In this document: one piece after another, positions 1 through 64,000 of the stretch | Position numbering within the stretch: the first letter of the stretch is position 1 | How the letters are laid out: each line of letters starts with the position of its first letter | From: Peribacillus simplex | GTDB lineage: Bacteria; Bacillota; Bacilli; Bacillales; DSM-1321 | Assembly (NCBI RefSeq): GCF_001542915.1 | Contig: NZ_LNNH01000025.1 | Coordinates: forward strand, 27,207 to 91,206 | Direction: 5' to 3' | Length of the DNA stretch: 64,000 bases | Program-made: the position numbers and the translations under genes | Notes under the pieces: model-generated | Seen by the model: the letters and a program-made list of their open reading frames with translations, nothing else | Told to the model about the DNA's origin: nothing | Database searches by the model: none

Positions 1-20
1 ACTATCAACACATTGCTGTG

Positions 21-156
21 CTTTCTAGTATTATGTTGTTATTTAAAAGCCTTTGTTATAGGGTTTCCAACGATTAGATAATTATCAGAATGTTTTCTAG
101 TTATGTTGAATATTGCTCATTCCTACCAAGTATCCTACCAAAAACCTACCACGTTA
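21..156. other. Left prophage end: candidate integrase arm-type sites
   Basis: Non-coding stretch before the first phage gene. It holds CCTACCAA at 122-129 and 134-141 and a third partial copy (CCTACC) at 145-150, spaced 11-12 bases, preceded by TTTCTAG elements at about 22 and 94. The same block (TTTCTAG, then CCTACCAA twice at 12-base spacing) lies just after the integrase gene at 47,326-47,376, in the same orientation. Lambda-type integrases bind such repeated arm sites on both sides of attP, so this is read as one attachment arm. The crossover core itself could not be identified and may lie left of base 1. Confidence 0.45.
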
Positions 157-208
157 CTGACTTTTAATTAATGCAATACTATCATGTCAAAATAAAAAGA
201 ACAAGGAA

Positions 209-403
209 CTAATTCCCCTGTTCTCCATCTAACCATTTAAAAAAAGTAATTTTAGATACCTTGTATATCCTTCCGATTTTGACTACGTGAAAGGGAGGTT
301 TATTGAATAATTCATAAGTCTGGCTTCGTCCTATCCCTAAAATCTCTTGTACGTGTTTTGGCTCAAGTGCTTCCGGTAGGCTATCCCTGTCTAATGCTGC
401 CAT
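209..403 (-). CDS. Excisionase-like helix-turn-helix protein
   Basis: A 64-residue basic protein with the MerR/excisionase type of helix-turn-helix. It has an LEPKHVQEILGIGRSQTYEL segment (HTH about residues 14-32), then a KIGRIYKV wing and a final FFKWLDG helix, as in HTH_17/Xis-type proteins. Such proteins bind att DNA and direct the integrase toward excision, or act as small regulators. It is the last gene of the leftward early operon and lies beside the putative left attachment arm, which supports a recombination directionality role (inference). The ATG at 403 is preferred because GGGAGG sits 7 bases upstream; an ATG at 409 abuts that site. It begins just left of the stop of the next gene, so the two are closely coupled. 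Confidence 0.7.
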   Translation of the reverse strand: MAALDRDSLPEALEPKHVQEILGIGRSQTYELFNKPPFHVVKIGRIYKVSKITFFKWLDGEQGN

Positions 404-405
404 CC

Positions 406-858
406 TCATCCCTCCCTTCTAGTTATTACGGCTATATTCAGATTGAGCGCGAGCTTATAAAAAGCTTTCCAACGGATTTTTGTATATGTTCCTTCTGAAA
501 TGCTTGGTTGAAATTTAAAGCAGTACGTATTGTAATCGGTTAGATAATCCGAATCTTCTTGCATGTATCTTTCTTCAATCAGGAACTTTTCCAACTTAGG
601 GAGGCGGCTTACCGCGCGTTCCAATCGTTCACAGAAGCTTTTTCTGTATGCCTGCTGTTCAGCATTGTAAATCGCAATAGAACCCGTTTGATCTCCAGTC
701 TGATTAGTAGGTCCGTGATATCTTACTTCTGCGCTTGCGGTGATTGATGCTTCTCTTTCTTCAAAAGTTAAGTATTTAAACAATCTATATTTCTCCAGCG
801 TTTCTTCAACAGCTTTCTGGGTTTCTTTTCTGTCTAATTCCGGCAATTCAAAGCTCAT
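406..858 (-). CDS. ArpU-family late transcription regulator
   Basis: A 150-residue protein with the ArpU-family pattern: an N-terminal helix ETQKAVEETLEKYR, a middle YHGPTNQTGDQTGSIAIYN stretch, and a C-terminal helix-turn-helix with TYTKIRWKAFYKLA. Members are phage regulators that switch on packaging, structural and lysis genes. Position fits: it ends the early operon, and in the circular phage the next leftward genes are HNH and terminase. The ATG at 858 is chosen because GGGGGAAG precedes it by a few bases; a TTG at 909 would add 17 residues with no ribosome site. The overlap with the excisionase-like gene suggests coupling. Confidence 0.8.
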   Translation of the reverse strand: MSFELPELDRKETQKAVEETLEKYRLFKYLTFEEREASITASAEVRYHGPTNQTGDQTGSIAIYNAEQQAYRKSFCERLERAVSRLPKLEKFLIEERYMQEDSDYLTDYNTYCFKFQPSISEGTYTKIRWKAFYKLALNLNIAVITRREG

Positions 859-914
859 CTTCTTCCCCCATTTTCCAAAGAGGTTCCCTGGACTGGAGCC
901 CAGGGCCAAACTAA

Positions 915-1448
915 TTATTCTAAAGAATCGTCATCACTAAGGGTAACCTGAGCAAACGGATCATCATTTTCCTCATCTTCGCTTTTGTCAGAGTCATCCT
1001 GATTATCAATCTCTTCATCCTGGGCCACATCATCCAAAGTCATCTGATTTGGGGAAACACTCGCGGTACCGTCTTTCTCAATCTTGTATTCGACTCCTTC
1101 ATGATCATCTTCATCATAGAAATCATCTACAGACATTTGAGACGGCTCCATAAGCAAGGTAACGCTTCTTCCAGCGTGCGGGTAAAGCTTGATTACCTTG
1201 TCATCAGAATCACCTTTGATATTAAACTTGAGGGTGGTTTTCTTGGAATCCTTTTGAACAGATACAAATTCAGCATTGAAAGTACCTGCTTTGCTTTCCT
1301 CAACATTAAGGATAACGATTGATCCAGCTAAACCGACAAGCTCCTGAGTGTTTGGCAGCTCATTACCTTGAACATGAAACTCCAGCACTTCCTTTTTGTC
1401 ATCCTTTTGCATTTTCTTAAATAGAACATTCAATGTAGTTTTAGTCAT
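915..1448 (-). CDS. Hypothetical phage protein with acidic tail
   Basis: 177 residues, no family recognised. The first two thirds look like beta-rich modules: two related segments (LNVLFKKMQKDDKKEVLEFHV and FVSVQKDSKKTTLKFNI) suggest an internal duplication. The last 50 residues are almost all Asp, Glu, Asn and Ser and are probably disordered. Such acidic tails occur in DNA mimics and in proteins that bind basic partners, but nothing here proves either role. Start supported by AAAAGGAG upstream. Part of the early operon. Confidence 0.75.
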   Translation of the reverse strand: MTKTTLNVLFKKMQKDDKKEVLEFHVQGNELPNTQELVGLAGSIVILNVEESKAGTFNAEFVSVQKDSKKTTLKFNIKGDSDDKVIKLYPHAGRSVTLLMEPSQMSVDDFYDEDDHEGVEYKIEKDGTASVSPNQMTLDDVAQDEEIDNQDDSDKSEDEENDDPFAQVTLSDDDSLE

Positions 1449-1500
1449 AAATCATTCTCCTTTTAATTTTAATATCATTTTACGCCCCCGTATAGATGTT

Positions 1501-1514
1501 TTACGAGGTCGTAA
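1501..1514. repeat. TTACGANNTCGTAA dyad, copy 1
   Basis: 14-base inverted repeat TTACGAGGTCGTAA in the 118-base gap upstream of the acidic-tail gene. The same dyad recurs at 4,215-4,228 and 11,314-11,327. This copy has the GG centre on the plus strand, opposite to the other two. Possible binding site of a phage regulator (inference). Confidence 0.6.
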
Positions 1515-1566
1515 TAATTTTCACGTACTTTTACCCTCCAAGAAGACAAAACCCTTCTATGGACAT

Positions 1567-1875
1567 TTAAATGCGATTTTTATTGTATTTAAAATGATGA
1601 AGCTCTTTCATGGCTGTTTTGTGCTTAGCCTTTAAATCTGTATGAGCCTTTTTAAGTTCCTCATGTGTCTGAACATGCACCGACAACCTGGCCGCCTTGG
1701 AATTTGCTACACTGTAATTAGAATTGATTTTCTTAATGGTTTCCTTCTGGCTTTTCACTTTATTCGCCGTTTGGATATACGATCTTTGAATCTCATCCAG
1801 CAAAGGTTTTAATCGTTTTGTTGAAACTGTCTTTTGGTTTTCCACAATTCTGCGAAGCTCGGCTAGTTCTTTCAT
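1567..1875 (-). CDS. Hypothetical coiled-coil phage protein
   Basis: 102 residues, rich in Lys, Glu, Gln and Ala with heptad-like spacing over most of the length (roughly residues 1-95), so probably an extended coiled coil. No catalytic motif and no family recognised. Strong ribosome site (GGAAGGAG, 7 bases before ATG). Sits in the early operon between two other unassigned genes; a structural or scaffolding role in early infection is only a guess. Confidence 0.7.
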   Translation of the reverse strand: MKELAELRRIVENQKTVSTKRLKPLLDEIQRSYIQTANKVKSQKETIKKINSNYSVANSKAARLSVHVQTHEELKKAHTDLKAKHKTAMKELHHFKYNKNRI

Positions 1876-1910
1876 GAGATGGCTCCTTCCCTGTTTATTC
1901 GTACTGTTCC

Positions 1911-2171
1911 TTAACGGTATCTTTTTTGAATATGAAAATATTTGTTTGGAGTTCCGATATATAGACCACCATTATTCCTTTCAAAATAGAAATACGGTTG
2001 TCGAATAAACCAGTGAAAATAACACCATTTTCTATTAGGTCTAATGCTAAACCTATGATTCTTGACAACTTTACCCTCATGCCAAAACATTACTTTTTCA
2101 TGTTGCTTAAAGAATAAAATCTTTTTAGCTAACTTGTAAACTGTGTGTCCTTTATGTTTGTATATATCCAT
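1911..2171 (-). CDS. Hypothetical small basic phage protein
   Basis: 86 residues, basic and rich in aromatic residues (Tyr, Phe, Trp, His), for example KWCYFHWF near the middle. No family recognised. The frame is chosen over an overlapping 61-residue frame (1,895-2,080) because AAAGGAGA stands 6 bases before this ATG, while the other frame has no ribosome site. The gap to the next upstream stop is about 30 bases, so it is in the same operon. Confidence 0.6.
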   Translation of the reverse strand: MDIYKHKGHTVYKLAKKILFFKQHEKVMFWHEGKVVKNHRFSIRPNRKWCYFHWFIRQPYFYFERNNGGLYIGTPNKYFHIQKRYR

Positions 2172-2202
2172 TTCCGTCTCCTTTCTATCGCACCGTTTGT
2201 GT

Positions 2203-2364
2203 CTACACTGCGGCTTTTTGCATCTTAGCGAACCAGCAGCCGTTTGGAAACATGGTAAGTGGATGCAGGAGTTTAAAACCCCTTTTCTCCAAATCCTTTA
2301 TCGCTTCCTCGGCCTCAACTTTATTGCGCCGCCGGACAACAACCGGCCGGAATTCTCTGGCCAT
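2203..2364 (-). CDS. Small hypothetical phage protein (53 aa), translationally coupled
   Basis: A 53-residue frame starting MAREFRPVVV and ending WFAKMQKAAV. Its ATG overlaps the TAA of the dUTPase gene by one base (TAATG), the coupling pattern used by many neighbours here. The sequence begins with a beta-strand of Val, then a predicted helix (KVEAEEAIKDLEKRGFKLL), then a PNGCWFAKM strand, which suggests a compact beta-alpha-beta fold. No family named. Confidence rests on the coupling, continuity of the operon and normal composition. Confidence 0.6.
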   Translation of the reverse strand: MAREFRPVVVRRRNKVEAEEAIKDLEKRGFKLLHPLTMFPNGCWFAKMQKAAV

Positions 2365-2891
2365 TAATATCCTTCTTCCTGACGTTTCAAGTTGATCGCA
2401 TTTTTCTTAAAATAAGCAGCTTCGATTTGTTCATAATCCAATCCAAGGAGTATTCCAAGAGTTATCAGATTGGTAAGTAAACCGTTGTATTCTGAAAGGA
2501 CTGCGTTTTTCCTGGCGTAATGGTAATTAATATTTACTTCGAGATCGCTGATTGAAAGAAAAACCTGGTTGAGCATTTTGGTGATGTTCTTCCTTGCTCT
2601 ATACGGAATCAATATTTCTTCGACTTTTGCCTCAGATTCAATTCCAAGCTCCAAGGCAAGTTCTAGAGTAAACGAAATGCAATCTGCATACTCTTCAAGA
2701 AGTTTAGTTATTCTTGGCGTTCTGTCCTTACTCCAATGCTTCCAAGAGCGTTGTTCATTGGCCAATTCACCCAACTCAACCCGTAATGCTAAAATTAAAT
2801 TTTGGATAAGATCCTGACCTTCCAAAGCATTAGTCTCGATAATTTTCTTGCGAACCACCTTTTGAGCTTCAAATAATTTTGTTAGATTCAT
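2364..2891 (-). CDS. Dimeric all-alpha dUTP diphosphatase (dUTPase_2/MazG-like)
   Basis: Hydrolyses dUTP to dUMP and pyrophosphate, keeping uracil out of phage DNA. The 175-residue protein has the all-alpha NTP pyrophosphatase signature: LRVELGELANEQRSWKHW (paired Glu residues for Mg2+, about residues 36-53), then EEYADCISFTLELA (Glu and Asp of the second metal helix, about residues 66-79). Length fits the dimeric dUTPase family. The 5' end overlaps the DUF3310 gene by 23 bases and the 3' end overlaps the next small gene by one base, all in the early nucleotide/replication operon. Confidence 0.85.
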   Translation of the reverse strand: MNLTKLFEAQKVVRKKIIETNALEGQDLIQNLILALRVELGELANEQRSWKHWSKDRTPRITKLLEEYADCISFTLELALELGIESEAKVEEILIPYRARKNITKMLNQVFLSISDLEVNINYHYARKNAVLSEYNGLLTNLITLGILLGLDYEQIEAAYFKKNAINLKRQEEGY

Positions 2892-3177
2892 ATAACACGA
2901 CTCCCATCATTAAATCCTTTTCAAGTTCAATTAATTTCTGGAGGTAAAATTCCGCCTTTTCCAAATCCTCTACACCGTTTTTGTCCTGATAACGAGTCAC
3001 GTATTTCAAAACATTTATCCGATAGAACCCCCTCAATTCATCTTTAGAGAATTGAGCTTCACAGAAACCAATCACATCAATACCGTTCTTGTGATAATGG
3101 TCTGGTTTGTTTATAACATCTTCAGCAGTCTGAGGAGTATCACCGGATTTTAATGCCTTTTTCTCTAAATCATCCAT
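2869..3177 (-). CDS. DUF3310-domain phage protein
   Basis: 102 residues. Residues about 24-90 match the DUF3310 pattern: INKPDHYHKNGIDVIGF, then FYRINVLKYVTRYQDKNG, then EDLEKAEFYLQKLIELE. The family is common in phages next to dUTPase and other nucleotide genes; it resembles small NTP-pyrophosphatase-like helical proteins, but its biochemical role is not settled. The start is followed by a GGGTGAAT-type ribosome site. The 3' end overlaps the dUTPase start by 23 bases. Confidence 0.8.
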   Translation of the reverse strand: MDDLEKKALKSGDTPQTAEDVINKPDHYHKNGIDVIGFCEAQFSKDELRGFYRINVLKYVTRYQDKNGVEDLEKAEFYLQKLIELEKDLMMGVVLYESNKII

Positions 3178-3183
3178 GTGGAT

Positions 3184-3306
3184 TCACCCTTTTCTTTCTT
3201 CTAGAACACCAGACTGAACAAAGATGTTTCTGAATGCGCGATTCAAGCGATCCTTCTTTCTTTTGGCTAGAGACTTTTTCATCCGACGTTTTTGTTTATC
3301 CGTCAT
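3184..3306 (-). CDS. Very basic 40-aa phage protein
   Basis: A 40-residue frame, MTDKQKRRMKKSLAKRKKDR onward, whose ATG overlaps the TGA of the RuvC-like gene (ATGA). More than a third of the residues are Lys or Arg, so nucleic-acid binding is likely. The tight coupling and an uninterrupted operon on both sides make it a probable real gene although it is short. No family recognised. Confidence 0.55.
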   Translation of the reverse strand: MTDKQKRRMKKSLAKRKKDRLNRAFRNIFVQSGVLEERKG

Positions 3307-3884
3307 ACTTTAGCCACCTTCTTTTTCTTTTTAGGCTTGGTAACTGGATTTAAGATGGCATCTATAACTTCATGTTGGTAATTAGGTTTAGCATTAGAAA
3401 TATTTCCTGACCACCATATTGATTTAGCTATTTCAGCAAGGATATATGCGTCAACCACGTTGTCACTTGCATGCACAAAGCCGAAATGTTCTTCCACCGC
3501 CTTCATAACAGCAAGCTTTTTATCTTTACCTACTAGTCTTTTTTTGTGGCCAACCTCTCCAACCCAACCAGTGACATTAACGAACTTTTTAACAGCGTTA
3601 GGAGCTGCTTCATAATAACTTAGGTTCCTTCTGAACAAAGCGTTTCTAATACTTCCATGTATCCATCCTGCTTGTGCTGCACGTTGAGTGTCGAACGGGA
3701 CACCTTCAATGCAGATAACATCACCAGGTAAGACGTGGGCCATGATTTCATCAGTTAAGGTAACAATTCGTTTTGGATCTACTGAACCTAAACCTTTCAA
3801 TTCTTTCGCTTTCAAAACGATACCGCCCTGGTCCATTGCCACAAAACCAGTTTTAGTTGATGGATCAATTCCAACAAATCTCAT
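3303..3884 (-). CDS. RuvC-like Holliday junction resolvase
   Basis: 193 residues with the RNase H-like fold of RuvC: an initial beta strand with the first catalytic Asp (FVGIDPSTKTGFV, Asp7), the second acidic residue in ICIEGVPF (Glu about 60), and the paired C-terminal acids in ASDNVVDAYILAEI (about residues 140-153). It would cut four-way junctions made during phage recombination and debranch concatemers before packaging. The C-terminus is a Lys-rich tail. It belongs with the Bet-type annealing protein and SbcC-like ATPase upstream. Start supported by AAAGGGATGG. Confidence 0.85.
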   Translation of the reverse strand: MRFVGIDPSTKTGFVAMDQGGIVLKAKELKGLGSVDPKRIVTLTDEIMAHVLPGDVICIEGVPFDTQRAAQAGWIHGSIRNALFRRNLSYYEAAPNAVKKFVNVTGWVGEVGHKKRLVGKDKKLAVMKAVEEHFGFVHASDNVVDAYILAEIAKSIWWSGNISNAKPNYQHEVIDAILNPVTKPKKKKKVAKV

Positions 3885-3898
3885 GTAACCATCCCTTT

Positions 3899-4096
3899 CT
3901 AATTATCCCGACTCCATGAAATCTGTGGAGCTATTTTTAAATAATGAAGCCTGTACTCATAAAGCTTTTTATTCGGAGCTTTGTAATAAATGAGCGTTTC
4001 TTCTAAAATAAGTTGGTAATGGAATGCGCAAAGGGGAACAAGTCCCCACGTTTTTTTGCGGTTTTCAGTGCATTCCGGATACTCACATTTGTGCAT
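3899..4096 (-). CDS. Small putative zinc-binding phage protein
   Basis: 65 residues starting MHKCEYPECTENRKKTWGLV. Cys4 and Cys9, with the later LCAFH pair (Cys about 23, His 26), form a C-x4-C ... C-x2-H arrangement that could bind one zinc ion. The rest is a Tyr-rich helix. The ATG at 4,096 has AAAGGAG 9 bases upstream; the longer frame to 4,135 lacks such a site. The start lies inside the preceding small gene. Function unknown. Confidence 0.65.
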   Translation of the reverse strand: MHKCEYPECTENRKKTWGLVPLCAFHYQLILEETLIYYKAPNKKLYEYRLHYLKIAPQISWSRDN

Positions 4097-4211
4097 TCCG
4101 TTTTCTCCTTTCTTGCAATTCTTTAGCTGCTGCATACCTGACTTTTAATCTAATATTGTTATCCATGGCTATTTGATAGAGTTGATGATTAGTAGCCTGA
4201 TTTAAATTCAT
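4083..4211 (-). CDS. Small hypothetical phage protein (42 aa)
   Basis: A 42-residue frame beginning MNLNQATNHQLYQIAMDNNI and ending in a basic helix rich in Arg, Lys and Glu. Its 3' end overlaps the following zinc-binding gene by 14 bases in another frame. Its 5' leader is the TTACGANNTCGTAA dyad, whose GAGGT half may serve as ribosome site. It looks like a short DNA-binding or regulatory helix bundle; no family recognised. Without it the operon would have a 120-base gap here. Confidence 0.5.
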   Translation of the reverse strand: MNLNQATNHQLYQIAMDNNIRLKVRYAAAKELQERRKRNAQM

Positions 4212-4214
4212 ATT

Positions 4215-4228
4215 TTACGACCTCGTAA
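4215..4228. repeat. TTACGANNTCGTAA dyad, copy 2
   Basis: TTACGACCTCGTAA. On the minus strand it forms the last codons and the stop of the IDEAL-like gene (Thr-Arg-Ser-stop) and the leader of the following 42-residue gene. Copy 3 at 11,314 ends another gene in the same five residues, KLTRS. Confidence 0.6.
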
Positions 4229-4541
4229 GTTTTTGGTTAAAAAAAATGTCCTTTAGAAAAATAGGAATCCTTGCATGTAAATCATCGAACCATTGCTGAT
4301 CACCATAATGTAATGCCAAGTGAATGATTTCGTCGAAGTCTTCTTTCTCTAAGGCTAATTCTTTACATTCGTAAAGTTTATCAAGATCTATCCATAGATG
4401 ATTTTCCTTGCCTTCAAACTGAGTTCTTATACGACAGTTACCGTTTATCTCAGATATAGTTGTGATAAATCCAATGGAGTTATTTCTATGTGGTATCCTG
4501 ACCCAGTCACCAATTTCAAATAACAATTCATTTTCGCCCAT
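4215..4541 (-). CDS. IDEAL-domain-like phage protein
   Basis: 108 residues. The N-terminal half is a small beta-barrel-like segment (IGDWVRIPHRNNSIGFITTI) resembling KOW/SH3-type modules. The C-terminal half carries a segment like the IDEAL motif of Bacillus proteins (DEIIHLALHYGDQQWFDDL, about residues 70-90), which is thought to mediate protein contacts. The last residues KLTRS are encoded by the TTACGANNTCGTAA repeat. It lies 18 bases downstream of dnaB-like helicase. Function unknown. Confidence 0.6.
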   Translation of the reverse strand: MGENELLFEIGDWVRIPHRNNSIGFITTISEINGNCRIRTQFEGKENHLWIDLDKLYECKELALEKEDFDEIIHLALHYGDQQWFDDLHARIPIFLKDIFFNQKLTRS

Positions 4542-4559
4542 TGTTTTACCGTCCTCTCA

Positions 4560-5858
4560 CTATTTTTTAATCTGATCAGGTAGCTCTGTGAATTTTTGCT
4601 TCCAGTTTAAGAAAAGCAACTTAAACTCATTCACACCTATATCTCGACCCTTAGCAAAAGTTTGGTTAATGATTTTCCCCTGAGAGGTCCTTTCGTTTTC
4701 ACTCCAAAGGAACTCAACGACATCCGCATCCTGTTCAATGGAACTCGACTCCTTTAAATCCGCTAACACAGGCCTTCTTGGTATTCCACCTTTATCAGAA
4801 TCCCTGGTCATTTGTGATAGCATCATAAAGCAACAATTTAGTTCCATAGCTATTTGTTTTGCTTGACCTGTGACTCGTCCAATCGCGAGGGCCCTGGTAT
4901 CACCATTTGTCTGAGGGATATTCATGATTTGCAAATAGTCCACTACGATCATGGCAATCTTTCCGTGCTTCCTCTTAAACTGCTTGGCAGTAGCCTTGAT
5001 TTCATCGATCGTGACACCGGAGCTATCCTGCATAAAGATGGGCAGGTATTCGAAATTGTCATAAGCCATATCAACAAGCTTTTGCTCTTTTTGATTCAGG
5101 TCTTTCATTTTGATTCTTTGGAAAGGGATACCGGTTTCAGCTGATATCATCCGATCTTTTAAAGAATCTCTTTTCATTTCCTGACTCCAAATAAGCACGA
5201 CACCTTCTTTTTGTTTAGCGACCCCATTTATTCTTTGTAAGGCCAATGCGGTTTTTCCAACCGACGGTCTACCTGCACTAATGAATAGCCAACCTCTCCA
5301 TATTCCTTGAGCCCACTTGTCATATTCAGAAAATCCTGTCTTGATGAACTCGGCCGGCGTTTTCAAATGCTTGTAATATTCCTCTCTAGATTCTGAAAAA
5401 CTAAGCATCTTTGCATTATCAACTGGCCTTAATTCGGTCACCAGCTGCTCAACATAGGAAAAGAATTCTTCATCCGTTTCATAATCACTTCTGGACATAC
5501 CTTCAATGATTTGAGCTGTATTTTTAATCCTGCGTTCCATAGCCTTTGAACGGATCATTTCAGCATAGAATTTAACATTTGCAGTGGTGGGACAAGATGC
5601 AGCTAATTCAGATAGATACGGAACACCACCAATTTTTTCGATATTCCCAAATTTAACGTAAGCCTCAGTAACCGTTATAATATCCACAGGTTTTCCACGC
5701 TTTTCTAGGAATCTCATTACTTTATAGATTTCTTTATGCTTTGGAATTAGGAAATCCCGTTCTTCCAAAAAAGTAATTTCATCAAGTACATCCGGATCCA
5801 GGAAGACTGCACCTAAAACGGATTGTTCCGGAGCCATTTCAGTTCCAGTTGAAATCAT
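4560..5858 (-). CDS. DnaB-like replicative DNA helicase
   Basis: Hexameric helicase that unwinds the phage replication fork. 432 residues: an N-terminal DnaB domain (about 1-110: EQSVLGAVFLDPDVLDEI and the GGVPYLSELA loop), a linker, and a RecA-like motor domain with Walker A GRPSVGKT (about 203-210), Walker B VVDYLQIM, and the conserved Q/H loop and arginine finger area. Length is typical for phage DnaB. ATG at 5,858 is chosen because GAGGTGGAG precedes it by 6 bases; a GTG at 5,870 lies inside that ribosome site. The 5' end overlaps the replication protein O gene, a usual partner. Confidence 0.93.
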   Translation of the reverse strand: MISTGTEMAPEQSVLGAVFLDPDVLDEITFLEERDFLIPKHKEIYKVMRFLEKRGKPVDIITVTEAYVKFGNIEKIGGVPYLSELAASCPTTANVKFYAEMIRSKAMERRIKNTAQIIEGMSRSDYETDEEFFSYVEQLVTELRPVDNAKMLSFSESREEYYKHLKTPAEFIKTGFSEYDKWAQGIWRGWLFISAGRPSVGKTALALQRINGVAKQKEGVVLIWSQEMKRDSLKDRMISAETGIPFQRIKMKDLNQKEQKLVDMAYDNFEYLPIFMQDSSGVTIDEIKATAKQFKRKHGKIAMIVVDYLQIMNIPQTNGDTRALAIGRVTGQAKQIAMELNCCFMMLSQMTRDSDKGGIPRRPVLADLKESSSIEQDADVVEFLWSENERTSQGKIINQTFAKGRDIGVNEFKLLFLNWKQKFTELPDQIKK

Positions 5859-6609
5859 TTGGATCTCCACCTCGAGCTACCCACTGTTGAAACTCAATAT
5901 CTTTATCGCGGGAATCGATTTGTTTTTTAGGCTGGGAAGGTTTCTTTTGACTGGCCATTTGCATTGCTAATTTTGCAAATTGTTTTCTAAAAGTGGAAGC
6001 TGATAAAATATTTGTTCTCCAAAAATTATCAGTTACGACCCAATCCATAACGTCTTTGGCAAGACGTTTTTCAATCTTTTCAAGCTCCACCAGCTTCCTA
6101 AAATCATCTGCCCATGTTTGCAAATTTGCTCTGGCTATTAAATGCTCAATACCAGCTTCCTTGGCAACATTTTTAACAAGACCATGAAAGTAAACAGCCA
6201 TTTTGAAATAAGAATCGTCTTCTCCGTACACTTTTTTCATGGCTGCCTTTTTTTGTTTTTCCGGCTTAGGGATAGAAGCTGCAGGAGTCGTCGTTTCTTT
6301 AGAATCCCATTCATCGTAGTTTTTGTTCACACTCAATTTCCTCCCCCCTTTTGAATCTTCCACTACTTCAATGATTTTCTTTTTAATGAGTTGGTCCAAA
6401 GCGTTTTGCACTTGGCCTTTACTGGCTTCAATTTTTGATGCAATGTACGAAAGAGGCATGGTGTGCGCCGTTCGTCTAAAACCGTAGGTATAGCGCCATA
6501 CGGCCAAAACAATTCTAAACTGAGTACCATTTAAACTTAGCTTCATGATCTGTTCGAGTAATTCATTAGCAATTCTTGTGTATCCATTTTCAGTTTGTGG
6601 ATTTGCCAT
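5839..6609 (-). CDS. Phage replication protein O-like initiator/helicase loader
   Basis: 256 residues. The N-terminal 95 residues match the phage replication protein O domain: a winged helix with GTQFRIVLAVWRYTYGFRRT and a second helix around EASKGQVQNALDQLIKKKII. This part would recognise the origin. A Lys/Pro-rich linker follows, and a C-terminal DnaD-like segment (WRTNILSASTFRKQFAKL, about residues 197-214) probably contacts the helicase encoded just downstream (the two genes overlap by 20 bases). Together they form the replication initiation pair. The start has only a weak GGATGAAG site, so translation may depend on upstream genes. Confidence 0.85.
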   Translation of the reverse strand: MANPQTENGYTRIANELLEQIMKLSLNGTQFRIVLAVWRYTYGFRRTAHTMPLSYIASKIEASKGQVQNALDQLIKKKIIEVVEDSKGGRKLSVNKNYDEWDSKETTTPAASIPKPEKQKKAAMKKVYGEDDSYFKMAVYFHGLVKNVAKEAGIEHLIARANLQTWADDFRKLVELEKIEKRLAKDVMDWVVTDNFWRTNILSASTFRKQFAKLAMQMASQKKPSQPKKQIDSRDKDIEFQQWVARGGDPNDFNWN

Positions 6610-6642
6610 TTAGCTTCATCCGTTCTTTAATATCTTCAAGCG

Positions 6643-7380
6643 TCAAAACACCTCAATTTCATAATGTGTTCCAGCCTTTAATCCTTTCTTGCTTAGAGCT
6701 CTTATGGTCGTTAATTTCGCCAACTCCGTCATGTTGTTGCTACTGGATAAGTGAGTAAGGTAAATTTTTTCTCCAACACCCTTCACAAGCTTAGTAAGGG
6801 CCTCGGCTGTTTGTGCATTGCTTAAATGTCCAATGTCGGAAAGAATACGCGCCTTTACGCTGTTTGGATAAATAGAATGTTCTAGCATTGCAGGCTCATG
6901 GTTCGACTCTATGATAAAGAAATTGCTATATTTCATAGTCTCTATCATTTCAGAATCTACCTTTCCAGTATCCAAGCAAACAGAAACTTTATCCCCAACG
7001 TTATCCACAATCGCATATCCTAAAGGCTGAAAAGCATCATGATGAACTTTAAATGGCGTTACATCAAAACCACTTACTAACATGTTGCCAACAATTTCAT
7101 GCCACAATTCCTCATTTACTCCCTTAATGCTTTTCCATTCGCCTTTAGAAGCAAAAACAGGTATTTGATATTTATTTGCCAAAGTAATGCCTTTGACGTG
7201 ATCAGAATGTGCATGTGTTATTAAAATGGCATCTATGGAGTCGGGACGAATCCCGACCTCCAGCAGCCTTTTTTCAATCTTCGTTTTAGCGATTCCTACA
7301 TCTACTAAGATGGTATTTCCAGAGGACCGGACAGCAATTACGTTGCCGCCTGATCCACTAGCTAAAATATCAACCTTCAT
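6643..7380 (-). CDS. MBL-fold metallo-hydrolase
   Basis: 245 residues of the metallo-beta-lactamase fold, YycJ-like. Key metal ligands are THAHSDH (about residues 55-61), the later His and Asp in CLDTGKV (about 138-144), and His near YLTHLSSSNN (about 210). In many Gram-positive phages such a gene sits between the Bet/RecT annealing gene and the replication initiator, exactly as here, so a nuclease role in recombination is plausible but unproven. Ribosome site GAGGT precedes the ATG. The gap to the upstream gene is 9 bases. Confidence 0.85.
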   Translation of the reverse strand: MKVDILASGSGGNVIAVRSSGNTILVDVGIAKTKIEKRLLEVGIRPDSIDAILITHAHSDHVKGITLANKYQIPVFASKGEWKSIKGVNEELWHEIVGNMLVSGFDVTPFKVHHDAFQPLGYAIVDNVGDKVSVCLDTGKVDSEMIETMKYSNFFIIESNHEPAMLEHSIYPNSVKARILSDIGHLSNAQTAEALTKLVKGVGEKIYLTHLSSSNNMTELAKLTTIRALSKKGLKAGTHYEIEVF

Positions 7381-7389
7381 CTTTTTACC

Positions 7390-8295
7390 TCATTCCAATT
7401 CATCTTCATCAGAACGTAGAGTATCCTGCATGTCGATATGCATATCCATCAACTCAAGCAATCCAAGAAGCTGCGGCAAGGTAGGTTCTCCTTTAATGTC
7501 CCGAGCATTCTTTTCAATGTACTCAGTACGAGCTTTTCCTTTTGGAATACCGAGCCTTTCAAATTTCTTTACCATTTCGGTTTTGGCTTCATCGATGGCA
7601 TTTAAATCTTCATTCTTTGGCTTACTCGGCTTTTTAGGATTATCGATAACTTCATGGTTAGGAGTAATGTCCTTACGTTCCTGAGGCTTATATTCAGGGA
7701 CTGCATTTCCTGTTGGCTGCGGAATATCCTCGTCTCCAAACTCTAAGCCGTACTGCTTTTTTAACGCCCGCTGCTGCACATGTTTTCCGAACATATCAGC
7801 TGTCCACTTCACCCAGTTATCTTTATTTTGGCCTTTAAACATATGCTCAATTTCAGCACGATCCATAATGACTGTTACCGGACGTTGCCCTTCACGGTAA
7901 GATATTGAGTAGGCTCCAATAATTTCACCTCGGGGAAATCCGATTTCATGAGTAACCACTTCAAGTTCTTTGGTTTCGGAATTCTTAGCAACTTTGAATT
8001 CATCATTTTCGCAAACCATTTGAGTATCGGGTGGCTGGAACCCTTCTTGTTCCCGGGCCTTTGAAAGGTACGCTTCGGCAGCAAATTGGATGCGGGCTGT
8101 ATTGCCGTACTTGATGAAAAAGATTTCATTTTTGAATGGATCAAGGCCATAACTTGCAGCCTTATGAGCGAATAAAAGAAATTCTTGATCATTGGCTGTT
8201 GGAGCAATTGAATTACGAATGACCTGCAGCACTTCCGGTTTGAATGCTTCATTAATTTCCGGTGTATATTGAACGATTGAATTATTGTTTGCCAT
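7390..8295 (-). CDS. Bet/RecT-type single-strand annealing protein
   Basis: Anneals complementary single strands during phage recombination. 301 residues with the Bet-family core FLLFAHKAASYGLDPFKNEIFFIKY (shown here in two parts: FLLFAHKAASYGL and DPFKNEIFFIKY, about residues 42-66), then ARIQFAAEAYLSKA and the QRALKKQYGLEF segment. The C-terminal 90 residues are charged and probably flexible, as in the family. ATG at 8,295 has AGGAGG 9 bases upstream; an ATG-less extension to 8,331 has none. With the SbcC-like ATPase, MBL protein and RuvC-like resolvase it makes up the recombination module. Confidence 0.88.
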   Translation of the reverse strand: MANNNSIVQYTPEINEAFKPEVLQVIRNSIAPTANDQEFLLFAHKAASYGLDPFKNEIFFIKYGNTARIQFAAEAYLSKAREQEGFQPPDTQMVCENDEFKVAKNSETKELEVVTHEIGFPRGEIIGAYSISYREGQRPVTVIMDRAEIEHMFKGQNKDNWVKWTADMFGKHVQQRALKKQYGLEFGDEDIPQPTGNAVPEYKPQERKDITPNHEVIDNPKKPSKPKNEDLNAIDEAKTEMVKKFERLGIPKGKARTEYIEKNARDIKGEPTLPQLLGLLELMDMHIDMQDTLRSDEDELE

Positions 8296-8323
8296 GTTTT
8301 TAGTTCCTCCTAGTATCTTTTGT

Positions 8324-8776
8324 TTATCCAATGAGTAATTCTGGATTTTCGTAAATGTTACCTACTACATATAAACTATCGCCGTCAAAATCCACGAAAT
8401 CATAATCCTCTTTGCTCGGATCATTTACTTCCCTATTTTTCAAAAAGAAATTTGCATAATGTTCATCCCAAGTAACAATGTAATACTCATTACTTACAGG
8501 ATTGAGAAGAATATCATTTGCGAATATTTCCATTGGTTGTGCTTCTTCCGGAGCATTATCCTTTAACCCGGTTGACAGCATGTATTTAAGATGCTCCAGC
8601 TTTTCTACACTTCCATAAATACCTCGATCGCCTTCCGGGGTGCATTCCTCTATATCAATAAGCCTTTCAGCCATAATCCCTGAACCATCAAAGTAAAAAT
8701 GAATGTCTTCCTCTTCTCCCAGATAATACATTTTGTTTTCAACGTTATCCCATGCCCGGACCCTAATTTCCTTCAT
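8324..8776 (-). CDS. YopX-family phage protein
   Basis: 150 residues. It begins MKEIRVRAWDNVENKMYYLG, the hallmark of the YopX family, and has a beta-rich body with FANDILLNPVSNEYYIVTWD and a final VGNIYENPELL strand, also family-typical. YopX proteins are common in phages of Firmicutes; crystal structures show oligomers, but the role is unknown. ATG at 8,776 is placed 8 bases after GGAGGT; the GTG at 8,782 overlaps that site. Part of the early operon. Confidence 0.85.
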   Translation of the reverse strand: MKEIRVRAWDNVENKMYYLGEEEDIHFYFDGSGIMAERLIDIEECTPEGDRGIYGSVEKLEHLKYMLSTGLKDNAPEEAQPMEIFANDILLNPVSNEYYIVTWDEHYANFFLKNREVNDPSKEDYDFVDFDGDSLYVVGNIYENPELLIG

Positions 8777-8804
8777 CTTCACACACCTCCGTTTCAGTTA
8801 AAGT

Positions 8805-9026
8805 TCAATCAGCAGTCTTAAATTGAAACCCTTTAACCTCAATTAGATAATCTTCCAAACTATCTTCCAGAACCATCTCACCGTTGCTAGGACCAAGTAC
8901 AACTGAATCCCCTTTAAGGACTTCATTTCCAAAATAATCAGTGCCGAAGTGCTCCGGCTGTGCAACAAGATTTGCATAGCCGGTTTTATTGACTGCAGTA
9001 ACAATCGGATGTTCTATGTCAGCCAT
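8805..9026 (-). CDS. YqaI-like small phage protein
   Basis: 73 residues. It has a HPIVTAVNKTGYANLVAQ opening, a TDYFGNEVLKGDSVV strand pair, and ends with a LEDYLIEVKGFQFKTA segment that resembles the end of B. subtilis skin-element YqaI. Acidic; function unknown. Its ATG lies inside the 3' end of the following upstream small gene (8-base overlap), so translation is coupled. Confidence 0.65.
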   Translation of the reverse strand: MADIEHPIVTAVNKTGYANLVAQPEHFGTDYFGNEVLKGDSVVLGPSNGEMVLEDSLEDYLIEVKGFQFKTAD

Positions 9027-9177
9027 TGGGCAACTCCTTGATTTGACCTGTTAGACGATGGACAATGTGCAATTCTCCTGGGAGGTTCTTTACGACTAAC
9101 CACTGATTGGTGTCTTTAACCCCTGCCCATTCCATGGCTTTGCGTTGGTTTAAAGTGGGTCTTTTACCTGATTTCAT
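9019..9177 (-). CDS. Small DUF6906-like phage protein (52 aa)
   Basis: A 52-residue frame: MKSGKRPTLNQRKAMEWAGV, then NQWLVVKNLPGELHIVHRLTG near the end. The pattern (basic GKRPT opening, short helix, WLVVK strand, IVHR strand) recalls the short DUF6906 family found in many Bacillus phages. The ATG overlaps the TGA of the ATPase gene (ATGA) and its 3' end overlaps the YqaI-like start by 8 bases. Function unknown. Confidence 0.7.
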   Translation of the reverse strand: MKSGKRPTLNQRKAMEWAGVKDTNQWLVVKNLPGELHIVHRLTGQIKELPNG

Positions 9178-10688
9178 TCAGCATCCACCCCTTCAATTTT
9201 TAACTTCTGACCTGCAACAACCCTTGAAACAATCAACTGGCCAACAGGCTGCTTAAAGCTTGTAATCGATTCAGCGTTATCCACAAAAACAGGTGTTATT
9301 AGGTCGCTCTGCTGAGAAAGAACATCCCTAAGCTCTAGCCCTGCCCTTATACCTTCTGCTGTTGAAAGCTTGCGATATGGCTTCTTATCAAGCTCGATTT
9401 CAAAGGTGTTCTTCAAATCGCCATTCTTTTGTTCTTCAAAGAGACGGACAGATAATGTTTCGAAAAGAGCTTGTACCTTTTCACCCTGCAGTTCAGCTTC
9501 TTTGGCTTTGAATGCCTTCACACTATCCAAGATGAAGATGGACTCATTCAGGGATTGGAGTGTTTCGTTTTCATCAGCTTGGGCTTGATTAACCTGATTG
9601 TTAAGCTGTTCGTACTGACCATGATTCCTTATTTCTTGGAGCAAAGGATCACGTTGTCGCTCGAGCTCTCTAACCTTTTCAATTTGTTCAGAGACATCAA
9701 TGTATTCCAGTTTGGAAAGTTCCTCTTCCAGTTCCTTACGTTGAATGACCTGGGCATTGTAATTTTCTTTAAACTTTTTAATCCGGTCCTGCTTTTCCAT
9801 TTCAGCAGATTCTAAAGATTCATCTTTCAAAGGTTGTTTACATACTCGGCAGGATCCTTGAATTTCTTCATCCTTCAACCTTTGGAAATCTTCTTTCATT
9901 TGTTCACGTTCAGATAACATGGAACGGATTCGAGTGTTAAGAGTATTTATTTTCTGATTTGTGTCCCATGCAGAATCCGTAATCTTTTCAATTTCTTTTA
10001 TCTGTTTAAGTAGCTGGCCTTCTTCGACCTTTAATGAATCAAGTGCAACAGTAGGAGCGATTTGATCCAGCTGTTCTCTCAAAGTTTTTGTTCTGCTCTG
10101 GGCAGCAATATATTTTTTATCCATACTTGTTTTATTCTCTGCATGGATTTTTTTGATATCTTCTAAACTATGTTTTTTTAATAGTGCTGATAGGCATTTA
10201 CTTTGCTCGTCCGGCATATGCTTTAGTACATCTTTATTTACTGGTGATGGAACATACTGTAGAAGCATAGACCGCTGCTTTTCCCAATGCATGGACGGAA
10301 AATAATTAGGATTGTAAAGGGAAAGGAACAAATCCTTATCGAAAAGTTTCTCAACCACTTCATTGAATTCCCCAGCTTTAGAAGGAACATCGTTCACATA
10401 ATAGGTAGTCTTATTTTTCTTAAGGCTGCGCCCAAGCATTAATTCTTTTCCATCAATTTCTAACAAAAGTGAAACCTTAGTTTCATCTGCTTCGTAAGTA
10501 ATTGGCGTAGGGTCCAATTTGCTTCCAAGTGCATCTGTGCCATAAAATACATATGAGGGGATTTCGCACACTGTGGATTTTCCCTCGGCGTTGTCCCCCG
10601 TGATATCCGTTTGCTCGCCAAAGTTAACTGTGATATCACGGTGGGATTTAAAATTAACAAGTGTCATTGATTTAAAGATCACCTGCAT
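9174..10688 (-). CDS. SbcC/Rad50-like AAA ATPase with zinc hook
   Basis: 504 residues with SMC/Rad50 layout. The N-terminal half-domain has Walker A GDNAEGKST (about residues 31-39). Two coiled-coil arms (about 170-270 and 300-390) flank a CRVCKQPL zinc-hook motif (about 281-288). The C-terminal half has a LSTAEGIRAGLEL signature-like segment and Walker B PVFVDNAES. Such ATPases form the recombination complex with a nuclease; here the partners are the MBL protein, the Bet-type annealing protein and the RuvC-like protein in the same operon. The upstream gene ends ATG-TAA directly before this ATG, with GAGGTGATG as ribosome site. Confidence 0.88.
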   Translation of the reverse strand: MQVIFKSMTLVNFKSHRDITVNFGEQTDITGDNAEGKSTVCEIPSYVFYGTDALGSKLDPTPITYEADETKVSLLLEIDGKELMLGRSLKKNKTTYYVNDVPSKAGEFNEVVEKLFDKDLFLSLYNPNYFPSMHWEKQRSMLLQYVPSPVNKDVLKHMPDEQSKCLSALLKKHSLEDIKKIHAENKTSMDKKYIAAQSRTKTLREQLDQIAPTVALDSLKVEEGQLLKQIKEIEKITDSAWDTNQKINTLNTRIRSMLSEREQMKEDFQRLKDEEIQGSCRVCKQPLKDESLESAEMEKQDRIKKFKENYNAQVIQRKELEEELSKLEYIDVSEQIEKVRELERQRDPLLQEIRNHGQYEQLNNQVNQAQADENETLQSLNESIFILDSVKAFKAKEAELQGEKVQALFETLSVRLFEEQKNGDLKNTFEIELDKKPYRKLSTAEGIRAGLELRDVLSQQSDLITPVFVDNAESITSFKQPVGQLIVSRVVAGQKLKIEGVDAE

Positions 10689-10913
10689 TTACATCACCTC
10701 ACTAACTGGATATTCGTACCTCACACCGACTACAGGTAATTGAATTTCAGTGATTAGTTCGTCCTTTCGATTAAACAATTTAAAAACTCCATCATGTTCG
10801 ATAATGTCATCCACAGATTGTCCACCAAATTCCTTACCAACCTCGAATTTATAAATAAAAGGATGCGTAGCTTCAGCAACTACCTCAAACGATTTGATTA
10901 CTTTTTCACCCAT
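10689..10913 (-). CDS. Hypothetical phage protein, 74 aa
   Basis: 74 residues, acidic, mostly beta by pattern (FEVVAEATHPFIYKFEV, VFKLFNRKDELITEIQLPVV). No family recognised. A good ribosome site (AAGGAG, 8 bases before ATG) and an immediate junction with the ATPase gene (stop directly followed by ATG) show it is real and coupled to the recombination genes. Confidence 0.7.
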   Translation of the reverse strand: MGEKVIKSFEVVAEATHPFIYKFEVGKEFGGQSVDDIIEHDGVFKLFNRKDELITEIQLPVVGVRYEYPVSEVM

Positions 10914-10928
10914 TCTATTCAGCTCCTT

Positions 10929-10997
10929 TTATTGTTGAGATTTTTGACTTCTGACATAAGCGTGATAAATTTCCATGTAACGATCGACATTAGACAT
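10929..10997 (-). CDS. Possible 22-aa peptide
   Basis: A short frame MSNVDRYMEIYHAYVRSQKS plus two Gln, filling a 97-base gap in the early operon. Composition is protein-like, a single amphipathic helix, but the ribosome site is poor (AAGAAATGG well upstream). It could equally be spacer DNA. Confidence 0.3.
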   Translation of the reverse strand: MSNVDRYMEIYHAYVRSQKSQQ

Positions 10998-11010
10998 TGA
11001 TAACCATTTC

Positions 11011-11193
11011 TTAGAATTGATTTTCACCTCTTCTCCCCTCCTCCAATTTTCTTTTGCGTTCACCATAGGCGTGAATGTTTGAAAAGGCAGCTCCACTTTT
11101 ATTAGGTTTTTCCTCGGAAGGTACGATCGGATGTTTCTTTATATAAGCCAACCGTTCTTCTTCGGTCATATACCAAACAGTTACCTCACTCAT
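11011..11193 (-). CDS. Small hypothetical phage protein, 60 aa
   Basis: 60 residues: MSEVTVWYMTEEERLAYIKK, then HPIVPSEEKP and a basic C-terminal end with HAYGERKRKLEEGRRG. Proteins of this shape (VTVWYMTEEERLAYI start and a GxxKRK-rich end) recur in early regions of Bacillus phages, but no function is known. Strong ribosome site GGAGGTGAG. Its ATG overlaps the TGA of the small membrane peptide gene upstream. Confidence 0.75.
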   Translation of the reverse strand: MSEVTVWYMTEEERLAYIKKHPIVPSEEKPNKSGAAFSNIHAYGERKRKLEEGRRGENQF

Positions 11194-11294
11194 TTTTTAT
11201 TCTCACCTCCTTTAAGTCTCTCATCTGCAAGAAAACTACCAACAACGATACTCAGCAAAACTACCATCATGTAAATTAGGAAAATATCTATCAT
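11190..11294 (-). CDS. 34-aa single-pass membrane peptide
   Basis: A 34-residue frame with one hydrophobic segment (about residues 3-23: IFLIYMMVVLLSIVVGSFL) and a charged end ADERLKGGENKK. GGAGGTG lies 9 bases before ATG, and the stop overlaps the next start (ATGA), so it is very likely translated. It is the second gene of the early leftward operon, right after the Cro-like regulator. Small membrane peptides in this place can act on host envelope or lysogeny decisions; that is only a possibility here. Confidence 0.6.
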   Translation of the reverse strand: MIDIFLIYMMVVLLSIVVGSFLADERLKGGENKK

Positions 11295-11313
11295 TCTAGT
11301 TTCACCTCCGCAT

Positions 11314-11327
11314 TTACGACCTCGTAA
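11314..11327. repeat. TTACGANNTCGTAA dyad, copy 3
   Basis: TTACGACCTCGTAA overlapping the stop of the Cro-like gene, so that this protein too ends in KLTRS. On both copy 2 and copy 3 the dyad is joined to a shared AAAAACTT stretch on the coding strand, making about 20 bases in common. Confidence 0.6.
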
Positions 11328-11577
11328 GTTTTTCTTCTAAAAAAAAGAATCTTTCGAACGGCTCACCGAATGCGCTTAAAACTCCTGCAATAAATGCTGG
11401 ACCTGGTGTATTGTGCCTTGGATCATTGATGGGCAAAGTTGCTTTCCAGAGTTGAGTGCTTGAAACTCCAATAGCTTCTGCAATCTGCTTGTCGGTTCTC
11501 AGGTTGTGTTCGATCGCTGCTATCCTAAGTGCTTTAGCATTAAGTCGCAAAGCAGCTCTCTCCAATTTATCTTCCAT
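11314..11577 (-). CDS. Cro-like helix-turn-helix regulator, first early gene
   Basis: 87 residues. A helix-turn-helix is seen at about residues 22-45 (RTDKQIAEAIGVSSTQLWKA), followed by a HNTPGPAFIAGVLSAFG helix and a short tail. It is the first gene of the leftward early operon and is divergent from the CI-like repressor, the position of Cro. The ATG at 11,577 follows GGGGGTGATG by 2-7 bases; upstream residues of the longer frame (to 11,634) would run into the promoter/operator region. Likely controlled by the operators at 11,599-11,746. Confidence 0.75.
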   Translation of the reverse strand: MEDKLERAALRLNAKALRIAAIEHNLRTDKQIAEAIGVSSTQLWKATLPINDPRHNTPGPAFIAGVLSAFGEPFERFFFLEEKLTRS

Positions 11578-11598
11578 AACATCACCCCCTTTAAAAAG

Positions 11599-11746
11599 TT
11601 GGTATATTTTCCTGTTGAACTCAATATATACCAAAAATTACGCGCGCGCAATAATTAATTGCGTAAAGTTTTAAAAAAATTACCTACGCGTATATTTTTA
11701 TTACTTATAGTTTATTGCGTGCTCGTAAAAATTTTGGTATATTTTC
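11599..11746. promoter_or_regulatory. Divergent lysogeny/lytic promoter region with repeated operator
   Basis: The 278 bases between the Cro-like and CI-like genes. The motif TTGGTATAT(T) occurs three times: plus strand at 11,599-11,611, minus strand at 11,626-11,639, and plus strand at 11,731-11,746. These are spaced as repressor operators over two divergent promoters. There are also GC-rich steps TACGCGCGCGC and two GCGTAAA/GCGTGCTCGTAAA elements. A further copy of the operator lies upstream of the lipoprotein gene at 17,241. Confidence 0.65.
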
Positions 11747-11855
11747 TTTATAACAATCAAAAGTCTTACACTTTTGAATGCACATGGTAAAAACATAAAA
11801 CAATTAACATAGAGAATAAAAATAATAATTTAGAAACAATAATGGAGGACTTGAG

Positions 11856-12314
11856 ATGAATAAAGGTTATGGGGAATTTATAAAGAGAAATAGGATAGCT
11901 TCTGGATTTACTAAACAAGTACAATTAGCTGAGAAATCTGGAATAACTGCTGCTACAATTTCTAGAATTGAAAAAGAAATTCAAAAACCTTCTATGGAAA
12001 CATTAAAAGAATTAGCTCGTTTTTTAACATCCACTTCTTATGTAGAATTAATGGTTGCTTGCGGTTACTGGGATGAAGAAGAATTACTTGAAGATACTTC
12101 TTTAACAAAAGAATCCTCCGCTTCATATGTTTTAGAACAAAAAAAGCCATCTCCAGTAGAAGATGACTTTATCGAGAATATTGATCTTTCTGATGATGAA
12201 TTGTTAAAACAGTTTAATGTTCAAATAGATGGTATGGATCTAACAGAAGATGAAACTAAAGGAATTATTGCTTATATTCGTTCTCTTCGTCTTGTGAATC
12301 AGAATAAAGCCTAG
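11856..12314 (+). CDS. CI-like XRE-family repressor
   Basis: 152 residues. An N-terminal XRE helix-turn-helix (about 8-65: VQLAEKSGITAATISRIEKE) and a C-terminal helical segment (DLTEDETKGIIAYIRSLR) seen in short Bacillus repressors. No LexA-type Ser-Lys protease domain, so it is not expected to self-cleave in the SOS response; inactivation must use another route. Divergent from the Cro-like gene across the operator region, so it is the likely keeper of lysogeny. GGAGGA precedes the ATG. Confidence 0.85.
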   Translation: MNKGYGEFIKRNRIASGFTKQVQLAEKSGITAATISRIEKEIQKPSMETLKELARFLTSTSYVELMVACGYWDEEELLEDTSLTKESSASYVLEQKKPSPVEDDFIENIDLSDDELLKQFNVQIDGMDLTEDETKGIIAYIRSLRLVNQNKA

Positions 12315-12417
12315 TTAGTTCTAACTTAAAATTATTGATGTGGATGCCTAACTTCCTTGCTACTTCCTCTAGATCTACAGGCTCTTTCAAATTTTTATAC
12401 ACTCCTTCCTTTGTCAC
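12265..12417 (-). CDS. Possible 50-aa protein antisense to the repressor 3' end
   Basis: A frame from GTG at 12,417 (GTG at 12,402 and TTG at 12,390 are alternatives; GGAAGGAG best fits the TTG) running 50 bases into the repressor gene on the other strand. It reads NLKEPVDLEEVARKLGIHIN, then an acidic tail. The segment DLEEVARKLGIHI looks like a helix-turn-helix half, a reasonable protein rather than antisense noise. Not recognised. It would lie downstream of the GTNACAA operator pair. Confidence 0.35.
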   Translation of the reverse strand: MTKEGVYKNLKEPVDLEEVARKLGIHINNFKLELTRLYSDSQDEENEYKQ

Positions 12418-12471
12418 AATTCGTTAACAAAAACGCGATTAATAGTAACAATTTGTGACTATTATATTATA
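12412..12471. promoter_or_regulatory. Two GTNACAA dyads and a rightward promoter
   Basis: GTCACAATTCGTTAAC (about 12,414-12,429) and GTAACAATTTGTGAC (about 12,449-12,463) are related dyads of the form GTNACAA-N2-TTGTNAC, pointing at a dimeric regulator. A TATTATATTATAAAA stretch follows directly and could be the -10 region for the XRE gene to the right. The second XRE regulator is the natural candidate ligand (inference). Confidence 0.5.
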
Positions 12472-12542
12472 AAAACCCCTCTACCTTTTATAATGGTCTT
12501 ATTGATCATATTGGTAAATTATAGAGGGGGGCGAAAAACGTT

Positions 12543-12830
12543 TTAACAAAGAGACTCCAGGAACTACGGACTAAAAAGAACTTAACTCAAGAACAAGTTG
12601 CTAATATTTTGGGGGTCACTCGAACTGCCTATAACATGTATGAGCAAGGAAAACGACAACTTGATTATAATTCTTTAATCCAATTAGCAGAGTACTATAA
12701 AGTAAGTTTAGATTACTTATTCCAAAGAACCGATGTTCCTTTTCTTTATGAAGCAATGGAAGAGGATGAGCTTGAGTTTATGTTGCAATCGCTCAGTTTG
12801 TATAGAGATATTAAATATAAGTTTAAATGA
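12543..12830 (+). CDS. Second XRE-family regulator, start codon not clear
   Basis: The helix-turn-helix reads LTKRLQELRTKKNLTQEQVA, then NILGVTRTAYNMYEQGKRQL and a YYKVSLDYLF end, a complete XRE domain. The only standard start in frame is TTG at 12,609, which would cut off the first two helices. The true N-terminus must lie near 12,540, where AGAGGGGGG (12,523-12,531) is correctly spaced but the codon there is GTT, followed by TTA. Either a GTG start has mutated to GTT or a rare start is used. The frame is shown from the Leu after GTT. Terminator follows at 12,830. Confidence 0.65.
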   Translation, partial: LTKRLQELRTKKNLTQEQVANILGVTRTAYNMYEQGKRQLDYNSLIQLAEYYKVSLDYLFQRTDVPFLYEAMEEDELEFMLQSLSLYRDIKYKFK

Positions 12831-12872
12831 GAATCACTTTGTCTCCTCTAAAAGGCAAGGTGATTCTTTTTG
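12830..12872 (+). terminator. Intrinsic terminator after the second XRE gene
   Basis: Stem AGAATCACTTTG / CAAGGTGATTCT (one mismatch) followed by TTTTTG. It begins at the stop codon. Confidence 0.75.
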
Positions 12873-13006
12873 CCTGATCCGTTCGATACATAAATTATAT
12901 ACGAACAACCGTTCTATTACAAGAACATTCTTAATTAAGAATATTTTATAAATGTAAGTATAGCCCATTAATGGTATTTACGTCATCCGCTAAACATTAC
13001 CAAAAA

Positions 13007-13651
13007 TCAAGAAATATTAATCTCGGAAAATGTTTTTACCTGGCCATGGATATTCTTTTCTTTAATCCATAGTTCGAATTTTCTTTTTCGCTCTATATTA
13101 GTTGTGAAAATGTTAAGGATCGGTGCCGTATTTTTTTTTAGTTCCTGCAGCACTTCTGCATAAGCATCAATCTTTTTTCTATTATCGATCATGCTCCTAG
13201 TATTATCTATTTCAATCAAGTGTATATATCCATTACGGTTAAATGCTGCGTCACTTACTATTTTCTTTTTAGCTGGGGAAAGGCCCATGAACTGAATGCC
13301 GAATGTAGGGACAGCTTCTTTTGATTCAATTCTAAACTCCGTCTTCCAATCTAACGGGCAGTTAAAGTGTAAATACGCTTCATTGCACAAAAGAGTATGT
13401 TCCATAAGAGAATTCCTCTTCACTTCTTTAGAAGATCCAATCAATTCCCTTCCCGCTTTATTTAGATAAATAACTTTTTCTTTACCGAAAAATGTCACAT
13501 GGATATACGGCTCCAACTGCTTAATTACTCGGCAGGCGTTACGGTAGCTTTTTAAATCATGGATTTGCTGAAGGTGTTTTATTTTCGCCATGCTCATCCG
13601 ATCTATCGTGGTTAACAGGCTTTCGATTCGTTGCTGCTTGAATGATGTCAT
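13007..13651 (-). CDS. Replication-relaxation family protein
   Basis: 214 residues. A winged helix-turn-helix at the N-terminus (about 5-75: IDRMSMAKIKHLQQIHDL, then ACRVIKQLEPYIHVTFFG and YLNKAGRELIG) is followed by a restriction-nuclease-like alpha/beta domain (GYIHLIEIDNTRSMID and AYAEVLQEL). The pattern fits the replication-relaxation family found with FtsK-like genes in Bacillus phages and plasmids. Good ribosome site (GGAGGAAAG). The first 95 bases overlap the 3' end of the translocase gene in another frame, a long overlap for this genome. Confidence 0.75.
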   Translation of the reverse strand: MTSFKQQRIESLLTTIDRMSMAKIKHLQQIHDLKSYRNACRVIKQLEPYIHVTFFGKEKVIYLNKAGRELIGSSKEVKRNSLMEHTLLCNEAYLHFNCPLDWKTEFRIESKEAVPTFGIQFMGLSPAKKKIVSDAAFNRNGYIHLIEIDNTRSMIDNRKKIDAYAEVLQELKKNTAPILNIFTTNIERKRKFELWIKEKNIHGQVKTFSEINIS

Positions 13652-14750
13652 TTTCTCTTTCCTCCATTTTTTTTAACATATAAGCATCATCAATATAAGG
13701 GACCTGAACAACCCTGTTTTTCTCAATTTTATATATGGCCCGCCCTGGGATACTTGGCAGGTCTTCTGCACCCTTCTCATCTAGAATAACCATGCTTGCG
13801 ATTTGGGCAGCCGCAATAAATGAGATCCTGGTAACAATGTTCATTTTAACTTGCATAGGAACAGCTTCTTTAGTTGGATATTGAGTGCAATAAATGAGCC
13901 GAATCCCTAGTCCACCACCTATTCGAGATATTTCAGAAAGGGCAGCCTGACAGAATTTAGCGTACTTCTTTCCCTCACCAGCAATAATATTTGGGCTTAG
14001 TTCTGCTCCTTCATCCACAATGACAAATGTTCGTTTTGTGATAGGAGTATCCACGATATTTGTATATCCCTTCTCTCTAAAAAATTTCTCGCGTTTCTTC
14101 AGGTTTTCTACAATTCCGGATAATACCTCAGCTGCTTCGAATACATCACTGGCCACTGATTTGACCTGTGGCAACCCAAGATATTTTCCGAATTCTAAAC
14201 CCCCTTTTAAATCCAGAAAATAAAATTCTGCATTATTCATCTGATTGATCAGCAAGGAATAGAAGGCTTCTTTAATGAATACTGTTTTTCCGAATCGTGT
14301 AACCCCACCAACAAGGATATGAGGGTATTTTTCAAAGTCATGATACAAAGTACCTTTATGGTTCTTACCGATCGGTATCTCCCATTTATTCGGCCTTAAA
14401 AGATCATCATCGTATTTCCAACTACTCGGCAGCCCCTGCTCGAATACATTGATTTTTAATACTCCATCAAAATCAACTTCTACATCTTTATTGATTCCAT
14501 CTTTTAATACTGGGATAAATGCTTCAAATGCTTCTGAGGGAACACCTAAGGGCAACGAGTAGATATAAGTAGTGTAGGTATGGTGGTTGTATTTGCGGAT
14601 TAGTTTAGGGTGTAAGAAGGTGTCTCCTTTATTGATACCGACTTTTCTATTTTCAAAAATCATTTGTATTTTTTTCTCGTCTGATAACTTTTTCTTTGGG
14701 AGTAGAGCAGCACCGAAAGCCATCGCAGGTATTGCTAACCATTCAATCAT
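13557..14750 (-). CDS. FtsK/SpoIIIE-like DNA translocase
   Basis: 397 residues. One hydrophobic N-terminal stretch (IEWLAIPAMAFGAALL), then a RecA-type motor: Walker A GGVTRFGKT (about 147-155), Walker B TFVIVDEGAEL (about 237-247), and SRIGGGLGIRLIYCTQ. Length and lack of a gamma domain are as in the phage/plasmid group next to replication-relaxation genes (for example in Wbeta-type phages of the B. cereus group), not as in chromosomal SpoIIIE. Role in the phage is not settled; movement or maintenance of phage DNA is likely. Confidence 0.85.
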   Translation of the reverse strand: MIEWLAIPAMAFGAALLPKKKLSDEKKIQMIFENRKVGINKGDTFLHPKLIRKYNHHTYTTYIYSLPLGVPSEAFEAFIPVLKDGINKDVEVDFDGVLKINVFEQGLPSSWKYDDDLLRPNKWEIPIGKNHKGTLYHDFEKYPHILVGGVTRFGKTVFIKEAFYSLLINQMNNAEFYFLDLKGGLEFGKYLGLPQVKSVASDVFEAAEVLSGIVENLKKREKFFREKGYTNIVDTPITKRTFVIVDEGAELSPNIIAGEGKKYAKFCQAALSEISRIGGGLGIRLIYCTQYPTKEAVPMQVKMNIVTRISFIAAAQIASMVILDEKGAEDLPSIPGRAIYKIEKNRVVQVPYIDDAYMLKKMEERENDIIQAATNRKPVNHDRSDEHGENKTPSANP

Positions 14751-15007
14751 TAAAAACCACCTCCAAATCGTTTTGTAGAATCTTCGAGAAATTCCACTAC
14801 ATCTTTTACAAATGGTTCATCTTCTCCGAACTCCCAACCCCTATCATAATTAGCTATTCCATCAATGCTCAACTTGCTTACTTTCCCTCCATAAATTCCG
14901 TATTTAGACGGTTCATCAAATACTTTTGCCTCGAATTCCAGATCCTCAATCGTGCCTCCAACCCAATTAGAATCGTTGGGGAAATAGTTTAGCTTTATTT
15001 TCCTCAT
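14750..15007 (-). CDS. Hypothetical phage protein, 85 aa
   Basis: 85 residues, beta-rich, with NYFPNDSNWVGGTIEDLEFE, then SKLSIDGI and YDRGWEFGEDEP. This resembles a small family found beside FtsK-like genes in Bacillus phages (DUF7678-like), role unknown. The ATG at 15,007 overlaps the preceding stop (TAATG) and has GGAGGAATT upstream; a TTG at 15,022 lies inside that site. Its own stop overlaps the translocase start. Confidence 0.65.
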   Translation of the reverse strand: MRKIKLNYFPNDSNWVGGTIEDLEFEAKVFDEPSKYGIYGGKVSKLSIDGIANYDRGWEFGEDEPFVKDVVEFLEDSTKRFGGGF

Positions 15008-15237
15008 TACCAATTCCTCCAATCCTCAATTTCCCCTTCTGTTGTACCGTCATAACAAATGTTGAAGTACTTACGGTTTCCAAAATGCTTGTAATAGGTC
15101 TTTTCTTCATCATGGCACATGTACATGTATTGGCTTAAAGTTTGATCTATATCCTCTTTATCGTTGCTCCAATCAGATAGAAACTCCTGTAATGGCTTGA
15201 ATGCTTTCTTTTTACTACGGTGTATTTTAATATCCAA
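15007..15237 (-). CDS. Hypothetical phage protein, 76 aa
   Basis: 76 residues starting at TTG after a TTGGGGG ribosome site. Charged and Tyr-rich, with a SQYMYMCHDEEKTYYKHFGN centre. No family recognised. Operon with the DUF7678-like, FtsK-like and replication-relaxation genes. Confidence 0.6.
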   Translation of the reverse strand: MDIKIHRSKKKAFKPLQEFLSDWSNDKEDIDQTLSQYMYMCHDEEKTYYKHFGNRKYFNICYDGTTEGEIEDWRNW

Positions 15238-15300
15238 ACCTAAAAACCCCCAATATTAGATTTAGTGATCTTAACAATAGGTACCAATCAAGTTGTTAAA

Positions 15301-15663
15301 TCAGTAGTCCTCGTATTTCTTAGCAAATATATTTAGGTCATCGCCCAGCAGGTTCTTTAGCTTCTTGCCGTTTCTTCCGCATTCCCTGTATATTTCTTCT
15401 GCTCTACGGTCATCTGTATCATATCCAAGCTCGTTGCAAAAGTTCTTAAAATCTGCTACAGATTCATAAGCCCACATATCCAGAACTAAAGAAGAGATAA
15501 CGTCACCCTCTTCAGGCTCTCTTGAAAGACCTAATTTCATGTCGAAAGGGATAGTCATTTGTTTACTGCTGTACTTGATAGTGGTTTTATAAACGTTATA
15601 TGTCCGGTCACCGTCTGATTTTTGACCCAAGAATTGATTTTGGATATGAATTAATTTGGCCAT
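15301..15663 (-). CDS. Hypothetical phage protein, 120 aa
   Basis: 120 residues with a beta-rich first half (IHIQNQFLGQ, VYKTTIKYSSKQMTIPFDM) and a helical second half (ADFKNFCNELGYDTDDRRAE, EIYRECGRNGKKLKNLLG). The second half resembles a small helical domain of about 50 residues seen in many phage proteins. No function known. First gene of the leftward lysogeny-side operon. Ribosome site GGAGGGC is close to the ATG. Confidence 0.65.
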   Translation of the reverse strand: MAKLIHIQNQFLGQKSDGDRTYNVYKTTIKYSSKQMTIPFDMKLGLSREPEEGDVISSLVLDMWAYESVADFKNFCNELGYDTDDRRAEEIYRECGRNGKKLKNLLGDDLNIFAKKYEDY

Positions 15664-15900
15664 ATGCCCTCCAGGTTTAAAGTCCGTAGACTGTTAATTT
15701 TTTGATACTTTTCTAACCATCTGATCCTTCATTGATTTATAGAAAGAAGACTTCATTCCACAATACATAAGGTGTACTCTTCATTGAACAATGCAAGGCT
15801 AAGTTATATCAGTGACGAAGCTAGTTTTTTTTACTTCTTTTAAGATGAAACAGATATGTTTCACATATCTCCTTTCTGTTTGTTTTATTCAAAAAGGATT
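15664..15900. other. Gap: probable promoter of the FtsK-type operon
   Basis: 237 AT-rich bases. No convincing coding frame. A GATGAAAC-AGATAT-GTTTCACATATC stretch near 15,844 forms a small inverted repeat (TGAAACAGATATGTTTCA) that may be an operator or hairpin. Confidence 0.35.
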
Positions 15901-16083
15901 TCACAAAAACAGCTTACTAAGTTCCCTTAGAAGTAAAAGTATCCCTCCATACTTTGCTGTTTCCATGAAAAGAATTAATGCAGTTTCATTAATTTTGAAG
16001 CCAGCACCATCTAACAATGAAATGCCAATCAATGAAGCACCAGTAGCACCAACAGCAACTATTCCGAATGTAAATGGATCCAT
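15901..16083 (-). CDS. Small membrane protein, 60 aa
   Basis: 60 residues starting MDPFTFGIVAVGATGASLIG. Two hydrophobic stretches (about 3-24 and 34-55) with FKINET between suggest a two-pass membrane protein. Ribosome site GAGGAGAG precedes ATG at 16,083. Not recognised; could be a superinfection or holin-like peptide, but there is no direct evidence. Confidence 0.6.
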   Translation of the reverse strand: MDPFTFGIVAVGATGASLIGISLLDGAGFKINETALILFMETAKYGGILLLLRELSKLFL

Positions 16084-16234
16084 GTTGTTCACTCTCCTCT
16101 TCGTTGTATAGTTCATTCTATGGTCACCAGCCTATAAAATTGCTTGTCTGTATAAAAAAACTTATATTTTTTTACAGAATTTCTTATAGAGGGATATTCA
16201 CACATAAAGGAGAATAACTTTGTAGGGTGATGAG

Positions 16235-16432
16235 ATGAAATGCTTAATAGGAGAAATTATTAAAGAACGAGGTTTGAAAAGTAAATATCTAGCCGAAAAG
16301 TTAGGGGTTTCATCACAACAAATTTCAAATTGGATAAATATGAGGAACTATCCAACGATTGATAAAGCATTTAAATTGGCTAAATTATTAGACGTGAAAG
16401 TCGATGATTTATATGAGGAGGAAGATAATTGA
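16235..16432 (+). CDS. Short XRE-family regulator (65 aa)
   Basis: A 65-residue Cro/CI-type helix-turn-helix: EIIKERGLKSKYLAEKLGVS, then QQISNWINMRNYPTIDKAFK and DVKVDDLYE. Nothing beyond the DNA-binding domain. It starts a rightward group with the two genes to its right and is divergent from the small membrane protein at 15,901. Confidence 0.85.
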   Translation: MKCLIGEIIKERGLKSKYLAEKLGVSSQQISNWINMRNYPTIDKAFKLAKLLDVKVDDLYEEEDN

Positions 16433-16492
16433 AAAGATGACTTATATTCTGATTTCTTACAGTATAATTGAATAAAAAAGGGGACTTCTTTC

Positions 16493-16846
16493 ATGAATCG
16501 ATCTACAGAGTTTACATTGTCACTTATCGCTACCATATTCTTAACTATTGGATGGGTTATCGTTGGTATTATCACTTTCTTTGCAGGTCTTGCGCCAGTT
16601 GATGAAATGGATTATACCCTGTTTACCTACTTAGTTATTTACTCGGTTCTAACTATCCCACTACTTGTATTAATTTGGGTTGGCACTTTTAAAATTAAAA
16701 GGAACAGTCGTGGATGGGGAATTTTTATTCTAGTCATGGGTGTGCTTTATACGTTATCCGTTTATTTTATCCCGGGTATAATGCTTCTTATTGCTGGCAT
16801 CATGATGGTTTCTAAAAAAGACGAAAGCCAAAATGTCGCAGTTTAA
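16493..16846 (+). CDS. DUF4064-like membrane protein
   Basis: 117 residues with four predicted membrane segments (about 7-29, 43-66, 76-92 and 93-108) and short loops. The N-terminal RSTEFTLSLIATIFLTIGWV pattern and the final AGIMMVSKKDE fit the DUF4064 family of small Bacillus membrane proteins. Likely expressed from the prophage. Function unknown. Confidence 0.7.
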   Translation: MNRSTEFTLSLIATIFLTIGWVIVGIITFFAGLAPVDEMDYTLFTYLVIYSVLTIPLLVLIWVGTFKIKRNSRGWGIFILVMGVLYTLSVYFIPGIMLLIAGIMMVSKKDESQNVAV

Positions 16847-16849
16847 GCG

Positions 16850-17098
16850 ATGAACATAAATATCAAAGTGTACTTACATTCTAAGGGAACAAAATTCTTA
16901 CAAAGTGGCAGCTTCCCTGTGAAAAATTCAGATTTTAAAAAGGAACCGGATTGGACAGCAGCTGTTGCAGCATACGAATGGATTCAGCAAATTAAAATTA
17001 ATTTTGCTGCTAGTGATGATTTCCGAATTGATCAGGTGATTTATAACGGAGATATAGAAATTACGGAGTTAGTTGAGAAGGTAAAGCCTATAATATGA
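16850..17098 (+). CDS. Hypothetical protein, 82 aa
   Basis: 82 residues, mixed alpha/beta (INIKVYLHSKG, TAAVAAYEWIQQIKINF, IDQVIYNGDIEITELVE). It begins 4 bases after the previous stop with no good ribosome site, so it is probably translated by re-initiation. No family recognised. Strong terminator follows. Confidence 0.65.
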   Translation: MNINIKVYLHSKGTKFLQSGSFPVKNSDFKKEPDWTAAVAAYEWIQQIKINFAASDDFRIDQVIYNGDIEITELVEKVKPII

Positions 17099-17110
17099 AA
17101 TCTTCAAACA

Positions 17111-17139
17111 AAAGCCCTTCATTATAAGTGAAGGGCTTT
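17111..17139. terminator. Intrinsic terminator after the 16.2-17.1 kb operon
   Basis: Perfect 11-bp stem AAAGCCCTTCA / TGAAGGGCTTT with loop TTATAAG. Confidence 0.8.
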
Positions 17140-17240
17140 AAACATGCAAAGAACTAATCTTTCCCTTTATAACTAACTAAACAATTAGGTAAATAGTCCG
17201 ATAAAATATTATAAGAAGATTGATACTTAAGCAATTTGCA

Positions 17241-17253
17241 TTGGTATATATTT
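17241..17253 (+). promoter_or_regulatory. Repressor-type operator before the lipoprotein gene
   Basis: TTGGTATATATTT, the same TTGGTATAT core as the three operators between the CI- and Cro-like genes, 30 bases upstream of the lipoprotein ribosome site. This suggests control of the lipoprotein by the prophage repressor (inference). Confidence 0.45.
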
Positions 17254-17282
17254 TTTTGAATATTTTATAGGAGGAAAACAGA

Positions 17283-17801
17283 ATGAAGAAATTACTAGTA
17301 GCAGGACTTTCAACCTTATTATTAGCAGGTTGCGGTACAGAAGAAGTTACAGAAAAAAAGGTGGGCAATGTAGAGTCAACGGAAAAAGCAGCATCAGTTG
17401 AAGAAGAATCACAGAAGAAAACGGATGTTATTGATGTTAACAAAGAAGTCGCGGATACAGCTAACATTAAGGCTACTTTTGTTAGTGTAGAAAAAGTTAT
17501 TGACAAAGAATGGGACGAAGAATATATAGATGTAAAGTTTGAAGTAGAGAACAAGACTGATAAAACTATAGTTATCCAAGCTGAAGAAGTATCCAGTGAT
17601 GGAAAAATGATAGATGAAAGCATCTTAAACATGAGTCAAGATGTAGCTGGTGGCAAGAAGGCTGATGCAGTACTACGCATTGAAAATTATGATGGAGATT
17701 TACCGGCAGTTGAGAAGGATTTAGAAATGTTAATGCTTGTAATTGACGATGAATCTTATGAGACAATTGAAACACATAAAGTAAATGTTGATTTTAAATA
17801 A
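17283..17801 (+). CDS. Prophage lipoprotein, Ig-like (DUF5067-like)
   Basis: 172 residues. Signal peptide MKKLLVAGLSTLLLAGC with lipobox LLAGC (Cys17), so it is lipid-anchored outside the membrane. A charged linker follows (about 18-60), then a beta-sandwich-like domain (NIKATFVSVEKVIDKEW, VDVKFEVENKTDKTIVIQ in part) as in DUF5067/telokin-like proteins. Prophage lipoproteins of this kind can block DNA entry of related phages, which is a reasonable but unproven role. Excellent ribosome site TAGGAGG. Confidence 0.8.
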   Translation: MKKLLVAGLSTLLLAGCGTEEVTEKKVGNVESTEKAASVEEESQKKTDVIDVNKEVADTANIKATFVSVEKVIDKEWDEEYIDVKFEVENKTDKTIVIQAEEVSSDGKMIDESILNMSQDVAGGKKADAVLRIENYDGDLPAVEKDLEMLMLVIDDESYETIETHKVNVDFK

Positions 17802-17814
17802 TTTTGGTTAAACA

Positions 17815-17836
17815 TCACCTCTTTATAAAGAGGTGA
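17815..17836. repeat. 22-bp perfect palindrome
   Basis: Perfect inverted repeat with half-site TCACCTCTTTA. It contains AAAGAGGTGA, a good ribosome site for a 22-codon frame (ATG at 17,840, stop at about 17,905). It has no U-run, so it is not a normal terminator. Confidence 0.6.
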
Positions 17837-17934
17837 CTATGATGGGGAAAGGTGTACAAAGCACTATCTACGTTGAGGACCAATATTTATTGGCAATTGT
17901 TTAGTTCTATCATGATTTTAATAAGTAAGACTAT

Positions 17935-17963
17935 ACCCTTCTTAGTTTTCAGAAGGGTTTTTA
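17935..17963 (+). terminator. Rightward intrinsic terminator
   Basis: Stem ACCCTTCT / AGAAGGGT followed by TTTTT. Ends the lipoprotein transcription unit. Confidence 0.75.
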
Positions 17964-17984
17964 CTGTTCTATTTTCTATAAATA

Positions 17985-18014
17985 AAAAAGGACCTTCAAA
18001 AGAAGATCCTTTTT
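17985..18014 (-). terminator. Terminator of the csrA-flagellin unit
   Basis: Stem AAAAAGGA(C)CTTC / GAAG(A)TCCTTTTT just after the flagellin stop, ending in a U-run on the minus strand. Confidence 0.8.
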
Positions 18015-18019
18015 AGATA

Positions 18020-18949
18020 TTAACGAAGTAATTGTAATACTCCCTGCGGTGCCTGGTTTGCTTGAGCTAACATTGCTTGAGAAGCTTGAGACAAGATCGA
18101 GTTTTTAGTTTGTTCCATCATAGTCTTAGCCATGTCAGTGTCCCGAATACGAGACTCAGCAGCTGTAAGGTTTTCAGAAGAAGTACCTAAGTTGTTGATT
18201 GTATGTTCTAAACGGTTTTGGTTTGCTCCTAATTTAGAACGTTCTGCTGAAACGTTATCAATCGCTGTTTGAATTTTTGTAATAGCAGCTGATGCACTTG
18301 AGGCAGTAGAAACATCTAGACCAGCCTCAACAGGAGTAGAATCAGTACCGTTACTTACACCCGCAGTGGCTGTAAATCCTGCGTCACCTGCATTGCCTGT
18401 TAATTTAAGGGCATTGGCACGCATATCTTTAATTTCAAGTGTTAAGCTTTGGTTTTGGTTAGCGCCGATTTGGAATTGAAGACCAACTCCTGGAACACCT
18501 GCGCTAGTACCGTCTGGATTATTTGAATCTTTGGCACCGTTCAGTAATTTTTGAGTATTGAATTCAGTCGTATTACCGATACGGTTAATTTCTGATGTCA
18601 AAGAGTTCATTTCTTTTTGGATTTCTCCACGATCAGTTGTTGTGTTTGTATCTGTTGCTGCTTGTGTAGCAAGTTCACGCATACGTTGAAGGATATCAGT
18701 TGTTTCGTTTAATGCACCTTCAGCAGTTTGGATTAGAGAGATTGCATCTTGTGAGTTACGAGAAGCTTGATCTAACCCGCGAATTTGCCCACGCATTTTT
18801 TCAGAGATCGCTAGACCTGCAGCATCATCCCCTGCTTTATTGATACGCATACCTGAAGCAAGTTTCTCCATCGATTTTGATTGAGCATTTGTTGCGCTTG
18901 ATAATTGACGGTGCGTGTTTAATGCTGAAATATTGTGATTGATAATCAT
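18020..18949 (-). CDS. hag: Prophage-borne flagellin
   Basis: Structural subunit of the flagellar filament. 309 residues, complete. The N-terminal D0/D1 helices (about 1-140: MIINHNISALNTHRQLSSAT, GDDAAGLAISEKMRGQIRGL, ALNETTDILQRMRELA) and the C-terminal D1/D0 helices (about 230-309: IDNVSAERSKLGANQNRLEH, ending MLAQANQAPQGVLQLLR) are canonical; the surface-exposed middle (about 145-225) is short, rich in Gly, Thr, Ser and Ala. No stop, frameshift or loss of the export/assembly ends is seen, so it should polymerise. It lies inside the prophage, 57 bases behind a csrA gene with a CsrA-type hairpin and its own ribosome site (GGAGGT). Terminator follows. Transcribed with csrA from a sigma-D promoter. 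Confidence 0.95.
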   Translation of the reverse strand: MIINHNISALNTHRQLSSATNAQSKSMEKLASGMRINKAGDDAAGLAISEKMRGQIRGLDQASRNSQDAISLIQTAEGALNETTDILQRMRELATQAATDTNTTTDRGEIQKEMNSLTSEINRIGNTTEFNTQKLLNGAKDSNNPDGTSAGVPGVGLQFQIGANQNQSLTLEIKDMRANALKLTGNAGDAGFTATAGVSNGTDSTPVEAGLDVSTASSASAAITKIQTAIDNVSAERSKLGANQNRLEHTINNLGTSSENLTAAESRIRDTDMAKTMMEQTKNSILSQASQAMLAQANQAPQGVLQLLR

Positions 18950-18956
18950 TTGTGTT

Positions 18957-18962
18957 ACCTCC
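18957..18962 (-). promoter_or_regulatory. Flagellin ribosome binding site with GGA
   Basis: GGAGGT in the context ACACGGAGGTAAC, 7 bases before the flagellin ATG. In B. subtilis a second CsrA site covers the hag ribosome site; the ACGGAGG here could play the same part. Confidence 0.65.
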
Positions 18963-18977
18963 GTGTTTTTTAATAGG

Positions 18978-18997
18978 TGGCCACATCCTTGTGACCA
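18978..18997 (-). promoter_or_regulatory. CsrA-binding hairpin in the flagellin leader
   Basis: In the mRNA, TGGTCAC pairs with GTGGCCA (7 bp, one G-U) around a loop AAGGAT. The central ACAAGGATGT matches 10 bases of the CsrA consensus RUACARGGAUGU, with GGA exposed in the loop as required. It sits about 30 bases before the flagellin start, the arrangement of the two-site hag leader of B. subtilis. Confidence 0.8.
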
Positions 18998-19006
18998 TGA
19001 TAAGAA

Positions 19007-19180
19007 TTATTCAGGGGTTATTTCTTCACGACGAATGTTATATTTCTTCGGTGCATCTATCTTCATACGAATATCACCTTTTAACTCATGTCTAAAAAGG
19101 GTTATGCATATCTCTTCCTTTGTTTCTTCATTGAAAATATTCAGTTTTTGTCCCATTTTCCTTGTTACAACTAATCCCAT
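19007..19180 (-). CDS. csrA: Short CsrA homologue (prophage)
   Basis: 57-residue RNA-binding translational repressor. It opens MGLVVTRKMGQKLNI (family MLVLSRKxxExIxI) and has the conserved ending KIDAPKKYNIRREEI, which carries the RNA-contacting Arg (Arg51; Arg44 in E. coli) and first-strand Leu/Val. Bacillus CsrA has about 74 residues; this one stops right after the core, without the C-terminal extension that FliW uses in B. subtilis. The ATG at 19,180 has AAGGAGG 8 bases upstream; the frame extends further to 19,225 without a ribosome site. It is 57 bases ahead of flagellin and clearly co-transcribed. Confidence 0.88.
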   Translation of the reverse strand: MGLVVTRKMGQKLNIFNEETKEEICITLFRHELKGDIRMKIDAPKKYNIRREEITPE

Positions 19181-19210
19181 ATGCTCATCCTCCTTGATGT
19201 TATATAAGAA

Positions 19211-19237
19211 ATATCGACCATACAAAATAATTGTTTA
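19211..19237 (-). promoter_or_regulatory. Sigma-D (flagellar) promoter of csrA-flagellin
   Basis: On the minus strand TAAA (19,234-19,237), exactly 15 bases, then GTCGATAT (19,211-19,218). The B. subtilis sigma-D consensus is TAAA-N15-GCCGATAT: one mismatch. The csrA ATG follows about 30 bases further. This links the prophage unit to the host motility sigma factor. Confidence 0.75.
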
Positions 19238-19285
19238 ACCTTTTATTAAATAATTACTGAAAAAAGTATATTTAGAAGAAAAACA

Positions 19286-19318
19286 AAAAACCCCTACTCT
19301 ATTGAGTAAGGGTTTTTA
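19286..19318 (-). terminator. Terminator of the phage late operon
   Basis: Stem with AAAAACCCC-TACTC / GAGTA-AGGGTTTTT, U-run on both strands. It separates the amidase gene (end of the late operon) from the sigma-D unit. Confidence 0.8.
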
Positions 19319-19378
19319 AATTGGGGGGTACTTTGTGGAGTTAGTACCATAATTATACTTTTTCCTTTTATTGTTTTT

Positions 19379-20530
19379 TTATGCAGCAAATAATTCAGCA
19401 AAAGAAGCTTTTCCAGCCTTCTTATCTGCAGTAATCTTTTTTGCTTTCTGGAACTTTTCTAATACTGATTCAGTACCTTTTCCAAAGATGGAATCGAGTG
19501 ATCCAGGGTTATAACCTTCGGTGTAAAGCGCCGCCTGGAGAATCCAAGTAAGATTGCCTTTTGCGCCTTTTTCAAGGGTAACAATGGCTGCCTTAGTTTT
19601 AGCTCCCCATTTACCGTCTACAACAAGCTTCTTATTGAACTGCTTATTAAGCTCGGTTTGTAGCGCTTTAATGAGTGCCGTTTTAGTTTTAGAGCCTTTG
19701 ATTCCATCCACTACAAGGCCAGTAGCATAACGGCTATTTAATGTTTTCTGAATGGATCTGATTGTTTCATCTCCACTTACTGATGGTTTGGCATCTTCTT
19801 TATTTTTATCAGGTTGAACAATAACTTCTTTAGCATTTCCAAAATTAATTTTTTGGCCGATTTTCAGCTTTGATGGATCGATACCAGGATTTGCTTTAAT
19901 CAGATCCTCGACTTGAACGCCGTCCGCGCCATCTTTATGTGCAATACTCCATAATGTATCACCTTCCTGGATGGTGTAGACATCAGGTGCAGGAGCAGGT
20001 TTAGATGGGGTTTTTGAACCTTTCCAATCAAATGCTTCCCTGTAATTGTACTCGCAACAAGCTTTCCAGCTATAACCAGGCATCTCATTATGAGCTTTAT
20101 CATATTGCCCAATTCCATCTTTAACAAGTGCAGCGTGCAACTCAGCAATACTCGCAAGAGTAGCTTCATCCATGGTGTCGTATCGATAATCACCGGCAAC
20201 ACAGATGCCTAACGAGAATTGATTACTGTTTCCAACATGGTAAGTTCGACGATCATAATCATTCGCGTATACAATCCTGGCTCTCTTTCCGTTTGGAGTA
20301 CTAATTATATTCTTAGGCTCAATAACAAGCGCATATCCACATCCAGGCCATCCTAGTGTACCCACATGATACGCCGCGAAGCTTGCAGCATCTGAGCCCG
20401 CCAAATTCTTTTTGGTTAAAGAATGGTGCCAAACGCGGTGAGTAATTGCTTTTGTACGTTTTGAATAAGTACCATTTGATTTTAATTTACCTCTCATATC
20501 GACTAATTGTGGTAGGTTTGTAAAGTTCAT
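19379..20530 (-). CDS. Endolysin: N-acetylmuramoyl-L-alanine amidase, LysM, PG-binding
   Basis: Cuts the amide bond between muramic acid and the stem peptide at lysis. 383 residues. Amidase_2 domain at about 15-170 with zinc ligands in THRVWHHSL (His) and HNEMPGYSWKACC; LysM at about 185-230 (VYTIQEGDTLWSIAHK, then PSKLKIGQKINF); C-terminal peptidoglycan-binding_1 repeats at about 255-380 (LVVDGIKGSKTKTALI and LVVDGKWGAKTKAAIV). Last gene of the late operon, just after holin. ATG at 20,530 is preferred since AAGGAG lies 9 bases upstream; an ATG at 20,536 sits only 3 bases from it. Confidence 0.93.
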   Translation of the reverse strand: MNFTNLPQLVDMRGKLKSNGTYSKRTKAITHRVWHHSLTKKNLAGSDAASFAAYHVGTLGWPGCGYALVIEPKNIISTPNGKRARIVYANDYDRRTYHVGNSNQFSLGICVAGDYRYDTMDEATLASIAELHAALVKDGIGQYDKAHNEMPGYSWKACCEYNYREAFDWKGSKTPSKPAPAPDVYTIQEGDTLWSIAHKDGADGVQVEDLIKANPGIDPSKLKIGQKINFGNAKEVIVQPDKNKEDAKPSVSGDETIRSIQKTLNSRYATGLVVDGIKGSKTKTALIKALQTELNKQFNKKLVVDGKWGAKTKAAIVTLEKGAKGNLTWILQAALYTEGYNPGSLDSIFGKGTESVLEKFQKAKKITADKKAGKASFAELFAA

Positions 20531-20583
20531 TTTCATCGTCTCCTTTTAATTTGATTCATAATAAAAAGCCACCCACAGGCAGC

Positions 20584-20850
20584 TTATTTCGGTTCGTTAT
20601 AGTTCATCGCTCTTGAGCTATCTTTAGCACCCTTTGTAGTTGGATCATTAATTGCATTCCACAAGCTAATCACCATGATCACAACCACATATGGATTAGA
20701 AAGTGAATCAACCAATAAGTTATAAACAGAACCCCACGTAGTTAAATCCTGTGCCGTTAATCCAAAATATCCGAGAATAGGTACAAAAACAGCTAAAAAT
20801 AATTGTGTTATAAACATAGGGTTTTTAAAACGTACTTTCCAGTTGATCAT
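20584..20850 (-). CDS. phi-LC3-type holin
   Basis: 88 residues starting MINWKVRFKNPMFITQLFLA. Two hydrophobic segments (about 12-34 and 50-70) with AQDLTTWG between, and a hydrophilic end. The MINWKVRxKN opening is typical of the phi-LC3/Phage_holin_1 family. It forms membrane lesions that let the amidase reach the wall. It sits between XhlA-like and amidase genes, the expected lysis order. Confidence 0.88.
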   Translation of the reverse strand: MINWKVRFKNPMFITQLFLAVFVPILGYFGLTAQDLTTWGSVYNLLVDSLSNPYVVVIMVISLWNAINDPTTKGAKDSSRAMNYNEPK

Positions 20851-20866
20851 TTTAAAAAACATCTCC

Positions 20867-21274
20867 TTATCCTAAAAGTTTGGATCCTCCTATAATACTA
20901 GCTACTGTTAAGACAACCTTGATTATCTCTGTAATTAAAGCTCTCCATCCTTGATCTTTACCAGCAAGACTTGCTATGTCTTTAATATCACTTTTTAATT
21001 CTGTAACGGTATCAGAAAGTGTTTTCTTGATCTCTTTTTGATTTTCTGCAGATGCTTCCTTCATTTCTTTTTGGTTTTGCGAGAAATTAGAAAGCATTAT
21101 TTTGACTTCCGTTGTAAAGTTGGTCAAGATATCAACTCTGTCATTAATATCAGTAAAGCCTTTAGCGTTTTCTCTAGCTTGTATCTTTAGTTCTTTCTTA
21201 ACTTCTTTTAACTCGTCCTCAAGTTGTTTGACCCTTAGGTCTAAAATAGAATATCCCACTGGTGGTTCAGCCAT
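20867..21274 (-). CDS. xhlA: XhlA-like lysis-associated protein
   Basis: 135 residues: a long coiled coil (about 15-100, for example LDLRVKQLEDELKEVKKEL) and one C-terminal membrane segment (ALITEIIKVVLTVASIIGGS). This is the hemolysin XhlA pattern of PBSX, a membrane protein that helps lysis with holin. ATG at 21,274 (MAEPPVGYS) follows GGAGGTTG; a TTG at 21,286 overlaps that site. The 3' end is 16 bases from the holin start. Confidence 0.75.
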   Translation of the reverse strand: MAEPPVGYSILDLRVKQLEDELKEVKKELKIQARENAKGFTDINDRVDILTNFTTEVKIMLSNFSQNQKEMKEASAENQKEIKKTLSDTVTELKSDIKDIASLAGKDQGWRALITEIIKVVLTVASIIGGSKLLG

Positions 21275-21653
21275 TTCTAATTTCAACCTCCCTTATTCCC
21301 CAGAGTGCCATAATAGAGATGGCTGAGAATGTACCGAACCCTACACTAAACCACCCCATTCCTAGAAAATAAGCTGCGGCAATTAAACTGTATACAAGGG
21401 CCGAGAGGAATAATCCAATTTTGCGCATCCACCTGTTTTTAAGTACGATCCCCATTATTTTCACTATTGCAGCTGTTAGGAAAAGCAATCCCCAATGAGA
21501 TTCCTTAGCTATGTTTCCAAAAAACTCATATGTGTTAGGCAGCCTATTGAACAAATCAGGCGAATTAAATAATACAACTGCCCACCAAGAGCTAATCATG
21601 GAAAGAATTACTTCTATAATCGGTATCCTAAACATGTCATCATTCCTTTTCAT
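21267..21653 (-). CDS. Hypothetical four-pass membrane protein of the lysis region
   Basis: 128 residues with about four membrane segments (about 10-30, 45-66, 74-95 and 98-117). It starts MKRNDDMFRIPIIEVI after GGGGGAAG. No family recognised; placed in front of XhlA and holin, with a short overlap to XhlA. A holin-like or antiholin role is possible, not shown. Confidence 0.65.
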   Translation of the reverse strand: MKRNDDMFRIPIIEVILSMISSWWAVVLFNSPDLFNRLPNTYEFFGNIAKESHWGLLFLTAAIVKIMGIVLKNRWMRKIGLFLSALVYSLIAAAYFLGMGWFSVGFGTFSAISIMALWGIREVEIRNG

Positions 21654-21843
21654 GTTCGCTTCCCCCTTTAACATGAAAAAAGTTCTGTCTCTCTGTAAGT
21701 GCAGGATGTATCCATAATAAAAAGCCGTCCTTTGGGGACGACTTGGATTTATTGAAAATAAAATTCATGTTGACAAATCAAATTCAAATGGTTGAGATAT
21801 CCTTGCGGAGCATCCTCCGACAACAAAAAAAGGATTTGATGTT

Positions 21844-21996
21844 ATGTCTAATCGTCAAACTAAACAACCATGTACACGCTGTGGAAATCTAGTAAATTAC
21901 AAAATGCACTTCTTCAGGGGGACAAAAAATCCATCCGGGTTTATTTTAGGAAAGTGCTCGCGCTGCAATAAATTTAATAAGATATTTATAATGTAA
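21844..21996 (+). CDS. Small zinc-ribbon-like protein (50 aa)
   Basis: A 50-residue frame on the strand opposite to the late operon: MSNRQTKQPCTRCGNLVNYK, then FILGKCSRCNKFNKIF. Two CxxC pairs (Cys10/13 and Cys38/41) predict one zinc ribbon. AAAAGGA precedes the ATG by 9 bases and a terminator-like hairpin follows at 22,016. Probably an independent cargo gene. Confidence 0.65.
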   Translation: MSNRQTKQPCTRCGNLVNYKMHFFRGTKNPSGFILGKCSRCNKFNKIFIM

Positions 21997-22015
21997 TTCT
22001 ATTGCACTTAATTCC

Positions 22016-22049
22016 TTCCCTCTCCTAAATATAATTGAGAGAGGGAAAT
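22016..22049. terminator. Terminator-like hairpin between convergent genes
   Basis: 9-bp perfect stem TTCCCTCTC / GAGAGGGAA with a 14-base loop and short T/A-rich flanks on both sides. It lies between the small zinc protein (plus) and the membrane polymerase-like gene (minus). Confidence 0.6.
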
Positions 22050-22102
22050 TTCCTAACCGCCGCACAGTTTGCTCCTACTTTGCAGAAAATGCTTTTTTAT
22101 GA

Positions 22103-23311
22103 TTATTTTCTTATTTTTGCTGACATTACCGCTATTGCGTAAGCAATCATCATGTATACCATAAAAACAATGAAGAATTTTTTCCTTGATAAATCATCAC
22201 CTGCGGCTCCTACAACGTAATCGATACCGTAATGAAGGGCAGCATCATAACTAACTAATTCTAAAACACAGGTGTAGGATAAAATACATAAAAATGAAAT
22301 TACAAAAAATCCCCTTGCTTTTCTAAATGTTAGAAAAACAATTCCACAAGCAATCATTCCAATTAACCCAACAACTGACTCTGTTGTTCTATAAAAAAGT
22401 TCAGACCAATTCTCTAAACGGAATGGGTTAGGTGAAAAAAAGGAAATCCCCAAGGTGTAAAACGTGTTGATAGATCCAGTTATACCACTTTTAAAAAATA
22501 CGATTACCATCGATATTATAGTTCCGAATACTGCTGTTTTATACATTTTCTTAAATATTAAAAAATACAGTATTACCGGAACAAATGTATATTGGCGTAT
22601 CGTAAAAGCAAAAGCGCTGACTAGTATCAAAAGAAAGTACCTTTTATTTAGTAATAGCCAGAGACTAAGAACTAGAAAAAACATTATTGTAGTTTCTTTT
22701 CGCACAATTGACGACCAATATATCAGTTGAGGGCTAACTAAACATAAGCTGAGAAATAAACCATTGAACAGCTTTTTGTTACCCATTTCATAAGGAAAAT
22801 GATTCTTAACTATATCGTAAATTAAATAGATAATTAAGATAGTAAGCACGGTGTTGTATACATTCATTGCAATCGGTGTATAATCCCCAATAACCTCGAA
22901 AAATGTTATATATAAAAAACCAAATGTGTTAAATAAATTTGCAAAAATAAAGTTATGAGAGATGTCATAAAAGAAATTTTCGAAAAAAAGTGAATAATCA
23001 TATCCAAACATGCCGTAATAATTAATATAAGCGACTGAATCGGGATTCCTTACTGGTTCTACTGTTAAAAGGTAATTTATTTTAACAGTTGCAAAAATAA
23101 TGTATCCCATAGTAAGTAAAGCTTTATTCTCAATTTTAAAACAAAGTACTATTGGAAATAGAAATAACAAGAACATAACAAACCCTATTTGTGGACTCAA
23201 GTTAATTATTACTCTAGTCCACAAAGTTATAGTTAGAATAGTGATTGCTATTAATACCCATTCCCTTTTTGTATAATTCGAACTTGGATTCAGTGTTGTT
23301 TTTGTTTGCAT
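22103..23311 (-). CDS. EpsG/Wzy-like polytopic membrane protein
   Basis: 402 residues with about ten to twelve membrane segments and a large outer loop, and short charged ends. The order of segments with an EPVRNPDSVAYINYYG loop after the third or fourth helix (EpsG proteins typically have a DxxxY/YxxxY pattern there) and a later RKETTIMFFLVLSLWLLL recall EpsG/Wzy polysaccharide polymerases. If right, it would alter a surface polymer of the lysogen. It is AT-rich and placed between the tail-fibre gene and the lysis genes, with its own terminator, so it looks like an added cargo gene. Assignment is by pattern only. Confidence 0.65.
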   Translation of the reverse strand: MQTKTTLNPSSNYTKREWVLIAITILTITLWTRVIINLSPQIGFVMFLLFLFPIVLCFKIENKALLTMGYIIFATVKINYLLTVEPVRNPDSVAYINYYGMFGYDYSLFFENFFYDISHNFIFANLFNTFGFLYITFFEVIGDYTPIAMNVYNTVLTILIIYLIYDIVKNHFPYEMGNKKLFNGLFLSLCLVSPQLIYWSSIVRKETTIMFFLVLSLWLLLNKRYFLLILVSAFAFTIRQYTFVPVILYFLIFKKMYKTAVFGTIISMVIVFFKSGITGSINTFYTLGISFFSPNPFRLENWSELFYRTTESVVGLIGMIACGIVFLTFRKARGFFVISFLCILSYTCVLELVSYDAALHYGIDYVVGAAGDDLSRKKFFIVFMVYMMIAYAIAVMSAKIRK

Positions 23312-23416
23312 TAGAGTGGCCCCTTATTTTTAAACTACAATTAAAATTACCATTAATGCACAACTCATACAACCTATTTATTTTTTTCCATAATTACCCT
23401 AATCTTCAACACTTAA

Positions 23417-25816
23417 CTAAGCCTGTAATTGTCCATATCCTTTTAGCACAGGAGCGTAATATGAAACCGATCCGTCTGTAACGCTTGCGGAATATGTGCT
23501 AGACATCAATAATGTGTTTCCTGTTATTTGTAATATTGATGGTGCTTTACCACTACCTGCAATCAATATCATATCGCCAACGCTTAACTGTGAAGAGTCG
23601 CTAACTGTAACGACGGTACTCCCATTTGTGCAGGTTCCTGTAATAGCAGTTGTAAGCGTCCCTGATGTCCCAGCTGTTGTTACTCTATAGCCTGTATAAG
23701 ATGTGCCAGGCGTTAAAGTTCCGGTGTTTTCCACTTTGTCACCTATTTTTAAATTTAATTTTGAAGTAGGTGGGAAAACGGAAGAATAATGTGTTTTTAT
23801 AACTTCCCCTTCATCAATCCCTAGACTTTTGTTAACACGGTAATAGTAACCACCTTGTTTTGAAGACACTTTATTATTTTTAATAGAAACACCCTTGAAA
23901 GTTCCAGAGTTAGCATCGATACTAAGGAATCCGCCAAAAATATCATTGTTATCATGAATGTTGTTACCTTCCACTGATACATGATTCAAATTTCCTTCAA
24001 GCTGAATTGCCGATCTATAATATTGACCAGCTAACGCATAAATTCCCGCATTAACAATAATATTATCCTTAATTTCAACAACGCTTGATACACTTGAAGC
24101 ATCCGTAAATCCTAATTTAATAGCTCTAACAGGTGCGTTATTAATGGTATTTCCTTTCACAGAAACATTATTTAACTTCCCTCTAACAGCTAGACCAATA
24201 GCGAACATGCTTGATTCAGACATATCACTTCTTAGAACGGTATCTTTTTGGAAGTGTATTGTATTATCGGAAATTGTAATATTTTCGAAGTCTCCATCAA
24301 GTCCTGTATCTCTTACCATAGAAATGCCGCCAGTTAAAGCAAGTCCTCTATCTGCGTTATTAATAGACATCACATTGTTGCTAATAATGACATTACTTAA
24401 TTTCTTTCCCGTGATACTCCACAATCGAATGCCATATCTGCATTTTGTTGCAACATTATCCGAAACAACCATGTCTGAATTATCACGTGTAACAGTTTCA
24501 CCTACACTTGAAGATACAATATTGCAAACCGTTGAATATCCTTCGCTCGTGTTGTTCGTAATTGTACTTAATCCATTATGAGTTTCAATTGCTCCGCCTG
24601 CGCTTTCCGCTAAATCTGCATAAAACTTATTCCCAGAAGCCTGATGATGCTCACAGTTAAAATATATCGCTGAATTATCATAATTGGCATGGTTTAATGG
24701 TTTAGCGAAATAAAATTCACAATCCTTAACACTCGCATCTCTACAACCTCTACCACTTAGAAGAACTGTATTAACCCCACTGCATTTATCGAACTTGACA
24801 TCTTTTACAGTTATATTTTTAAAGTTTTGAAAGCTAATAGCAAATTGAGATGTATTAGCAGTACCTATTGTGATTTTAGAAGTAATATTTGCTTTAGGAT
24901 TTTGGTCAATTTTAAACCCTCTAAAATGAACATTTTTTACTTGCGTTCCATTTGTTGCAGCTCCAAAAATTGTTTCATAATCACCAGCGTTATCCTTAAC
25001 TTTTACGGTTCCTGTTCCAGTTATCGTTACATTGTCTTTTAAAATGATTCTTCTTGTTGTGGTAGGGGCAATTATGAATTCTTCGGGAGGTATATACACT
25101 GTTCCACCCCCTCGAGCTGAAACTTCGTTAATTGTCGCTTGTATAAAATCTATATTGTCGGGTTTGTCCTTGTTAGACCCAAGTGTTTTTATGTTAATTC
25201 CAAGCTCACTTAAGAAATTCATAGTTTCCGCCAACTGTGCGGTAACGGTAGTTACTTTTCCTTCAACTGTTTTAAGTCTAGGATCTAAGGTTATTGCTGT
25301 TGTTTCAAACCCATCAACCTTTTCTTGCAACTCATCAACAGTATCATTTATAACGGCTGCCCTTTCCTCGATATCCGTTTGAAGGGTATTGAAGTTCTTT
25401 ACATAATATTCAGCTAAAGGAACAATGTCCTGGTCCATTAATGATGCATCGATGTTAAAGGAGAATTTACAAACTGACAAGGCTTGACCATTTGCGTAAT
25501 TAATATTCAATTCGCCCTTTGCTAATCCAGGATGAGAAATTTCTTCTTCCAAAACGTATTCAAGTTTTCCGTGTATTTGATCCACAATGGATACGATTTT
25601 TTCAAACACACTACCATCAGCCATTCTTAAGAAAATTTTTGCTGTGGCAGCTGAACTTAATGGTAGGGGTAGACCATCTTTTGATAAAGAAAAAATCAAT
25701 TTTGCAGTTCCTTGATCTTGAGTGCTAAATTGAATGGATGTCTTTAATATACCCACAGTCCTTGGAGCAACATCAACAGACATTTTTCCACTTTTGAATA
25801 TTTCATTTTCTGCCAT
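23417..25816 (-). CDS. Receptor-binding protein: BppU-like N-terminus and right-handed beta-helix
   Basis: 799 residues. The first 125 residues resemble the BppU N-terminal domain (SVDVAPRTVGILKTSIQFST, LSKDGLPLPLSSAATAKIFL), which docks to the baseplate. A coiled coil follows (about 140-200), then a parallel beta-helix of the pectate-lyase type (about 215-640; repeated NNxxxxN turns such as NITISDNTI, NVSVKGNTI, VSVEGNNIHD). The C-terminus (about 690-790) is Ser/Thr/Gly-rich. It probably binds or degrades a wall polymer. Late operon, downstream of the S74 fibre. Confidence 0.85.
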   Translation of the reverse strand: MAENEIFKSGKMSVDVAPRTVGILKTSIQFSTQDQGTAKLIFSLSKDGLPLPLSSAATAKIFLRMADGSVFEKIVSIVDQIHGKLEYVLEEEISHPGLAKGELNINYANGQALSVCKFSFNIDASLMDQDIVPLAEYYVKNFNTLQTDIEERAAVINDTVDELQEKVDGFETTAITLDPRLKTVEGKVTTVTAQLAETMNFLSELGINIKTLGSNKDKPDNIDFIQATINEVSARGGGTVYIPPEEFIIAPTTTRRIILKDNVTITGTGTVKVKDNAGDYETIFGAATNGTQVKNVHFRGFKIDQNPKANITSKITIGTANTSQFAISFQNFKNITVKDVKFDKCSGVNTVLLSGRGCRDASVKDCEFYFAKPLNHANYDNSAIYFNCEHHQASGNKFYADLAESAGGAIETHNGLSTITNNTSEGYSTVCNIVSSSVGETVTRDNSDMVVSDNVATKCRYGIRLWSITGKKLSNVIISNNVMSINNADRGLALTGGISMVRDTGLDGDFENITISDNTIHFQKDTVLRSDMSESSMFAIGLAVRGKLNNVSVKGNTINNAPVRAIKLGFTDASSVSSVVEIKDNIIVNAGIYALAGQYYRSAIQLEGNLNHVSVEGNNIHDNNDIFGGFLSIDANSGTFKGVSIKNNKVSSKQGGYYYRVNKSLGIDEGEVIKTHYSSVFPPTSKLNLKIGDKVENTGTLTPGTSYTGYRVTTAGTSGTLTTAITGTCTNGSTVVTVSDSSQLSVGDMILIAGSGKAPSILQITGNTLLMSSTYSASVTDGSVSYYAPVLKGYGQLQA

Positions 25817-25833
25817 TAACCGTTCCCCCTTTT

Positions 25834-27771
25834 TTAAACTACCGGTACCTCTGGTGGCTGTTTGCTTTCTAATTCACCTAACCGAGTCTGCAAATTTTGA
25901 ATCATGGCGAACATCTCTTGATTTGCTTTAATTAGAGGAGCGACCATTTCTTCATAGCCAATTGATAAAACATCATCCCCGCCATTAATACTGTGATCTT
26001 GATACCCGCCAAAATCGACTCCCATTTCATCCATAACTGCTCGAACTTCTTGAGCAATTAAGCCATGGTGATAACGGATACGTTTTTTGCTTCCATCCTT
26101 CTCAAGTTTCCGTGTTTTTGTAATGAGTTGACCAAATTCGTCTTCTTCCTCGTAAAATTCTACATAGTCATCTCGGTAATCCCACCTATAGTCAACAGGA
26201 CGTAATTTATTTATAAACTCAATCCCTAATGTAGTATCTTGAATATCAGCTTTATCTCTTAAATCTGACCTATTTTGAACGGCTCCATAGGAATAAACAG
26301 TTACTCCACTATTACCTAGTTGCATTTGATAATCACCGGAAATACGAGTATTCGCTCCTAGCCCTACGCATCCTGAAAAATTATTAGCATTATTTCCAGC
26401 AATAGTTGTTGATAGAGCATTACGACCAACTGCCGTATTACTTGCTCCTGTCACAATGTTTAGCATGGCCTGTGTGCCGACCGCAGTATTGTCATGACCA
26501 TCATCATCTTTGTGATTTCTCATGGCATCGACACCTATCGCAACATTGTTATTAGCATTGACATTCGAACTATTGGATTGATGGCCAATTGCTACATTTG
26601 CTTTTCCTGTTTCATTTTCATAAAGAGCAAAGGATCCTAAGGTTTGGTTGAAGTCCGCATTTGTATTAAATCCTGCATTATATCCAACATGAGTATTGAA
26701 ACTCGCAGTTTTCACATCGTGAGCAACACCCTCTGTCACTGTTCCGCTGTACGCATTGTACCCAAGAGCCGTATTATGGCTTCCCACAGTACTAGCATGG
26801 CCTGCGTTTCGGCCAACATAGACGTTTTTTCGTCCAGTGGTGTTGTACCTCCCTGCATTTGTACCGACCGCTGTGTTTCTGCTTCCAGCATCATCGTCAC
26901 TATTTGTATGGACCCCAACATTATCATGTAAAGCATAATCACCAATTGCAACATTGTTATAGCCTTGTACGTTGCTTTTCATAGCTCTATATCCGACAGC
27001 TGTATTTCTATATCCCTTGACGTTATTCAAAAGGGCTTCATAGCCAATTCCTACATTATTGTATGATCCTAATGATGCAGATTCATAGTTGTACAGTAGC
27101 GAATTCTTGCCTGCATCTCTCCCTAAGTAGACACTCGAATTATTTCCTGTCCGAGCTACTAAAGAATAATCTGCAGATAAAGTTTTGCTGCCATCTGCTA
27201 ATTTAAATGTACCGTTTGCATATTTATTATTGTTCGGAAAAGCTGTAACCACAAAAGTCTTATCATTAAGGTTTACAATTTGGTTATTATATCCACCTTC
27301 AATTTGAGAAAATGCAGCGCTATCGTTTGTTACACCATCACCTTTTGCACCAAAATCCAATGGATCTAACCAAAAGCGATCAATCTTGCTTTTGGATGGA
27401 AGCAGAACAGTTATCTGCTTTTCATTTGCTATTACTTTAGGAAGATAGTTATCTAATAAGGATTTCAATGTAGTAAATATTTTCCCTGTGTAATCCACCC
27501 TTGCATCAACCACTTCAGTAATGTCTTTACCGGATGTATTCAAAATTAAATTGTTTATTCGACTCTGTATCTGAGTTAACTCAGAATGAACATTTCGATT
27601 TTCATATATGATGGCTTTTGCGCTGTGAGCTGTTTCACTCGATTCATGATCTTTTAATTTTTTCTCATTATCGTTTAATCCACGCTCTGTTATTGATGCA
27701 TTCTCATCTATTTGTGCAATAAGCCGAGCGTTTTTTGTGGGATCATGAGTTTTAATTAATCTTATCGTCAT
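25834..27771 (-). CDS. Tail fibre with repeats and C-terminal S74 chaperone
   Basis: 645 residues. N-terminal coiled-coil/fibre part (about 1-130), then at least a dozen short repeats of the form N-x-A-[IV]-G-x-x-A (NTAVGYRAM, NVAIGDYAL, NTAVGTNAG, NVAIGVDAM), as in trimeric head domains, and a C-terminal peptidase S74 intramolecular chaperone. The self-cleavage site is the Ser/Lys dyad in RSDLRDKADI (Ser about 502), so the last ~144 residues should be cut off after trimer folding. It is a host-binding fibre. Confidence 0.88.
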   Translation of the reverse strand: MTIRLIKTHDPTKNARLIAQIDENASITERGLNDNEKKLKDHESSETAHSAKAIIYENRNVHSELTQIQSRINNLILNTSGKDITEVVDARVDYTGKIFTTLKSLLDNYLPKVIANEKQITVLLPSKSKIDRFWLDPLDFGAKGDGVTNDSAAFSQIEGGYNNQIVNLNDKTFVVTAFPNNNKYANGTFKLADGSKTLSADYSLVARTGNNSSVYLGRDAGKNSLLYNYESASLGSYNNVGIGYEALLNNVKGYRNTAVGYRAMKSNVQGYNNVAIGDYALHDNVGVHTNSDDDAGSRNTAVGTNAGRYNTTGRKNVYVGRNAGHASTVGSHNTALGYNAYSGTVTEGVAHDVKTASFNTHVGYNAGFNTNADFNQTLGSFALYENETGKANVAIGHQSNSSNVNANNNVAIGVDAMRNHKDDDGHDNTAVGTQAMLNIVTGASNTAVGRNALSTTIAGNNANNFSGCVGLGANTRISGDYQMQLGNSGVTVYSYGAVQNRSDLRDKADIQDTTLGIEFINKLRPVDYRWDYRDDYVEFYEEEDEFGQLITKTRKLEKDGSKKRIRYHHGLIAQEVRAVMDEMGVDFGGYQDHSINGGDDVLSIGYEEMVAPLIKANQEMFAMIQNLQTRLGELESKQPPEVPVV

Positions 27772-27783
27772 CTTGTCACTCCT

Positions 27784-29856
27784 TTACTGTTGAAATACGG
27801 ACAAGGATATTTGACTATTCGCAGGGACATTAACTAACGGTGAAGCAATGGCTCCAGCCTTTATCAAGTTAACCTTCACGGTATTGTTGGTTGATGTGAA
27901 GTCCGTTGTAGCATCAAACCCTGCCGTTTTTAATTTCACATCTTCATTGACTATTGCGCTTGTTACATTAATGTCCAATCCACCTGTAGACACTAAAATA
28001 GCGTCTCCTATAACGGACACGCTTCCTGTCGAGATATTGCTTGAATTTATGAACCAATTAGATCCATTGAATGTAAGCATCATATTTACTTGTTGAGGCA
28101 GATTGTTTCTAATGCCTCCTGTTATATTGCGGAAATACTTTTCTTGCCGTCTAATCCTTACTTTGTCATCTATTTGCATATCGTAAATGTCTTTTCTGAA
28201 ATTGGAGAAGGTTAAATCTGGCTTGCTATATTGATCGAGTGGATTATAACTTAACTGAACAATCCGCAACTCATCTTCATACGTAGAACCATTTCCTTTA
28301 TCTGCAATCATTCCGACACTATCGCCCTTGAAAAATGGTTCTTCTAACTCTTCTAATTTCGGGTCATAGAATAATTCCAAATCAGCATTTACTGTAATTT
28401 CCGGATATGGATTAACAAGATTCTCCAATGCATCGTTTATACTGGAGGGTTTTGTATACTTATCATCTCGAATGGGTTCTGCCCATCTCGGATACCCGTC
28501 AATCAGAAAATCTTTTTCTTCAGGATGAATATATAAAACTGGGTCAAAAAGATATTTTCCTTTGTCATCCTGCTTTCCATATCCCCATGCTCTTGTCGTG
28601 CTATTTTGTGTAGATGATGAAATTTTCAATCCTGATACATTGTAACGAGTGTCCATCAAATAATTTACTCTTTTGCCCATTTTTTTATAAACGTAAATTT
28701 TTGTGTTATTTATGTCCAACTCAACTTTGTAGTCTTCTATAATCTCGTCCATTAAAGATATGGAATTTTGATTACCAAAGTTCTCTTGTTCTAACGGCTT
28801 AATACCTTTGGTGTCACTTGCTAAGACATAAGAAAAACCACTACCTTTCAAGGCGTGGTTCAGGGCTGCTTCTAAGGTTAACGAACCTGTTTTTGTTCCT
28901 GATACATCATTGTTTACAAGCCTTGCCACATAAGTATGTTGAGCTGAAATCGTTTTGGAAAAATCGATATGGTCTGCATCCACATCTAAAATGATATAAC
29001 GCTGCTGTTTAAATCGTTTTTCATCAATTACAAGGATGTTATCATTGATCAGCATGTCATATTCGATTTGATTTTCATTGGTAAGTGAAATAGTAAAAGT
29101 TAATTCCTTCTTACCATTCAATCCATCCGTGATTATAGGTTCTACACCTAATATTTCCACACGTTCCCCCGTATGTTTATTTTCAATAAACATTTGGTTA
29201 AGGAAAACGTCCTTTGTGACACTATACGCAGTATCTCCTGTAACTTGTAAATTTGGTGTTTCAGGATCAATTGGAGGTTCCTCTGTTAGTCCATATAAAA
29301 AGGAGTCAACCGCTTTGTTCACATCGACTTTTCCGTTGATTCCTTTTACACTACCGCTATCCGTATATTGCCATATGGTCCAATCATTAATACCTGGAGA
29401 ATTCACTCCATATCTGGCTATCCATAAAGGATATCCGGTTACATTGATATCGTTCGTATAAAAGGAATAATAGGTGTATATCATTACTTTTCTATCTTGA
29501 GATTTAAGATAGTCCAAGAATGTTCTAACCGCAGCTGTTAATGCAGATTTCCCAATGTCACCTTGATCAACTTCGATATCGAGAACTAGTGGTAAATCCA
29601 GTTCTAAGCCGTTAATCCGATTTAAGAAATATTGAGCTTCTGCCAGTGCTTCTGCATTAGAGGAAAATCTGGCAAAATGATATACCCCAACTTTAATTCC
29701 ATTAGCCTTTGCATTAGCAACATTGGTTGTGCAAACCGGATCAAAATAGCTCGTGCCCTCAGTCGCTTTAATGAAGGCAAATTCTACTCCGTCATTTGCT
29801 ACGCTATTCCAATTTATTGTCCCTTGCCAATGTGATACATCTATCCCTTTAATCAT
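27784..29856 (-). CDS. Tail-associated lysin: GH25 lysozyme fused to Tal
   Basis: 690 residues. The first ~190 residues form a GH25 muramidase: GIDVSHWQGTINW with the catalytic Asp6 region, LVLDIEVDQG with catalytic Asp/Glu (about 92-94), and IWQYTDSGSV. The rest (about 215-690) is the prophage endopeptidase/Tal tail domain (LTFTISLTNENQIEYDML, IILDVDADHIDFSKTISAQH in part). In most siphophages Tal has a C-terminal peptidase or none; here a muramidase stands at the N-terminus. It should cut the cell wall during DNA entry. Between Dit and the S74 fibre. Confidence 0.88.
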   Translation of the reverse strand: MIKGIDVSHWQGTINWNSVANDGVEFAFIKATEGTSYFDPVCTTNVANAKANGIKVGVYHFARFSSNAEALAEAQYFLNRINGLELDLPLVLDIEVDQGDIGKSALTAAVRTFLDYLKSQDRKVMIYTYYSFYTNDINVTGYPLWIARYGVNSPGINDWTIWQYTDSGSVKGINGKVDVNKAVDSFLYGLTEEPPIDPETPNLQVTGDTAYSVTKDVFLNQMFIENKHTGERVEILGVEPIITDGLNGKKELTFTISLTNENQIEYDMLINDNILVIDEKRFKQQRYIILDVDADHIDFSKTISAQHTYVARLVNNDVSGTKTGSLTLEAALNHALKGSGFSYVLASDTKGIKPLEQENFGNQNSISLMDEIIEDYKVELDINNTKIYVYKKMGKRVNYLMDTRYNVSGLKISSSTQNSTTRAWGYGKQDDKGKYLFDPVLYIHPEEKDFLIDGYPRWAEPIRDDKYTKPSSINDALENLVNPYPEITVNADLELFYDPKLEELEEPFFKGDSVGMIADKGNGSTYEDELRIVQLSYNPLDQYSKPDLTFSNFRKDIYDMQIDDKVRIRRQEKYFRNITGGIRNNLPQQVNMMLTFNGSNWFINSSNISTGSVSVIGDAILVSTGGLDINVTSAIVNEDVKLKTAGFDATTDFTSTNNTVKVNLIKAGAIASPLVNVPANSQISLSVFQQ

Positions 29857-29864
29857 TTATTCAC

Positions 29865-30692
29865 CTACTTAAAATAAAAACGCGTGATAAAGTCAACGCT
29901 ACTTTTATTTGCACCTGTAATTACTATTTGATTATATCCAGGGATCAAAGACGGAAAGCGCCCTTCTGTTTTGGCTATCTTTCCATTTACGGTTACATAT
30001 TGTCTGAGTATCATCACTTTCGCATTAGTCAATTTTCCTTTTATCGTAAGGTATTCACCTGTATTGTTGTTTTTAATTTTCACATTCGTTCCAGACAAGA
30101 CTAAATCAACGCTATAATCATGCTCAGTGGGATAAAGTCGAACATCACCGCCGTTATACACTTTAAAACTATAATTATTGTTAAAACGGTATACTAAATC
30201 TTCCTGTGGAATATTCATACCCACACCATACATTTCTCCGCCGAGATTATAGAATTCACTGGCCATAAATTTAGATTCAGCAAACCCAGTTATACAAGTG
30301 AATTCCACATCGAATTCCTTAAAGTTCTTGCTTGAGTCTTTATCAATATTAAAGTTACCATCACAGATAACTAGCCATCGTTTATAGGGCTCAAATTCAT
30401 TAGAAATATAGTAAGGTTCATCGCGCACCAACAGCTTGTATACTTCATGCCTCCATAAGTAGAACTGCTCTGGAATTCTACTGTTTATAAGGAGCTTTAC
30501 GACGATTTTTCGTTCTTTGTAAACCGTCTTTCTTTGGTTGGTCAATATAATACCATTCCGACCTGGAAGAGCCAAACTTTTCCTGTCCACAATTGGAGCT
30601 TCTGGACTAAATGATGACAAACGCACTTTAGGGAGCAAATCATTAAGGCTCTGCTCCCCATCGCCGAAATCAAGTTTTAAATCATACCTCAT
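29865..30692 (-). CDS. Distal tail protein (Dit, Sipho_tail)
   Basis: 275 residues. The N-terminal part has RLSSFSPEAPIVDRKSLALP and GRNGIILTNQRKTVYKERKI, typical of Dit, which forms the hexameric hub joining tail tube to baseplate. A C-terminal beta-sandwich of about 100 residues (LVLSGTNVKIKNNNTGEY) may be a carbohydrate-binding-like insertion. Its ATG overlaps the stop of the tape measure gene (TAATG). Confidence 0.85.
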   Translation of the reverse strand: MRYDLKLDFGDGEQSLNDLLPKVRLSSFSPEAPIVDRKSLALPGRNGIILTNQRKTVYKERKIVVKLLINSRIPEQFYLWRHEVYKLLVRDEPYYISNEFEPYKRWLVICDGNFNIDKDSSKNFKEFDVEFTCITGFAESKFMASEFYNLGGEMYGVGMNIPQEDLVYRFNNNYSFKVYNGGDVRLYPTEHDYSVDLVLSGTNVKIKNNNTGEYLTIKGKLTNAKVMILRQYVTVNGKIAKTEGRFPSLIPGYNQIVITGANKSSVDFITRFYFK

Positions 30693-33600
30693 TACCTTAT
30701 CCCCCTATTGAAGGATTTCGTGCTTAATTTCTTGGTTCCACGATCATCCAATACTGTACCTATTAGATTTTTTTCTAAATAGATATCTGTGTTTTTATTA
30801 ACAATTTCCCTTAATAAATTTACTTGTTCAGCTAGAAAGGAAATAATTGAACCATTGTCATTGTCATTGCCTTGTGGAGGCTGTACTCCCAAAGCCCGAC
30901 CTGCCTCTGCCCACATTCCTAAGTTGTTTTTTCGATATTTTGGTTCAGAAGTAAGAACCCACTCTTTCCACCCATTCTCACCTAACTCTGCCAATTGGTG
31001 ATGATTAATTTCTCCACCTGTTGCATATTTTCTTGCACCTCTAGGTCCCCATCCTCGCTTGCCATAAGGTAAGTCTCTTCGCCATGTACTGTTATTAAAA
31101 AAAGCCAAGAGTTGATCGTAACCAGAATAAATATTATTGTGTCCTCTCATTGAATAAGCACGGAACGTTTGCGGAATGTACTGAAGTAACCCACGAGCCG
31201 GATTTCCATTCAAGGTGTTGATATCACGTACCGCAGAGCTTTGAGTAATTTTTTGATTGCCACCTGATTCCCTTTGAATTTGAGCGATGATACCATTTAA
31301 TTCAGAGCTATTTATGCTTTCTTTCATAGCTACAGCCGCTTTCATGATTTGCCCTCTCCAAGCTGATGCACCGCCTGAAATATTTGGACCTTCACCGCCG
31401 CCGCCAAATGTGAATTGACCCAGTAGCCCTTTCATCCAATTTGAACCCATATTCATCATGGAGCTAATTGGGTTTCCGGTTAACTTGTTCATCCAGCTAG
31501 GAATCACTGAGTCTTTCAAATTGAATTTTTCAAATGTTTTTCCTAAAAAGTGTTTGGGCCCTTTGAACATCCAATCAAAGTAATCACCGGTTCCTTTTTC
31601 ATATCCATTGAACCCATGACTTTTTAGAAGCATTTCGGTTTTCTTATTTGGTAAAACGCTAGTTCCTTTAGATAGGTGTCTTAACTCTGGGCCGCTGGAA
31701 CCAGAAAGATACGTACCAACTTTAGGGTCATGGATTAATTCACGGCCTTTCTCAGAAACAATGGCCATTCCGTCAGCAGGGTGCCCTCCTGAAGGGGTTC
31801 CTTTTGCATATTCAGAAGTAGTTTTTTTCTTAGGTACATGGGGTTTTAAAGTTGGAGTCGCTTTCGTTTTGCCGCCACCAAATATCCCCTTAATCCAATC
31901 AACAGCTTTTTTAATTCCGCCGACCATTTTATCCCAACCATTAAGAACCTCGCCTGTCTCCCAATTCACATCGCTAATATGATCTTTTGCTTGTGCCTTG
32001 GAAGCTTTAACGACACCCTTATGCATACTTTTGGCTTTACCAACTGCCTCGTCTCTTTTGCGTTCTGCTTCCCTGATTATTGCATCTGCTTCTTCAGCAG
32101 AAAGTGAACCTGTCTCATCACGTTCCCGAATAGCTGCAGCTACTATTTTGTTATACTTATCATTCGCTTCTTTAATTGTCCCATCTTTCGCTTTCTTACT
32201 TTCAGCTACAGTTTTGGCAGCCGTCCTTGCTGAAATAGATCCAGATTGTAGTCTTAATCTTTCCGTGATAGCTAATTGTTCTACTTCACCTTCAGACAAC
32301 GTTTTAACTGCCATATCCATCATTTGTTGTTTGATTGCTGCAATTTCTGCCTTTTCTAATTGAGATGTTTCTCGTTTTTGCTCAACAGCTCTATCCGTGA
32401 TTTCCTTAACTCTCGCTTCATACTTTTGAATTTTATCTAGTTTCTCTTGGTTAGTTGTTTCCATTTTCCCAAGCAATTCTTGTTCGTAACTATTGCTAAG
32501 CCAGCTACTTTCTTGAAATAAACCTTGAATGTGTTTAGTACTGTCTTCAAAATCCTTTTTTAAGTTGGCTGAAATTATGCCGCCCATTTTACTGAATGTA
32601 CCTACCAAATCATCTGCCATCTGTTGTGATACTGCTTTTCCTGAATAAGCTAAGAGGTTTAATTGAACAGTAGCATCGTCATTCAGCTTTTTGTATCCTA
32701 ATACTGCTTTAGCCGTTGAATCAGAAACCTTCTTACCAAACTCAGTTAACGTAGGAATCTGTTCTTCTTTAAGATGCTTATATAGCTTGTATCCACCTTG
32801 GGCAAGTAAAGTAACGCCGGTAATAGCTAAACCAACTGGACCACCAAAAGCAGCTAATCCGCCCCTTGCAAGCACTAACATGGAACCCAAGTTCTTAAAG
32901 GTTTTTGCAGCTCCAAAAACCTTAGCTCCCATGCTTGCAACACTACCTCCGCTTGTTATTGCGGTTTTACCGTACCCTAAAAGGCTTTTTCCACCTTTTA
33001 ATATTTCCGGCAGGAACATTGTCGCGATTCCTGCAACCATTCCCCACTTACCGCCAAACATAGTCATGGCACTTCCAGCAGCTGTTGCTCCTCCGCGTAC
33101 TGCACCCATTCCCTTTGTGGATTTCGCCATTGCGGCATTGGCTGTATTCATCTTGGTGGAAGCTACAACTGCAGAGTTGCCTAGTGTATTTACGGAAGAA
33201 CTCGTAAGAATTGTTTGAGTTCGGTACTTTCCTAACCAACCTATGCCAGTAGCCAATCCACCCGATACAATTCCTATGGATTTGAACAGGGCAGCCATAC
33301 CGAGTGTTATAGGTGCTATTCCGGCGGCAACCAATCCAAGAATAATCACTGTCTTTTTGGCTTCTGGACTCAAGTCAGAGAATTTGTCCCCCATTTTACC
33401 TAGCCATTCAGCTAGATCTCGAACACTCGGGGTCAATACATCTGAAACTTGAATACCAATGGATTCCATCGTCCCCATTAACGCTTCCATTGCTCCAGCG
33501 AAATTATCATTCATAATTTTAGAAGCTTTAGCAGACGCACCACTTGAGTTTTCAAGTGATTCCGTCATTTTGTCAATTTCTTTAGGACCAGCTTTCATTA

Positions 33601-34825
33601 GTGAAAGCATTCCAGATACCGCTTCTTTTCCCACAAGGCTTGCAAGTGTTGCTGCTTTCTGGGTCTCTGTTTGACCCTCCATAGAATCCGAAAGGTTTTC
33701 CACAAGTTTTGAAAGTCCTACGAAATTTCCTTCAGCGTCTGTAATAGCAATCCCCATCGTATCCATCATTTTGCTGTTTGCTTCTGATGGATTTAACAGC
33801 GAAAGCAAAGCAGAACGTAAAGTGGTTCCGGCTTGTTCACCTTTCATACCAGCGTTCGTCATTATACCGATAGATCCAGAAAGTTCTTCTAAACTGACAC
33901 CAAGTGCTGCAGCAGGAGGTCCGGCATATTTCAACGCATATTGCATGTCTGTTATATCCGCGGCTGAAGCGTTTGCTGTTTCCGCTAAAATATCAGCTAC
34001 TTCAGATGCTTTCTCCGCCTTTAAACTGAAAATATTTAAGGCTGAAGACATGACTTCAGCAGTTTGAGCCATATCGGATCCAGATGCCTCACTTGCCGCG
34101 ATAATACCCGGCATTGCTCCCATCACCTGATTCGCATCATAACCAGATTTGGACATCTCTAACATGCCCGTTGCAACCTCTGAGGCAGACTTTGTAGTAC
34201 TTGCGCCTAATTTAATAGCTTGGTCCCTCATTGCCCCTAACTGATCGCCTGTAGCTCCCGAAACGGCCTGAATCTTGCTCATTTCCTTATCAAATTTCAT
34301 TCCTGTTTTTACAGCTACTGTAGCCAAACCTGCAATAGGAGCAGTAACGGACAAAGCCATTGTCCTGCCAAACTCGCCCATTTTATTTCCTGTGCTTGAC
34401 ATATTGTTTGAAAAGGTGGACATCCCCTGGCTTGCTTTGTGCCATTTAGAATTCAATGTATCAACTTTCTTAGATGTTTCATTCAAATTGCGACCGAGGG
34501 TATTATAATAAGCAGTTGCCCGATTCAAGTTAGATCCTGCTTTTAAAGCTGCTTCACTTTCAGCACCGTGTGCCTTCGCTAATTCATCATACTTTTTCTT
34601 TAATGCCTGAACCTGTTGACCTTGTAATGCATACTGCTTCCCTAATATGACTTGTTTGCTTTTTAGAGCATCAAGTGAATTCCCATATTTGCCGAACTGG
34701 GATTGGGAAGCCTTCATTTCACTTTTTACGAGATTCATTTTTTGTAAAAGGTTTTTCTGTCCTTTGTCAAAATTTGCTCCATCCAGACCGACACGAACAA
34801 TCATGGAGCCAATCTCTTCAGCCAT
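30692..34825 (-). CDS. Tape measure protein with SLT domain
   Basis: 1377 residues; sets tail length and is ejected with DNA. An N-terminal coiled coil precedes a TP901-type core (about 140-480: SKIQAVSGATGDQLGAMRDQ, EVATGMLEMSKSGYDANQ), several hydrophobic helices (about 490-680), a long coiled coil (about 740-960) and a C-terminal transglycosylase SLT-like domain (about 1190-1290: IIAQIQRESGGNQ, ARGLLQYIPQTFRAYS). The last domain could locally open peptidoglycan at infection. The start follows CTAGGAGGTGG, which overlaps the stop of the frameshifted chaperone. Confidence 0.93.
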   Translation of the reverse strand: MAEEIGSMIVRVGLDGANFDKGQKNLLQKMNLVKSEMKASQSQFGKYGNSLDALKSKQVILGKQYALQGQQVQALKKKYDELAKAHGAESEAALKAGSNLNRATAYYNTLGRNLNETSKKVDTLNSKWHKASQGMSTFSNNMSSTGNKMGEFGRTMALSVTAPIAGLATVAVKTGMKFDKEMSKIQAVSGATGDQLGAMRDQAIKLGASTTKSASEVATGMLEMSKSGYDANQVMGAMPGIIAASEASGSDMAQTAEVMSSALNIFSLKAEKASEVADILAETANASAADITDMQYALKYAGPPAAALGVSLEELSGSIGIMTNAGMKGEQAGTTLRSALLSLLNPSEANSKMMDTMGIAITDAEGNFVGLSKLVENLSDSMEGQTETQKAATLASLVGKEAVSGMLSLMKAGPKEIDKMTESLENSSGASAKASKIMNDNFAGAMEALMGTMESIGIQVSDVLTPSVRDLAEWLGKMGDKFSDLSPEAKKTVIILGLVAAGIAPITLGMAALFKSIGIVSGGLATGIGWLGKYRTQTILTSSSVNTLGNSAVVASTKMNTANAAMAKSTKGMGAVRGGATAAGSAMTMFGGKWGMVAGIATMFLPEILKGGKSLLGYGKTAITSGGSVASMGAKVFGAAKTFKNLGSMLVLARGGLAAFGGPVGLAITGVTLLAQGGYKLYKHLKEEQIPTLTEFGKKVSDSTAKAVLGYKKLNDDATVQLNLLAYSGKAVSQQMADDLVGTFSKMGGIISANLKKDFEDSTKHIQGLFQESSWLSNSYEQELLGKMETTNQEKLDKIQKYEARVKEITDRAVEQKRETSQLEKAEIAAIKQQMMDMAVKTLSEGEVEQLAITERLRLQSGSISARTAAKTVAESKKAKDGTIKEANDKYNKIVAAAIRERDETGSLSAEEADAIIREAERKRDEAVGKAKSMHKGVVKASKAQAKDHISDVNWETGEVLNGWDKMVGGIKKAVDWIKGIFGGGKTKATPTLKPHVPKKKTTSEYAKGTPSGGHPADGMAIVSEKGRELIHDPKVGTYLSGSSGPELRHLSKGTSVLPNKKTEMLLKSHGFNGYEKGTGDYFDWMFKGPKHFLGKTFEKFNLKDSVIPSWMNKLTGNPISSMMNMGSNWMKGLLGQFTFGGGGEGPNISGGASAWRGQIMKAAVAMKESINSSELNGIIAQIQRESGGNQKITQSSAVRDINTLNGNPARGLLQYIPQTFRAYSMRGHNNIYSGYDQLLAFFNNSTWRRDLPYGKRGWGPRGARKYATGGEINHHQLAELGENGWKEWVLTSEPKYRKNNLGMWAEAGRALGVQPPQGNDNDNGSIISFLAEQVNLLREIVNKNTDIYLEKNLIGTVLDDRGTKKLSTKSFNRGIR

Positions 34826-34836
34826 ACTTCCACCTC

Positions 34837-35055
34837 CTAGAATACGGCGTCAATAGGAACCACTTTTTGATCTTTGAACCTATTTCTTTTTCTTTTGGCA
34901 GGTCCACTGTCCTTAATCTTTGTTAATGAGTGATTTAACAGTTCATAATAAAAGTGAATATCCATGTCATCCACATCTTTTAACGGCCACCCTCTTTTGT
35001 TTACAAGGTGATCATAAGTATTAAGTAAATCGTTATAAATTTGTTTTATTTGGCT
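34837..35055 (-). CDS. GT-type extension of the tail assembly chaperone (-1 frame)
   Basis: An open frame without its own start or ribosome site that runs in the -1 frame from the end of the upstream chaperone gene. It reads IYNDLLNTYDHLVNKRGWPL, then DVDDMDIHFYYELLNHSL and a basic end. The WPLKDVDDMDxxFYYELL pattern and the place between major tail protein and tape measure are those of the T half of phage G/GT chaperones, made by programmed -1 frameshifting. Likely slip area CTAGGGAAAGCCAAATAA; the exact slippery codons are not certain. Confidence 0.75.
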   Translation of the reverse strand, partial: SQIKQIYNDLLNTYDHLVNKRGWPLKDVDDMDIHFYYELLNHSLTKIKDSGPAKRKRNRFKDQKVVPIDAVF

Positions 35056-35402
35056 TTCCCTAGGTTCTCTAGGGCTTCCGCTAAAAAACTATTTTCCGCC
35101 TGTTCCATATCTTGTTTCATTTTTGAATAAGGCTTCCAACCTAAGATATCTTTTCGAATAATGTCCCAAAGAACCTCATCAACTTTTCGTGCATCCAATC
35201 CATTCTCTAATTGATCAGCTGTAAATTGTTTTTCAAAAATATCTACAATAAGTTCATACTGCTCGGTCAAAGTTGCTTCCTGATCTGATTCACCCTCTTC
35301 TAAATTTTTAAGCAACTTTAATGACTTACGGTAATATTTTGCTGATACAAATGATTGCGTGAATGTTTTTTCTTGTCCTTCTATCATCAAAGTGATTTCC
35401 AT
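35046..35402 (-). CDS. Tail assembly chaperone (G)
   Basis: 118 residues, alpha-helical and acidic (TLTEQYELIVDIFEKQFTAD, LWDIIRKDILGWK). It is placed between major tail and tape measure proteins as in most siphophages. It coats the tape measure protein during tail assembly. A -1 shift near its end yields the longer GT form (34,837-35,402). Start after GGAGGAG. Confidence 0.85.
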   Translation of the reverse strand: MEITLMIEGQEKTFTQSFVSAKYYRKSLKLLKNLEEGESDQEATLTEQYELIVDIFEKQFTADQLENGLDARKVDEVLWDIIRKDILGWKPYSKMKQDMEQAENSFLAEALENLGKAK

Positions 35403-35459
35403 ATCATTCTTCTCCTCCTAATAAACAAAAATAAAGCACTACCGAAGTAGTGCTTACCA

Positions 35460-36038
35460 TTACACGATTGGTGTATCTAATTTTGTATAATCAAAAACTT
35501 CTTCAAAAAATTCTTCTCGATAAGGAGCGAACTCTGCAACAGCAGTGTCTCCAACAATTTTAAATACCTCATCTGCATCACGACGGATAAATGTACCCTC
35601 GATTTCTTGGTTTTGGAATTCTGGTGAGTCAGTTTTTGTATTCCACTCATCAGAAGGGATAGAAAAACGGCCTTTTGTTAGCCAAACAACACGTTCATTC
35701 CCATCTGACTTATTGCCGGCAAACCCTAAAGCAAGATAAGGACCAACAGCGCTTTGTTTATATGCAATGACTCCTTTTTTAATTTCCTGACCAAGAATCT
35801 CAGCCAATACTTCCATTGGAATTTCATCCACAGTCAAACTCAATGTTGTTTCGCCAATTTGGGTCATAACATCAATTGGACCATTATCTGCGTATTGAGT
35901 TGCAGATTCTTGTGCCGTTTCTACTCCAGCTGTTATGGCTGGTGCAAATGGTTTTACAGCACCGTATGTTGCTTTTCCTTCTGAAGGATCAGTTAATAAT
36001 GGTGCATACACAAGATTACGTAAACCTACAATCGCCAT
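35460..36038 (-). CDS. Major tail protein
   Basis: 192 residues: AIVGLRNLVYAPLLTDPSEG opening, TLSLTVDEIPMEVLAEILGQ in the middle, and EGTFIRRDADEVFKIVGD in the last third, the phi13-type major tail tube pattern. It forms the hexamer rings of the tail. Strong ribosome site AGGAGGAAT. An inverted repeat (AGCACTAC/GTAGTGCT) stands just downstream at about 35,433-35,453 and could limit transcription or stabilise the mRNA. Confidence 0.9.
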   Translation of the reverse strand: MAIVGLRNLVYAPLLTDPSEGKATYGAVKPFAPAITAGVETAQESATQYADNGPIDVMTQIGETTLSLTVDEIPMEVLAEILGQEIKKGVIAYKQSAVGPYLALGFAGNKSDGNERVVWLTKGRFSIPSDEWNTKTDSPEFQNQEIEGTFIRRDADEVFKIVGDTAVAEFAPYREEFFEEVFDYTKLDTPIV

Positions 36039-36042
36039 GTAT

Positions 36043-36408
36043 TTATTCCTCCTCTAATCTCACTTTTGATGTATACCGCAGTGCTTTTCTCATCGCACCA
36101 GTGTTTTCTTCATAAAAAGAAGTCACCCCTATTCGTTTGAATTGGAGTGTCTTCATTATTTGATCTATTCTGTTTTGTAATATGTCTGGGTCACCTTTAG
36201 TCCATAGGTCAACTTGAATGGCAATGTCCGAAGCTACAGCTTTGTTATCCCGGTAATCTTCATCAGTATTATCCAGTTCTGCGACACGAATATAAGGGTA
36301 ATCATTGGAATTCTCTTTCGGTACAAACCAACGAAAAACTTTATTCCCGACCGAATCTAATAAACCATTTTCTAAAACTGAAATGACTGGAACCTCCATA
36401 TCAATCAT
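36043..36408 (-). CDS. Tail terminator/completion protein (DUF3168-like)
   Basis: 121 residues, alpha/beta: YPYIRVAELDNTDEDYRDNK, then ASDIAIQVDLWTKGDPDILQ and a C-terminal strand. This is the tail-completion fold and position (between neck and major tail proteins). Start overlaps the preceding stop (ATGA). Confidence 0.75.
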   Translation of the reverse strand: MIDMEVPVISVLENGLLDSVGNKVFRWFVPKENSNDYPYIRVAELDNTDEDYRDNKAVASDIAIQVDLWTKGDPDILQNRIDQIMKTLQFKRIGVTSFYEENTGAMRKALRYTSKVRLEEE

Positions 36409-36794
36409 AGTCCCAGCCCCTTTTTAAGCTCACTTTTTAGTTTTGCTTGTACATTATCTTTTGATAATCGTACAGAACGAAGCATAAATGGATCAGGTGG
36501 CATATAAATCGTACCGAATTCAAGGAAATGGGCTCGCCATGCTGTTTCCTTACTCGGTCCAACTTGAACGTGAGGAATCCCTTTAATTCGCTTAACTTCA
36601 CTTACCACAATGTCATCCCTAATATGAGTATGGTTAATGTCCGAAATAGATACTTCTTTATACATTGTATCTGCGAGAATCTTGCCGCCTTGCTTTATGG
36701 CAGCATTTTGAATCCTTGACCCTTTACGGCCCAATTCAATGATTCTTTTCCGGATTTCTTCCATTCCATCGACTTCTAGAGAAGTTTTAACCAC
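36405..36794 (-). CDS. HK97 gp10-like neck protein
   Basis: 129 residues: SLEVDGMEEIRKRIIELGRK, AAIKQGGKILADTM, VQVGPSKETAWRAHFLEFGT and YMPPDPFMLRSVR, the gp10 pattern with the conserved EFGT motif. GTG start (36,794) after GGAGGGTTG; it overlaps the previous stop (TAGTG). Part of the head-tail junction. Confidence 0.85.
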   Translation of the reverse strand: MVKTSLEVDGMEEIRKRIIELGRKGSRIQNAAIKQGGKILADTMYKEVSISDINHTHIRDDIVVSEVKRIKGIPHVQVGPSKETAWRAHFLEFGTIYMPPDPFMLRSVRLSKDNVQAKLKSELKKGLGL

Positions 36795-37114
36795 TAATCA
36801 ACCCTCCTACATTGTAATGAGGTCAGGTTTTTCTTACGTGTTCCATATCGCACAGGACCAATTGTGTATTCTTCGCCTTTGTATTTCAAAAGCATCCCTG
36901 GTGTTATTCCATCTTTAGGTCGGATATTAAAAAACACTTCATTTTCCAAATGAGATACAGCAGCCTCAAATAATGCACGTCCTGTGGGTTCATAACGCTC
37001 CGCCCAGCAACTGTGAAAGGGAACCCATACCATTTCATTCAGTTTGGTTTCTGGATTTTTAATCGACTTGTTTTGGCCGATTTCAATGCGGCAATCAAGC
37101 TTCGCTGGATTCAT
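36794..37114 (-). CDS. Phage head closure protein (SPP1 gp16-like)
   Basis: 106 residues: CRIEIGQNKSIKN, VPFHSCWAERYEPTGRALF, FFNIRPKDGITPGMLLKYKG and EEYTIGPV, the head closure/adaptor pattern with the conserved W-A-E. It closes the head-tail connector. ATG at 37,114 with GGTGAGG in front; an ATG at 37,126 has no ribosome site. Confidence 0.85.
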   Translation of the reverse strand: MNPAKLDCRIEIGQNKSIKNPETKLNEMVWVPFHSCWAERYEPTGRALFEAAVSHLENEVFFNIRPKDGITPGMLLKYKGEEYTIGPVRYGTRKKNLTSLQCRRVD

Positions 37115-37418
37115 GGTCCTCACCATTTAAAAGTTTTTCAATGTGTTCTTTAACAGTTACACGATTTTTCCCTGAAACTTCCTGATTAAGTAAAGACTCC
37201 AGCTCTTCTTTTGAAGTCTCTGTGGAAATTTCCTTTATAATGTCGGTTGCTTTTTTATCAAGGATTGTTTCTACGGCGGAATCAATTTCACTCCCAAGAA
37301 ACCCTTTCTTTTGAAGGAATTCTGCTCGATCTTCGCTATCCGTCTCAAAATGGCTACCAACGGCGTATGCTTCTTTTGTATTTTTATCTATAAATGCTGA
37401 TTCGACTTCATATTTCAT
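37095..37418 (-). CDS. Hypothetical structural-region protein, 107 aa
   Basis: 107 residues. An N-terminal beta-hairpin (YEVESAFIDKNTKEAYAVGS, then FETDSEDRAEFLQKKGFLG) resembles small Rho-N-like/SAP-like capsid-region proteins; the rest is helical and acidic. It lies between gp6-like connector and head closure genes. Ribosome site AGAGGTG. No firm family. Confidence 0.65.
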   Translation of the reverse strand: MKYEVESAFIDKNTKEAYAVGSHFETDSEDRAEFLQKKGFLGSEIDSAVETILDKKATDIIKEISTETSKEELESLLNQEVSGKNRVTVKEHIEKLLNGEDHESSEA

Positions 37419-37430
37419 AATAATCACCTC

Positions 37431-37685
37431 TTAGTATGTTTTTAATTGCAGAATAATAGACTGAAAGGCTATATTAAACTTCTCTATTTTTTGACTAGGA
37501 TCACGATTTTCATATTGAAGGGTAACATAAAGCATAACAGCCACCTTATATAAGGCACTGTTCTGCTCTGTCACCCCTGCATTGGTTAAGTATTCTTTTG
37601 CGGCTTCCATTAGCAAACTAATAAGAACATCATCTTCATTACCATCAATCCGTAGATATTCTTTTACTTCACTCAATTCGGGCAT
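37431..37685 (-). CDS. Head-tail connector (gp6-like)
   Basis: 84 residues: SEVKEYLRIDGNEDDVLISL, LMEAAKEYLTNAG and YKVAVMLYVTLQYENRD. This matches HK97 gp6-type connector proteins, which ring below the portal. Ribosome site AGGAGGGC. Follows capsid directly. Confidence 0.85.
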   Translation of the reverse strand: MPELSEVKEYLRIDGNEDDVLISLLMEAAKEYLTNAGVTEQNSALYKVAVMLYVTLQYENRDPSQKIEKFNIAFQSIILQLKTY

Positions 37686-37700
37686 ATACAGCCCTCCTTA

Positions 37701-38945
37701 TTAAACTTGCGGGACAACTTTAGCGATACGGAATGCAGATTTAAGCTTAATTTGATGATCCACATAGGCAGTCAAAACAAAATCTTCAATACCTGTACGA
37801 ACATTTTTGTCGCGCTCATACAATACATCTAAATCATAGTTGAAGTGAGAATATGAAAAATCTCCTACAATCGGTTCAGAGGCTGCATCAATAAACTCAA
37901 CACCTTTCCCCCAAATAGATTCAGGAGGAGCAGCAAAATAAGTGGAATTTCCGTTATTTAAGAATTTAACCACTTTTGTATAATCTGCATAGTTCATAAC
38001 AACCTTTGCATTCTCACGGTAATCCTCATGTAAATCAGCAAGAGCATTTACAACAGCTTCGTAAATATCAGCACCGTTTACAGTTTTAATGGCTGTCGCA
38101 CCAGTTTGGTAGAATGACATGTGCTCTTCTCCAGCTTTTGGTGTTTTAGCGAAAGCTATTTTCTTTTCTTTGGCAGCAAGACCGGACTCAAGGGCACGTT
38201 CCACACTTTGTACAAGATTTACGTTACTACCTCGGAGAACTGTCTCAGAAACAGGAGCAAACACCTTGAATTTATTTCGAGTGAATTTAACTACATCACC
38301 AGTGACCTTTAATTCTTTTGCAGTTTCTGTATCCGCGATGAAATCATCGTCATCTAAAGTAAACGAGATTTTAGGCACTTCAAGGTTCATTAAATTTGTG
38401 AAAGTGGAAATGTTACGTAATGGATTTTTGACCAATGGTTCCATAAGGATTTCATCAGACATGGTTGTTGGTAACAATTTCTCTCCTCCGGTATTATTAC
38501 GATCACCAAGAACGGCCATAACATCCTTTGACACAGCCTGATTACGAATAGTCGCACGAATTAATTCAGCTTTAGCTTTAATGACTTTTTGCTTCGGGTC
38601 ATTTTCTGCAGCAATTCCAAGATTTTGAATGTTTTGGTTTTCTGCGAATCTAGCTTTTTGCTCCGCTTCCAATACATCGTGTTGCTCTTTAATTACATCA
38701 AAACGAGCTTTAATGTCCTCTTTTGATTTTTGGAGGGCTTTAATATCCTCCAAGGTAGCAGTTGGGTCAATCGCCTTTTGAGAAAGTTCTCCTTCATATT
38801 TTTGGAGTTGTTGCCCAAGAGTAGCCATGTTTTGTTTTAGCTCAAAAAGAGTGCTGCCGCCGAAGTGCTGAAGGTCAAGTTTTAATAGACTTGTTACCGG
38901 TTTAAACCAATTCATTTGTAAGTTTGCGTTTTTCACATTTTTCAT
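37701..38945 (-). CDS. HK97-type major capsid protein
   Basis: 414 residues. N-terminal ~115 residues are a charged coiled coil (LQQYEGELS-like, LEDIKALQKSKEDIKARFD), the delta/scaffold domain removed during maturation. The mature part begins near residue 120 and shows LLPTTMSDEILMEPLVKNPL, FKVFAPVSETVLRGSNVNLV and YERDKNVRTGIEDFVLTAYV, all HK97 fold. It forms the icosahedral head. Upstream ClpP-like protease is the cleaving enzyme. Confidence 0.93.
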   Translation of the reverse strand: MKNVKNANLQMNWFKPVTSLLKLDLQHFGGSTLFELKQNMATLGQQLQKYEGELSQKAIDPTATLEDIKALQKSKEDIKARFDVIKEQHDVLEAEQKARFAENQNIQNLGIAAENDPKQKVIKAKAELIRATIRNQAVSKDVMAVLGDRNNTGGEKLLPTTMSDEILMEPLVKNPLRNISTFTNLMNLEVPKISFTLDDDDFIADTETAKELKVTGDVVKFTRNKFKVFAPVSETVLRGSNVNLVQSVERALESGLAAKEKKIAFAKTPKAGEEHMSFYQTGATAIKTVNGADIYEAVVNALADLHEDYRENAKVVMNYADYTKVVKFLNNGNSTYFAAPPESIWGKGVEFIDAASEPIVGDFSYSHFNYDLDVLYERDKNVRTGIEDFVLTAYVDHQIKLKSAFRIAKVVPQV

Positions 38946-38946
38946 T

Positions 38947-39714
38947 CTAAAGTCCCCCTAAAATTGTTGTTAAATAAGCTTGATTAGCTACTGATTGTTC
39001 TACAATTTGTTTTCTATATGTCATTTCTTCAGCTGAAATTGTATTCTTTTGTTCAACTATAAATAATTCACCAGGAACATCTTTATAACGATTTAATAAT
39101 TCAATATCGGCACATGCAATGGCATCCTTCGTTTCTTCTAAAACAGTGATATCAAAAAACTCAGCAGCTTCATTTGCATCCAGCCAATTATCTTTTCCAT
39201 TAAGCAATTCTTTTACTTTTTCATCAGTTAACGTGTCGGTTCCCTTTGATAAATAAGCAGGAATGCATGTTTTTGCTTCCGTTTTGTCTAACCAATCAGC
39301 CTGTTCTCTGCAATCGACCGCATTCGCACCCCAAAGTGAGATCATAGGTTTATGGATCATTAAAAATGTATTTTCGTACATATAAATATTGTCAGCCTTC
39401 ATGATTAATATGGAAGCAGCACTAGCAGCAATCCCATCCACATATGCATTTAAAACCATTCTGCTTTTCATTCTCTCGAGCTGGTTCATCATTGCTATTG
39501 TTGTAAAAACAGAACCACCTGGGGAATTGACGTACATGTTAAGTGTTTTTACAGTCATAGGTAATGCTTCTAACGATTCTTTGAATTCCGAGAGCGTTAC
39601 ATCTGCGTCATTCCACTTATAACCACTAATAATTGCTCCATAAATAAAAAGATCAGCTGACTTTTCGTCTGCTGATGCTTTCATTTCCCAATATTTATTC
39701 AGCTTCTTTTCCAC
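38947..39714 (-). CDS. ClpP-like head maturation protease
   Basis: 255 residues with the ClpP serine protease fold: NMYVNSPGGSVFTTIAMMNQ (oxyanion Gly), DGIAASAASIL (catalytic Ser about 98), then MIHKPM (catalytic His about 122) and the later Asp. Used instead of an U35-type protease to clip the capsid delta domain. GTG start after GGGGGTG. The 5' end overlaps the portal gene by 20 bases. Confidence 0.9.
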   Translation of the reverse strand: MEKKLNKYWEMKASADEKSADLFIYGAIISGYKWNDADVTLSEFKESLEALPMTVKTLNMYVNSPGGSVFTTIAMMNQLERMKSRMVLNAYVDGIAASAASILIMKADNIYMYENTFLMIHKPMISLWGANAVDCREQADWLDKTEAKTCIPAYLSKGTDTLTDEKVKELLNGKDNWLDANEAAEFFDITVLEETKDAIACADIELLNRYKDVPGELFIVEQKNTISAEEMTYRKQIVEQSVANQAYLTTILGGL

Positions 39715-40906
39715 TTGTCTTCACCCCCTTTCGTTGACTTGGGTCCATTTCTAACGGATACATGTCTCCAGAAATCCAAAGTTCATCAGCTTTTCCGCCA
39801 ATTGGTGGGTAATCTTCAAGCCGCCTTACTTCATCCGGCTTCATTCCGCCACTTCTCAGCATTACCTGATATAGCTGGGTCCTAGCTGCTGTGTCACCAC
39901 GAAGCAATCCGCCGAGCGTGAATTTAAAGTACAATCCGCTCTTTCTTTCCGCTACATTAAGTAACTTTCTATTAAATTCCTGTTCATATTGTCTAACTAT
40001 AGGAGTAAGAGTCATCTGCACAAATTGAATCATCATCTGTTCATTTGAAGAAAAATTCAGACCCTCGATATCATTCAAGAATGATGTCGGTACATTAAAT
40101 ACATTGGCAACACGAGAACGAGTAACTTTTTCAGATGCCAATGTGTCAGCAGCAAAATATTTACGTTCCATGTCTTTAACGGAAACACCTGGTTCTTGAA
40201 AAAGGATCCCGCCATTTTCTTGATAAAACCGTTTAAAGTCATCGATAATACGTTGTCGTTTATCAAAGTCAACATTAGCCCCATACTCTAAAATAAAACT
40301 TTCTTTTTTCTGCATTTCAGACAGGCTAAATTCTTGAACGGATTTATCGTATTCCAATGTATTTTTAAGAACATCTATTGGACTGATACCTTGCCACCTT
40401 GAAACTCCAGTAATATGTTTAACATGGAGAATATTCATATTATGAATATAGTACGTGCCATTAACACCACGAACCTCATACCATAAACTATTGTCATCTG
40501 TATTGAGGAATGGGGTCACATAGCTTGAATCAATCGGTATTAACGCTTCGGGTTGCATTCGGATATCTCTGATAATTGCTGAATATCCGTTACCTGTTTC
40601 ATTTCTCGAAACTTCCATTTTGTTAATCCAATCAAAGCCAGTCATGTTTTGATTGGGACTGTTTATGATCATGTCAGCCACATTGTTTGTAAGGGTGTCG
40701 TAGTCCTTATATAGCTTCAAGGGCAATGATGAAAGAGTATTAGCCAATCTGCTCACGACGCTGAAAATTGTTTCATTTGAAGCTAATTTACTGTTGTCTA
40801 TGCCCCAGAATTTACGTCCAAACCAGGATGAAAAATCATATCCTGCCCCTTTCCAACCAGCTGCTGCACCTTTTAGAGCCATTTTCAATTTATTAGGCCA
40901 TTTCAA
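39695..40906 (-). CDS. HK97-type portal protein
   Basis: 403 residues: NETIFSVVSRLANTLSSLPL, MTGFDWINKMEVSRNETGNG, ILHVKHITGVSRWQGISPID and LNFSSNEQMMIQFVQMTLTP, all portal hallmarks. A twelve-fold ring at one capsid vertex, the site of DNA entry and exit. The TTG at 40,906 is preferred because AAAGGTGGTGAG lies just upstream; a TTG at 40,924 is inside that site. Starts 18 bases after TerL. Confidence 0.92.
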   Translation of the reverse strand: MKWPNKLKMALKGAAAGWKGAGYDFSSWFGRKFWGIDNSKLASNETIFSVVSRLANTLSSLPLKLYKDYDTLTNNVADMIINSPNQNMTGFDWINKMEVSRNETGNGYSAIIRDIRMQPEALIPIDSSYVTPFLNTDDNSLWYEVRGVNGTYYIHNMNILHVKHITGVSRWQGISPIDVLKNTLEYDKSVQEFSLSEMQKKESFILEYGANVDFDKRQRIIDDFKRFYQENGGILFQEPGVSVKDMERKYFAADTLASEKVTRSRVANVFNVPTSFLNDIEGLNFSSNEQMMIQFVQMTLTPIVRQYEQEFNRKLLNVAERKSGLYFKFTLGGLLRGDTAARTQLYQVMLRSGGMKPDEVRRLEDYPPIGGKADELWISGDMYPLEMDPSQRKGVKTSGKEAE

Positions 40907-40924
40907 ATTCTCACCACCTTTCAA

Positions 40925-42607
40925 TTATCCAAATAGATCACTAACAGACACAAATTCAATATCTCCATTTCCCTGAGGTGTCGTTAATATCTCCATTGTT
41001 TTAATATGAGAGTTCAACATGGCAGCAAAGCCATCGATTTTACGATAACGATTTTGTTTTTGTGGAAGCCAACTGCCGTTTTCATTTTTCTTTAACTTCA
41101 CGTTGTTGATATACCACCTTAACAACCTGTTCTTATTAAAAATAACTTTCCCATCCATGAACATCGTTTCTAAATCACGAAGACCAGGTGTTAAAGTTAA
41201 TGGTCCCTGCCTTACAATTTCGGTAACGAATCCATAACTTTCAAGATCTTTTACCAGCCTGTAAGCTTTGGCTGGATCATAAGCAATCTTTTCAATCGTA
41301 TAAATTTTCGACTTCGCAACAAACCAATCGTAGACCTGTTCCAATTTGATATAATCCTCATCCACGATTGTTAAAAGTCCGTCTTTAGCGAACTCTAGAT
41401 ATGGTATTTTTTCATTATCTGCCAGCACCTTTTTTCTTGGTATCCAAGAGTGAGACAAAACAAATACCTCTCCGGTATCAAGAGGGAATTCAAGACAAGC
41501 GCTTGTGAAATCCTCGGATTCGGAAAGGTCAAAAGAACCTATGCAATTACGATTTTTCAATGTTTCAATATTAATAACCTTGTCATTGCGTTTGATTACG
41601 GAATAGTCCAGGAATGATTGCTCATCTGATTTAACAAAAAGATTCAAACGTTTCGTTATAAAGTCACTTCGTTCTGCCGGGATGTGCTTTCGGCTTTCCC
41701 ATTCTTCAATAAGTGTTTCCAATTTAAGAGTTGTCCCCAAGTTAGGATTTGCCTTAATCCAGTTTTCCGGATTATCAAGGTCATCCTTTTCATCCAATTC
41801 CGCTAAAAAATAAAAACAACGTTCATCATCAATCACGCCATCTAAAACGTCCGCAGCTTTATCATAATAATCCACAAGTGGACCGTCTAATTGATACCCT
41901 GCAGTCGTTATATACAAAAGGAGTGGTTGTTTCCGCGCCCCTGTACTGTTCTTGATTACATTGATTAGCTTGTAATTTTTATACTCATGGATTTCATCAA
42001 ATACACCAAAGCTACAGTTTTTACCGTCCATCTTTTTACTGTCAGTTGCCAAAGGAATAATCTTGGACATGGTCCGACCAAACCGTATCTCTTTATTAGT
42101 AGGATCAAAATGACGATTTAAGATTGGTGAAGATTTAACCATGGCCACACACTCATCGAACACCTCTTTCGCTTGTTCTTTTGAGTTGGCCAACTGATAA
42201 ACCCGCGCTCCATTTTCTCCATCCTTTGATGAACTATAGAGCGATAAACCAGATACAAGTGTTGATTTACCATTTTTCCTTCCAACAAAAATAAGGCCCT
42301 CCTTGAAGCGCCTTACACCCGAATCTTTATGAACCCACCCATACAACGACCCTACAATAAAATGCTGCCAGGGTTGCAATTCTAATCGATCGTAATCGCC
42401 CTGGGATGGTTTACAGAATCTTTGAATGTACTCAACTGGACGATGGCCCTTTTCTTCATCGAAAACATAAGGGAACTTCTTCGTCCCTTGTCTTTCCAAG
42501 TCCTTCAAGTGCCTTTGACAAGCTTGAAAAACCTTTTTGGAAGTTGTGATGATATGAGAAGTTACCCCTTTGGCATATTCTGTTGTTAATAATTTAGAAT
42601 CGCTCAA
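40925..42607 (-). CDS. terL: Terminase large subunit
   Basis: About 560 residues. N-terminal ATPase with Walker A-like VGRKNGKST (about 110-118) and Walker B FGVFDEIHEY; C-terminal nuclease with acidic residues in CIGSFDLSESEDFTS (about 360-375) and AYDPAKAYRLV. It pumps and cuts DNA at the portal. Length and motifs fit the Terminase_1/HK97 type. Start uncertain: TTG at 42,607 follows GGGTGAT at good distance, ATG at 42,613 abuts it, and the frame is open to 42,646. It overlaps TerS slightly. Confidence 0.92.
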   Translation of the reverse strand: MSDSKLLTTEYAKGVTSHIITTSKKVFQACQRHLKDLERQGTKKFPYVFDEEKGHRPVEYIQRFCKPSQGDYDRLELQPWQHFIVGSLYGWVHKDSGVRRFKEGLIFVGRKNGKSTLVSGLSLYSSSKDGENGARVYQLANSKEQAKEVFDECVAMVKSSPILNRHFDPTNKEIRFGRTMSKIIPLATDSKKMDGKNCSFGVFDEIHEYKNYKLINVIKNSTGARKQPLLLYITTAGYQLDGPLVDYYDKAADVLDGVIDDERCFYFLAELDEKDDLDNPENWIKANPNLGTTLKLETLIEEWESRKHIPAERSDFITKRLNLFVKSDEQSFLDYSVIKRNDKVINIETLKNRNCIGSFDLSESEDFTSACLEFPLDTGEVFVLSHSWIPRKKVLADNEKIPYLEFAKDGLLTIVDEDYIKLEQVYDWFVAKSKIYTIEKIAYDPAKAYRLVKDLESYGFVTEIVRQGPLTLTPGLRDLETMFMDGKVIFNKNRLLRWYINNVKLKKNENGSWLPQKQNRYRKIDGFAAMLNSHIKTMEILTTPQGNGDIEFVSVSDLFG

Positions 42608-42977
42608 AATCATCACCCTTGCTGTCTTCCGCTTCTCCTCCATCAATTGGTATCACATCTGAAACTTTTCTATCTGAGGCAGGGGTGAGCTTTAACTCTG
42701 CCTGAAGTTTACGCTGCTGCTCAATAATTTTTAAGATTTTATCCACCGATTTATTATCTCGGTACATTTCTTGACTTCCATTTTTGAAGAGCTCAACTGT
42801 CCCCCGCTTTTTCACATCAGCAATCGAATCTTGTTTCATTTGTTCGAGCAGGACCATGTTATCAACCAAGATTATTGTTCTTTTACTCAAATTGTTATCA
42901 ATCCGCAATTCATCAATAAGCGTTTTAAATAGGTCTTTTGCTAATTGTCGTGTAATTCCTGACTTAGGTTTGTACAT
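42594..42977 (-). CDS. terS: Terminase small subunit (P27 family)
   Basis: 127 residues. An N-terminal DNA-binding helix pair (AKDLFKTLIDELRIDN) and a middle helical hairpin with LVDNMVLLEQMKQDSIADVK and SVDKILKIIEQQRKLQAELK, typical of P27-family TerS, which recognises the packaging site. Strong Gly-rich ribosome site (GAGGGGGGGG). Packaging site (cos or pac) is probably close, in the 74-base gap upstream, but is not recognisable by eye. Confidence 0.85.
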   Translation of the reverse strand: MYKPKSGITRQLAKDLFKTLIDELRIDNNLSKRTIILVDNMVLLEQMKQDSIADVKKRGTVELFKNGSQEMYRDNKSVDKILKIIEQQRKLQAELKLTPASDRKVSDVIPIDGGEAEDSKGDDFERF

Positions 42978-43050
42978 CTACACCCCCCCCTCATATATAA
43001 AAATTCCAGTTTCGGTGCAAACGAAGGACCATCGTCGTTCTTTTCCTGCT

Positions 43051-43362
43051 TTAATTAATGATTTCAGGGGTAGGGGGGCTATCCGAATACTTTCCCCTTA
43101 GCTCCGTCATCCTCGTTTCGATTTTCCTTTTAATATCATCAATTATCCGATTAAAATCATCGATATGATTCACAGTGCCCTTTTTGTAAATCTTCTTTAA
43201 TTTATTTTGATGCTGCCTAATGTAATCATCCGTAATGAATGCAAAAAACTTTGTTTGACAATGAGTACAAGTGAAGAAAGATTCCCTTATCCCTTTGCCA
43301 TGGTTCTTCTCTTGCAGATCAACCACGAAGGTGAGCTTACAGCTGTCGCACTGGCTATCCAT
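43051..43362 (-). CDS. Zinc-binding phage protein of the packaging region
   Basis: 103 residues: DSQCDSCKLTFVVDL with one CxxC, FFTCTHCQTKFFAF with the second, together a zinc ribbon (about residues 5-45). A charged helix follows. Common upstream of TerS in HK97-like Bacillus phages, function unknown. ATG at 43,362 lies after AGGAGATGTGGTAGGG; a GTG at 43,371 is possible. It overlaps the HNH gene's 3' end only with the longer start. Confidence 0.7.
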   Translation of the reverse strand: MDSQCDSCKLTFVVDLQEKNHGKGIRESFFTCTHCQTKFFAFITDDYIRQHQNKLKKIYKKGTVNHIDDFNRIIDDIKRKIETRMTELRGKYSDSPPTPEIIN

Positions 43363-43364
43363 CC

Positions 43365-43706
43365 CTACCACATCTCCTCATTCGCTTTACTTGTCACAAC
43401 CCTGATCCTCTTGCTGACCTTGACTGCCTTCTTACTCCCTCTGTCCGGATGCTCCCCGTTATGACATGGGTTGCAAAGACTCTCCAGGTTATCAATGTCC
43501 AAGGCCTTGCTCTGATCTGCTTTGTATTCAATGATGTGATGGACCATGTCTGCAGGTGTGATCCGTTTCTTTCTTAAACATTCCTGGCAAAGATGATTGT
43601 CTCTTGCCAATACAATAGCGCGGCACTTCTTCCAGGCAGCAGAGTTATAGAACTTCTTGGCTTCTTTATCACGCTTGTATTTATTGTAGTGCTTTTGAGA
43701 ATTCAT
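43365..43706 (-). CDS. HNH endonuclease
   Basis: 113 residues. HNH core: FYNSAAWKKCRAIVLARDNH, LCQECLRKKR (CxxC), then MVHHIIEYKAD and LDNLESLCNPCHN with a second CxxC, matching the zinc-supported HNH of HK97-type phages. It works with terminase at the cos site. The ATG at 43,706 is chosen because GAGGG sits 5 bases upstream; the open frame runs to 43,907 without a plausible start. First clear gene of the late operon. Confidence 0.88.
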   Translation of the reverse strand: MNSQKHYNKYKRDKEAKKFYNSAAWKKCRAIVLARDNHLCQECLRKKRITPADMVHHIIEYKADQSKALDIDNLESLCNPCHNGEHPDRGSKKAVKVSKRIRVVTSKANEEMW

Positions 43707-43784
43707 ATTATCCCTCATTCGGATAGTATCTTTTATACTTTGTATGCATATCTTAAAAACAACTAAATATCGGAGGTGGCCACC

Positions 43785-43856
43785 ATGCTTATAATTGTGA
43801 AGCTTACTTTTCAAGAGCTTCTTTTTGTAATCGCTTTGATTCATTTCCTTTTTTGA
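43785..43856 (+). CDS. Possible 23-aa membrane peptide (type I toxin-like)
   Basis: A 23-residue frame, MLIIVKLTFQELLFVIALIH and then FLF, hydrophobic across its length. The ribosome site CGGAGGTGG is perfect and 5-7 bases away. Short hydrophobic peptides with strong ribosome sites in Bacillus prophages are often type I toxins (TxpA, BsrG types) checked by an antisense RNA. No clear sequence match to those is seen, so this is a candidate. Confidence 0.4.
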   Translation: MLIIVKLTFQELLFVIALIHFLF

Positions 43857-44141
43857 TAAAAGAAGGAGGCAATGCTGGAAACAGCGTTGTCCTAAAGCGA
43901 AAAACAAATAAAATTATAAGTTAGTGGCTTTTTCTATTCGTGTTTTCCAATTACATCCCGAAGAACACGGTTCTTTTATCTCACTCTTCTTTTATTTTGA
44001 TACATTTTCTTTTAGTATCACTTTGATGAGAGTTATAAATAAAATTATTAACTATTGCTTTTAATCTTCACCCTTATCTCCTTCTTCCTAATTAATCTGG
44101 TATCATAATAAAGTTAAATCCATTTATGAAGGTGATCAGCA
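43857..44141. other. Non-coding late-operon upstream region
   Basis: No coding frame found. Contains an 11-base-spaced dyad TGATAC / GTATCA (43,998-44,020) and a further GTATCA at about 44,100. These could be sites for the ArpU-type late regulator or promoter elements, but the evidence is thin. Confidence 0.3.
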
Positions 44142-44318
44142 TTGACTGAAGAAAAATACAATGGCTATGACACAACCGTTATTTACGACTACAATGAACA
44201 TCCTGACATTAAAAGTGGTCGATGTGACAATTGTGATATGGCACAGTTTAAAAGTTCCGTTAAGGACTTTGTCTATATTCGTGAGTGTCGCAATTGTGGC
44301 ATGAAGAAAAGTATCTGA
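44142..44318 (+). CDS. Small two-CxxC protein (58 aa)
   Basis: 58 residues starting at TTG: MTEEKYNGYDTTVIYDYNEH, then GRCDNCDMAQFKS and ECRNCGMKKSI. Two CxxC pairs, about 29 residues apart, make one zinc ribbon. GAAGGTGATC precedes the start; a terminator overlaps the stop. Independent small gene on the integrase strand; function unknown. Confidence 0.65.
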   Translation: MTEEKYNGYDTTVIYDYNEHPDIKSGRCDNCDMAQFKSSVKDFVYIRECRNCGMKKSI

Positions 44319-44343
44319 CCCTGTGATGGGTCATTTTTTATTT
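44316..44343 (+). terminator. Terminator of the 58-aa gene
   Basis: Stem TGACCC / GGGTCA, loop TGTGAT, then TTTTTTATTT. It starts at the stop codon. Confidence 0.75.
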
Positions 44344-44453
44344 CCCTCACTCTTCCTCTTCTCCTTGGTAATAATCTTATTAAGTCCTTATGCCTTTGTT
44401 TAGGTTTATTAATTAACATATAATTAGAATAAAAATCAAAGGAGGAATGGCAT

Positions 44454-44711
44454 ATGAATTTTGAAATAAGAACGCCCATAAATACTACGCTCAATCCTGA
44501 TTTGAATAATAGACTCCATCACTTAGCTGATAAAAGAAATATACCCATTGAAAATCTTTTGGATAAGGCTGTAGAGCTAATACTTGAGTATATGGAGAGC
44601 CATGATACTCTTAATGAACATGTCAAGGAGAACAATGATTTTGCGATTAAAAAAAATAATGAAATCATTAAAAAAGGTAGAGAATTTATTGATAAAATAA
44701 TCGAACCTTAA
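44454..44711 (+). CDS. Ribbon-helix-helix-like protein
   Basis: 85 residues. INTTLNPDLNNRLHHLADKR followed by NIPIENLLDKAVELILEYM is the strand-helix-helix pattern of RHH regulators (about 8-45); a charged helix follows. Probably a DNA-binding dimer. AAAGGAGG ribosome site. It lies near the four GTACTGCAAT dyads at 45,083-45,178, possible targets (inference). Confidence 0.7.
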   Translation: MNFEIRTPINTTLNPDLNNRLHHLADKRNIPIENLLDKAVELILEYMESHDTLNEHVKENNDFAIKKNNEIIKKGREFIDKIIEP

Positions 44712-44779
44712 ATAAAAGAAGCACTTGCCATTGAAGGTAGAGTGCTCTTTTCAATTTCATTATCAACAGGTTTCATAAT

Positions 44780-44971
44780 TCATTTCCTCCTGACAGATCC
44801 ACCAACTCTTCTGTAAGTATCGCGATTCATGCCCATTAACTCCTCAACATCTTTGAAACTTAATTCCTTTTTCCTCTTAGGCTTGGATTCAGATTTCCTC
44901 TGCTTGCTGCCTTTTCTAAGTTGATTGAACTTCTGAATATCCGATTTAGATAAATGGTCAGCAAACTTCAT
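44780..44971 (-). CDS. Small basic helix-turn-helix-like phage protein
   Basis: 63 residues: MKFADHLSKSDIQKFNQLRK, a Lys/Arg/Ser linker, then LSFKDVEELMGMNRDTYRRV, which looks like a helix-turn-helix. Found in several Bacillus phages, function unknown. AAGGATG precedes the ATG. The repeat array 45,083-45,178 is its 5' region, so self-regulation is possible. Confidence 0.65.
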   Translation of the reverse strand: MKFADHLSKSDIQKFNQLRKGSKQRKSESKPKRKKELSFKDVEELMGMNRDTYRRVGGSVRRK

Positions 44972-45082
44972 CTTAATCATCCTTCTTAAATTAATAAAAG
45001 ACAGTTCAGAGGGTTTTCTTTATATATTTTCTTTAAAGATTTTCTTTAGGATTTCTGCTCTAATGAAGGAAAAAATTTCAGA

Positions 45083-45178
45083 GTACTGCGATTCGAGTAC
45101 TCTAGCGTACTGCAATCCGAGTACTCTGGCGTACTGCAATTAGAGTACGCTGAACACCGTACTGCAATCCGAGTACGG
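45083..45178. repeat. Four tandem GTACTGCAAT dyads
   Basis: Four copies of GTACTGC[AG]AT-N2-GAGTAC at 45,083, 45,107, 45,131 and 45,159. The first two are back-to-back 24-base units; the third and fourth have spacers of 28 and 20. Each unit is itself a dyad (GTACT-N8-AGTAC). They look like iterons or multiple operators, not a CRISPR (no unique spacers). Confidence 0.75.
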
Positions 45179-45212
45179 AACATTCGTTTGTATAATTATT
45201 GGCACAACAAAA

Positions 45213-45290
45213 CAGCTAAAGGTGCATAGACAGAAACACTTATCAGGTGTTCCCCTTTGCACGACTCCCTTCCGGCTGGGACATTAGCTG
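45213..45290 (+). ncRNA. Possible structured RNA: three-stem element
   Basis: CAGCTAA (45,213-45,219) pairs with TTAGCTG (45,284-45,290). Inside, GTGCA/TGCAC (45,222-45,226 with 45,258-45,262) encloses a hairpin AACACTT-ATC-AGGTGTT (45,235-45,251), and a second arm TCCC/GGGA (45,266-45,281) has loop TTCCGGCT. The nested helices in both orders suggest a folded RNA or DNA protein-binding structure. No coding frame covers it, and no known RNA class was recognised. Either strand could be used. Confidence 0.4.
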
Positions 45291-45303
45291 CTTTATTGAA
45301 GCA

Positions 45304-45334
45304 ATAAAAAAAGCAACCAGATTATTGGTTGCTT
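45304..45334 (-). terminator. Terminator of the 111-aa gene
   Basis: Perfect stem AAGCAACCA / TGGTTGCTT followed by seven U on the minus strand. Confidence 0.8.
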
Positions 45335-45341
45335 GAATTTA

Positions 45342-45677
45342 TCATTTTAACTTTTCTAATACCTGGTCAATGTGTTCAATGATTTTTCTGTTATATTTTA
45401 TTTTAAATTCTTTATACTGAGTTTCTTCTGTCATAGCTGGTATGACGTCAATTAATTCTCTTTGAATCTTATCAATGTAAAGAAAGTCGAAAGACTTCCT
45501 GTCTTCATCAGAAATTTCCTCATTCATCGAAGCTTTGGTACTACCTAAAATACTTTGCCTTATATCCAACCCTCTATATCTAATCTTTAAATCTGATTCT
45601 TCATTTTCTAACTTAATAATTTCTTCCAGTAGTTCTTCTTTATATTTCCTGTGTTCATCTAAAAAAACTTCTAACAT
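45342..45677 (-). CDS. Hypothetical coiled-coil protein, 111 aa
   Basis: 111 residues, starting MLEVFLDEHRKYKEELLEEI; highly charged helices with Glu/Lys/Arg, likely coiled coil. The ATG at 45,677 is used because AGAAGGAG lies 8 bases upstream; the open frame to 45,773 has no ribosome site. Divergent from the YjzC-like gene. Not recognised. Confidence 0.65.
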   Translation of the reverse strand: MLEVFLDEHRKYKEELLEEIIKLENEESDLKIRYRGLDIRQSILGSTKASMNEEISDEDRKSFDFLYIDKIQRELIDVIPAMTEETQYKEFKIKYNRKIIEHIDQVLEKLK

Positions 45678-45771
45678 TCGCCTCACTCCTTCTGTCCTAT
45701 ATATTTCGACAATTTGCAGGATATTCCTTTTTAATCGACGAATAAATGTAAAAAAAGGAGGTGATATATTC

Positions 45772-45951
45772 ATGAGTAAATACCTAAAGCCAGGTGAAAA
45801 GTCACAAAAGTCGGGCCAATATGAAGTCGTAGGTCCAAGAGGCGGATCGAAAAACCGAGAAATTACTTCGGTTAAGGGAGACAGGCTTCCTCCTACACAA
45901 AATCCTAATGAACGATACAGAATGGTCGATCCAACTAAACATAAAAAATAA
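45772..45951 (+). CDS. YjzC-like small protein
   Basis: 59 residues: MSKYLKPGEKSQKSGQYEVV, GPRGGSKNREITSVKGDRLP and a basic end. The KPGEKxxxSGxYExVG ... KGDxxP pattern is that of the YjzC family of Bacillus (short basic protein of unknown role). Perfect ribosome site AAGGAGG. Rho-independent terminator follows. Confidence 0.75.
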   Translation: MSKYLKPGEKSQKSGQYEVVGPRGGSKNREITSVKGDRLPPTQNPNERYRMVDPTKHKK

Positions 45952-45961
45952 TTATGCTGTG

Positions 45962-45994
45962 GATATCAGTTTCCTGGACTGATATCTTTTTTTT
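45962..45994 (+). terminator. Terminator of the YjzC-like gene
   Basis: 9-bp stem GATATCAGT / ACTGATATC, loop TTCCTGG, then eight T. Confidence 0.85.
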
Positions 45995-46206
45995 ACAAAA
46001 ACGACGACACCATCTGAGTGCCGCCCTGTTTTCTTTATTCTCGATAATATAAATTTAACACGTATTTCTCCTAACAACACACATTGTACCCTCAAATTAT
46101 CAATAGTTTTTTCTAATGTTTTCCCTAATTCCCTCGTACTTTATTTGCTAATATTTTTACTAGATTTTATAATTCAATTACATATATTGTGAGAGGAAGG
46201 TTACCC

Positions 46207-47322
46207 ATGCCAATCTATGAGTATGAGAAGAATGGGAAAACTGCCTACTATTATGCCTTTGAAGTGAAGGACACAACAGGCAAACGTAAAACGATTAAGA
46301 AGCGCGGTTTCACTGGAAAGAAAGAAGCAAGAGATGCAGAAGCAGCTGCCCGGACAGAATGGTTAAAAGGCAGTTATATAGATCCCTCTAAGATTACCTT
46401 CGGTGAATACATTCAAGAGTGGTTAGATAATAAACAAGATATCTCCCCTGAAACAAGACATACAAACAACGGCCACCTATCCAATCATATTATCCCTGAG
46501 CTTGGTCACATCCCTTTACAAAAGGTCAGCGTGACTCACATTGAGCGCCTTATCAAGGCTTTACAGGATAAAGAACTGGCTGATGGTACTGTCCGTAAAA
46601 TATACAATTTGATTCATACTTGCTTTAAAACAGCAGTAAAAAAGGAATTGATCATTAAGAACCCGTTTGATCTTTTAGATAAAGGTTCTAAACCTCGGAC
46701 CAGTAAACCTAAAATTGATTACTGGACAACTGAAGAGGTAAAGCAATTTCTCGACAAGATAGACGGCCGTTACCGTATATTGTTTATCTTGGCGATTTAT
46801 ACAGGCATGCGCCGCGGCGAGCTTTTGGGCTTACGTTGGAAGGATATCAACTTTGAAACTTCCCAAATACGAATCAGTCAGTCATTAAAGGCTCGACAAG
46901 GCCTAATTAAAGGCGTTAAGACAGATTCAGGCTACAGGTCTATTACTGTCGCACCGACCGTTATAAACGAGCTTAAGAAGCACAGGACGATGGTTCTTAA
47001 AGAGAAGTTAGCCTGTGAGGATTATGAAGATTATGACTTAGTGGTTTGCCAAGTGGATGGCCGCCCGCGTGCTTTAGGAACTTTCGACAGGGATTGGAAA
47101 AGGGTGTTGGAACGAACGGAAATGAGAAAGATCCGTTTTCATGATTTGCGGCATACATGCGCATCCTTGCTATTCAGTGCAAATGTTCACCCTAAGATCG
47201 TCCAGGAACAATTAGGGCATTCCTCTATCAAAATTACCTTAGATACCTATTCTCATATGATGCCAAACATGCAGGCTGATGCAGCAAAGGTTCTTGAAAA
47301 AATGCTGAACAATTACTCTTAA
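46207..47322 (+). CDS. int: Phage integrase (tyrosine recombinase)
   Basis: 371 residues. An arm-binding N-terminal AP2-like domain (IYEYEKNGKTAYYYAFEV, about 1-60), a SAM-like core-binding domain (FGEYIQEWLDNKQDISPETR, about 60-155) and a catalytic domain (about 165-365) with Arg in TGMRRGELLGL, HDLRHTCAS (His-x-x-Arg), GHSSIKITLDTYSHM (His, and the Tyr nucleophile). It inserts and excises the prophage with the arm sites found at both ends. The ATG at 46,207 follows GAGGAAGG by 7 bases; a GTG at 46,189 is inside that site. Terminator and arm sites follow. Confidence 0.95.
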   Translation: MPIYEYEKNGKTAYYYAFEVKDTTGKRKTIKKRGFTGKKEARDAEAAARTEWLKGSYIDPSKITFGEYIQEWLDNKQDISPETRHTNNGHLSNHIIPELGHIPLQKVSVTHIERLIKALQDKELADGTVRKIYNLIHTCFKTAVKKELIIKNPFDLLDKGSKPRTSKPKIDYWTTEEVKQFLDKIDGRYRILFILAIYTGMRRGELLGLRWKDINFETSQIRISQSLKARQGLIKGVKTDSGYRSITVAPTVINELKKHRTMVLKEKLACEDYEDYDLVVCQVDGRPRALGTFDRDWKRVLERTEMRKIRFHDLRHTCASLLFSANVHPKIVQEQLGHSSIKITLDTYSHMMPNMQADAAKVLEKMLNNYS

Positions 47323-47325
47323 ATC

Positions 47326-47376
47326 CTTTCTAGTATTTTGCTGTTATTTCAGATTTCCTACCAAACTCCCTACCAA
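47326..47376. other. Right prophage end: integrase arm-type sites
   Basis: Immediately after the integrase stop: TTTCTAG (47,327) and CCTACCAA at 47,357-47,364 and 47,369-47,376, 12 bases apart. The same block in the same direction is at the window's left end (94-150). These are read as attR-side arm sites; host DNA should start shortly after. Confidence 0.5.
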
Positions 47377-47394
47377 ACGAAAAAAAACGATAAG

Positions 47395-47441
47395 AAAAAA
47401 CCGCCTAAAATCCTTATTCATTAAGGTTTAGGCGGTTTTTT
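47395..47441. terminator. Strong bidirectional terminator after integrase
   Basis: Stem AAAAAACCGCCTAAA / TTTAGGCGGTTTTTT with CCTTA...TTAAGG inside, and T/A runs on both strands. It insulates prophage and host. Confidence 0.85.
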
Positions 47442-47685
47442 AATTTTATATGATCTCTTACGACCCCGAAGGACTAATAATATGAATCTTTCAACAGTTT
47501 ATCACCTTAAAGTACGGATGTAAAATATCTGATTGGAAATGGTTCATTTGTTACAGAAATGGCCTCCCTTGTCAATTGAACCGTTAAGGCTTTTCAAAAA
47601 ACGTTCGATGTGCTCCAAAAAGGTTATTCAAGCAAAAATGGTGGAATAAGATATAGAAGCCACACTACATTCAAGGAGGAATCCC

Positions 47686-48417
47686 ATGCTTATTGTCATC
47701 TTTAACTTGATTTTTTATTTATTCGTCGTCACCATGAATTTTTTGGCCAATTTTCTGCCATTCAACGGCCAAACATCCGGAGAGGTCTCCGATAAACTGG
47801 ATGTACTTTTCACCCCTGCCGGTTATGTATTTTCCATATGGGGGTTCATTTACCTTCTACTCGCCATCTGGGTATTCAGGCAGTTTGCAGGTGAGCACAG
47901 GAACAGTCCTGCTGCCGAGGCATCATTCCCGTGGTTCGCTTTAAGCTGTGTGCTGAATGGGGCCTGGCTCTTGGCTTGGCATTACGAACACTTTTTGTTA
48001 TCCGTTTTCATCATCCTTGCGCTTTTAACTACGCTTTTGGTCATTTATACACGTATTAAAAAGGTTGCGCACACTGGCTTCGACCTATTTCCATTTTCCA
48101 TTTATTCAGGTTGGGTAAGCGTTGCGACCATAGCTGATATTTCTTATTACCTCACTTATATTGAATGGGACGGTTTTGGGATTTCAAAGGTCACCTGGAC
48201 GATCACTATGCTGATTGTAGCAACAATCCTGGCTTTTGCCTTTTCAAGCAAAAACCGGGATTGGGGCTATCCGCTCGTATTCGTTTGGGCGTTCATCGGC
48301 ATCGGGGTCCGCAATGATGCCAACTACCCAGTCATTACGACCATTTCCTATATCCTTGCCGCTGTCATCTTGGTCATATCCGTGACCATCTTCATCAGGA
48401 ATCGAAGGAATATATAA
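47686..48417 (+). CDS. TspO/MBR-like tryptophan-rich membrane protein
   Basis: 243 residues with about six or seven membrane segments and many Trp: FSIWGFIYLLLAIWVF, LNGAWLLAWHYEHF, IYSGWVSVATIADISYYLTY and RDWGYPLVFVWAFIGIG. This fits the larger TspO-like family of Bacillus rather than the 160-residue TspO. Such proteins bind tetrapyrroles or other ligands; the job here is unknown. First host gene after the prophage; the ribosome site is AAGGAGG. Confidence 0.8.
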   Translation: MLIVIFNLIFYLFVVTMNFLANFLPFNGQTSGEVSDKLDVLFTPAGYVFSIWGFIYLLLAIWVFRQFAGEHRNSPAAEASFPWFALSCVLNGAWLLAWHYEHFLLSVFIILALLTTLLVIYTRIKKVAHTGFDLFPFSIYSGWVSVATIADISYYLTYIEWDGFGISKVTWTITMLIVATILAFAFSSKNRDWGYPLVFVWAFIGIGVRNDANYPVITTISYILAAVILVISVTIFIRNRRNI

Positions 48418-48432
48418 ATAGATACAAGTGCC

Positions 48433-49608
48433 TCAAAAGGCTTGTTGCAGATCGTCCCAGATGTCTTGCCAAGCTTCCAGTCCAACCGATAATCGGATGA
48501 GCTGATCGCTGATGCCCATTTGCCGGCGCGAATCTTCAGGGACGGCCGAGTGCGTCATGGTAGCGGGATGCTGGATCAAGGTTTCGGCATCCCCTAGGCT
48601 GACGGCAATTTTGATTAATTGCAGTTTATTGAGAAATCCCTGGGCATCCTCTTTTGTACCCTGCAATTCAAAAGAAATAAGACCTCCCCCATGTTTCATC
48701 TGCTTTTCCATAATATAATGGTCCTCATGCGTTTCATCCCCTGGATAGTAGACCCGTTTCACCTTTGGATGCTTCTTCAGCTCGCGGAAGATTTCCATTG
48801 CATTGGCAGAGTGCCGATCCATCCTCACAGGCAAAGTCTTCAATCCCCGCAATAGTAACCAGGCATCGAATGGGGAAATGATCCCGCCAATATCTTTTTG
48901 TGTCGTTCCCGCTACGTGATTCATGAAGTCTTTGCTGCCTACGACAAGCCCGGCAACGACGTCCCCATGTCCGCATAGATATTTCGTTGCGCTGTGAAGG
49001 ACGATGTCACAGCCATATTCAAGCGGTCTCTGTAAGTAGGGGGTGGAAAAGGTATTATCGACAACCACTGTCACATTGCACTCCTTCGCAACTCTCACCA
49101 CCATCTGTAAATCAATCATTTTCATCGTCGGATTTATCGGGGTTTCCACATAAATGCAGGTCGTTTGCGGACGGATCATCCTCCTCACCTGCTCCTCTGT
49201 ATCCATTGCACAAAAATCATGATCGATGCGATATTTATTTTTCATTAACTGCAAAAGACCGAACGTGCAGCCATATAATCCCTGTGAACAAAGGATGTGG
49301 TCATCCGTTTTAGTCAAAGCCAATAGCACAGCCGAGACCGCAGCCATCCCCGAACCGAAGGCAAGCCCCACTTCAGCTCCCTCCAAGGCGGCGATTTTTG
49401 CTTCCAGCACCTGTACCGTTGGATTTCCAAGACGAGAATATATATATCCATCTTCCAAACCTGCAAAACGCCGTTCCCCTTGCTCCGCCGTATCGAAAGT
49501 GAAAGTAGAGGTCTGGAATAAGGGTGCAGTCAAGCTCCCTAAATGCTCCTTCGAGTCATATCCTTCATGGATGACTGACGTTTCGAATTGTTTATGCTTA
49601 TCTGCCAT
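48433..49608 (-). CDS. Methionine gamma-lyase (Cys/Met metabolism PLP enzyme)
   Basis: Breaks methionine (or cystathionine) into a thiol, 2-oxobutyrate and ammonia. 391 residues. PLP lysine in LHSATKYLCGHGD (Lys about 204), YSRLGNPTVQVLE, ALEGAEVGLAFGSGMAAV and PINPTMKM are family motifs. LYGCTF (about 107-112) carries the Cys that marks methionine gamma-lyase rather than cystathionine lyases. ATG at 49,608 follows GGGAGGAG; an upstream start at 49,623 has none. A cre box lies 54 bases before the start, suggesting CcpA control. Confidence 0.85.
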   Translation of the reverse strand: MADKHKQFETSVIHEGYDSKEHLGSLTAPLFQTSTFTFDTAEQGERRFAGLEDGYIYSRLGNPTVQVLEAKIAALEGAEVGLAFGSGMAAVSAVLLALTKTDDHILCSQGLYGCTFGLLQLMKNKYRIDHDFCAMDTEEQVRRMIRPQTTCIYVETPINPTMKMIDLQMVVRVAKECNVTVVVDNTFSTPYLQRPLEYGCDIVLHSATKYLCGHGDVVAGLVVGSKDFMNHVAGTTQKDIGGIISPFDAWLLLRGLKTLPVRMDRHSANAMEIFRELKKHPKVKRVYYPGDETHEDHYIMEKQMKHGGGLISFELQGTKEDAQGFLNKLQLIKIAVSLGDAETLIQHPATMTHSAVPEDSRRQMGISDQLIRLSVGLEAWQDIWDDLQQAF

Positions 49609-49661
49609 ATTGACTCCTCCCAACCTATGTCTCTTCCTATTTTATGCCAGAAATCATGTTA

Positions 49662-49677
49662 TTGGAAGCGTTTTCAT
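49662..49677. promoter_or_regulatory. cre box (CcpA site) upstream of the lyase gene
   Basis: TTGGAAGCGTTTTCAT matches the WTGNAANCGNWNNCAW consensus at every defined position. Confidence 0.65.
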
Positions 49678-49760
49678 TAAGTGTGTACATCATTTTCACG
49701 TCCTAATATGGTCCCACCCTTGCTGATAACTTCCGGTCATCTTATTCATGCAACAGAACG

Positions 49761-49790
49761 AAAAAACCATCCTACAGCGAATGGTTTTTT
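49761..49790 (-). terminator. Terminator of the YczE-like operon
   Basis: Stem AAAAAACCAT / ATGGTTTTTT with 10-base loop; it covers the stop codon of the YczE-like gene. Confidence 0.75.
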
Positions 49791-50413
49791 CCTTTATCAC
49801 TATTTGCGGTTGAGCTAAAGGAACTTAATCTATTACGAATCAGCGGGGTAAAGTAATTAAGAACCGGACCTCCCAAGCAAACGGTTAAGAGCGTTCCAAT
49901 ACCGATCGGCCCGTTGAAAGCGAGTGCCATTCCCAAGAAGAAAAGATAAATGAATGTTTTTGAGAATAATATATTCATGCCAGTTAAATCCTGAATGATG
50001 AACATCAAACGATCTACAGGAATAGGGGCAAAGTTGGCATGTAAATAAATAGCCGTTCCTAACCCGATGACTGTTAATCCGACTAGTACACAAATAAGTT
50101 TAGTGAGCATATGTTCCGGTTGTATCAAGGTTTGCAGTAAATAGAGCCATAGATCAATCCCAATGCCTGTTATAAAAGCTGTTATTAACCCTAACACTTC
50201 CGGCCTTTTCCTGTTTAATAAGGCATTAAACAATATCATGATGGCCGCTATGATGAATTCCCAGCTTCCAACCGTCAGGCCGACTTGTATGGAGAGTCCG
50301 ACCAAAAGGGCATCGAATGGCGATGTTCCTAGATCCGATTGTATCGTCAAGGAACAGCCTAGTGTTAAAATCATGATCCCCGTTACATAGTGGATGAACT
50401 TCGTTTTACCCAC
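49772..50413 (-). CDS. YczE/YyaS/YitT-family membrane protein
   Basis: 213 residues, five or six membrane helices: IMILTLGCSLTIQSDLGTSP, ITGIGIDLWLYLL, LGTAIYLHANFAPIPVDRLM and IGTLLTVCLGGPVLNYF. The DLGTSPFD and PVDRLM motifs fit YczE. In B. subtilis YczE is needed for surfactin/bacillaene-type synthesis; that role is not implied here. GTG start. 11 bases behind the GNAT gene, likely one operon divergent from marR. Confidence 0.85.
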   Translation of the reverse strand: MGKTKFIHYVTGIMILTLGCSLTIQSDLGTSPFDALLVGLSIQVGLTVGSWEFIIAAIMILFNALLNRKRPEVLGLITAFITGIGIDLWLYLLQTLIQPEHMLTKLICVLVGLTVIGLGTAIYLHANFAPIPVDRLMFIIQDLTGMNILFSKTFIYLFFLGMALAFNGPIGIGTLLTVCLGGPVLNYFTPLIRNRLSSFSSTANSDKGKNHSL

Positions 50414-50424
50414 GTTAAACAGCC

Positions 50425-50865
50425 TTATTCATTAATCAATTCTTTTATCATGAGAATATGGGGACCGCCGTCTTCCATGAAAACATCTGAAGAAGTCCGG
50501 TAGCCAAGCTTTTGATAAAAGCCCTCGGCTTGAGTTTGCCCATGTAATTTAACCTGCGCTATCCCCTTCTCCCTTGCGATTTCTTCCAATGTTTTTATGA
50601 TCGTTTTTCCTAGGCCGAACTTCCGATAAGCCTCCAGGATACAGATCCTTTCCAATTTTCCTAACTCATCGACGACCCTTAGCCGCCCAGTTCCGACAGG
50701 CTGATCATTATAAAAAACTAAAATATGGTCAGCTTGACCATCGAGTGTATCGAATTCGTCAAATTCATCTTCCAATCCGAAACCTTGTTCCTCAACAAAT
50801 ACTTCTTTTCTGATTGCAAAAGCTAAATCCAATTCGTCAGCCATCGTTATTTTTTTTGAATCCAC
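50425..50865 (-). CDS. GNAT acetyltransferase (YjcF/ElaA-like)
   Basis: 146 residues of the GNAT fold. AIRKEVFVEEQGFGLEDEFD is the ElaA/YjcF opening; GTGRLRVVDELGKLERICIL and the acetyl-CoA loop RKFGLGKTIIKTLEE (about 85-99) follow, then YQKLGYRTSS. Substrate unknown. GTG start with AAAGGTGATG upstream. First gene after the MarR operator, co-transcribed with the YczE-like gene. Confidence 0.85.
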   Translation of the reverse strand: MDSKKITMADELDLAFAIRKEVFVEEQGFGLEDEFDEFDTLDGQADHILVFYNDQPVGTGRLRVVDELGKLERICILEAYRKFGLGKTIIKTLEEIAREKGIAQVKLHGQTQAEGFYQKLGYRTSSDVFMEDGGPHILMIKELINE

Positions 50866-50948
50866 TGAACTTCATCACCTTTCTAGATTTATTCCATTAG
50901 ACAAGTCATAATACATTCATAACCTTGTAATAGTATAAATGAAATTCA

Positions 50949-50970
50949 TTTTGTTGTAAATACAACAAAA
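50949..50970. promoter_or_regulatory. MarR-type operator
   Basis: Dyad TTTTGTTGTA-AA-TACAACAAAA, perfect apart from the AA centre, 20 bases before the marR ATG and 80 bases from the GNAT start. Typical for MarR autoregulation in a divergent pair. Confidence 0.7.
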
Positions 50971-50990
50971 AAAGAAATGGGGATTTTCGA

Positions 50991-51443
50991 ATGAAGGAAA
51001 TACTTCGTGAAATAGGAATGATTGCAAGAGCATTGGACTCGATAAGCAATATAGAATTCAAAGATTTTGACCTGACGAAGGGTCAGTATTTATATCTTGT
51101 CCGAATCTGTGAAAATCCTGGGATCATTCAAGAAAAGGTAGCAGAAATGATAAAGGTTGACCGCACGACAGCAGCTCGTGCCATCAAAAAGCTCGAGAAT
51201 CAAGGTTTCATTGTAAAGAAAAATGATGATCACAACAAAAAAATCAAAAAATTATATCCTACTGATAAGGGTGATAGGGTTTATGTATATTTAAAGAAAG
51301 AAGGCGAGTATACCGACAAGGTCGCCTTGGCCGGTTTTTCTCCTAAAGAAATTGAAACGATGTTTCATCTTCTTCACAAGGTCAGAAAGAATATTGAGGT
51401 CGATTGGGAATATGTGAAGAAAGGAAACAAAAGAGAGTATTGA
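50991..51443 (+). CDS. MarR-family regulator
   Basis: 150 residues with the MarR winged helix: LTKGQYLYLVRICENPG, IIQEKVAEMIKVDRTTAARA, IKKLENQGFIVKKNDDHNKK (wing) and LYPTDKG. It probably represses itself and the divergent GNAT/YczE operon through the TTGTTGTA-AA-TACAACAA operator. The ribosome site GGGGA is moderate. Ligand unknown. Confidence 0.88.
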   Translation: MKEILREIGMIARALDSISNIEFKDFDLTKGQYLYLVRICENPGIIQEKVAEMIKVDRTTAARAIKKLENQGFIVKKNDDHNKKIKKLYPTDKGDRVYVYLKKEGEYTDKVALAGFSPKEIETMFHLLHKVRKNIEVDWEYVKKGNKREY

Positions 51444-51462
51444 TCTTCCATTCAGTTCAATT

Positions 51463-51495
51463 AACAAGCGACAGCCATAACGGCCGTCGCTTGTT
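51463..51495. terminator. Convergent terminator marR / yfmL-like
   Basis: 10-bp perfect stem AACAAGCGAC / GTCGCTTGTT between convergent genes; short T/A tracts. Confidence 0.65.
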
Positions 51496-51502
51496 CGAAG
51501 AT

Positions 51503-52639
51503 CTATTCGTCGTCCACGATATTACCACCATAGAAGGTTACTCTCGATAGGGGGATATCCAGTTCACGAGCCATTTTTTTCAACTCGCGCTCCTCCCTTT
51601 CCGTCACGATGGAAATGACGGTGCCATCAGCACCGGCACGTCCGGTTCTCCCTGATCTATGGATATATTGGTCGATATTATCGGCCATATCAATATGAAC
51701 GACTGCAGTCAGACCTTTAATATCAAGCCCTCTTGCCGCTACATCCGTCGCAATAAGCATAGGTGATTTGCCTGAACGGAGCTTGCGCAACGCTTTTTCC
51801 CGATCGACTTTATTGGATTCTCCGTGAAGGACTCCCATCTCGATTCCTTTGTAACTCAGCTTTTCATGTAAAACGCTCAGCTCAGCTATATCGTTAAGGA
51901 AGGCAAGGGCCTTCACATCTTTGATCCTCGTGATTTTTTCAAGAATCTTGGATTTTTCCCTTCTCTCTACAACAAAGTAAAGATGGTCCACCTTCGATTC
52001 CATTTTTTCATGCTTATCGACCTTTATCAGTTCAGGTTCATTCATGAATTTACGAGCCGCTTGTTCCGTTTCCGCTGGCAATGTTGCTGAAAACACCAAG
52101 ATTTGCCGGTCCTTTAGCGTCGCCTTAATAATATTTTGGATCGTGCCCATGTGCTCAGCAGTAATCAATTGGTCGCCCTCATCAAGCACAATCGTCTTAA
52201 CTTCATGCATCTTCAATTTCTTTTGGGCAATCAATTCAAAGATCCGTCCTGGTGTCCCGGCAATGACCTGTGGATGTTTCTTCAGTTTGTCCAACTGCCT
52301 TTTTACGTTAGCGCCGCCGATGAATGCTGCGCCGGTTATACCGCTTCCCTCTGACCAAATCCGCACTTCTTCATTGATTTGCATGACCAGTTCACGGGAT
52401 GATGCCAAAATCAAAGCTTGGGGGGATTTTTTTTCAGGATCTATTTTTTCTAGCAATGGCAATAAATACGCTAATGTTTTTCCTGTTCCAGTCGGTGATT
52501 CAGCCATGATGTCTTTTCCTTCGACGATTACGGGAATCGCTTTCGTTTGGATCGGTGTAAGCTGCCCGAATCCAGACTTTTTCCATACCTCTTGGATATA
52601 TGGTTTTCTATCGTTCAATAATGCAGGTAATTCGCTCAT
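51503..52639 (-). CDS. yfmL: DEAD-box RNA helicase, YfmL-like
   Basis: 378 residues, the short helicase form of YfmL, which helps ribosome assembly and growth in the cold in B. subtilis. Q motif (FGQLTPIQTKAIPVI), motif I SPTGTGKT, PGRIFEL, motif II VLDEGDQL (DEGD instead of DEAD), SATLP, RGLDIKG and HRSGRTGRAG are all present. No C-terminal basic tail. ATG at 52,639 follows AAAGGAGAACG; the longer frame to 52,678 has no ribosome site. Confidence 0.88.
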   Translation of the reverse strand: MSELPALLNDRKPYIQEVWKKSGFGQLTPIQTKAIPVIVEGKDIMAESPTGTGKTLAYLLPLLEKIDPEKKSPQALILASSRELVMQINEEVRIWSEGSGITGAAFIGGANVKRQLDKLKKHPQVIAGTPGRIFELIAQKKLKMHEVKTIVLDEGDQLITAEHMGTIQNIIKATLKDRQILVFSATLPAETEQAARKFMNEPELIKVDKHEKMESKVDHLYFVVERREKSKILEKITRIKDVKALAFLNDIAELSVLHEKLSYKGIEMGVLHGESNKVDREKALRKLRSGKSPMLIATDVAARGLDIKGLTAVVHIDMADNIDQYIHRSGRTGRAGADGTVISIVTEREERELKKMARELDIPLSRVTFYGGNIVDDE

Positions 52640-52686
52640 ATCGTTCTCCTTTAATAAAAAACTTTTCCTAACTTCCATAGTACCAT

Positions 52687-53964
52687 TTATTCTTGTCCAG
52701 TAGCCAACGGAATCCGAATTGTAACGGTCGTCCCTTTGTTGACCTCACTTTCAAAATCCAGCTCCCCGTCCAGCCGGTGTACGATCTTGCGGCAAATTGC
52801 CAGGCCGATCCCCGTGCCCTTCTCTTTCGTCGAATAAAAAGGCTCACCGATCCGTTCAAGGCGTTCCGGCTCCATACCGCTGCCATTATCACTGATGCTG
52901 ATCACAGCGTTATCATTGATGATTTGCAAGGATATATCAATTTCGCCATTTTCGTCAATCGCTTCAATGCTGTTCTTCACAATATTGATGAAAAGCTGTT
53001 TGAGTTCTATTGAATCGGCCATGATTGAAATCGGCTCAGCGGTTTTAATCCTAAGCATCATCTCGATATTGTTTAAGTTCGTTTCCGCGTTCATCAAAGT
53101 GAACACCTGCTGTACACTGTCTGCGAGATCGATCCTTCGAAAAGCAACATCCTGTTTCTTTCCAAGAATAAGCAATTCACTGGAGATGATATTGATACGG
53201 TCGATTTCCTTCAACATGATATCGGAATGCAGGGGATTGACCTCCTTCGTGATATCCATTAATTGGACGAACCCTTTTAATGAGGTCAGTGGATTCCGAA
53301 TCTCATGGGCGACGGCAGCTGCCAGATGTCCAATGACCGATAGCTTTTCGGACAAGACCATCAATTCTTCTTCTCGCCGCACTTCGGTAATATCCCTGAC
53401 GATTGCATATACACCTAGCATTTCCGATTGAACGATGATCGGTAAAAAGGTGACACGGATGATCCGCTTTTCATTTCTCATGTTTTGGAAGGTCGTTTCG
53501 AATTTCACAGCTTCGCCTTGAAGGGACTGTGTAAAAAAAGCAGATATCTTTTCCGCTTCATTCCAATTAATGAGGTGATTGCAATTCTTCCCCATCAAGC
53601 TGTCATTATGCTGCCCTAACAGCTTTTCCGCTTCAGGGTTGATGGAAACGACATTTCCTTCAAGGTTCAATTCAATGACACAATCGGGGTTATGCTTGAA
53701 AAGCGACTGATACTGTTCATCCTTAAGATTGAATTCCTGCTGCGACCTTAACATTTTCCCCGTCCAATACCGGATTAAGAAATATAAGAATATCCCGGTT
53801 ATGAAAATGAAGGCCCATCCTTTGGAGTGTTGAAACATCGCATATATCTGAACATCTGACTTTGCCTGTGTCATCGAGAAATAATCCGAGACAAAAATCC
53901 ATAAGACCCCAATGATTATATATATAAGGGCTACTTTACCTGCAATTTTATGAGTTTGGTTCAT
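52687..53964 (-). CDS. PAS-domain sensor histidine kinase
   Basis: 425 residues. Two membrane segments (about 10-30 and 50-68), a PAS domain (about 85-195: YQSLFKHNPDCVIELNLEGN, SINPEAEKLLGQ), a HisKA domain with AVAHEIRNPLTSLKGF (His about 222) and a HATPase domain with KNSIEAIDENGE (N box), ISDNGSGM and GTGIGLAICRKIV. The order and SLKGFVQLM pattern fit the sporulation kinase group (KinB/KinC/KinD/KinE-like), but no response regulator is adjacent. ATG at 53,964 after AAAGGAAAAG. Confidence 0.88.
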   Translation of the reverse strand: MNQTHKIAGKVALIYIIIGVLWIFVSDYFSMTQAKSDVQIYAMFQHSKGWAFIFITGIFLYFLIRYWTGKMLRSQQEFNLKDEQYQSLFKHNPDCVIELNLEGNVVSINPEAEKLLGQHNDSLMGKNCNHLINWNEAEKISAFFTQSLQGEAVKFETTFQNMRNEKRIIRVTFLPIIVQSEMLGVYAIVRDITEVRREEELMVLSEKLSVIGHLAAAVAHEIRNPLTSLKGFVQLMDITKEVNPLHSDIMLKEIDRINIISSELLILGKKQDVAFRRIDLADSVQQVFTLMNAETNLNNIEMMLRIKTAEPISIMADSIELKQLFINIVKNSIEAIDENGEIDISLQIINDNAVISISDNGSGMEPERLERIGEPFYSTKEKGTGIGLAICRKIVHRLDGELDFESEVNKGTTVTIRIPLATGQE

Positions 53965-54013
53965 ATCTTTTCCTTTGTATGTTTTTGGTTTATCATTCCC
54001 AATTTTGCTCAAA

Positions 54014-54040
54014 AAAAGCCCTCATGTTTTAAACATAAGG
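54014..54040 (-). terminator. Minus-strand intrinsic terminator
   Basis: Stem CCTTATGTTT / AAACATGAGG with a seven-U run on the minus strand. It follows the doubtful 68-codon frame at 54,029-54,235. Confidence 0.65.
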
Positions 54041-54235
54041 ACCCTTTTGATATTGTACCATATTTTTTGTAAACATTTTGAATATCTCATCAAAAATCAA
54101 ATAACTATTCATGAGATTCTCTTGCTTTGGAACGACTGAAAGCAACGACCGCTCATATTGAAAAAAGGTAGGCAGATCCCAAACACCAATATTTACAATT
54201 GTGTTGGCTGGTACTAGAATGAAGTCAACGAACAC
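54029..54235 (-). CDS. Doubtful 68-aa frame
   Basis: Open frame from GTG at 54,235 without a good ribosome site; an inner ATG (MNSYLIFDEIFKMFTKNMVQ) has only AAGAGAA upstream. The single support is the intrinsic terminator that overlaps its end. May be a small peptide gene or chance. Confidence 0.3.
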   Translation of the reverse strand: MFVDFILVPANTIVNIGVWDLPTFFQYERSLLSVVPKQENLMNSYLIFDEIFKMFTKNMVQYQKGPYV

Positions 54236-54331
54236 AGCTTTCGTGCATGTATGGATGTTTCACCAACATGCTCCGATTGATATGAATTGAAATCGAAGAA
54301 ACGAGATTAGATTATTAGGAGGTATTTGCCC

Positions 54332-56377
54332 ATGCAATCCTATATCAATCAGCCTGATGGAATCTTTCCCTCAGTTTGCTCTCTTGATTGTCCGGATCAA
54401 TGCGGTTTATTGCTGCACAAGAAAGACGGGAAAATCATCAAGGTTCAAGGCGACCCGGACCATCCCGTCACGAAAGGGAATATTTGCAATAAAGTAAGGA
54501 ATATGACCGAGCGCCTATACGATCCAAAACGATTAAAGCAGCCACTAAAGCGCATCGGCCCAAAAGGGGAAGGTCACTTCGCACCCATCAGCTGGGAAGA
54601 AGCGATTGACACCATCACTGCCAATTGGAAGGAATTGATCAAAAAACACGGTCCCGAAAGCATCCTTCCTTACAGCTTTTACGGAAATATGGGGAACCTC
54701 AGCGCCGAGGGGATGGATCGCCGTTTTTTCCATAAGCTCGGCTCCAGCATGCTTGAGCGCTCCATATGTAACGCGGCCGGTTCCGTCGGCTACAGCTATA
54801 CAATGGGCGGATCTTTCGGCATAGACCCTGAAGAAACGATCCATACCAAGCTTTTCATCATGTGGGGCATTAATGCGGTGAGCACCAATATGCACCAAGT
54901 TACGCTTGCCCAGCAAGCCAGGAAAAACGGAGCCAAAATAGTCGTCATTGATGTACACAAAAACCAAACAGGTAAATGGGCTGACTGGTTCATCCCCATC
55001 CTCCCTGGTACCGACAGTGCCCTCGCCCTCGGTTTAATGCACATCCTATATGAAGAGAATTTAATCGACCAGCCTTTTCTCGATGCATATACAGTGGGTG
55101 CCGAACAATTGCGCGAACATGTCCGTCAATACGACCCGGCGACCGTATCGGGTATCACAGGTGTGCCCATTGAGGATCTATATGAATTAGCGAGGATGTA
55201 CGGAACGACCGCCCCTTCATTCGTCCGAATCGGCAATGGCCTGCAGCACCATGACAATGGCGGCATGGCAGTACGTACCATCGCCTGCCTTCCTGCACTT
55301 ACCGGCCAATGGATGGAAAAAGGCGGCGGCGCGACCAAAGGCAATTCAGGATACCTGGCATTCAATACAAATGCCTTAAGACGCCCTGACTTATTACAGG
55401 ATAAAACGACGCGGACGATTAATATGAACCAAATCGGCCAGGCCCTTTTGGAAAAAGAAAACCCGATTCGCTCCATGTTTGTATATGGCTCCAACCCGGC
55501 GCTAGTCGCCCCGAATGCCAATAAGGTACAGGAAGGCCTTAAGCGCGAAGATCTTTTCACAGTGGTCCATGATTTATTTTTAACCGAAACGGCCATGTAT
55601 GCTGATATTGTCCTCCCTGCCACTTCTTCCTATGAAACGGAGGATTTTTATAATTCCTATTGGCATAATTACATTCAAATTCAAAAACCTATAGTCAAAA
55701 AATACGGCAATTCGAAATCGAATGTTGAATTGTTCAAGCTGTTGGCTGTTGGGATGGGCTTTCAAGACCCAGCTTTTAAAGACTCAGAGGAAGATATGAT
55801 CCGACAGGCTCTCGATTTCCCGGATAACCCATATTTAGACGGCATCACCTATGACTCCCTTTCGAAAGACCAGTTTGTCAAGGCGAAGATGAAGCCGCTG
55901 TTCCCGGGTAAGCTGCAAACACCTAGCGGCAAAATCGAACTTTATTCCGAAAGGATGAAACAGCTCGGTTACGATCCATTGCCAACATATAAGCCAATCA
56001 TAAAGGACAGCGACCTGCCCTTTTTATTCATACCGGCACCTAACCATAACTTCTTGAACTCAACCTTTTCCAATAACGCCAAACATATTTCATTGGAAAA
56101 GGAACCGAAATTGCATATGAATGCGATTGACGCCAAAAGATTGGGTATCGTTACTGGTGATATGGTCAGGGTTTGGAACGAACGCGGGGAATGCCTGTTG
56201 AAGGCAGCAGCAGGTGAAAATGTATTGCCAGGCGTGCTGGTCAGCCAGGGCTTATGGCAAAAGACGCCCGAAACGAAGCAGCACATCAATGTCCTCACGC
56301 CTGATCGCCTATCAGACATGGGTAATGGCGCCGTTTTCTTTTCAGGACGAGTTGATCTTGAAAAATCCCGGCATTAG
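54332..56377 (+). CDS. Molybdopterin oxidoreductase (YyaE-like)
   Basis: 681 residues. An N-terminal 4Fe-4S site CSLDCPDQC ... GNICNK (C-x3-C-x3-C ... C, about 13-48), the large molybdopterin domains (about 60-530: PISWEEAIDTI, GNMGNLSAEGMDRRFFHKLG, NPALVAPNANKV, VVHDLFLTETAMYADIVLPA) and a C-terminal molydopterin dinucleotide binding domain (about 560-670: FIPAPNHNFLNSTFSN, VTGDMVRVWNERGE). Close to B. subtilis YyaE, whose substrate is unknown; DMSO-reductase/formate dehydrogenase family. ATG 54,332 follows AGGAGGT. Lone gene. Confidence 0.88.
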   Translation: MQSYINQPDGIFPSVCSLDCPDQCGLLLHKKDGKIIKVQGDPDHPVTKGNICNKVRNMTERLYDPKRLKQPLKRIGPKGEGHFAPISWEEAIDTITANWKELIKKHGPESILPYSFYGNMGNLSAEGMDRRFFHKLGSSMLERSICNAAGSVGYSYTMGGSFGIDPEETIHTKLFIMWGINAVSTNMHQVTLAQQARKNGAKIVVIDVHKNQTGKWADWFIPILPGTDSALALGLMHILYEENLIDQPFLDAYTVGAEQLREHVRQYDPATVSGITGVPIEDLYELARMYGTTAPSFVRIGNGLQHHDNGGMAVRTIACLPALTGQWMEKGGGATKGNSGYLAFNTNALRRPDLLQDKTTRTINMNQIGQALLEKENPIRSMFVYGSNPALVAPNANKVQEGLKREDLFTVVHDLFLTETAMYADIVLPATSSYETEDFYNSYWHNYIQIQKPIVKKYGNSKSNVELFKLLAVGMGFQDPAFKDSEEDMIRQALDFPDNPYLDGITYDSLSKDQFVKAKMKPLFPGKLQTPSGKIELYSERMKQLGYDPLPTYKPIIKDSDLPFLFIPAPNHNFLNSTFSNNAKHISLEKEPKLHMNAIDAKRLGIVTGDMVRVWNERGECLLKAAAGENVLPGVLVSQGLWQKTPETKQHINVLTPDRLSDMGNGAVFFSGRVDLEKSRH

Positions 56378-56389
56378 CAGATCCGAGGA

Positions 56390-56580
56390 AATATCTGCTG
56401 TTTTTCTGGATTCATCGAAGATTTGGAGGACTATATCTGAGGTTTTTTCCGTTTTATCGATGAATTTTGGAATATATACATGGCTTTGCCCGATTTATCT
56501 GCGATTCTGGGAATTCATCTTCAATTTCCCCCTATTTATCTGCGAATCTAGAAATTCATCTGCGGTTTTTCCAGACCGTA
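56390..56580. repeat. Imperfect 35-60 base repeats rich in TATCTGCG
   Basis: Between two genes a unit of the type TATCTG[CA][GT]-N-TTTTT or TTCTGGAATTCATC recurs at about 56,390, 56,430, 56,495 and 56,536. The clearest pair share TTATCTGCGA(T/A)TCT-x-G(A)AATTCATCT. Non-coding; function unknown, possibly a dispersed chromosomal repeat. Confidence 0.5.
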
Positions 56581-56594
56581 GCATATACACAGAA

Positions 56595-56626
56595 AAAGGC
56601 CATTCCACAAGGAACGGCCTTTCTTT
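56595..56626. terminator. Bidirectional terminator
   Basis: 12-bp stem AAAGGCCATTCC / GGAACGGCCTTT, loop ACAA, T run on both strands. Serves the oxidoreductase and the aldehyde dehydrogenase that converge here. Confidence 0.85.
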
Positions 56627-56641
56627 TCCTAATACTAGCTC

Positions 56642-58162
56642 TTATTCTTCATCAAACCAGCCTGTTGGTTGAATGTCCAAGTTATTATTGATTTGCTTCA
56701 ATTCTGTGTATGCCTCATATCCGAACGTGCCTAGTTCGCGTCCATTGCCGCTTTGCTTGAATCCGCCCCACGGAGCTTCGTTGTAAGTCGGATGATACGA
56801 GTTAATCCACGTGATGCCCGCACGTACCTTTTTAATGACGCGGTTTGCTTTGGCGATATCATTGGTGAATACTGCTCCCGCTAAACCATATTTCGTATCA
56901 TTGGCGAGATGGAGAGCCTCCGCTTCATCCTTGAACGTTTGAACGACAAGCACCGGACCAAAAATTTCTTCCTGCACGATCCGCATATCAGGTGTCGTAT
57001 CGACAAAGATCGTTGGCTCGACAAAGTAGCCGTTTTCCAACCCTTCCCCTTTAATTCGATTTCCTCCAACGATTAATTTTGCTCCTTCTTCTTTTCCGAT
57101 TTGAATATAAGATAATATCTTGTTCATGTGAGCCTCTGAAACGACAGGTCCCATTTGGCTTTTTTCATCGGAGCCTGAACCCACCTTGATGCGCTTCGCT
57201 TTTGCAGTAAGGCTTGCTACGAACTGATCATAAATCGACTCTTCCAAAAGTAAACGCGAGCCGGCTGAACAAACCTGCCCTTGATTACAGAAAATCCCAT
57301 ACAAGGCATAATCGACGGCTGTCTCAAAGTCAGAGTCCGCGAATACGATATTAGGGGATTTACCGCCAAGCTCCAATGTCACTTTCTTTAAGTTTCCAAG
57401 CGACGCTTCCATGATCTTACGTCCGGTTGCCGTACCTCCTGTAAAGGCCACTTTATCGATTTCTTCATGCTCGGCTATGGCCTGTCCGACAACGGGTCCA
57501 GCTCCTAACACAAGGTTCGCGACACCTTTTGGCAAACCGACTTCAGCCATGATTTCAAACAGCTTGACCGCAGTCACTGGTGTAATCTCCGATGGTTTGA
57601 AGACGACGGAATTTCCTGCGGCAAGTGCAGGTGCCAGCTTCCAGGCTGACATCATCAACGGGAAATTCCAAGGTACGATTTGCCCGCATACACCGATCGG
57701 TTCCCTTACGACCATCGCTTGTTGCCCGTCAGGAACTTCGTAAGTCTGCCCTGTCGGTTTTGTAGCCAAACCTGCATAATATCTAAAGCAGGCAGCCGAA
57801 TCATCGATATCAAAACGGGACTCGCGTAATGGTTTCCCATTATCCAGTGTTTCCAACGCAGCAAGCTCTTCGGCCTTTTCTTCAATCTTGTCGGCGATCT
57901 TGAATAAAATGCGGGCCCGCTCGACTGCCGGCGTTCCCCACCATCCGCCTTCATAAAAGGCATACTTGGCTGCCTCTACCGCTTTATCGACATCCTCCTT
58001 GGTTCCTTCCGCAGCTGTAGCAATAACTTCTCCCGTGGCCGGATTTAATACATCCCTTTTTTCACCTGAAGACGAATTCACCCATTGACCATTAATGAAC
58101 ATTTTTAAATCCAATGCTCCGGTCCCTTCTTTTTTCGCGTTATTTTGTAAAGTTTCCTGCAT
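56642..58162 (-). CDS. Aldehyde dehydrogenase (DhaS/betaine-aldehyde type)
   Basis: Oxidises an aldehyde to the acid with NAD(P). 506 residues, full length. Motifs: FINGQWVNSSSGEKRDVLNP, PWNFPLMMSAWKLAPALAAG, TLELGGKSPNIVFAD (catalytic Glu), FCNQGQVCSAGSRL (catalytic Cys about 318) and EIFGPVL. Closest to DhaS/GbsA-like enzymes of Bacillus. Single gene with a -24/-12 sigma-54 promoter 45-60 bases upstream and a terminator behind. Ribosome site GAGGAGG. Confidence 0.9.
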   Translation of the reverse strand: MQETLQNNAKKEGTGALDLKMFINGQWVNSSSGEKRDVLNPATGEVIATAAEGTKEDVDKAVEAAKYAFYEGGWWGTPAVERARILFKIADKIEEKAEELAALETLDNGKPLRESRFDIDDSAACFRYYAGLATKPTGQTYEVPDGQQAMVVREPIGVCGQIVPWNFPLMMSAWKLAPALAAGNSVVFKPSEITPVTAVKLFEIMAEVGLPKGVANLVLGAGPVVGQAIAEHEEIDKVAFTGGTATGRKIMEASLGNLKKVTLELGGKSPNIVFADSDFETAVDYALYGIFCNQGQVCSAGSRLLLEESIYDQFVASLTAKAKRIKVGSGSDEKSQMGPVVSEAHMNKILSYIQIGKEEGAKLIVGGNRIKGEGLENGYFVEPTIFVDTTPDMRIVQEEIFGPVLVVQTFKDEAEALHLANDTKYGLAGAVFTNDIAKANRVIKKVRAGITWINSYHPTYNEAPWGGFKQSGNGRELGTFGYEAYTELKQINNNLDIQPTGWFDEE

Positions 58163-58206
58163 TAAAATTCCTCCTCGGTTTAAGTGATTTTCTTAATAGA
58201 TTAAAG

Positions 58207-58222
58207 AGCAAGTTTCATGCCA
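58207..58222 (-). promoter_or_regulatory. Sigma-54 (-24/-12) promoter of the aldehyde dehydrogenase
   Basis: TGGCATGAAACTTGCT on the minus strand; GG (58,220-58,221) and GC (58,208-58,209) are separated by exactly 10 bases, as in TGGCAC-N5-TTGCA. It lies about 45 bases before the ATG. Confidence 0.65.
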
Positions 58223-58330
58223 TTTTAAAAGGTTGATAAATCACGTATTTTTACCCATCCGCCGTCCATTTACATTCATTCGTGAATTACTTATTCATTT
58301 CTGCATAACTTTTCGACTATTTTCATCAGA

Positions 58331-58358
58331 AAAAAAGAAGATGGACATTTGCCCATCC
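58331..58358 (-). terminator. Terminator of the aminotransferase operon
   Basis: Stem GATGG / CCATC with inner GCAAATGT and a TTTTTTT run on the minus strand, 10 bases after the ALDH stop. Confidence 0.65.
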
Positions 58359-58366
58359 TCCACCTA

Positions 58367-59806
58367 CTAATTCCGATTAAAGATGATCAATTTCATTTCC
58401 GTCATTTCCTCGATGGCATATTTTAATCCTTCGCGGCCCGTTCCGCTTTTTTTGACCCCGCCGTATGGCATGTTGTCGACGCGGTAAGTCGGGATATCAT
58501 TAATGATCACACCGCCGACTTCCAATTTTTCTGCCGCAGAAAGGGCCAGGTTGATATTTTCCGTGTATATCCCAGCCTGAAGGCCGAATTGGGAGTCATT
58601 GACCAAGTCAATCGCTTCTTCAACGGATGAAACCTTATTTATTAACACGATTGGTGCAAAAACTTCCTGACAGGAAACCTTCAGCTTCGAATCGACTTCC
58701 AACAACACAGTTGGATGGAGGATATTCCCCTCGGATTTTCCTCCTGCTGCAACGACCGCACCATGTTGTTTGGCTTCCCCGATCCAGTCGAGGCTCCGTT
58801 TTACATCACCAGGACTGATCAAGGCAGAGATGTCGACCGAAGGGTCCAAAGAATCGCCAAGCTTCAAGGAATTTGTTGCTGCCGTGAATTTTTGGACGAA
58901 CTCATCGTATACGTCTTCATGTACATATGCACGTTGTAGCGAAATGCAGACCTGCCCTTGGAAGGCGAATGCTGCCGAAACACAGCGCTGGATGATTTTA
59001 TCGATATTGATCCCTTTATCCACAATGACGGCCGCATTTGAACCAAGTTCAAGACTCACCTTCTTCAATCCCGCTTTATTGCGGATTCCGATCCCTACAG
59101 CAGGACTGCCGGTAAAGGATATGCTTTTCACCCGTGAATCAGTGACTAATTGATCACCGATTACAGAGCCGCTTCCGGTAACTAAATTGAATGCTCCGGC
59201 AGGCAAATCCGTTTCCGCCAATAGCTCTGCAAGAAAGATCGAGGATAGCGGCGTTTGGCTCGCAGGTTTCAAGACGATCGTATTACCCGCGGCAATGGCC
59301 GGGCCAACTTTATGGGCGACCAGGTTCATCGGGAAATTAAAAGGCGTGATCGCACCAAGAACACCAATCGGTTCACGGACTGTATAGCCAATTCGCCCCT
59401 CCCCGTCTGCTGTAGCGTCCATCGTCAATGTTTCCCCGTGAATCCTCTTTGCTTCTTCCGCGGCAAATTTATATGTGGCAATCGTACGGGCCACTTCTAC
59501 CATTGCCGTTTTAATCGGCTTCGCTGCCTCTTTAGCGATAATTTCAGCTGCTTCTTCCTTACGGCTTTCCAACAGACCTGCAAGTTGTTCAAGTATGGCG
59601 GCACGTTTATGACTCGGCAGGGCTGCCATCGTTTTTCTCGCTTGATGAGCCGATTCTATCGCCAGCTCCACATCTTCCATGCTTGCCGAAGGAATTTCCG
59701 CTAACACTTTCCCGTTATACGGAGATACTAGCTTCGTGAAATGTTCAGTTGCTTGCCACTTACCATTAATGAATAATTTTTTCTTCAGCGTTTCCGTCAT
59801 TTCCAT
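58367..59806 (-). CDS. Aldehyde dehydrogenase, semialdehyde type
   Basis: 479 residues. FINGKWQATEHFTKLVSPYN, ITPFNFPMNLVAHKVGPAIA, SLELGSNAAVIVDKG (Glu) and AFAFQGQVCISLQR (Cys about 282) are the catalytic landmarks; the ASMEDVELAIESAHQA start recalls GAPN/phosphonate-type semialdehyde dehydrogenases (YfmT/PhnY-like). It is the second gene behind the class III aminotransferase (12-base gap), so it most likely oxidises the semialdehyde that enzyme makes. ATG at 59,806 follows GAGGTG by 6 bases. Confidence 0.88.
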   Translation of the reverse strand: MEMTETLKKKLFINGKWQATEHFTKLVSPYNGKVLAEIPSASMEDVELAIESAHQARKTMAALPSHKRAAILEQLAGLLESRKEEAAEIIAKEAAKPIKTAMVEVARTIATYKFAAEEAKRIHGETLTMDATADGEGRIGYTVREPIGVLGAITPFNFPMNLVAHKVGPAIAAGNTIVLKPASQTPLSSIFLAELLAETDLPAGAFNLVTGSGSVIGDQLVTDSRVKSISFTGSPAVGIGIRNKAGLKKVSLELGSNAAVIVDKGINIDKIIQRCVSAAFAFQGQVCISLQRAYVHEDVYDEFVQKFTAATNSLKLGDSLDPSVDISALISPGDVKRSLDWIGEAKQHGAVVAAGGKSEGNILHPTVLLEVDSKLKVSCQEVFAPIVLINKVSSVEEAIDLVNDSQFGLQAGIYTENINLALSAAEKLEVGGVIINDIPTYRVDNMPYGGVKKSGTGREGLKYAIEEMTEMKLIIFNRN

Positions 59807-59818
59807 CCTTTTCACCTC

Positions 59819-61144
59819 TTATAAAATTTCTTTTTCGACAGCTGTAAATGTTTTATCAAGAATATCAATGATCTTTTCGACCTCTGTTTTAGTGATGATT
59901 AAAGGCGGGGCGAATACGAGTGTATCTTGATCAAACGTGACAGACCGGCAAATCAAGCCATTCTTCGCCGCTTCAGCCACAAGTTTTGGAGCTAATTGTG
60001 TCCCAAAGCCTTCCCCTGTTTTCTTGTCCTTGACGATGGAGATGCCTCCGATCAGTCCAAGCGCCCTGACATCACCAATGATCGGGTGTTCGCTCTGAAG
60101 CTTCTTAAAGCCGGCAAGCAACTCTTCACCGCGCCGTTTCGAGTTTTCCATCAGATTTTCACGTTCAATTATTTCAATGTTTTTCAAAGCAACCGCACAA
60201 GCCATCGGGTGACCGCTGTATGTGTAGCCATGCAGGAGCGTGCCTTTTGATAGCGAAATGAAGTCCTTGTGAAGCTTATCATTCAGGACCACACCACCTA
60301 ATTGGGCGTACCCACTTGTCACACCTTTTGCAAAACACATCATATCCGGCACGACGCCATAATGTTCAATCCCGAAATAAGTCCCTGTTCTCCCGAAACC
60401 TGTTATGACCTCATCCGTCACCATTAAAATGCCATATTCATGGCAAATCTCCCTTACTTCCTTAAAGTAGCCCTCAGGAGGGAGATTCACGCCGCCTGCT
60501 CCTTGGATCGGTTCCGCGATAAATGCCGCAACCGTTTCCGGACCTTCTTGCTCGATGACCCTCCGCAACTCTTCAATCGAAGATCCGTCGACATAACAAA
60601 AATCAGGAGCGATGGAATTCGTGAAGTCACGGAACGGTTTCAGGCCCGTCGCACTTGTCGCCCCCATGGCAACTCCATGATACGATTTCGAACGTGAAAT
60701 GATCTTTTGGCGATTAGGCTGGCCTTTCAATATCCAATAATGACGGGCAAGTTTGAACGCCGTATCATTCGACTCCGATCCGCCTGAAGTGAAGAAAACG
60801 GCATTCAAATCACCAGGAGCAATGGAAGCGATCTTGGCAGCCAAACGAATGGCAGGCTCATTGCTGAAAGTGGCGAAGTTAGAGGTGAAAGCCAGCTTTG
60901 CCATTTGTTCTCTTGCCACATCAGCCAGTTCTTCTTGTCCATGTCCTATGTTCACATTCCAAAGTGAAGACATGCCATCGATGACTGTCCTTCCCTTAAC
61001 ATCCGTAAGATAGATCCCCTTGCCTTCTTTAAAGATGAAACTTGGACCATCTGCCTGCTGTTGCTCGATTGCCGTAGTCGGATGAATGAAATGCTTTTTG
61101 TCCAAATCGATTAATTCCTGAATACCCGTCTTCTCTTTAATCAT
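59819..61144 (-). CDS. Class III aminotransferase (omega-amino acid type)
   Basis: 441 residues, PLP enzyme moving an omega-amino group to pyruvate or 2-oxoglutarate. YLTDVKGRTVIDGMSSLWNV, FFTSGGSESNDTAFKLARHY, FIAEPIQGAGGV, GILMVTDEVITGFGRTG and FAKGVTSGYAQLGG (PLP Lys about 285) are present. Resembles YhxA and beta-alanine/GABA-type transaminases; with the downstream aldehyde dehydrogenase it forms a two-step amine breakdown operon. Transcribed from a sigma-54 promoter. ATG at 61,144 (AAGGGTG upstream); the longer frame to 61,279 covers the promoter and is not coding. Confidence 0.9.
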   Translation of the reverse strand: MIKEKTGIQELIDLDKKHFIHPTTAIEQQQADGPSFIFKEGKGIYLTDVKGRTVIDGMSSLWNVNIGHGQEELADVAREQMAKLAFTSNFATFSNEPAIRLAAKIASIAPGDLNAVFFTSGGSESNDTAFKLARHYWILKGQPNRQKIISRSKSYHGVAMGATSATGLKPFRDFTNSIAPDFCYVDGSSIEELRRVIEQEGPETVAAFIAEPIQGAGGVNLPPEGYFKEVREICHEYGILMVTDEVITGFGRTGTYFGIEHYGVVPDMMCFAKGVTSGYAQLGGVVLNDKLHKDFISLSKGTLLHGYTYSGHPMACAVALKNIEIIERENLMENSKRRGEELLAGFKKLQSEHPIIGDVRALGLIGGISIVKDKKTGEGFGTQLAPKLVAEAAKNGLICRSVTFDQDTLVFAPPLIITKTEVEKIIDILDKTFTAVEKEIL

Positions 61145-61192
61145 GTAAAAAACACCCTTCTTGAATAATGATTTTTTTATATTTATAGATAT

Positions 61193-61209
61193 TGCAAGAT
61201 GCATGCCAA
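61193..61209 (-). promoter_or_regulatory. Sigma-54 (-24/-12) promoter of the aminotransferase operon
   Basis: TTGGCATGCATCTTGCA on the minus strand; compared with TTGGCACGNNNNTTGCA it has one mismatch, with exact GG-N10-GC spacing. Transcription would start about 40 bases before the ATG. Confidence 0.8.
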
Positions 61210-61248
61210 AGTATATGAACCTAATATCATAGGTATTCAACATAAAAC

Positions 61249-61316
61249 GATTCATATTCAAATCAAAAATCGCACTCAATGATTTATTTACGAATCAAAT
61301 GATTTATATTCGAATC
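61249..61316. promoter_or_regulatory. Three GATT-N8-AATC dyads: putative enhancer sites
   Basis: GATTCATATTCAAATC (61,249), GATTTATTTACGAATC (61,281) and GATTTATATTCGAATC (61,301), 32 and 20 bases apart, that is on about the same face of the helix, 40-110 bases upstream of the -24 element. This is the place and form of binding sites for a sigma-54 enhancer-binding protein. No such activator gene is in the window. Confidence 0.6.
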
Positions 61317-61489
61317 AAACGATCCCTATCATCCTGTTGCCGTTTCTCGCGTAAAAACCTACAATGTTACATAACCTGACATACGATGTTGAATTTTCTG
61401 AAGATTTGTATTATTATCTATACTATCCTTTTGTTCACTTCGTTAATCTAATACGAAAGAAGTTGATAGATATGCAGGTAGGTTTTGAA

Positions 61490-62833
61490 ATGCAGCTAAA
61501 ACAATCCTTGAAGTTATCATTAACCCCTGAATTACGGCAGGCAATCAACATCCTGCAATATTCCACACATGAATTGATGGATTTTCTACATGAGCAGGCT
61601 AATGAAAATCCTGTTCTTGAAATGGCCGCAGCAACTAATGACCCCCTCGCCTCAAACTTTGAACCTAGCATTCGTCCACATATCATGGACTATCGTAAAC
61701 GAGAAACTTCATCGAATAGGAATCACAATGATTTCAACCCAATCAATAACCTTTCCTGCACTACAGATACATTGGAAGCCCATTTATTGGAGCAGCTGAG
61801 TTTTTTCCCGTCATTGAAAGACAGTGAAACTAAGATTGTCGAATTTTTAATAGGAAGCTTAAATGAAAATGGGTTTCTTGATATTGATATAAAAGGGGCA
61901 GCCTTGCTTTTTTCAGTGTCCGCCGAGAAAATCGAAGCGATGATTGAAGTACTGCAATCCTTCGATCCCATTGGCGTCGGTGCTAAGGGTCTGACGGATT
62001 GCTTACTCATTCAACTTCGCAAACGAGAAAATGATAATCAATTGGCTTATACGATCGTCGAGAAGCACTTATCGGATTTAGCCGAAAAGCGCTATCGGAA
62101 AATTGCGGGCCTTTACAAAGTGACCCTTCAGGAAGTGCAGGAGGCAGCGGATTTCATCCGTACCTTGAACCCTCGCCCTGTCAGTCATTTTTCCGATGAG
62201 ATGATCCATTACATCGTCCCGGATGTATTCGTGGATAAAAAAAAAGATGGATACAGGATAACGGTCAACGATAGCTTCCTGCCCAAGCCGTCCATTAATC
62301 CTTTCTATAAGGACAGCATTGCCATGAAACCGGAAAATAGAGCTAATGACTACGTTAAATCTCATCTACATGATGCTCAGTTGCTGATCAAGGGGATCGA
62401 ACAAAGGCAAATGACTCTATACAAAGTGACGGCTACAATCATGGAAGCGCAGCAGGAGTTTTTCCTGCGGGGAATGGCTGGATTAAAACCGATGACACTG
62501 AAGGACATTTCCGAAAAACTTCAGCTTCATGAGTCAACGATAAGCAGGGCGACGAGTAATAAATACATCCAGACACCGCATGGACTTTTTAAATTAAGGA
62601 ATTTCTTTACGAGAGGGTTAAATCATGTAAACGGCAAAGACTGTGAATCAACGACTACCATCAAAGAAAAAATAAAGGTCTTGATTGCCGACGAGGATAA
62701 AATAAAACCATTTTCAGACCAAAAGCTATGCCAAATCTTCGAAAGTGAAGGAACGATGATTTCCCGCCGCACCATTGCAAAGTACCGTGAAGATCTTGGT
62801 ATACCGGGTTCATCCAAGCGGCGCAGATTTTAA
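61490..62833 (+). CDS. rpoN: RNA polymerase sigma-54 factor (SigL)
   Basis: 447 residues. The activator-interacting N-terminus is MQLKQSLKLSLTPELRQAIN, then ILQYSTHELMDFLHEQANEN. The core-binding domain (about 90-260) has NENGFLDIDIKGA and LQSFDPIGVGAKGLTDCLLI; the C-terminal DNA-binding part has LKDISEKLQLHESTISRATS (helix-turn-helix) and the RpoN box SRRTIAKYRED near the end. It reads -24/-12 promoters with an ATP-dependent activator. ATG at 61,490 follows AGGTAGG by 7 bases; ATG at 61,472 is the alternative. Divergent from a sigma-54-type operon. Confidence 0.92.
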   Translation: MQLKQSLKLSLTPELRQAINILQYSTHELMDFLHEQANENPVLEMAAATNDPLASNFEPSIRPHIMDYRKRETSSNRNHNDFNPINNLSCTTDTLEAHLLEQLSFFPSLKDSETKIVEFLIGSLNENGFLDIDIKGAALLFSVSAEKIEAMIEVLQSFDPIGVGAKGLTDCLLIQLRKRENDNQLAYTIVEKHLSDLAEKRYRKIAGLYKVTLQEVQEAADFIRTLNPRPVSHFSDEMIHYIVPDVFVDKKKDGYRITVNDSFLPKPSINPFYKDSIAMKPENRANDYVKSHLHDAQLLIKGIEQRQMTLYKVTATIMEAQQEFFLRGMAGLKPMTLKDISEKLQLHESTISRATSNKYIQTPHGLFKLRNFFTRGLNHVNGKDCESTTTIKEKIKVLIADEDKIKPFSDQKLCQIFESEGTMISRRTIAKYREDLGIPGSSKRRRF

Positions 62834-62854
62834 GATCCAATTAATCACTGTCAT

Positions 62855-62902
62855 AAAAAAAGACTATTCCAAAAGGCATGCCTGTTGGGAATAGTCTTTT
62901 AT
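62855..62902. terminator. Bidirectional terminator rpoN / chitinase
   Basis: 13-bp stem AAAAGACTATTCC / GGAATAGTCTTTT with GGCATGCC in the loop and T/A runs on both sides. Confidence 0.85.
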
Positions 62903-62909
62903 GTTTTTC

Positions 62910-64000
62910 TTAATCCATTTCATTCACGGCCACATTAGTGATGACAGCTGGGGCAGGTCCCCTGCCTTCTCCCCCTATGGTCACCGTTTCACCCGGATTG
63001 ATTTTTTTATTCCATTGGTCATTTTTGATCACATAGTGATGCTGTGATTCACTGATGATCCTCCCATTCCATATTTGCTGGATTTCCCCCGCGTAATCGA
63101 ACTCTACCTTCCAATCATCAATAGGCGATGTTCCGGAATTTTTGATCCTGATCTGGAAAATGGAGCCTGACCCCCACTTAGAAGTGATGGTATATGTGAC
63201 ATTTACATGATTGATACCGCCTTGGTCAGGTCCTTTAATGCCGCCTTCGAGCAGATCATCGGAAATTTTTTGCAGAAGGGTATCGCCTTTGCATGTATAC
63301 TTCCCTGAAGTCCTGCAATCCAGGCTTAAATCCCAAATCATTGCCCCTTCCATGTCCTGTGATTCGATGAAATCGGTTTTATGCCCGATGGACTCGCGGT
63401 CGTCATATGAAATGAACGATTTCGTCCTTTGATTATACAGGAAAGGCACCTTTGCTTCGTCATTCCAATATCGTTTGTAGCCTTTCTTATTTATATAGTT
63501 CGCGGCAAGGTCCCCGTAATCGAAAATTCCGGTTATGCCAGATGCAGCATCATCCCACGTCCCCTGAGGCAGAAAAGAGCCATTGCTTCCAGGTGTGGCA
63601 GTTTGGTATTCCCCATTTTGCCCTCCACCATCTACACCGGTCCAGCCTTTCCCATAAAACGGCAATCCAAGTGTGACTTTATCCATGGGCACTTTCGCTG
63701 CCTTATACCGTTCAACCGACTCCTTGACCGTCAACCCCCAACTATTATTGGGATCATTTTTTGAAAAATATAGCGGTGCATTATGGTTTGTAGTCGTTTC
63801 CCAGCCTCCGTGGAAATCGTAGGTCATCAAGTTGATCCAATCCACAATTCCCGCAATCTTTGAAAGTTCCGTATTTTTTATGAACGAGCCGCTTATTCCC
63901 GCTGCAATCGTCAATAGATATTGCTTTCCGTCTTCTTTTTCGGCTTTATCCAATTCATTGCGAATTTCCTGGAGCAATGATGTATAGTTTTCTTTATCTT
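62910..64000 (-). CDS. GH18 chitinase with C-terminal cellulose-binding-like domain (5' end outside window)
   Basis: At least 363 codons to the window edge. The GH18 barrel is seen in part: INLMTYDFHGGW, LGLPFYGKGW, KGYKRYWNDEAKVPFLYN and MEGAMIWDLSLDCRTSG. The catalytic DxxDxDxE segment would lie in the missing N-terminal part, before QEIRNELDKAEKEDGKQYLL. Residues about 255-355 form a CBM2-like module (VTYTITSKWGSGSIFQIRIK, IKNSGTSPIDDWKVEFDYAG), which binds polysaccharide. Secreted enzyme presumably; signal peptide not visible. Confidence 0.9.
   Translation of the reverse strand, partial: DKENYTSLLQEIRNELDKAEKEDGKQYLLTIAAGISGSFIKNTELSKIAGIVDWINLMTYDFHGGWETTTNHNAPLYFSKNDPNNSWGLTVKESVERYKAAKVPMDKVTLGLPFYGKGWTGVDGGGQNGEYQTATPGSNGSFLPQGTWDDAASGITGIFDYGDLAANYINKKGYKRYWNDEAKVPFLYNQRTKSFISYDDRESIGHKTDFIESQDMEGAMIWDLSLDCRTSGKYTCKGDTLLQKISDDLLEGGIKGPDQGGINHVNVTYTITSKWGSGSIFQIRIKNSGTSPIDDWKVEFDYAGEIQQIWNGRIISESQHHYVIKNDQWNKKINPGETVTIGGEGRGPAPAVITNVAVNEMD

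Follow-up and report, generated by a model that had tools for sequence, protein, structure and literature searches.

Why should a temperate phage carry a flagellin gene together with a gene for CsrA, the regulator that normally limits filament production? The question is raised by a window of 64,000 nucleotides from Peribacillus simplex, in which a sequence-only reading had noticed a complete flagellin gene and a csrA gene inside a prophage, had taken them for one transcription unit and had proposed that they bring about lysogenic conversion of the flagellar filament. We consider it fairly probable, on the comparisons set out here, that the prophage does convert the filament of its lysogen, supplying both a new flagellin and a translational regulator that would be insensitive to FliW. 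The features concerned, with G150 denoting a one-contig genome of the same species, are these:

19286..19317, minus strand: intrinsic-terminator-like hairpin upstream of the operon, at the end of the lysis unit (terminator scan)
19212..19237, minus strand: promoter of the sigma-D (flagellar sigma) type, TAAA-N15-GTCGATA, before csrA (pattern match)
19007..19180, minus strand: csrA-like gene, 57 aa, with the CsrA-family core and without the FliW-binding tail (Pfam and alignment)
18978..18997, minus strand: hairpin with GGA in the loop in the hag leader, resembling a CsrA site, TGGTCACAAGGATGTGGCCA (leader folding)
18958..18962, minus strand: Shine-Dalgarno GGAGG of the prophage hag, in the context ACACGGAGGTAA (sequence)
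18020..18949, minus strand: flagellin (hag-like), 309 aa, with conserved D0/D1 ends and a short variable middle (Pfam and alignment)
17985..18014, minus strand: intrinsic-terminator-like hairpin downstream of the flagellin (terminator scan)
19379..20536, minus strand: amidase endolysin (Amidase_2, LysM, PG_binding_1; Pfam)
20584..20862, minus strand: phage holin (Pfam)
40925..42646, minus strand: terminase large subunit (PHROGs)
46189..47322, plus strand: integrase (PHROGs)
47461..47474, no strand: right copy of the 14-bp attachment core (flank comparison with G150)

The element around the pair is an intact-looking prophage of ~47.6 kb that lies nearly whole within the window, at 1-47474. Its phage genes include those for the amidase and holin (Pfam) and, from a PHROGs scan of ten prophage proteins that left one without a match, those for terminase, portal, major head, major tail, tape measure, replication initiation and integrase proteins. 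Phages of Paenibacillus larvae and Virgibacillus match the terminase-portal region at 67-68% identity, with 78% of the query covered. The left copy of the 14-bp core ends at C25:27110, 97 bases to the left of window base 1, and the two flanks of the prophage (up to C25:27110 and from window position 47461) match adjoining stretches of G150 with a 14-base overlap, the site in G150 being uninterrupted. The one csrA match in G150 is chromosomal. The att repeats enclose an integrase and genes for packaging, head, tail and lysis, and the site is empty in a relative, so that the element qualifies as a temperate tailed phage. A sister prophage in Bacillus sp. ISL-34 (G016, L082), with 79-91% DNA identity over the matching blocks, has csrA and hag at the same place. 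The IMG/VR record L007 is the same prophage, identical over the 12.9 kb compared; it perhaps derives from the same assembly and is therefore not counted. Megablast of window positions 1-25000 against phage records gave no match, and the window CsrA had none in those records at 1e-5.

Two further details of the element may be recorded. Window bases 1-86 are repeated exactly ~96 bases leftward (L006:7112-7197), at the left end of the prophage. A 402-aa protein encoded at 22103-23311, between a BppU-type tail protein and the lysis genes, has no Pfam match and, judged by eye, many membrane spans.

Is the pair confined to this prophage and its sister? Flagellins were searched for in phage records (12 with a match), in plasmids (186) and in IMG/VR, and a leader pattern independent of csrA was sought both in IMG/VR and across 84,980 species genomes. 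The pair recurs: csrA-hag without fliW is found in 13 elements, namely the window prophage, the sister prophage (L016) and 11 phage, viral or plasmid records (L008-L013, L046, L047, L105, L116 and L120). Among the 11 distinct flagellin-bearing IMG/VR contigs found, csrA lies no more than 100 nt upstream in nine; in L121 it lies 224 nt upstream with a promoter between the genes, and L118, a contig of 16 kb, has a flagellin with no csrA match in the examined stretch. Three of the 12 phage records were examined: L110 and L111 have no csrA near the flagellin, and the third is a B. pumilus phage. All five plasmids with a B. licheniformis-type CsrA are also in the flagellin list.

Terminase signals are present in nine of the 13 elements (the window, L008, L009, L010, L011, L012, L013, L105 and L120), the first model falling below the cut-off in L011 and the second matching clearly. 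The phage status of L016 comes from synteny and that of L046, L047 and L116 solely from the IMG/VR label, with no terminase match to two models for L046 and L047 or to one for L116. Of 14 well-known genomes run as a control, 6 and 11 also match the terminase models, so that a match in a long contig is supportive and no proof. Seven other modules lie in genome contigs (L054, L067, L072, L086, L089, L096 and L097), and five of these seven genomes have a terminase match somewhere, two of them weak. Together these make a set of 20 modules with no fliW in the examined stretch, counted after removal of two duplicates of the module from the B. pumilus phage; csrA and hag are separated by -11 to 81 nt. 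Elements of ~200 kb from B. licheniformis and B. halotolerans are labelled as plasmids but carry a terminase; annotated virion and baseplate proteins occur in the initial 50 kb of the one from B. licheniformis. A phage-borne module would also fit the presence of hag on ~200 kb B. licheniformis elements that are typed as non-mobilizable plasmids and are phage-plasmid-like. In L010 and L012, both ~200 kb phage-plasmids, an LXG polymorphic toxin, accompanied by an immunity gene of the YezG type, and a dnaN clamp gene are annotated within ~5 kb of csrA-hag.

How are the two genes expressed? The flagellin has E values of 5e-48 for Flagellin_N and 1e-27 for Flagellin_C in the Pfam scan, and the CsrA-family protein scores 35.6 bits for PF02599 against a cut-off of 27, its ATG start being preceded by an AAGGAGG ribosome site. 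These scores, the phage gene context and the empty site bear out the view that a complete flagellin and a csrA gene lie inside a phage. The terminator-like sites that bound the pair are among four that a scan of 4 kb gave, where shuffled sequence predicts 2.3. The promoter (19237-19212 in the direction of transcription) stands 31 nt before the csrA start and is the sole match in the window to what we take to be the sigma-D consensus. Since chance alone predicts 0.5 matches per window, the match by itself is weak, and its weight comes from position and conservation. It is kept at the same place in the ISL-34 sister prophage. Upstream of csrA, a strict match is found in 14 of the 20 modules and a loose one in 15, where mononucleotide shuffles predict 0.03 and 0.23; six modules thus lack a strict match and five lack even a loose one. 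Between csrA and hag, none of the 13 modules with a gap above 30 nt has a match, whereas at fliW-linked chromosomal loci a loose match lies there in 25/25. In the window's family, 17 of 20 chromosomal loci show a match of the sigma-D type no more than 160 nt ahead of hag.

The prophage csrA and hag are thus predicted to be one motility-type operon (promoter, csrA, hag, terminator), unlike the chromosomal order fliW-csrA-PsigD-hag, and the single transcription unit proposed earlier is supported by the sigma-D-type promoter and by terminator-like sites at both ends. A promoter of this type would couple expression to the host motility regulon, in the lysogen and not late in the lytic cycle.

Is the phage CsrA simply a copy of the chromosomal regulator? 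The window protein keeps the RNA-binding arginine (R44 equivalent) and the strand-1 arginine (R6 equivalent); among the CsrAs aligned, the former is kept in 14/14 and the latter in 13/14. The protein ends six residues past the R44 equivalent, at the position just before 51, and the C-terminal extension with I/V51 and N55 that marks the FliW-regulated Bacillus type is absent. N55 is found in none of the 18 mobile CsrAs with a readable tail. Both I/V51 and N55 are kept in all 25 fliW-linked chromosomal CsrAs of the pattern set (L057, with csrA 712 nt from hag, fell outside the 700-nt limit) and in all 20 chromosomal CsrAs of the window's family, where 22 loci were examined and 20 yielded a csrA-hag pair. 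In C. jejuni, loss of the 20 C-terminal residues of CsrA or a change of V51 or N55 is reported to impair FliW binding, as is N55D in B. subtilis CsrA (PMC7829508). The phage CsrA has therefore presumably lost FliW binding. No FliW match was found in the 3.9 kb around the prophage pair (L001), while fliW is present at the chromosomal locus on contig C12.

The mobile CsrAs differ at their other end as well: 13 of the 16 with a readable AP motif have at least three extra residues before it, beyond the usual extra N-terminal one, against 0 of 46 chromosomal rows. In the B. pumilus phage the R6 equivalent of CsrA is gone, and the protein scores under the Pfam cut-off. In L072 and L089, from Virgibacillus alimentarius and Oceanobacillus rekensis, the csrA frame has only 35 aa and no readable tail, and these are perhaps decaying modules. 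CsrAs without the tail also occur beyond phages. Seven further loci have no fliW in the examined stretch and csrA more than 100 nt from hag; N55 is absent in six of them, mostly before giant flagellins, and kept in L077. The CsrA of L121 lacks N55 too. At L114 (G010), L068, L099 and L102, two short csrA genes lie upstream of a giant flagellin (frames of 836-921 aa), with no fliW in the examined stretch, an arrangement seen in Paenibacillus and in a single genome from the genus to which the window belongs.

Have the mobile CsrAs a common history? In a tree of 60 columns with long branches, which took in 17 of the 20 (L072, L089 and L097 were left out), the mobile CsrAs lie on one side of a branch (88/48) that appears in 90% of bootstrap trees. 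We lean, with weak support, towards a single origin. The flagellins of the mobile modules are spread over the flagellin tree, and it is plausible that a lasting phage CsrA has been combined with exchangeable flagellins. The sequence-only reading had treated csrA as the chromosomal partner travelling along with hag. The data point elsewhere, to a distinct tail-less type of CsrA in which the FliW-binding residues are missing and which is joined to flagellins of several origins.

On which mRNA might such a CsrA act? The prophage hag leader, just downstream of csrA, has a strong GGA hairpin of 8 pairs as well as the GGAGG ribosome site, and chromosomal hag leaders of the family have a GGA-loop hairpin of 4-6 pairs in 20/20. 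Host leaders likewise combine a GGA hairpin with GGAGG. At the preset cut-off (score 6), the hairpin is scored in 8/20 mobile and 10/20 family chromosomal leaders (p 0.75); at a looser cut-off of 5.5, chosen afterwards, the counts are 9/20 and 20/20 (p 0.0001), at 5 they are 13 and 20, and at 7 they are 8 and 2. In the pattern set at cut-off 6, the hairpin is found in 7/20 mobile leaders, two copies of one module included, and in 24/25 chromosomal ones. The family chromosomal leaders all keep the hairpin and the mobile ones vary, a contrast that depends on the cut-off. Escape of the leader from CsrA is not supported for the window prophage, its own leader keeping a strong hairpin. Chromosomal hag genes of Planococcaceae share the ACACGGAGG ribosome site with the mobile ones, and the site is hence no phage-specific mark of escape.

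Under lysogenic conversion, a lysogen that switches on its motility regulon would have the prophage operon transcribed by sigma-D, and the phage flagellin would be chaperoned, exported and built into the host flagella, changing the filament surface; a new serotype, escape from phages or altered motility are possible benefits. Less surely, the phage CsrA would act on hag mRNA and, being blind to FliW, would stay active throughout, capping flagellin translation on phage terms; host Hag would probably be pushed down relative to phage Hag. We make no claim that the host hag is the preferred target, because hairpins of the CsrA type stand in both leaders and CsrAs without the tail are also found at loci that are not known to belong to phages. 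Given the strong hairpin in its own leader, the prophage may see its CsrA repress the phage flagellin as well. If this were all that CsrA did, it would be a FliW-independent brake on the phage flagellin only, holding translation low and constant, leaving host Hag unaffected and giving filaments that are mixed and not switched. The 8-pair hairpin and the closeness of csrA to hag in all modules agree with such a self-limiting cargo, and the grouping of mobile CsrAs apart from chromosomal ones means that their RNA preference may differ. However, a CsrA that binds the prophage leader would be expected to bind the family's chromosomal leaders, all of which have a GGA-loop hairpin. We regard a purely self-limiting role as the strongest of the alternatives, if a somewhat unlikely one.

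What would the phage flagellin do in the filament? A fliW, csrA, hag and fliD region of the host's own lies on contig C12, where hag encodes 395 aa and csrA stands upstream of a separate sigma-D-type promoter. On the opposite strand, the space that separates host hag from the flagellar genes that follow contains a gene for a LAGLIDADG_2 DNA endonuclease (L005:5891-6739). Comparison with the chromosomal hag, which the sequence-only reading had advised, shows 98% identity over the first 138 residues and 92% over the last 88, and some 86 residues of the middle of host Hag are missing from the prophage protein; the earlier description of a full-length flagellin with canonical D0/D1 ends and a short middle holds, both Flagellin domains being found. 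The core has a dN/dS of 0.024 at a dS of 0.86 in the first of these stretches and of 0.084 at a dS of 0.83 in the last, and so is under strong purifying selection; assembly into filaments is predicted. With dS at ~0.83-0.86, recent capture from this very host is rejected. In a core tree, which left out 24 loci with a cut or unread flagellin end and took only some of the fliW-linked rows, the prophage flagellin groups with the chromosomal flagellins of the host and of ISL-34 (100/96), nearer than with that of the sister prophage. Only one position differs from host Hag in residues 1-72, and the same residues of B. subtilis Hag are reported to be enough for FliW binding (PMC6070490). Phage Hag should accordingly be able to bind FliW too, which might free the host's own CsrA, although we are less sure of this step.

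Phage Hag departs from host Hag chiefly in its middle region, and flagellotropic Bacillus phages such as PBS1 exist. Both points would suit superinfection exclusion, in which the swapped filament mainly blocks flagellum-adsorbing phages, kin included. In the Enterobacter FRphi system, however, the receptor is FhuA, no flagellotropic phage was found and exclusion was judged unlikely (PMC13418256). We think exclusion an unlikely main function, slightly more so than a self-limiting brake.

Could the pair instead be passive cargo or a passenger in decay, picked up from a host by chance and of no consequence to the lysogen? The broken-looking csrA frames of two modules might suggest so, as might the rarity of the gene, a csrA match of the mobile type above 80 bits being found in only 2 of 43 genomes of the window's family. 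Against this stand the low dN/dS of the flagellin core relative to host Hag (0.02-0.08), a csrA dN/dS of 0.22 between the sister prophages, and the recurrence of this gene order, in most cases with this promoter type, in phages quite unlike one another; passive cargo is improbable. Lastly, an assembly artefact fusing a phage contig with a chromosomal flagellar region can be dismissed, since although the genome is a draft of 58 contigs, one contig holds the prophage and its two flanks, which are colinear with the one-contig genome G150 around the 14-bp core, the chromosomal fla region is intact and elsewhere, and a sister prophage in another genome carries the pair. Misassembly and flanking fla/che genes in relatives, either of which the sequence-only reading would have counted against itself, were seen neither at the empty site nor in the sister prophage, where this was tested.

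Lysogenic conversion of the filament is supported by the sigma-D-type promoter, the purifying selection and the recurrence. The recurring csrA-flagellin pairing in bacillus phages suggests that phages remodel the swimming filament of their host bacteria. A wider reading is offered tentatively, with a little less than even confidence: Bacillota phages and phage-plasmids may share a dedicated FliW-free type of CsrA, coupled to interchangeable flagellins, as a translational switch that silences or outcompetes host Hag, an independent protein-based counterpart of the RNA-guided FRphi. The predicted FliW-blind CsrA is sharply testable in laboratory Bacillus subtilis.

How does this compare with known systems? 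No report of flagellin or csrA-flagellin cargo in Bacillus phages was found among the titles and abstracts that literature searches listed, a scope that excludes most subscription journals and bioRxiv preprints. The Hag-FliW-CsrA homeostasis of B. subtilis involves the same flagellin and CsrA families and a hag leader that also has a GGA hairpin and a ribosome site, but the phage module is without fliW, has csrA under hag's promoter and encodes a CsrA without the FliW-binding tail. The csrA genes of Gram-negative phages (Vibrio, Acinetobacter) are also phage-borne members of the family, with less than 60% identity to the mobile CsrA query. Walker et al. (2026, PMC13418256) describe chromosomal csrA-tldR loci as well; in the gut loci of the Oscillibacter type, csrA-tldR-fliC, csrA is likewise linked to an alternative flagellin and CsrA bound the fliC leader, but those loci are described as chromosome-encoded, with TldR and often hin, whereas the pair studied here is phage-borne. 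Neither a TnpB-type (TldR-like) nor a resolvase-type domain was found by Pfam in the ten neighbourhood proteins scanned, a set that does not include ORFs of 117 and 82 aa at 16493 and 16850.

A close parallel is FRphi itself (fliCP with tldR), a temperate phage of Enterobacter that also carries its own flagellin beside a regulator gene. The TldR-associated flagellins of Enterobacter prophages were described in 2026 as the first known case of prophage-borne flagellin (Walker et al. 2026, PMC13418256), and the word Bacillus does not occur, at a word start, in the searched text of that paper. As in FRphi, the prophage flagellin is distinct from that of the host. Remodelling of the lysogen's filament has been demonstrated for FRphi and would be expected here. 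The regulator of FRphi is an RNA-guided transcription repressor derived from TnpB, whereas that of the window is a translational regulator of the CsrA type; the window system also differs in belonging to Bacillota and in forming one operon behind a sigma-D-type promoter. New here are the sigma-D-type promoter before csrA, the missing FliW-binding tail and the recurrence in other elements, none of which the sequence-only reading had mentioned, as well as the weak grouping of the mobile CsrAs and the strong purifying selection on the flagellin core. With flagellin cargo also in Bacillota phages, and there under another regulator, filament remodelling would be a strategy that phages use repeatedly. 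By analogy, our best reading is that the window system would work like the FRphi/TldR-FliCP system of Enterobacter, with an unrelated regulator.
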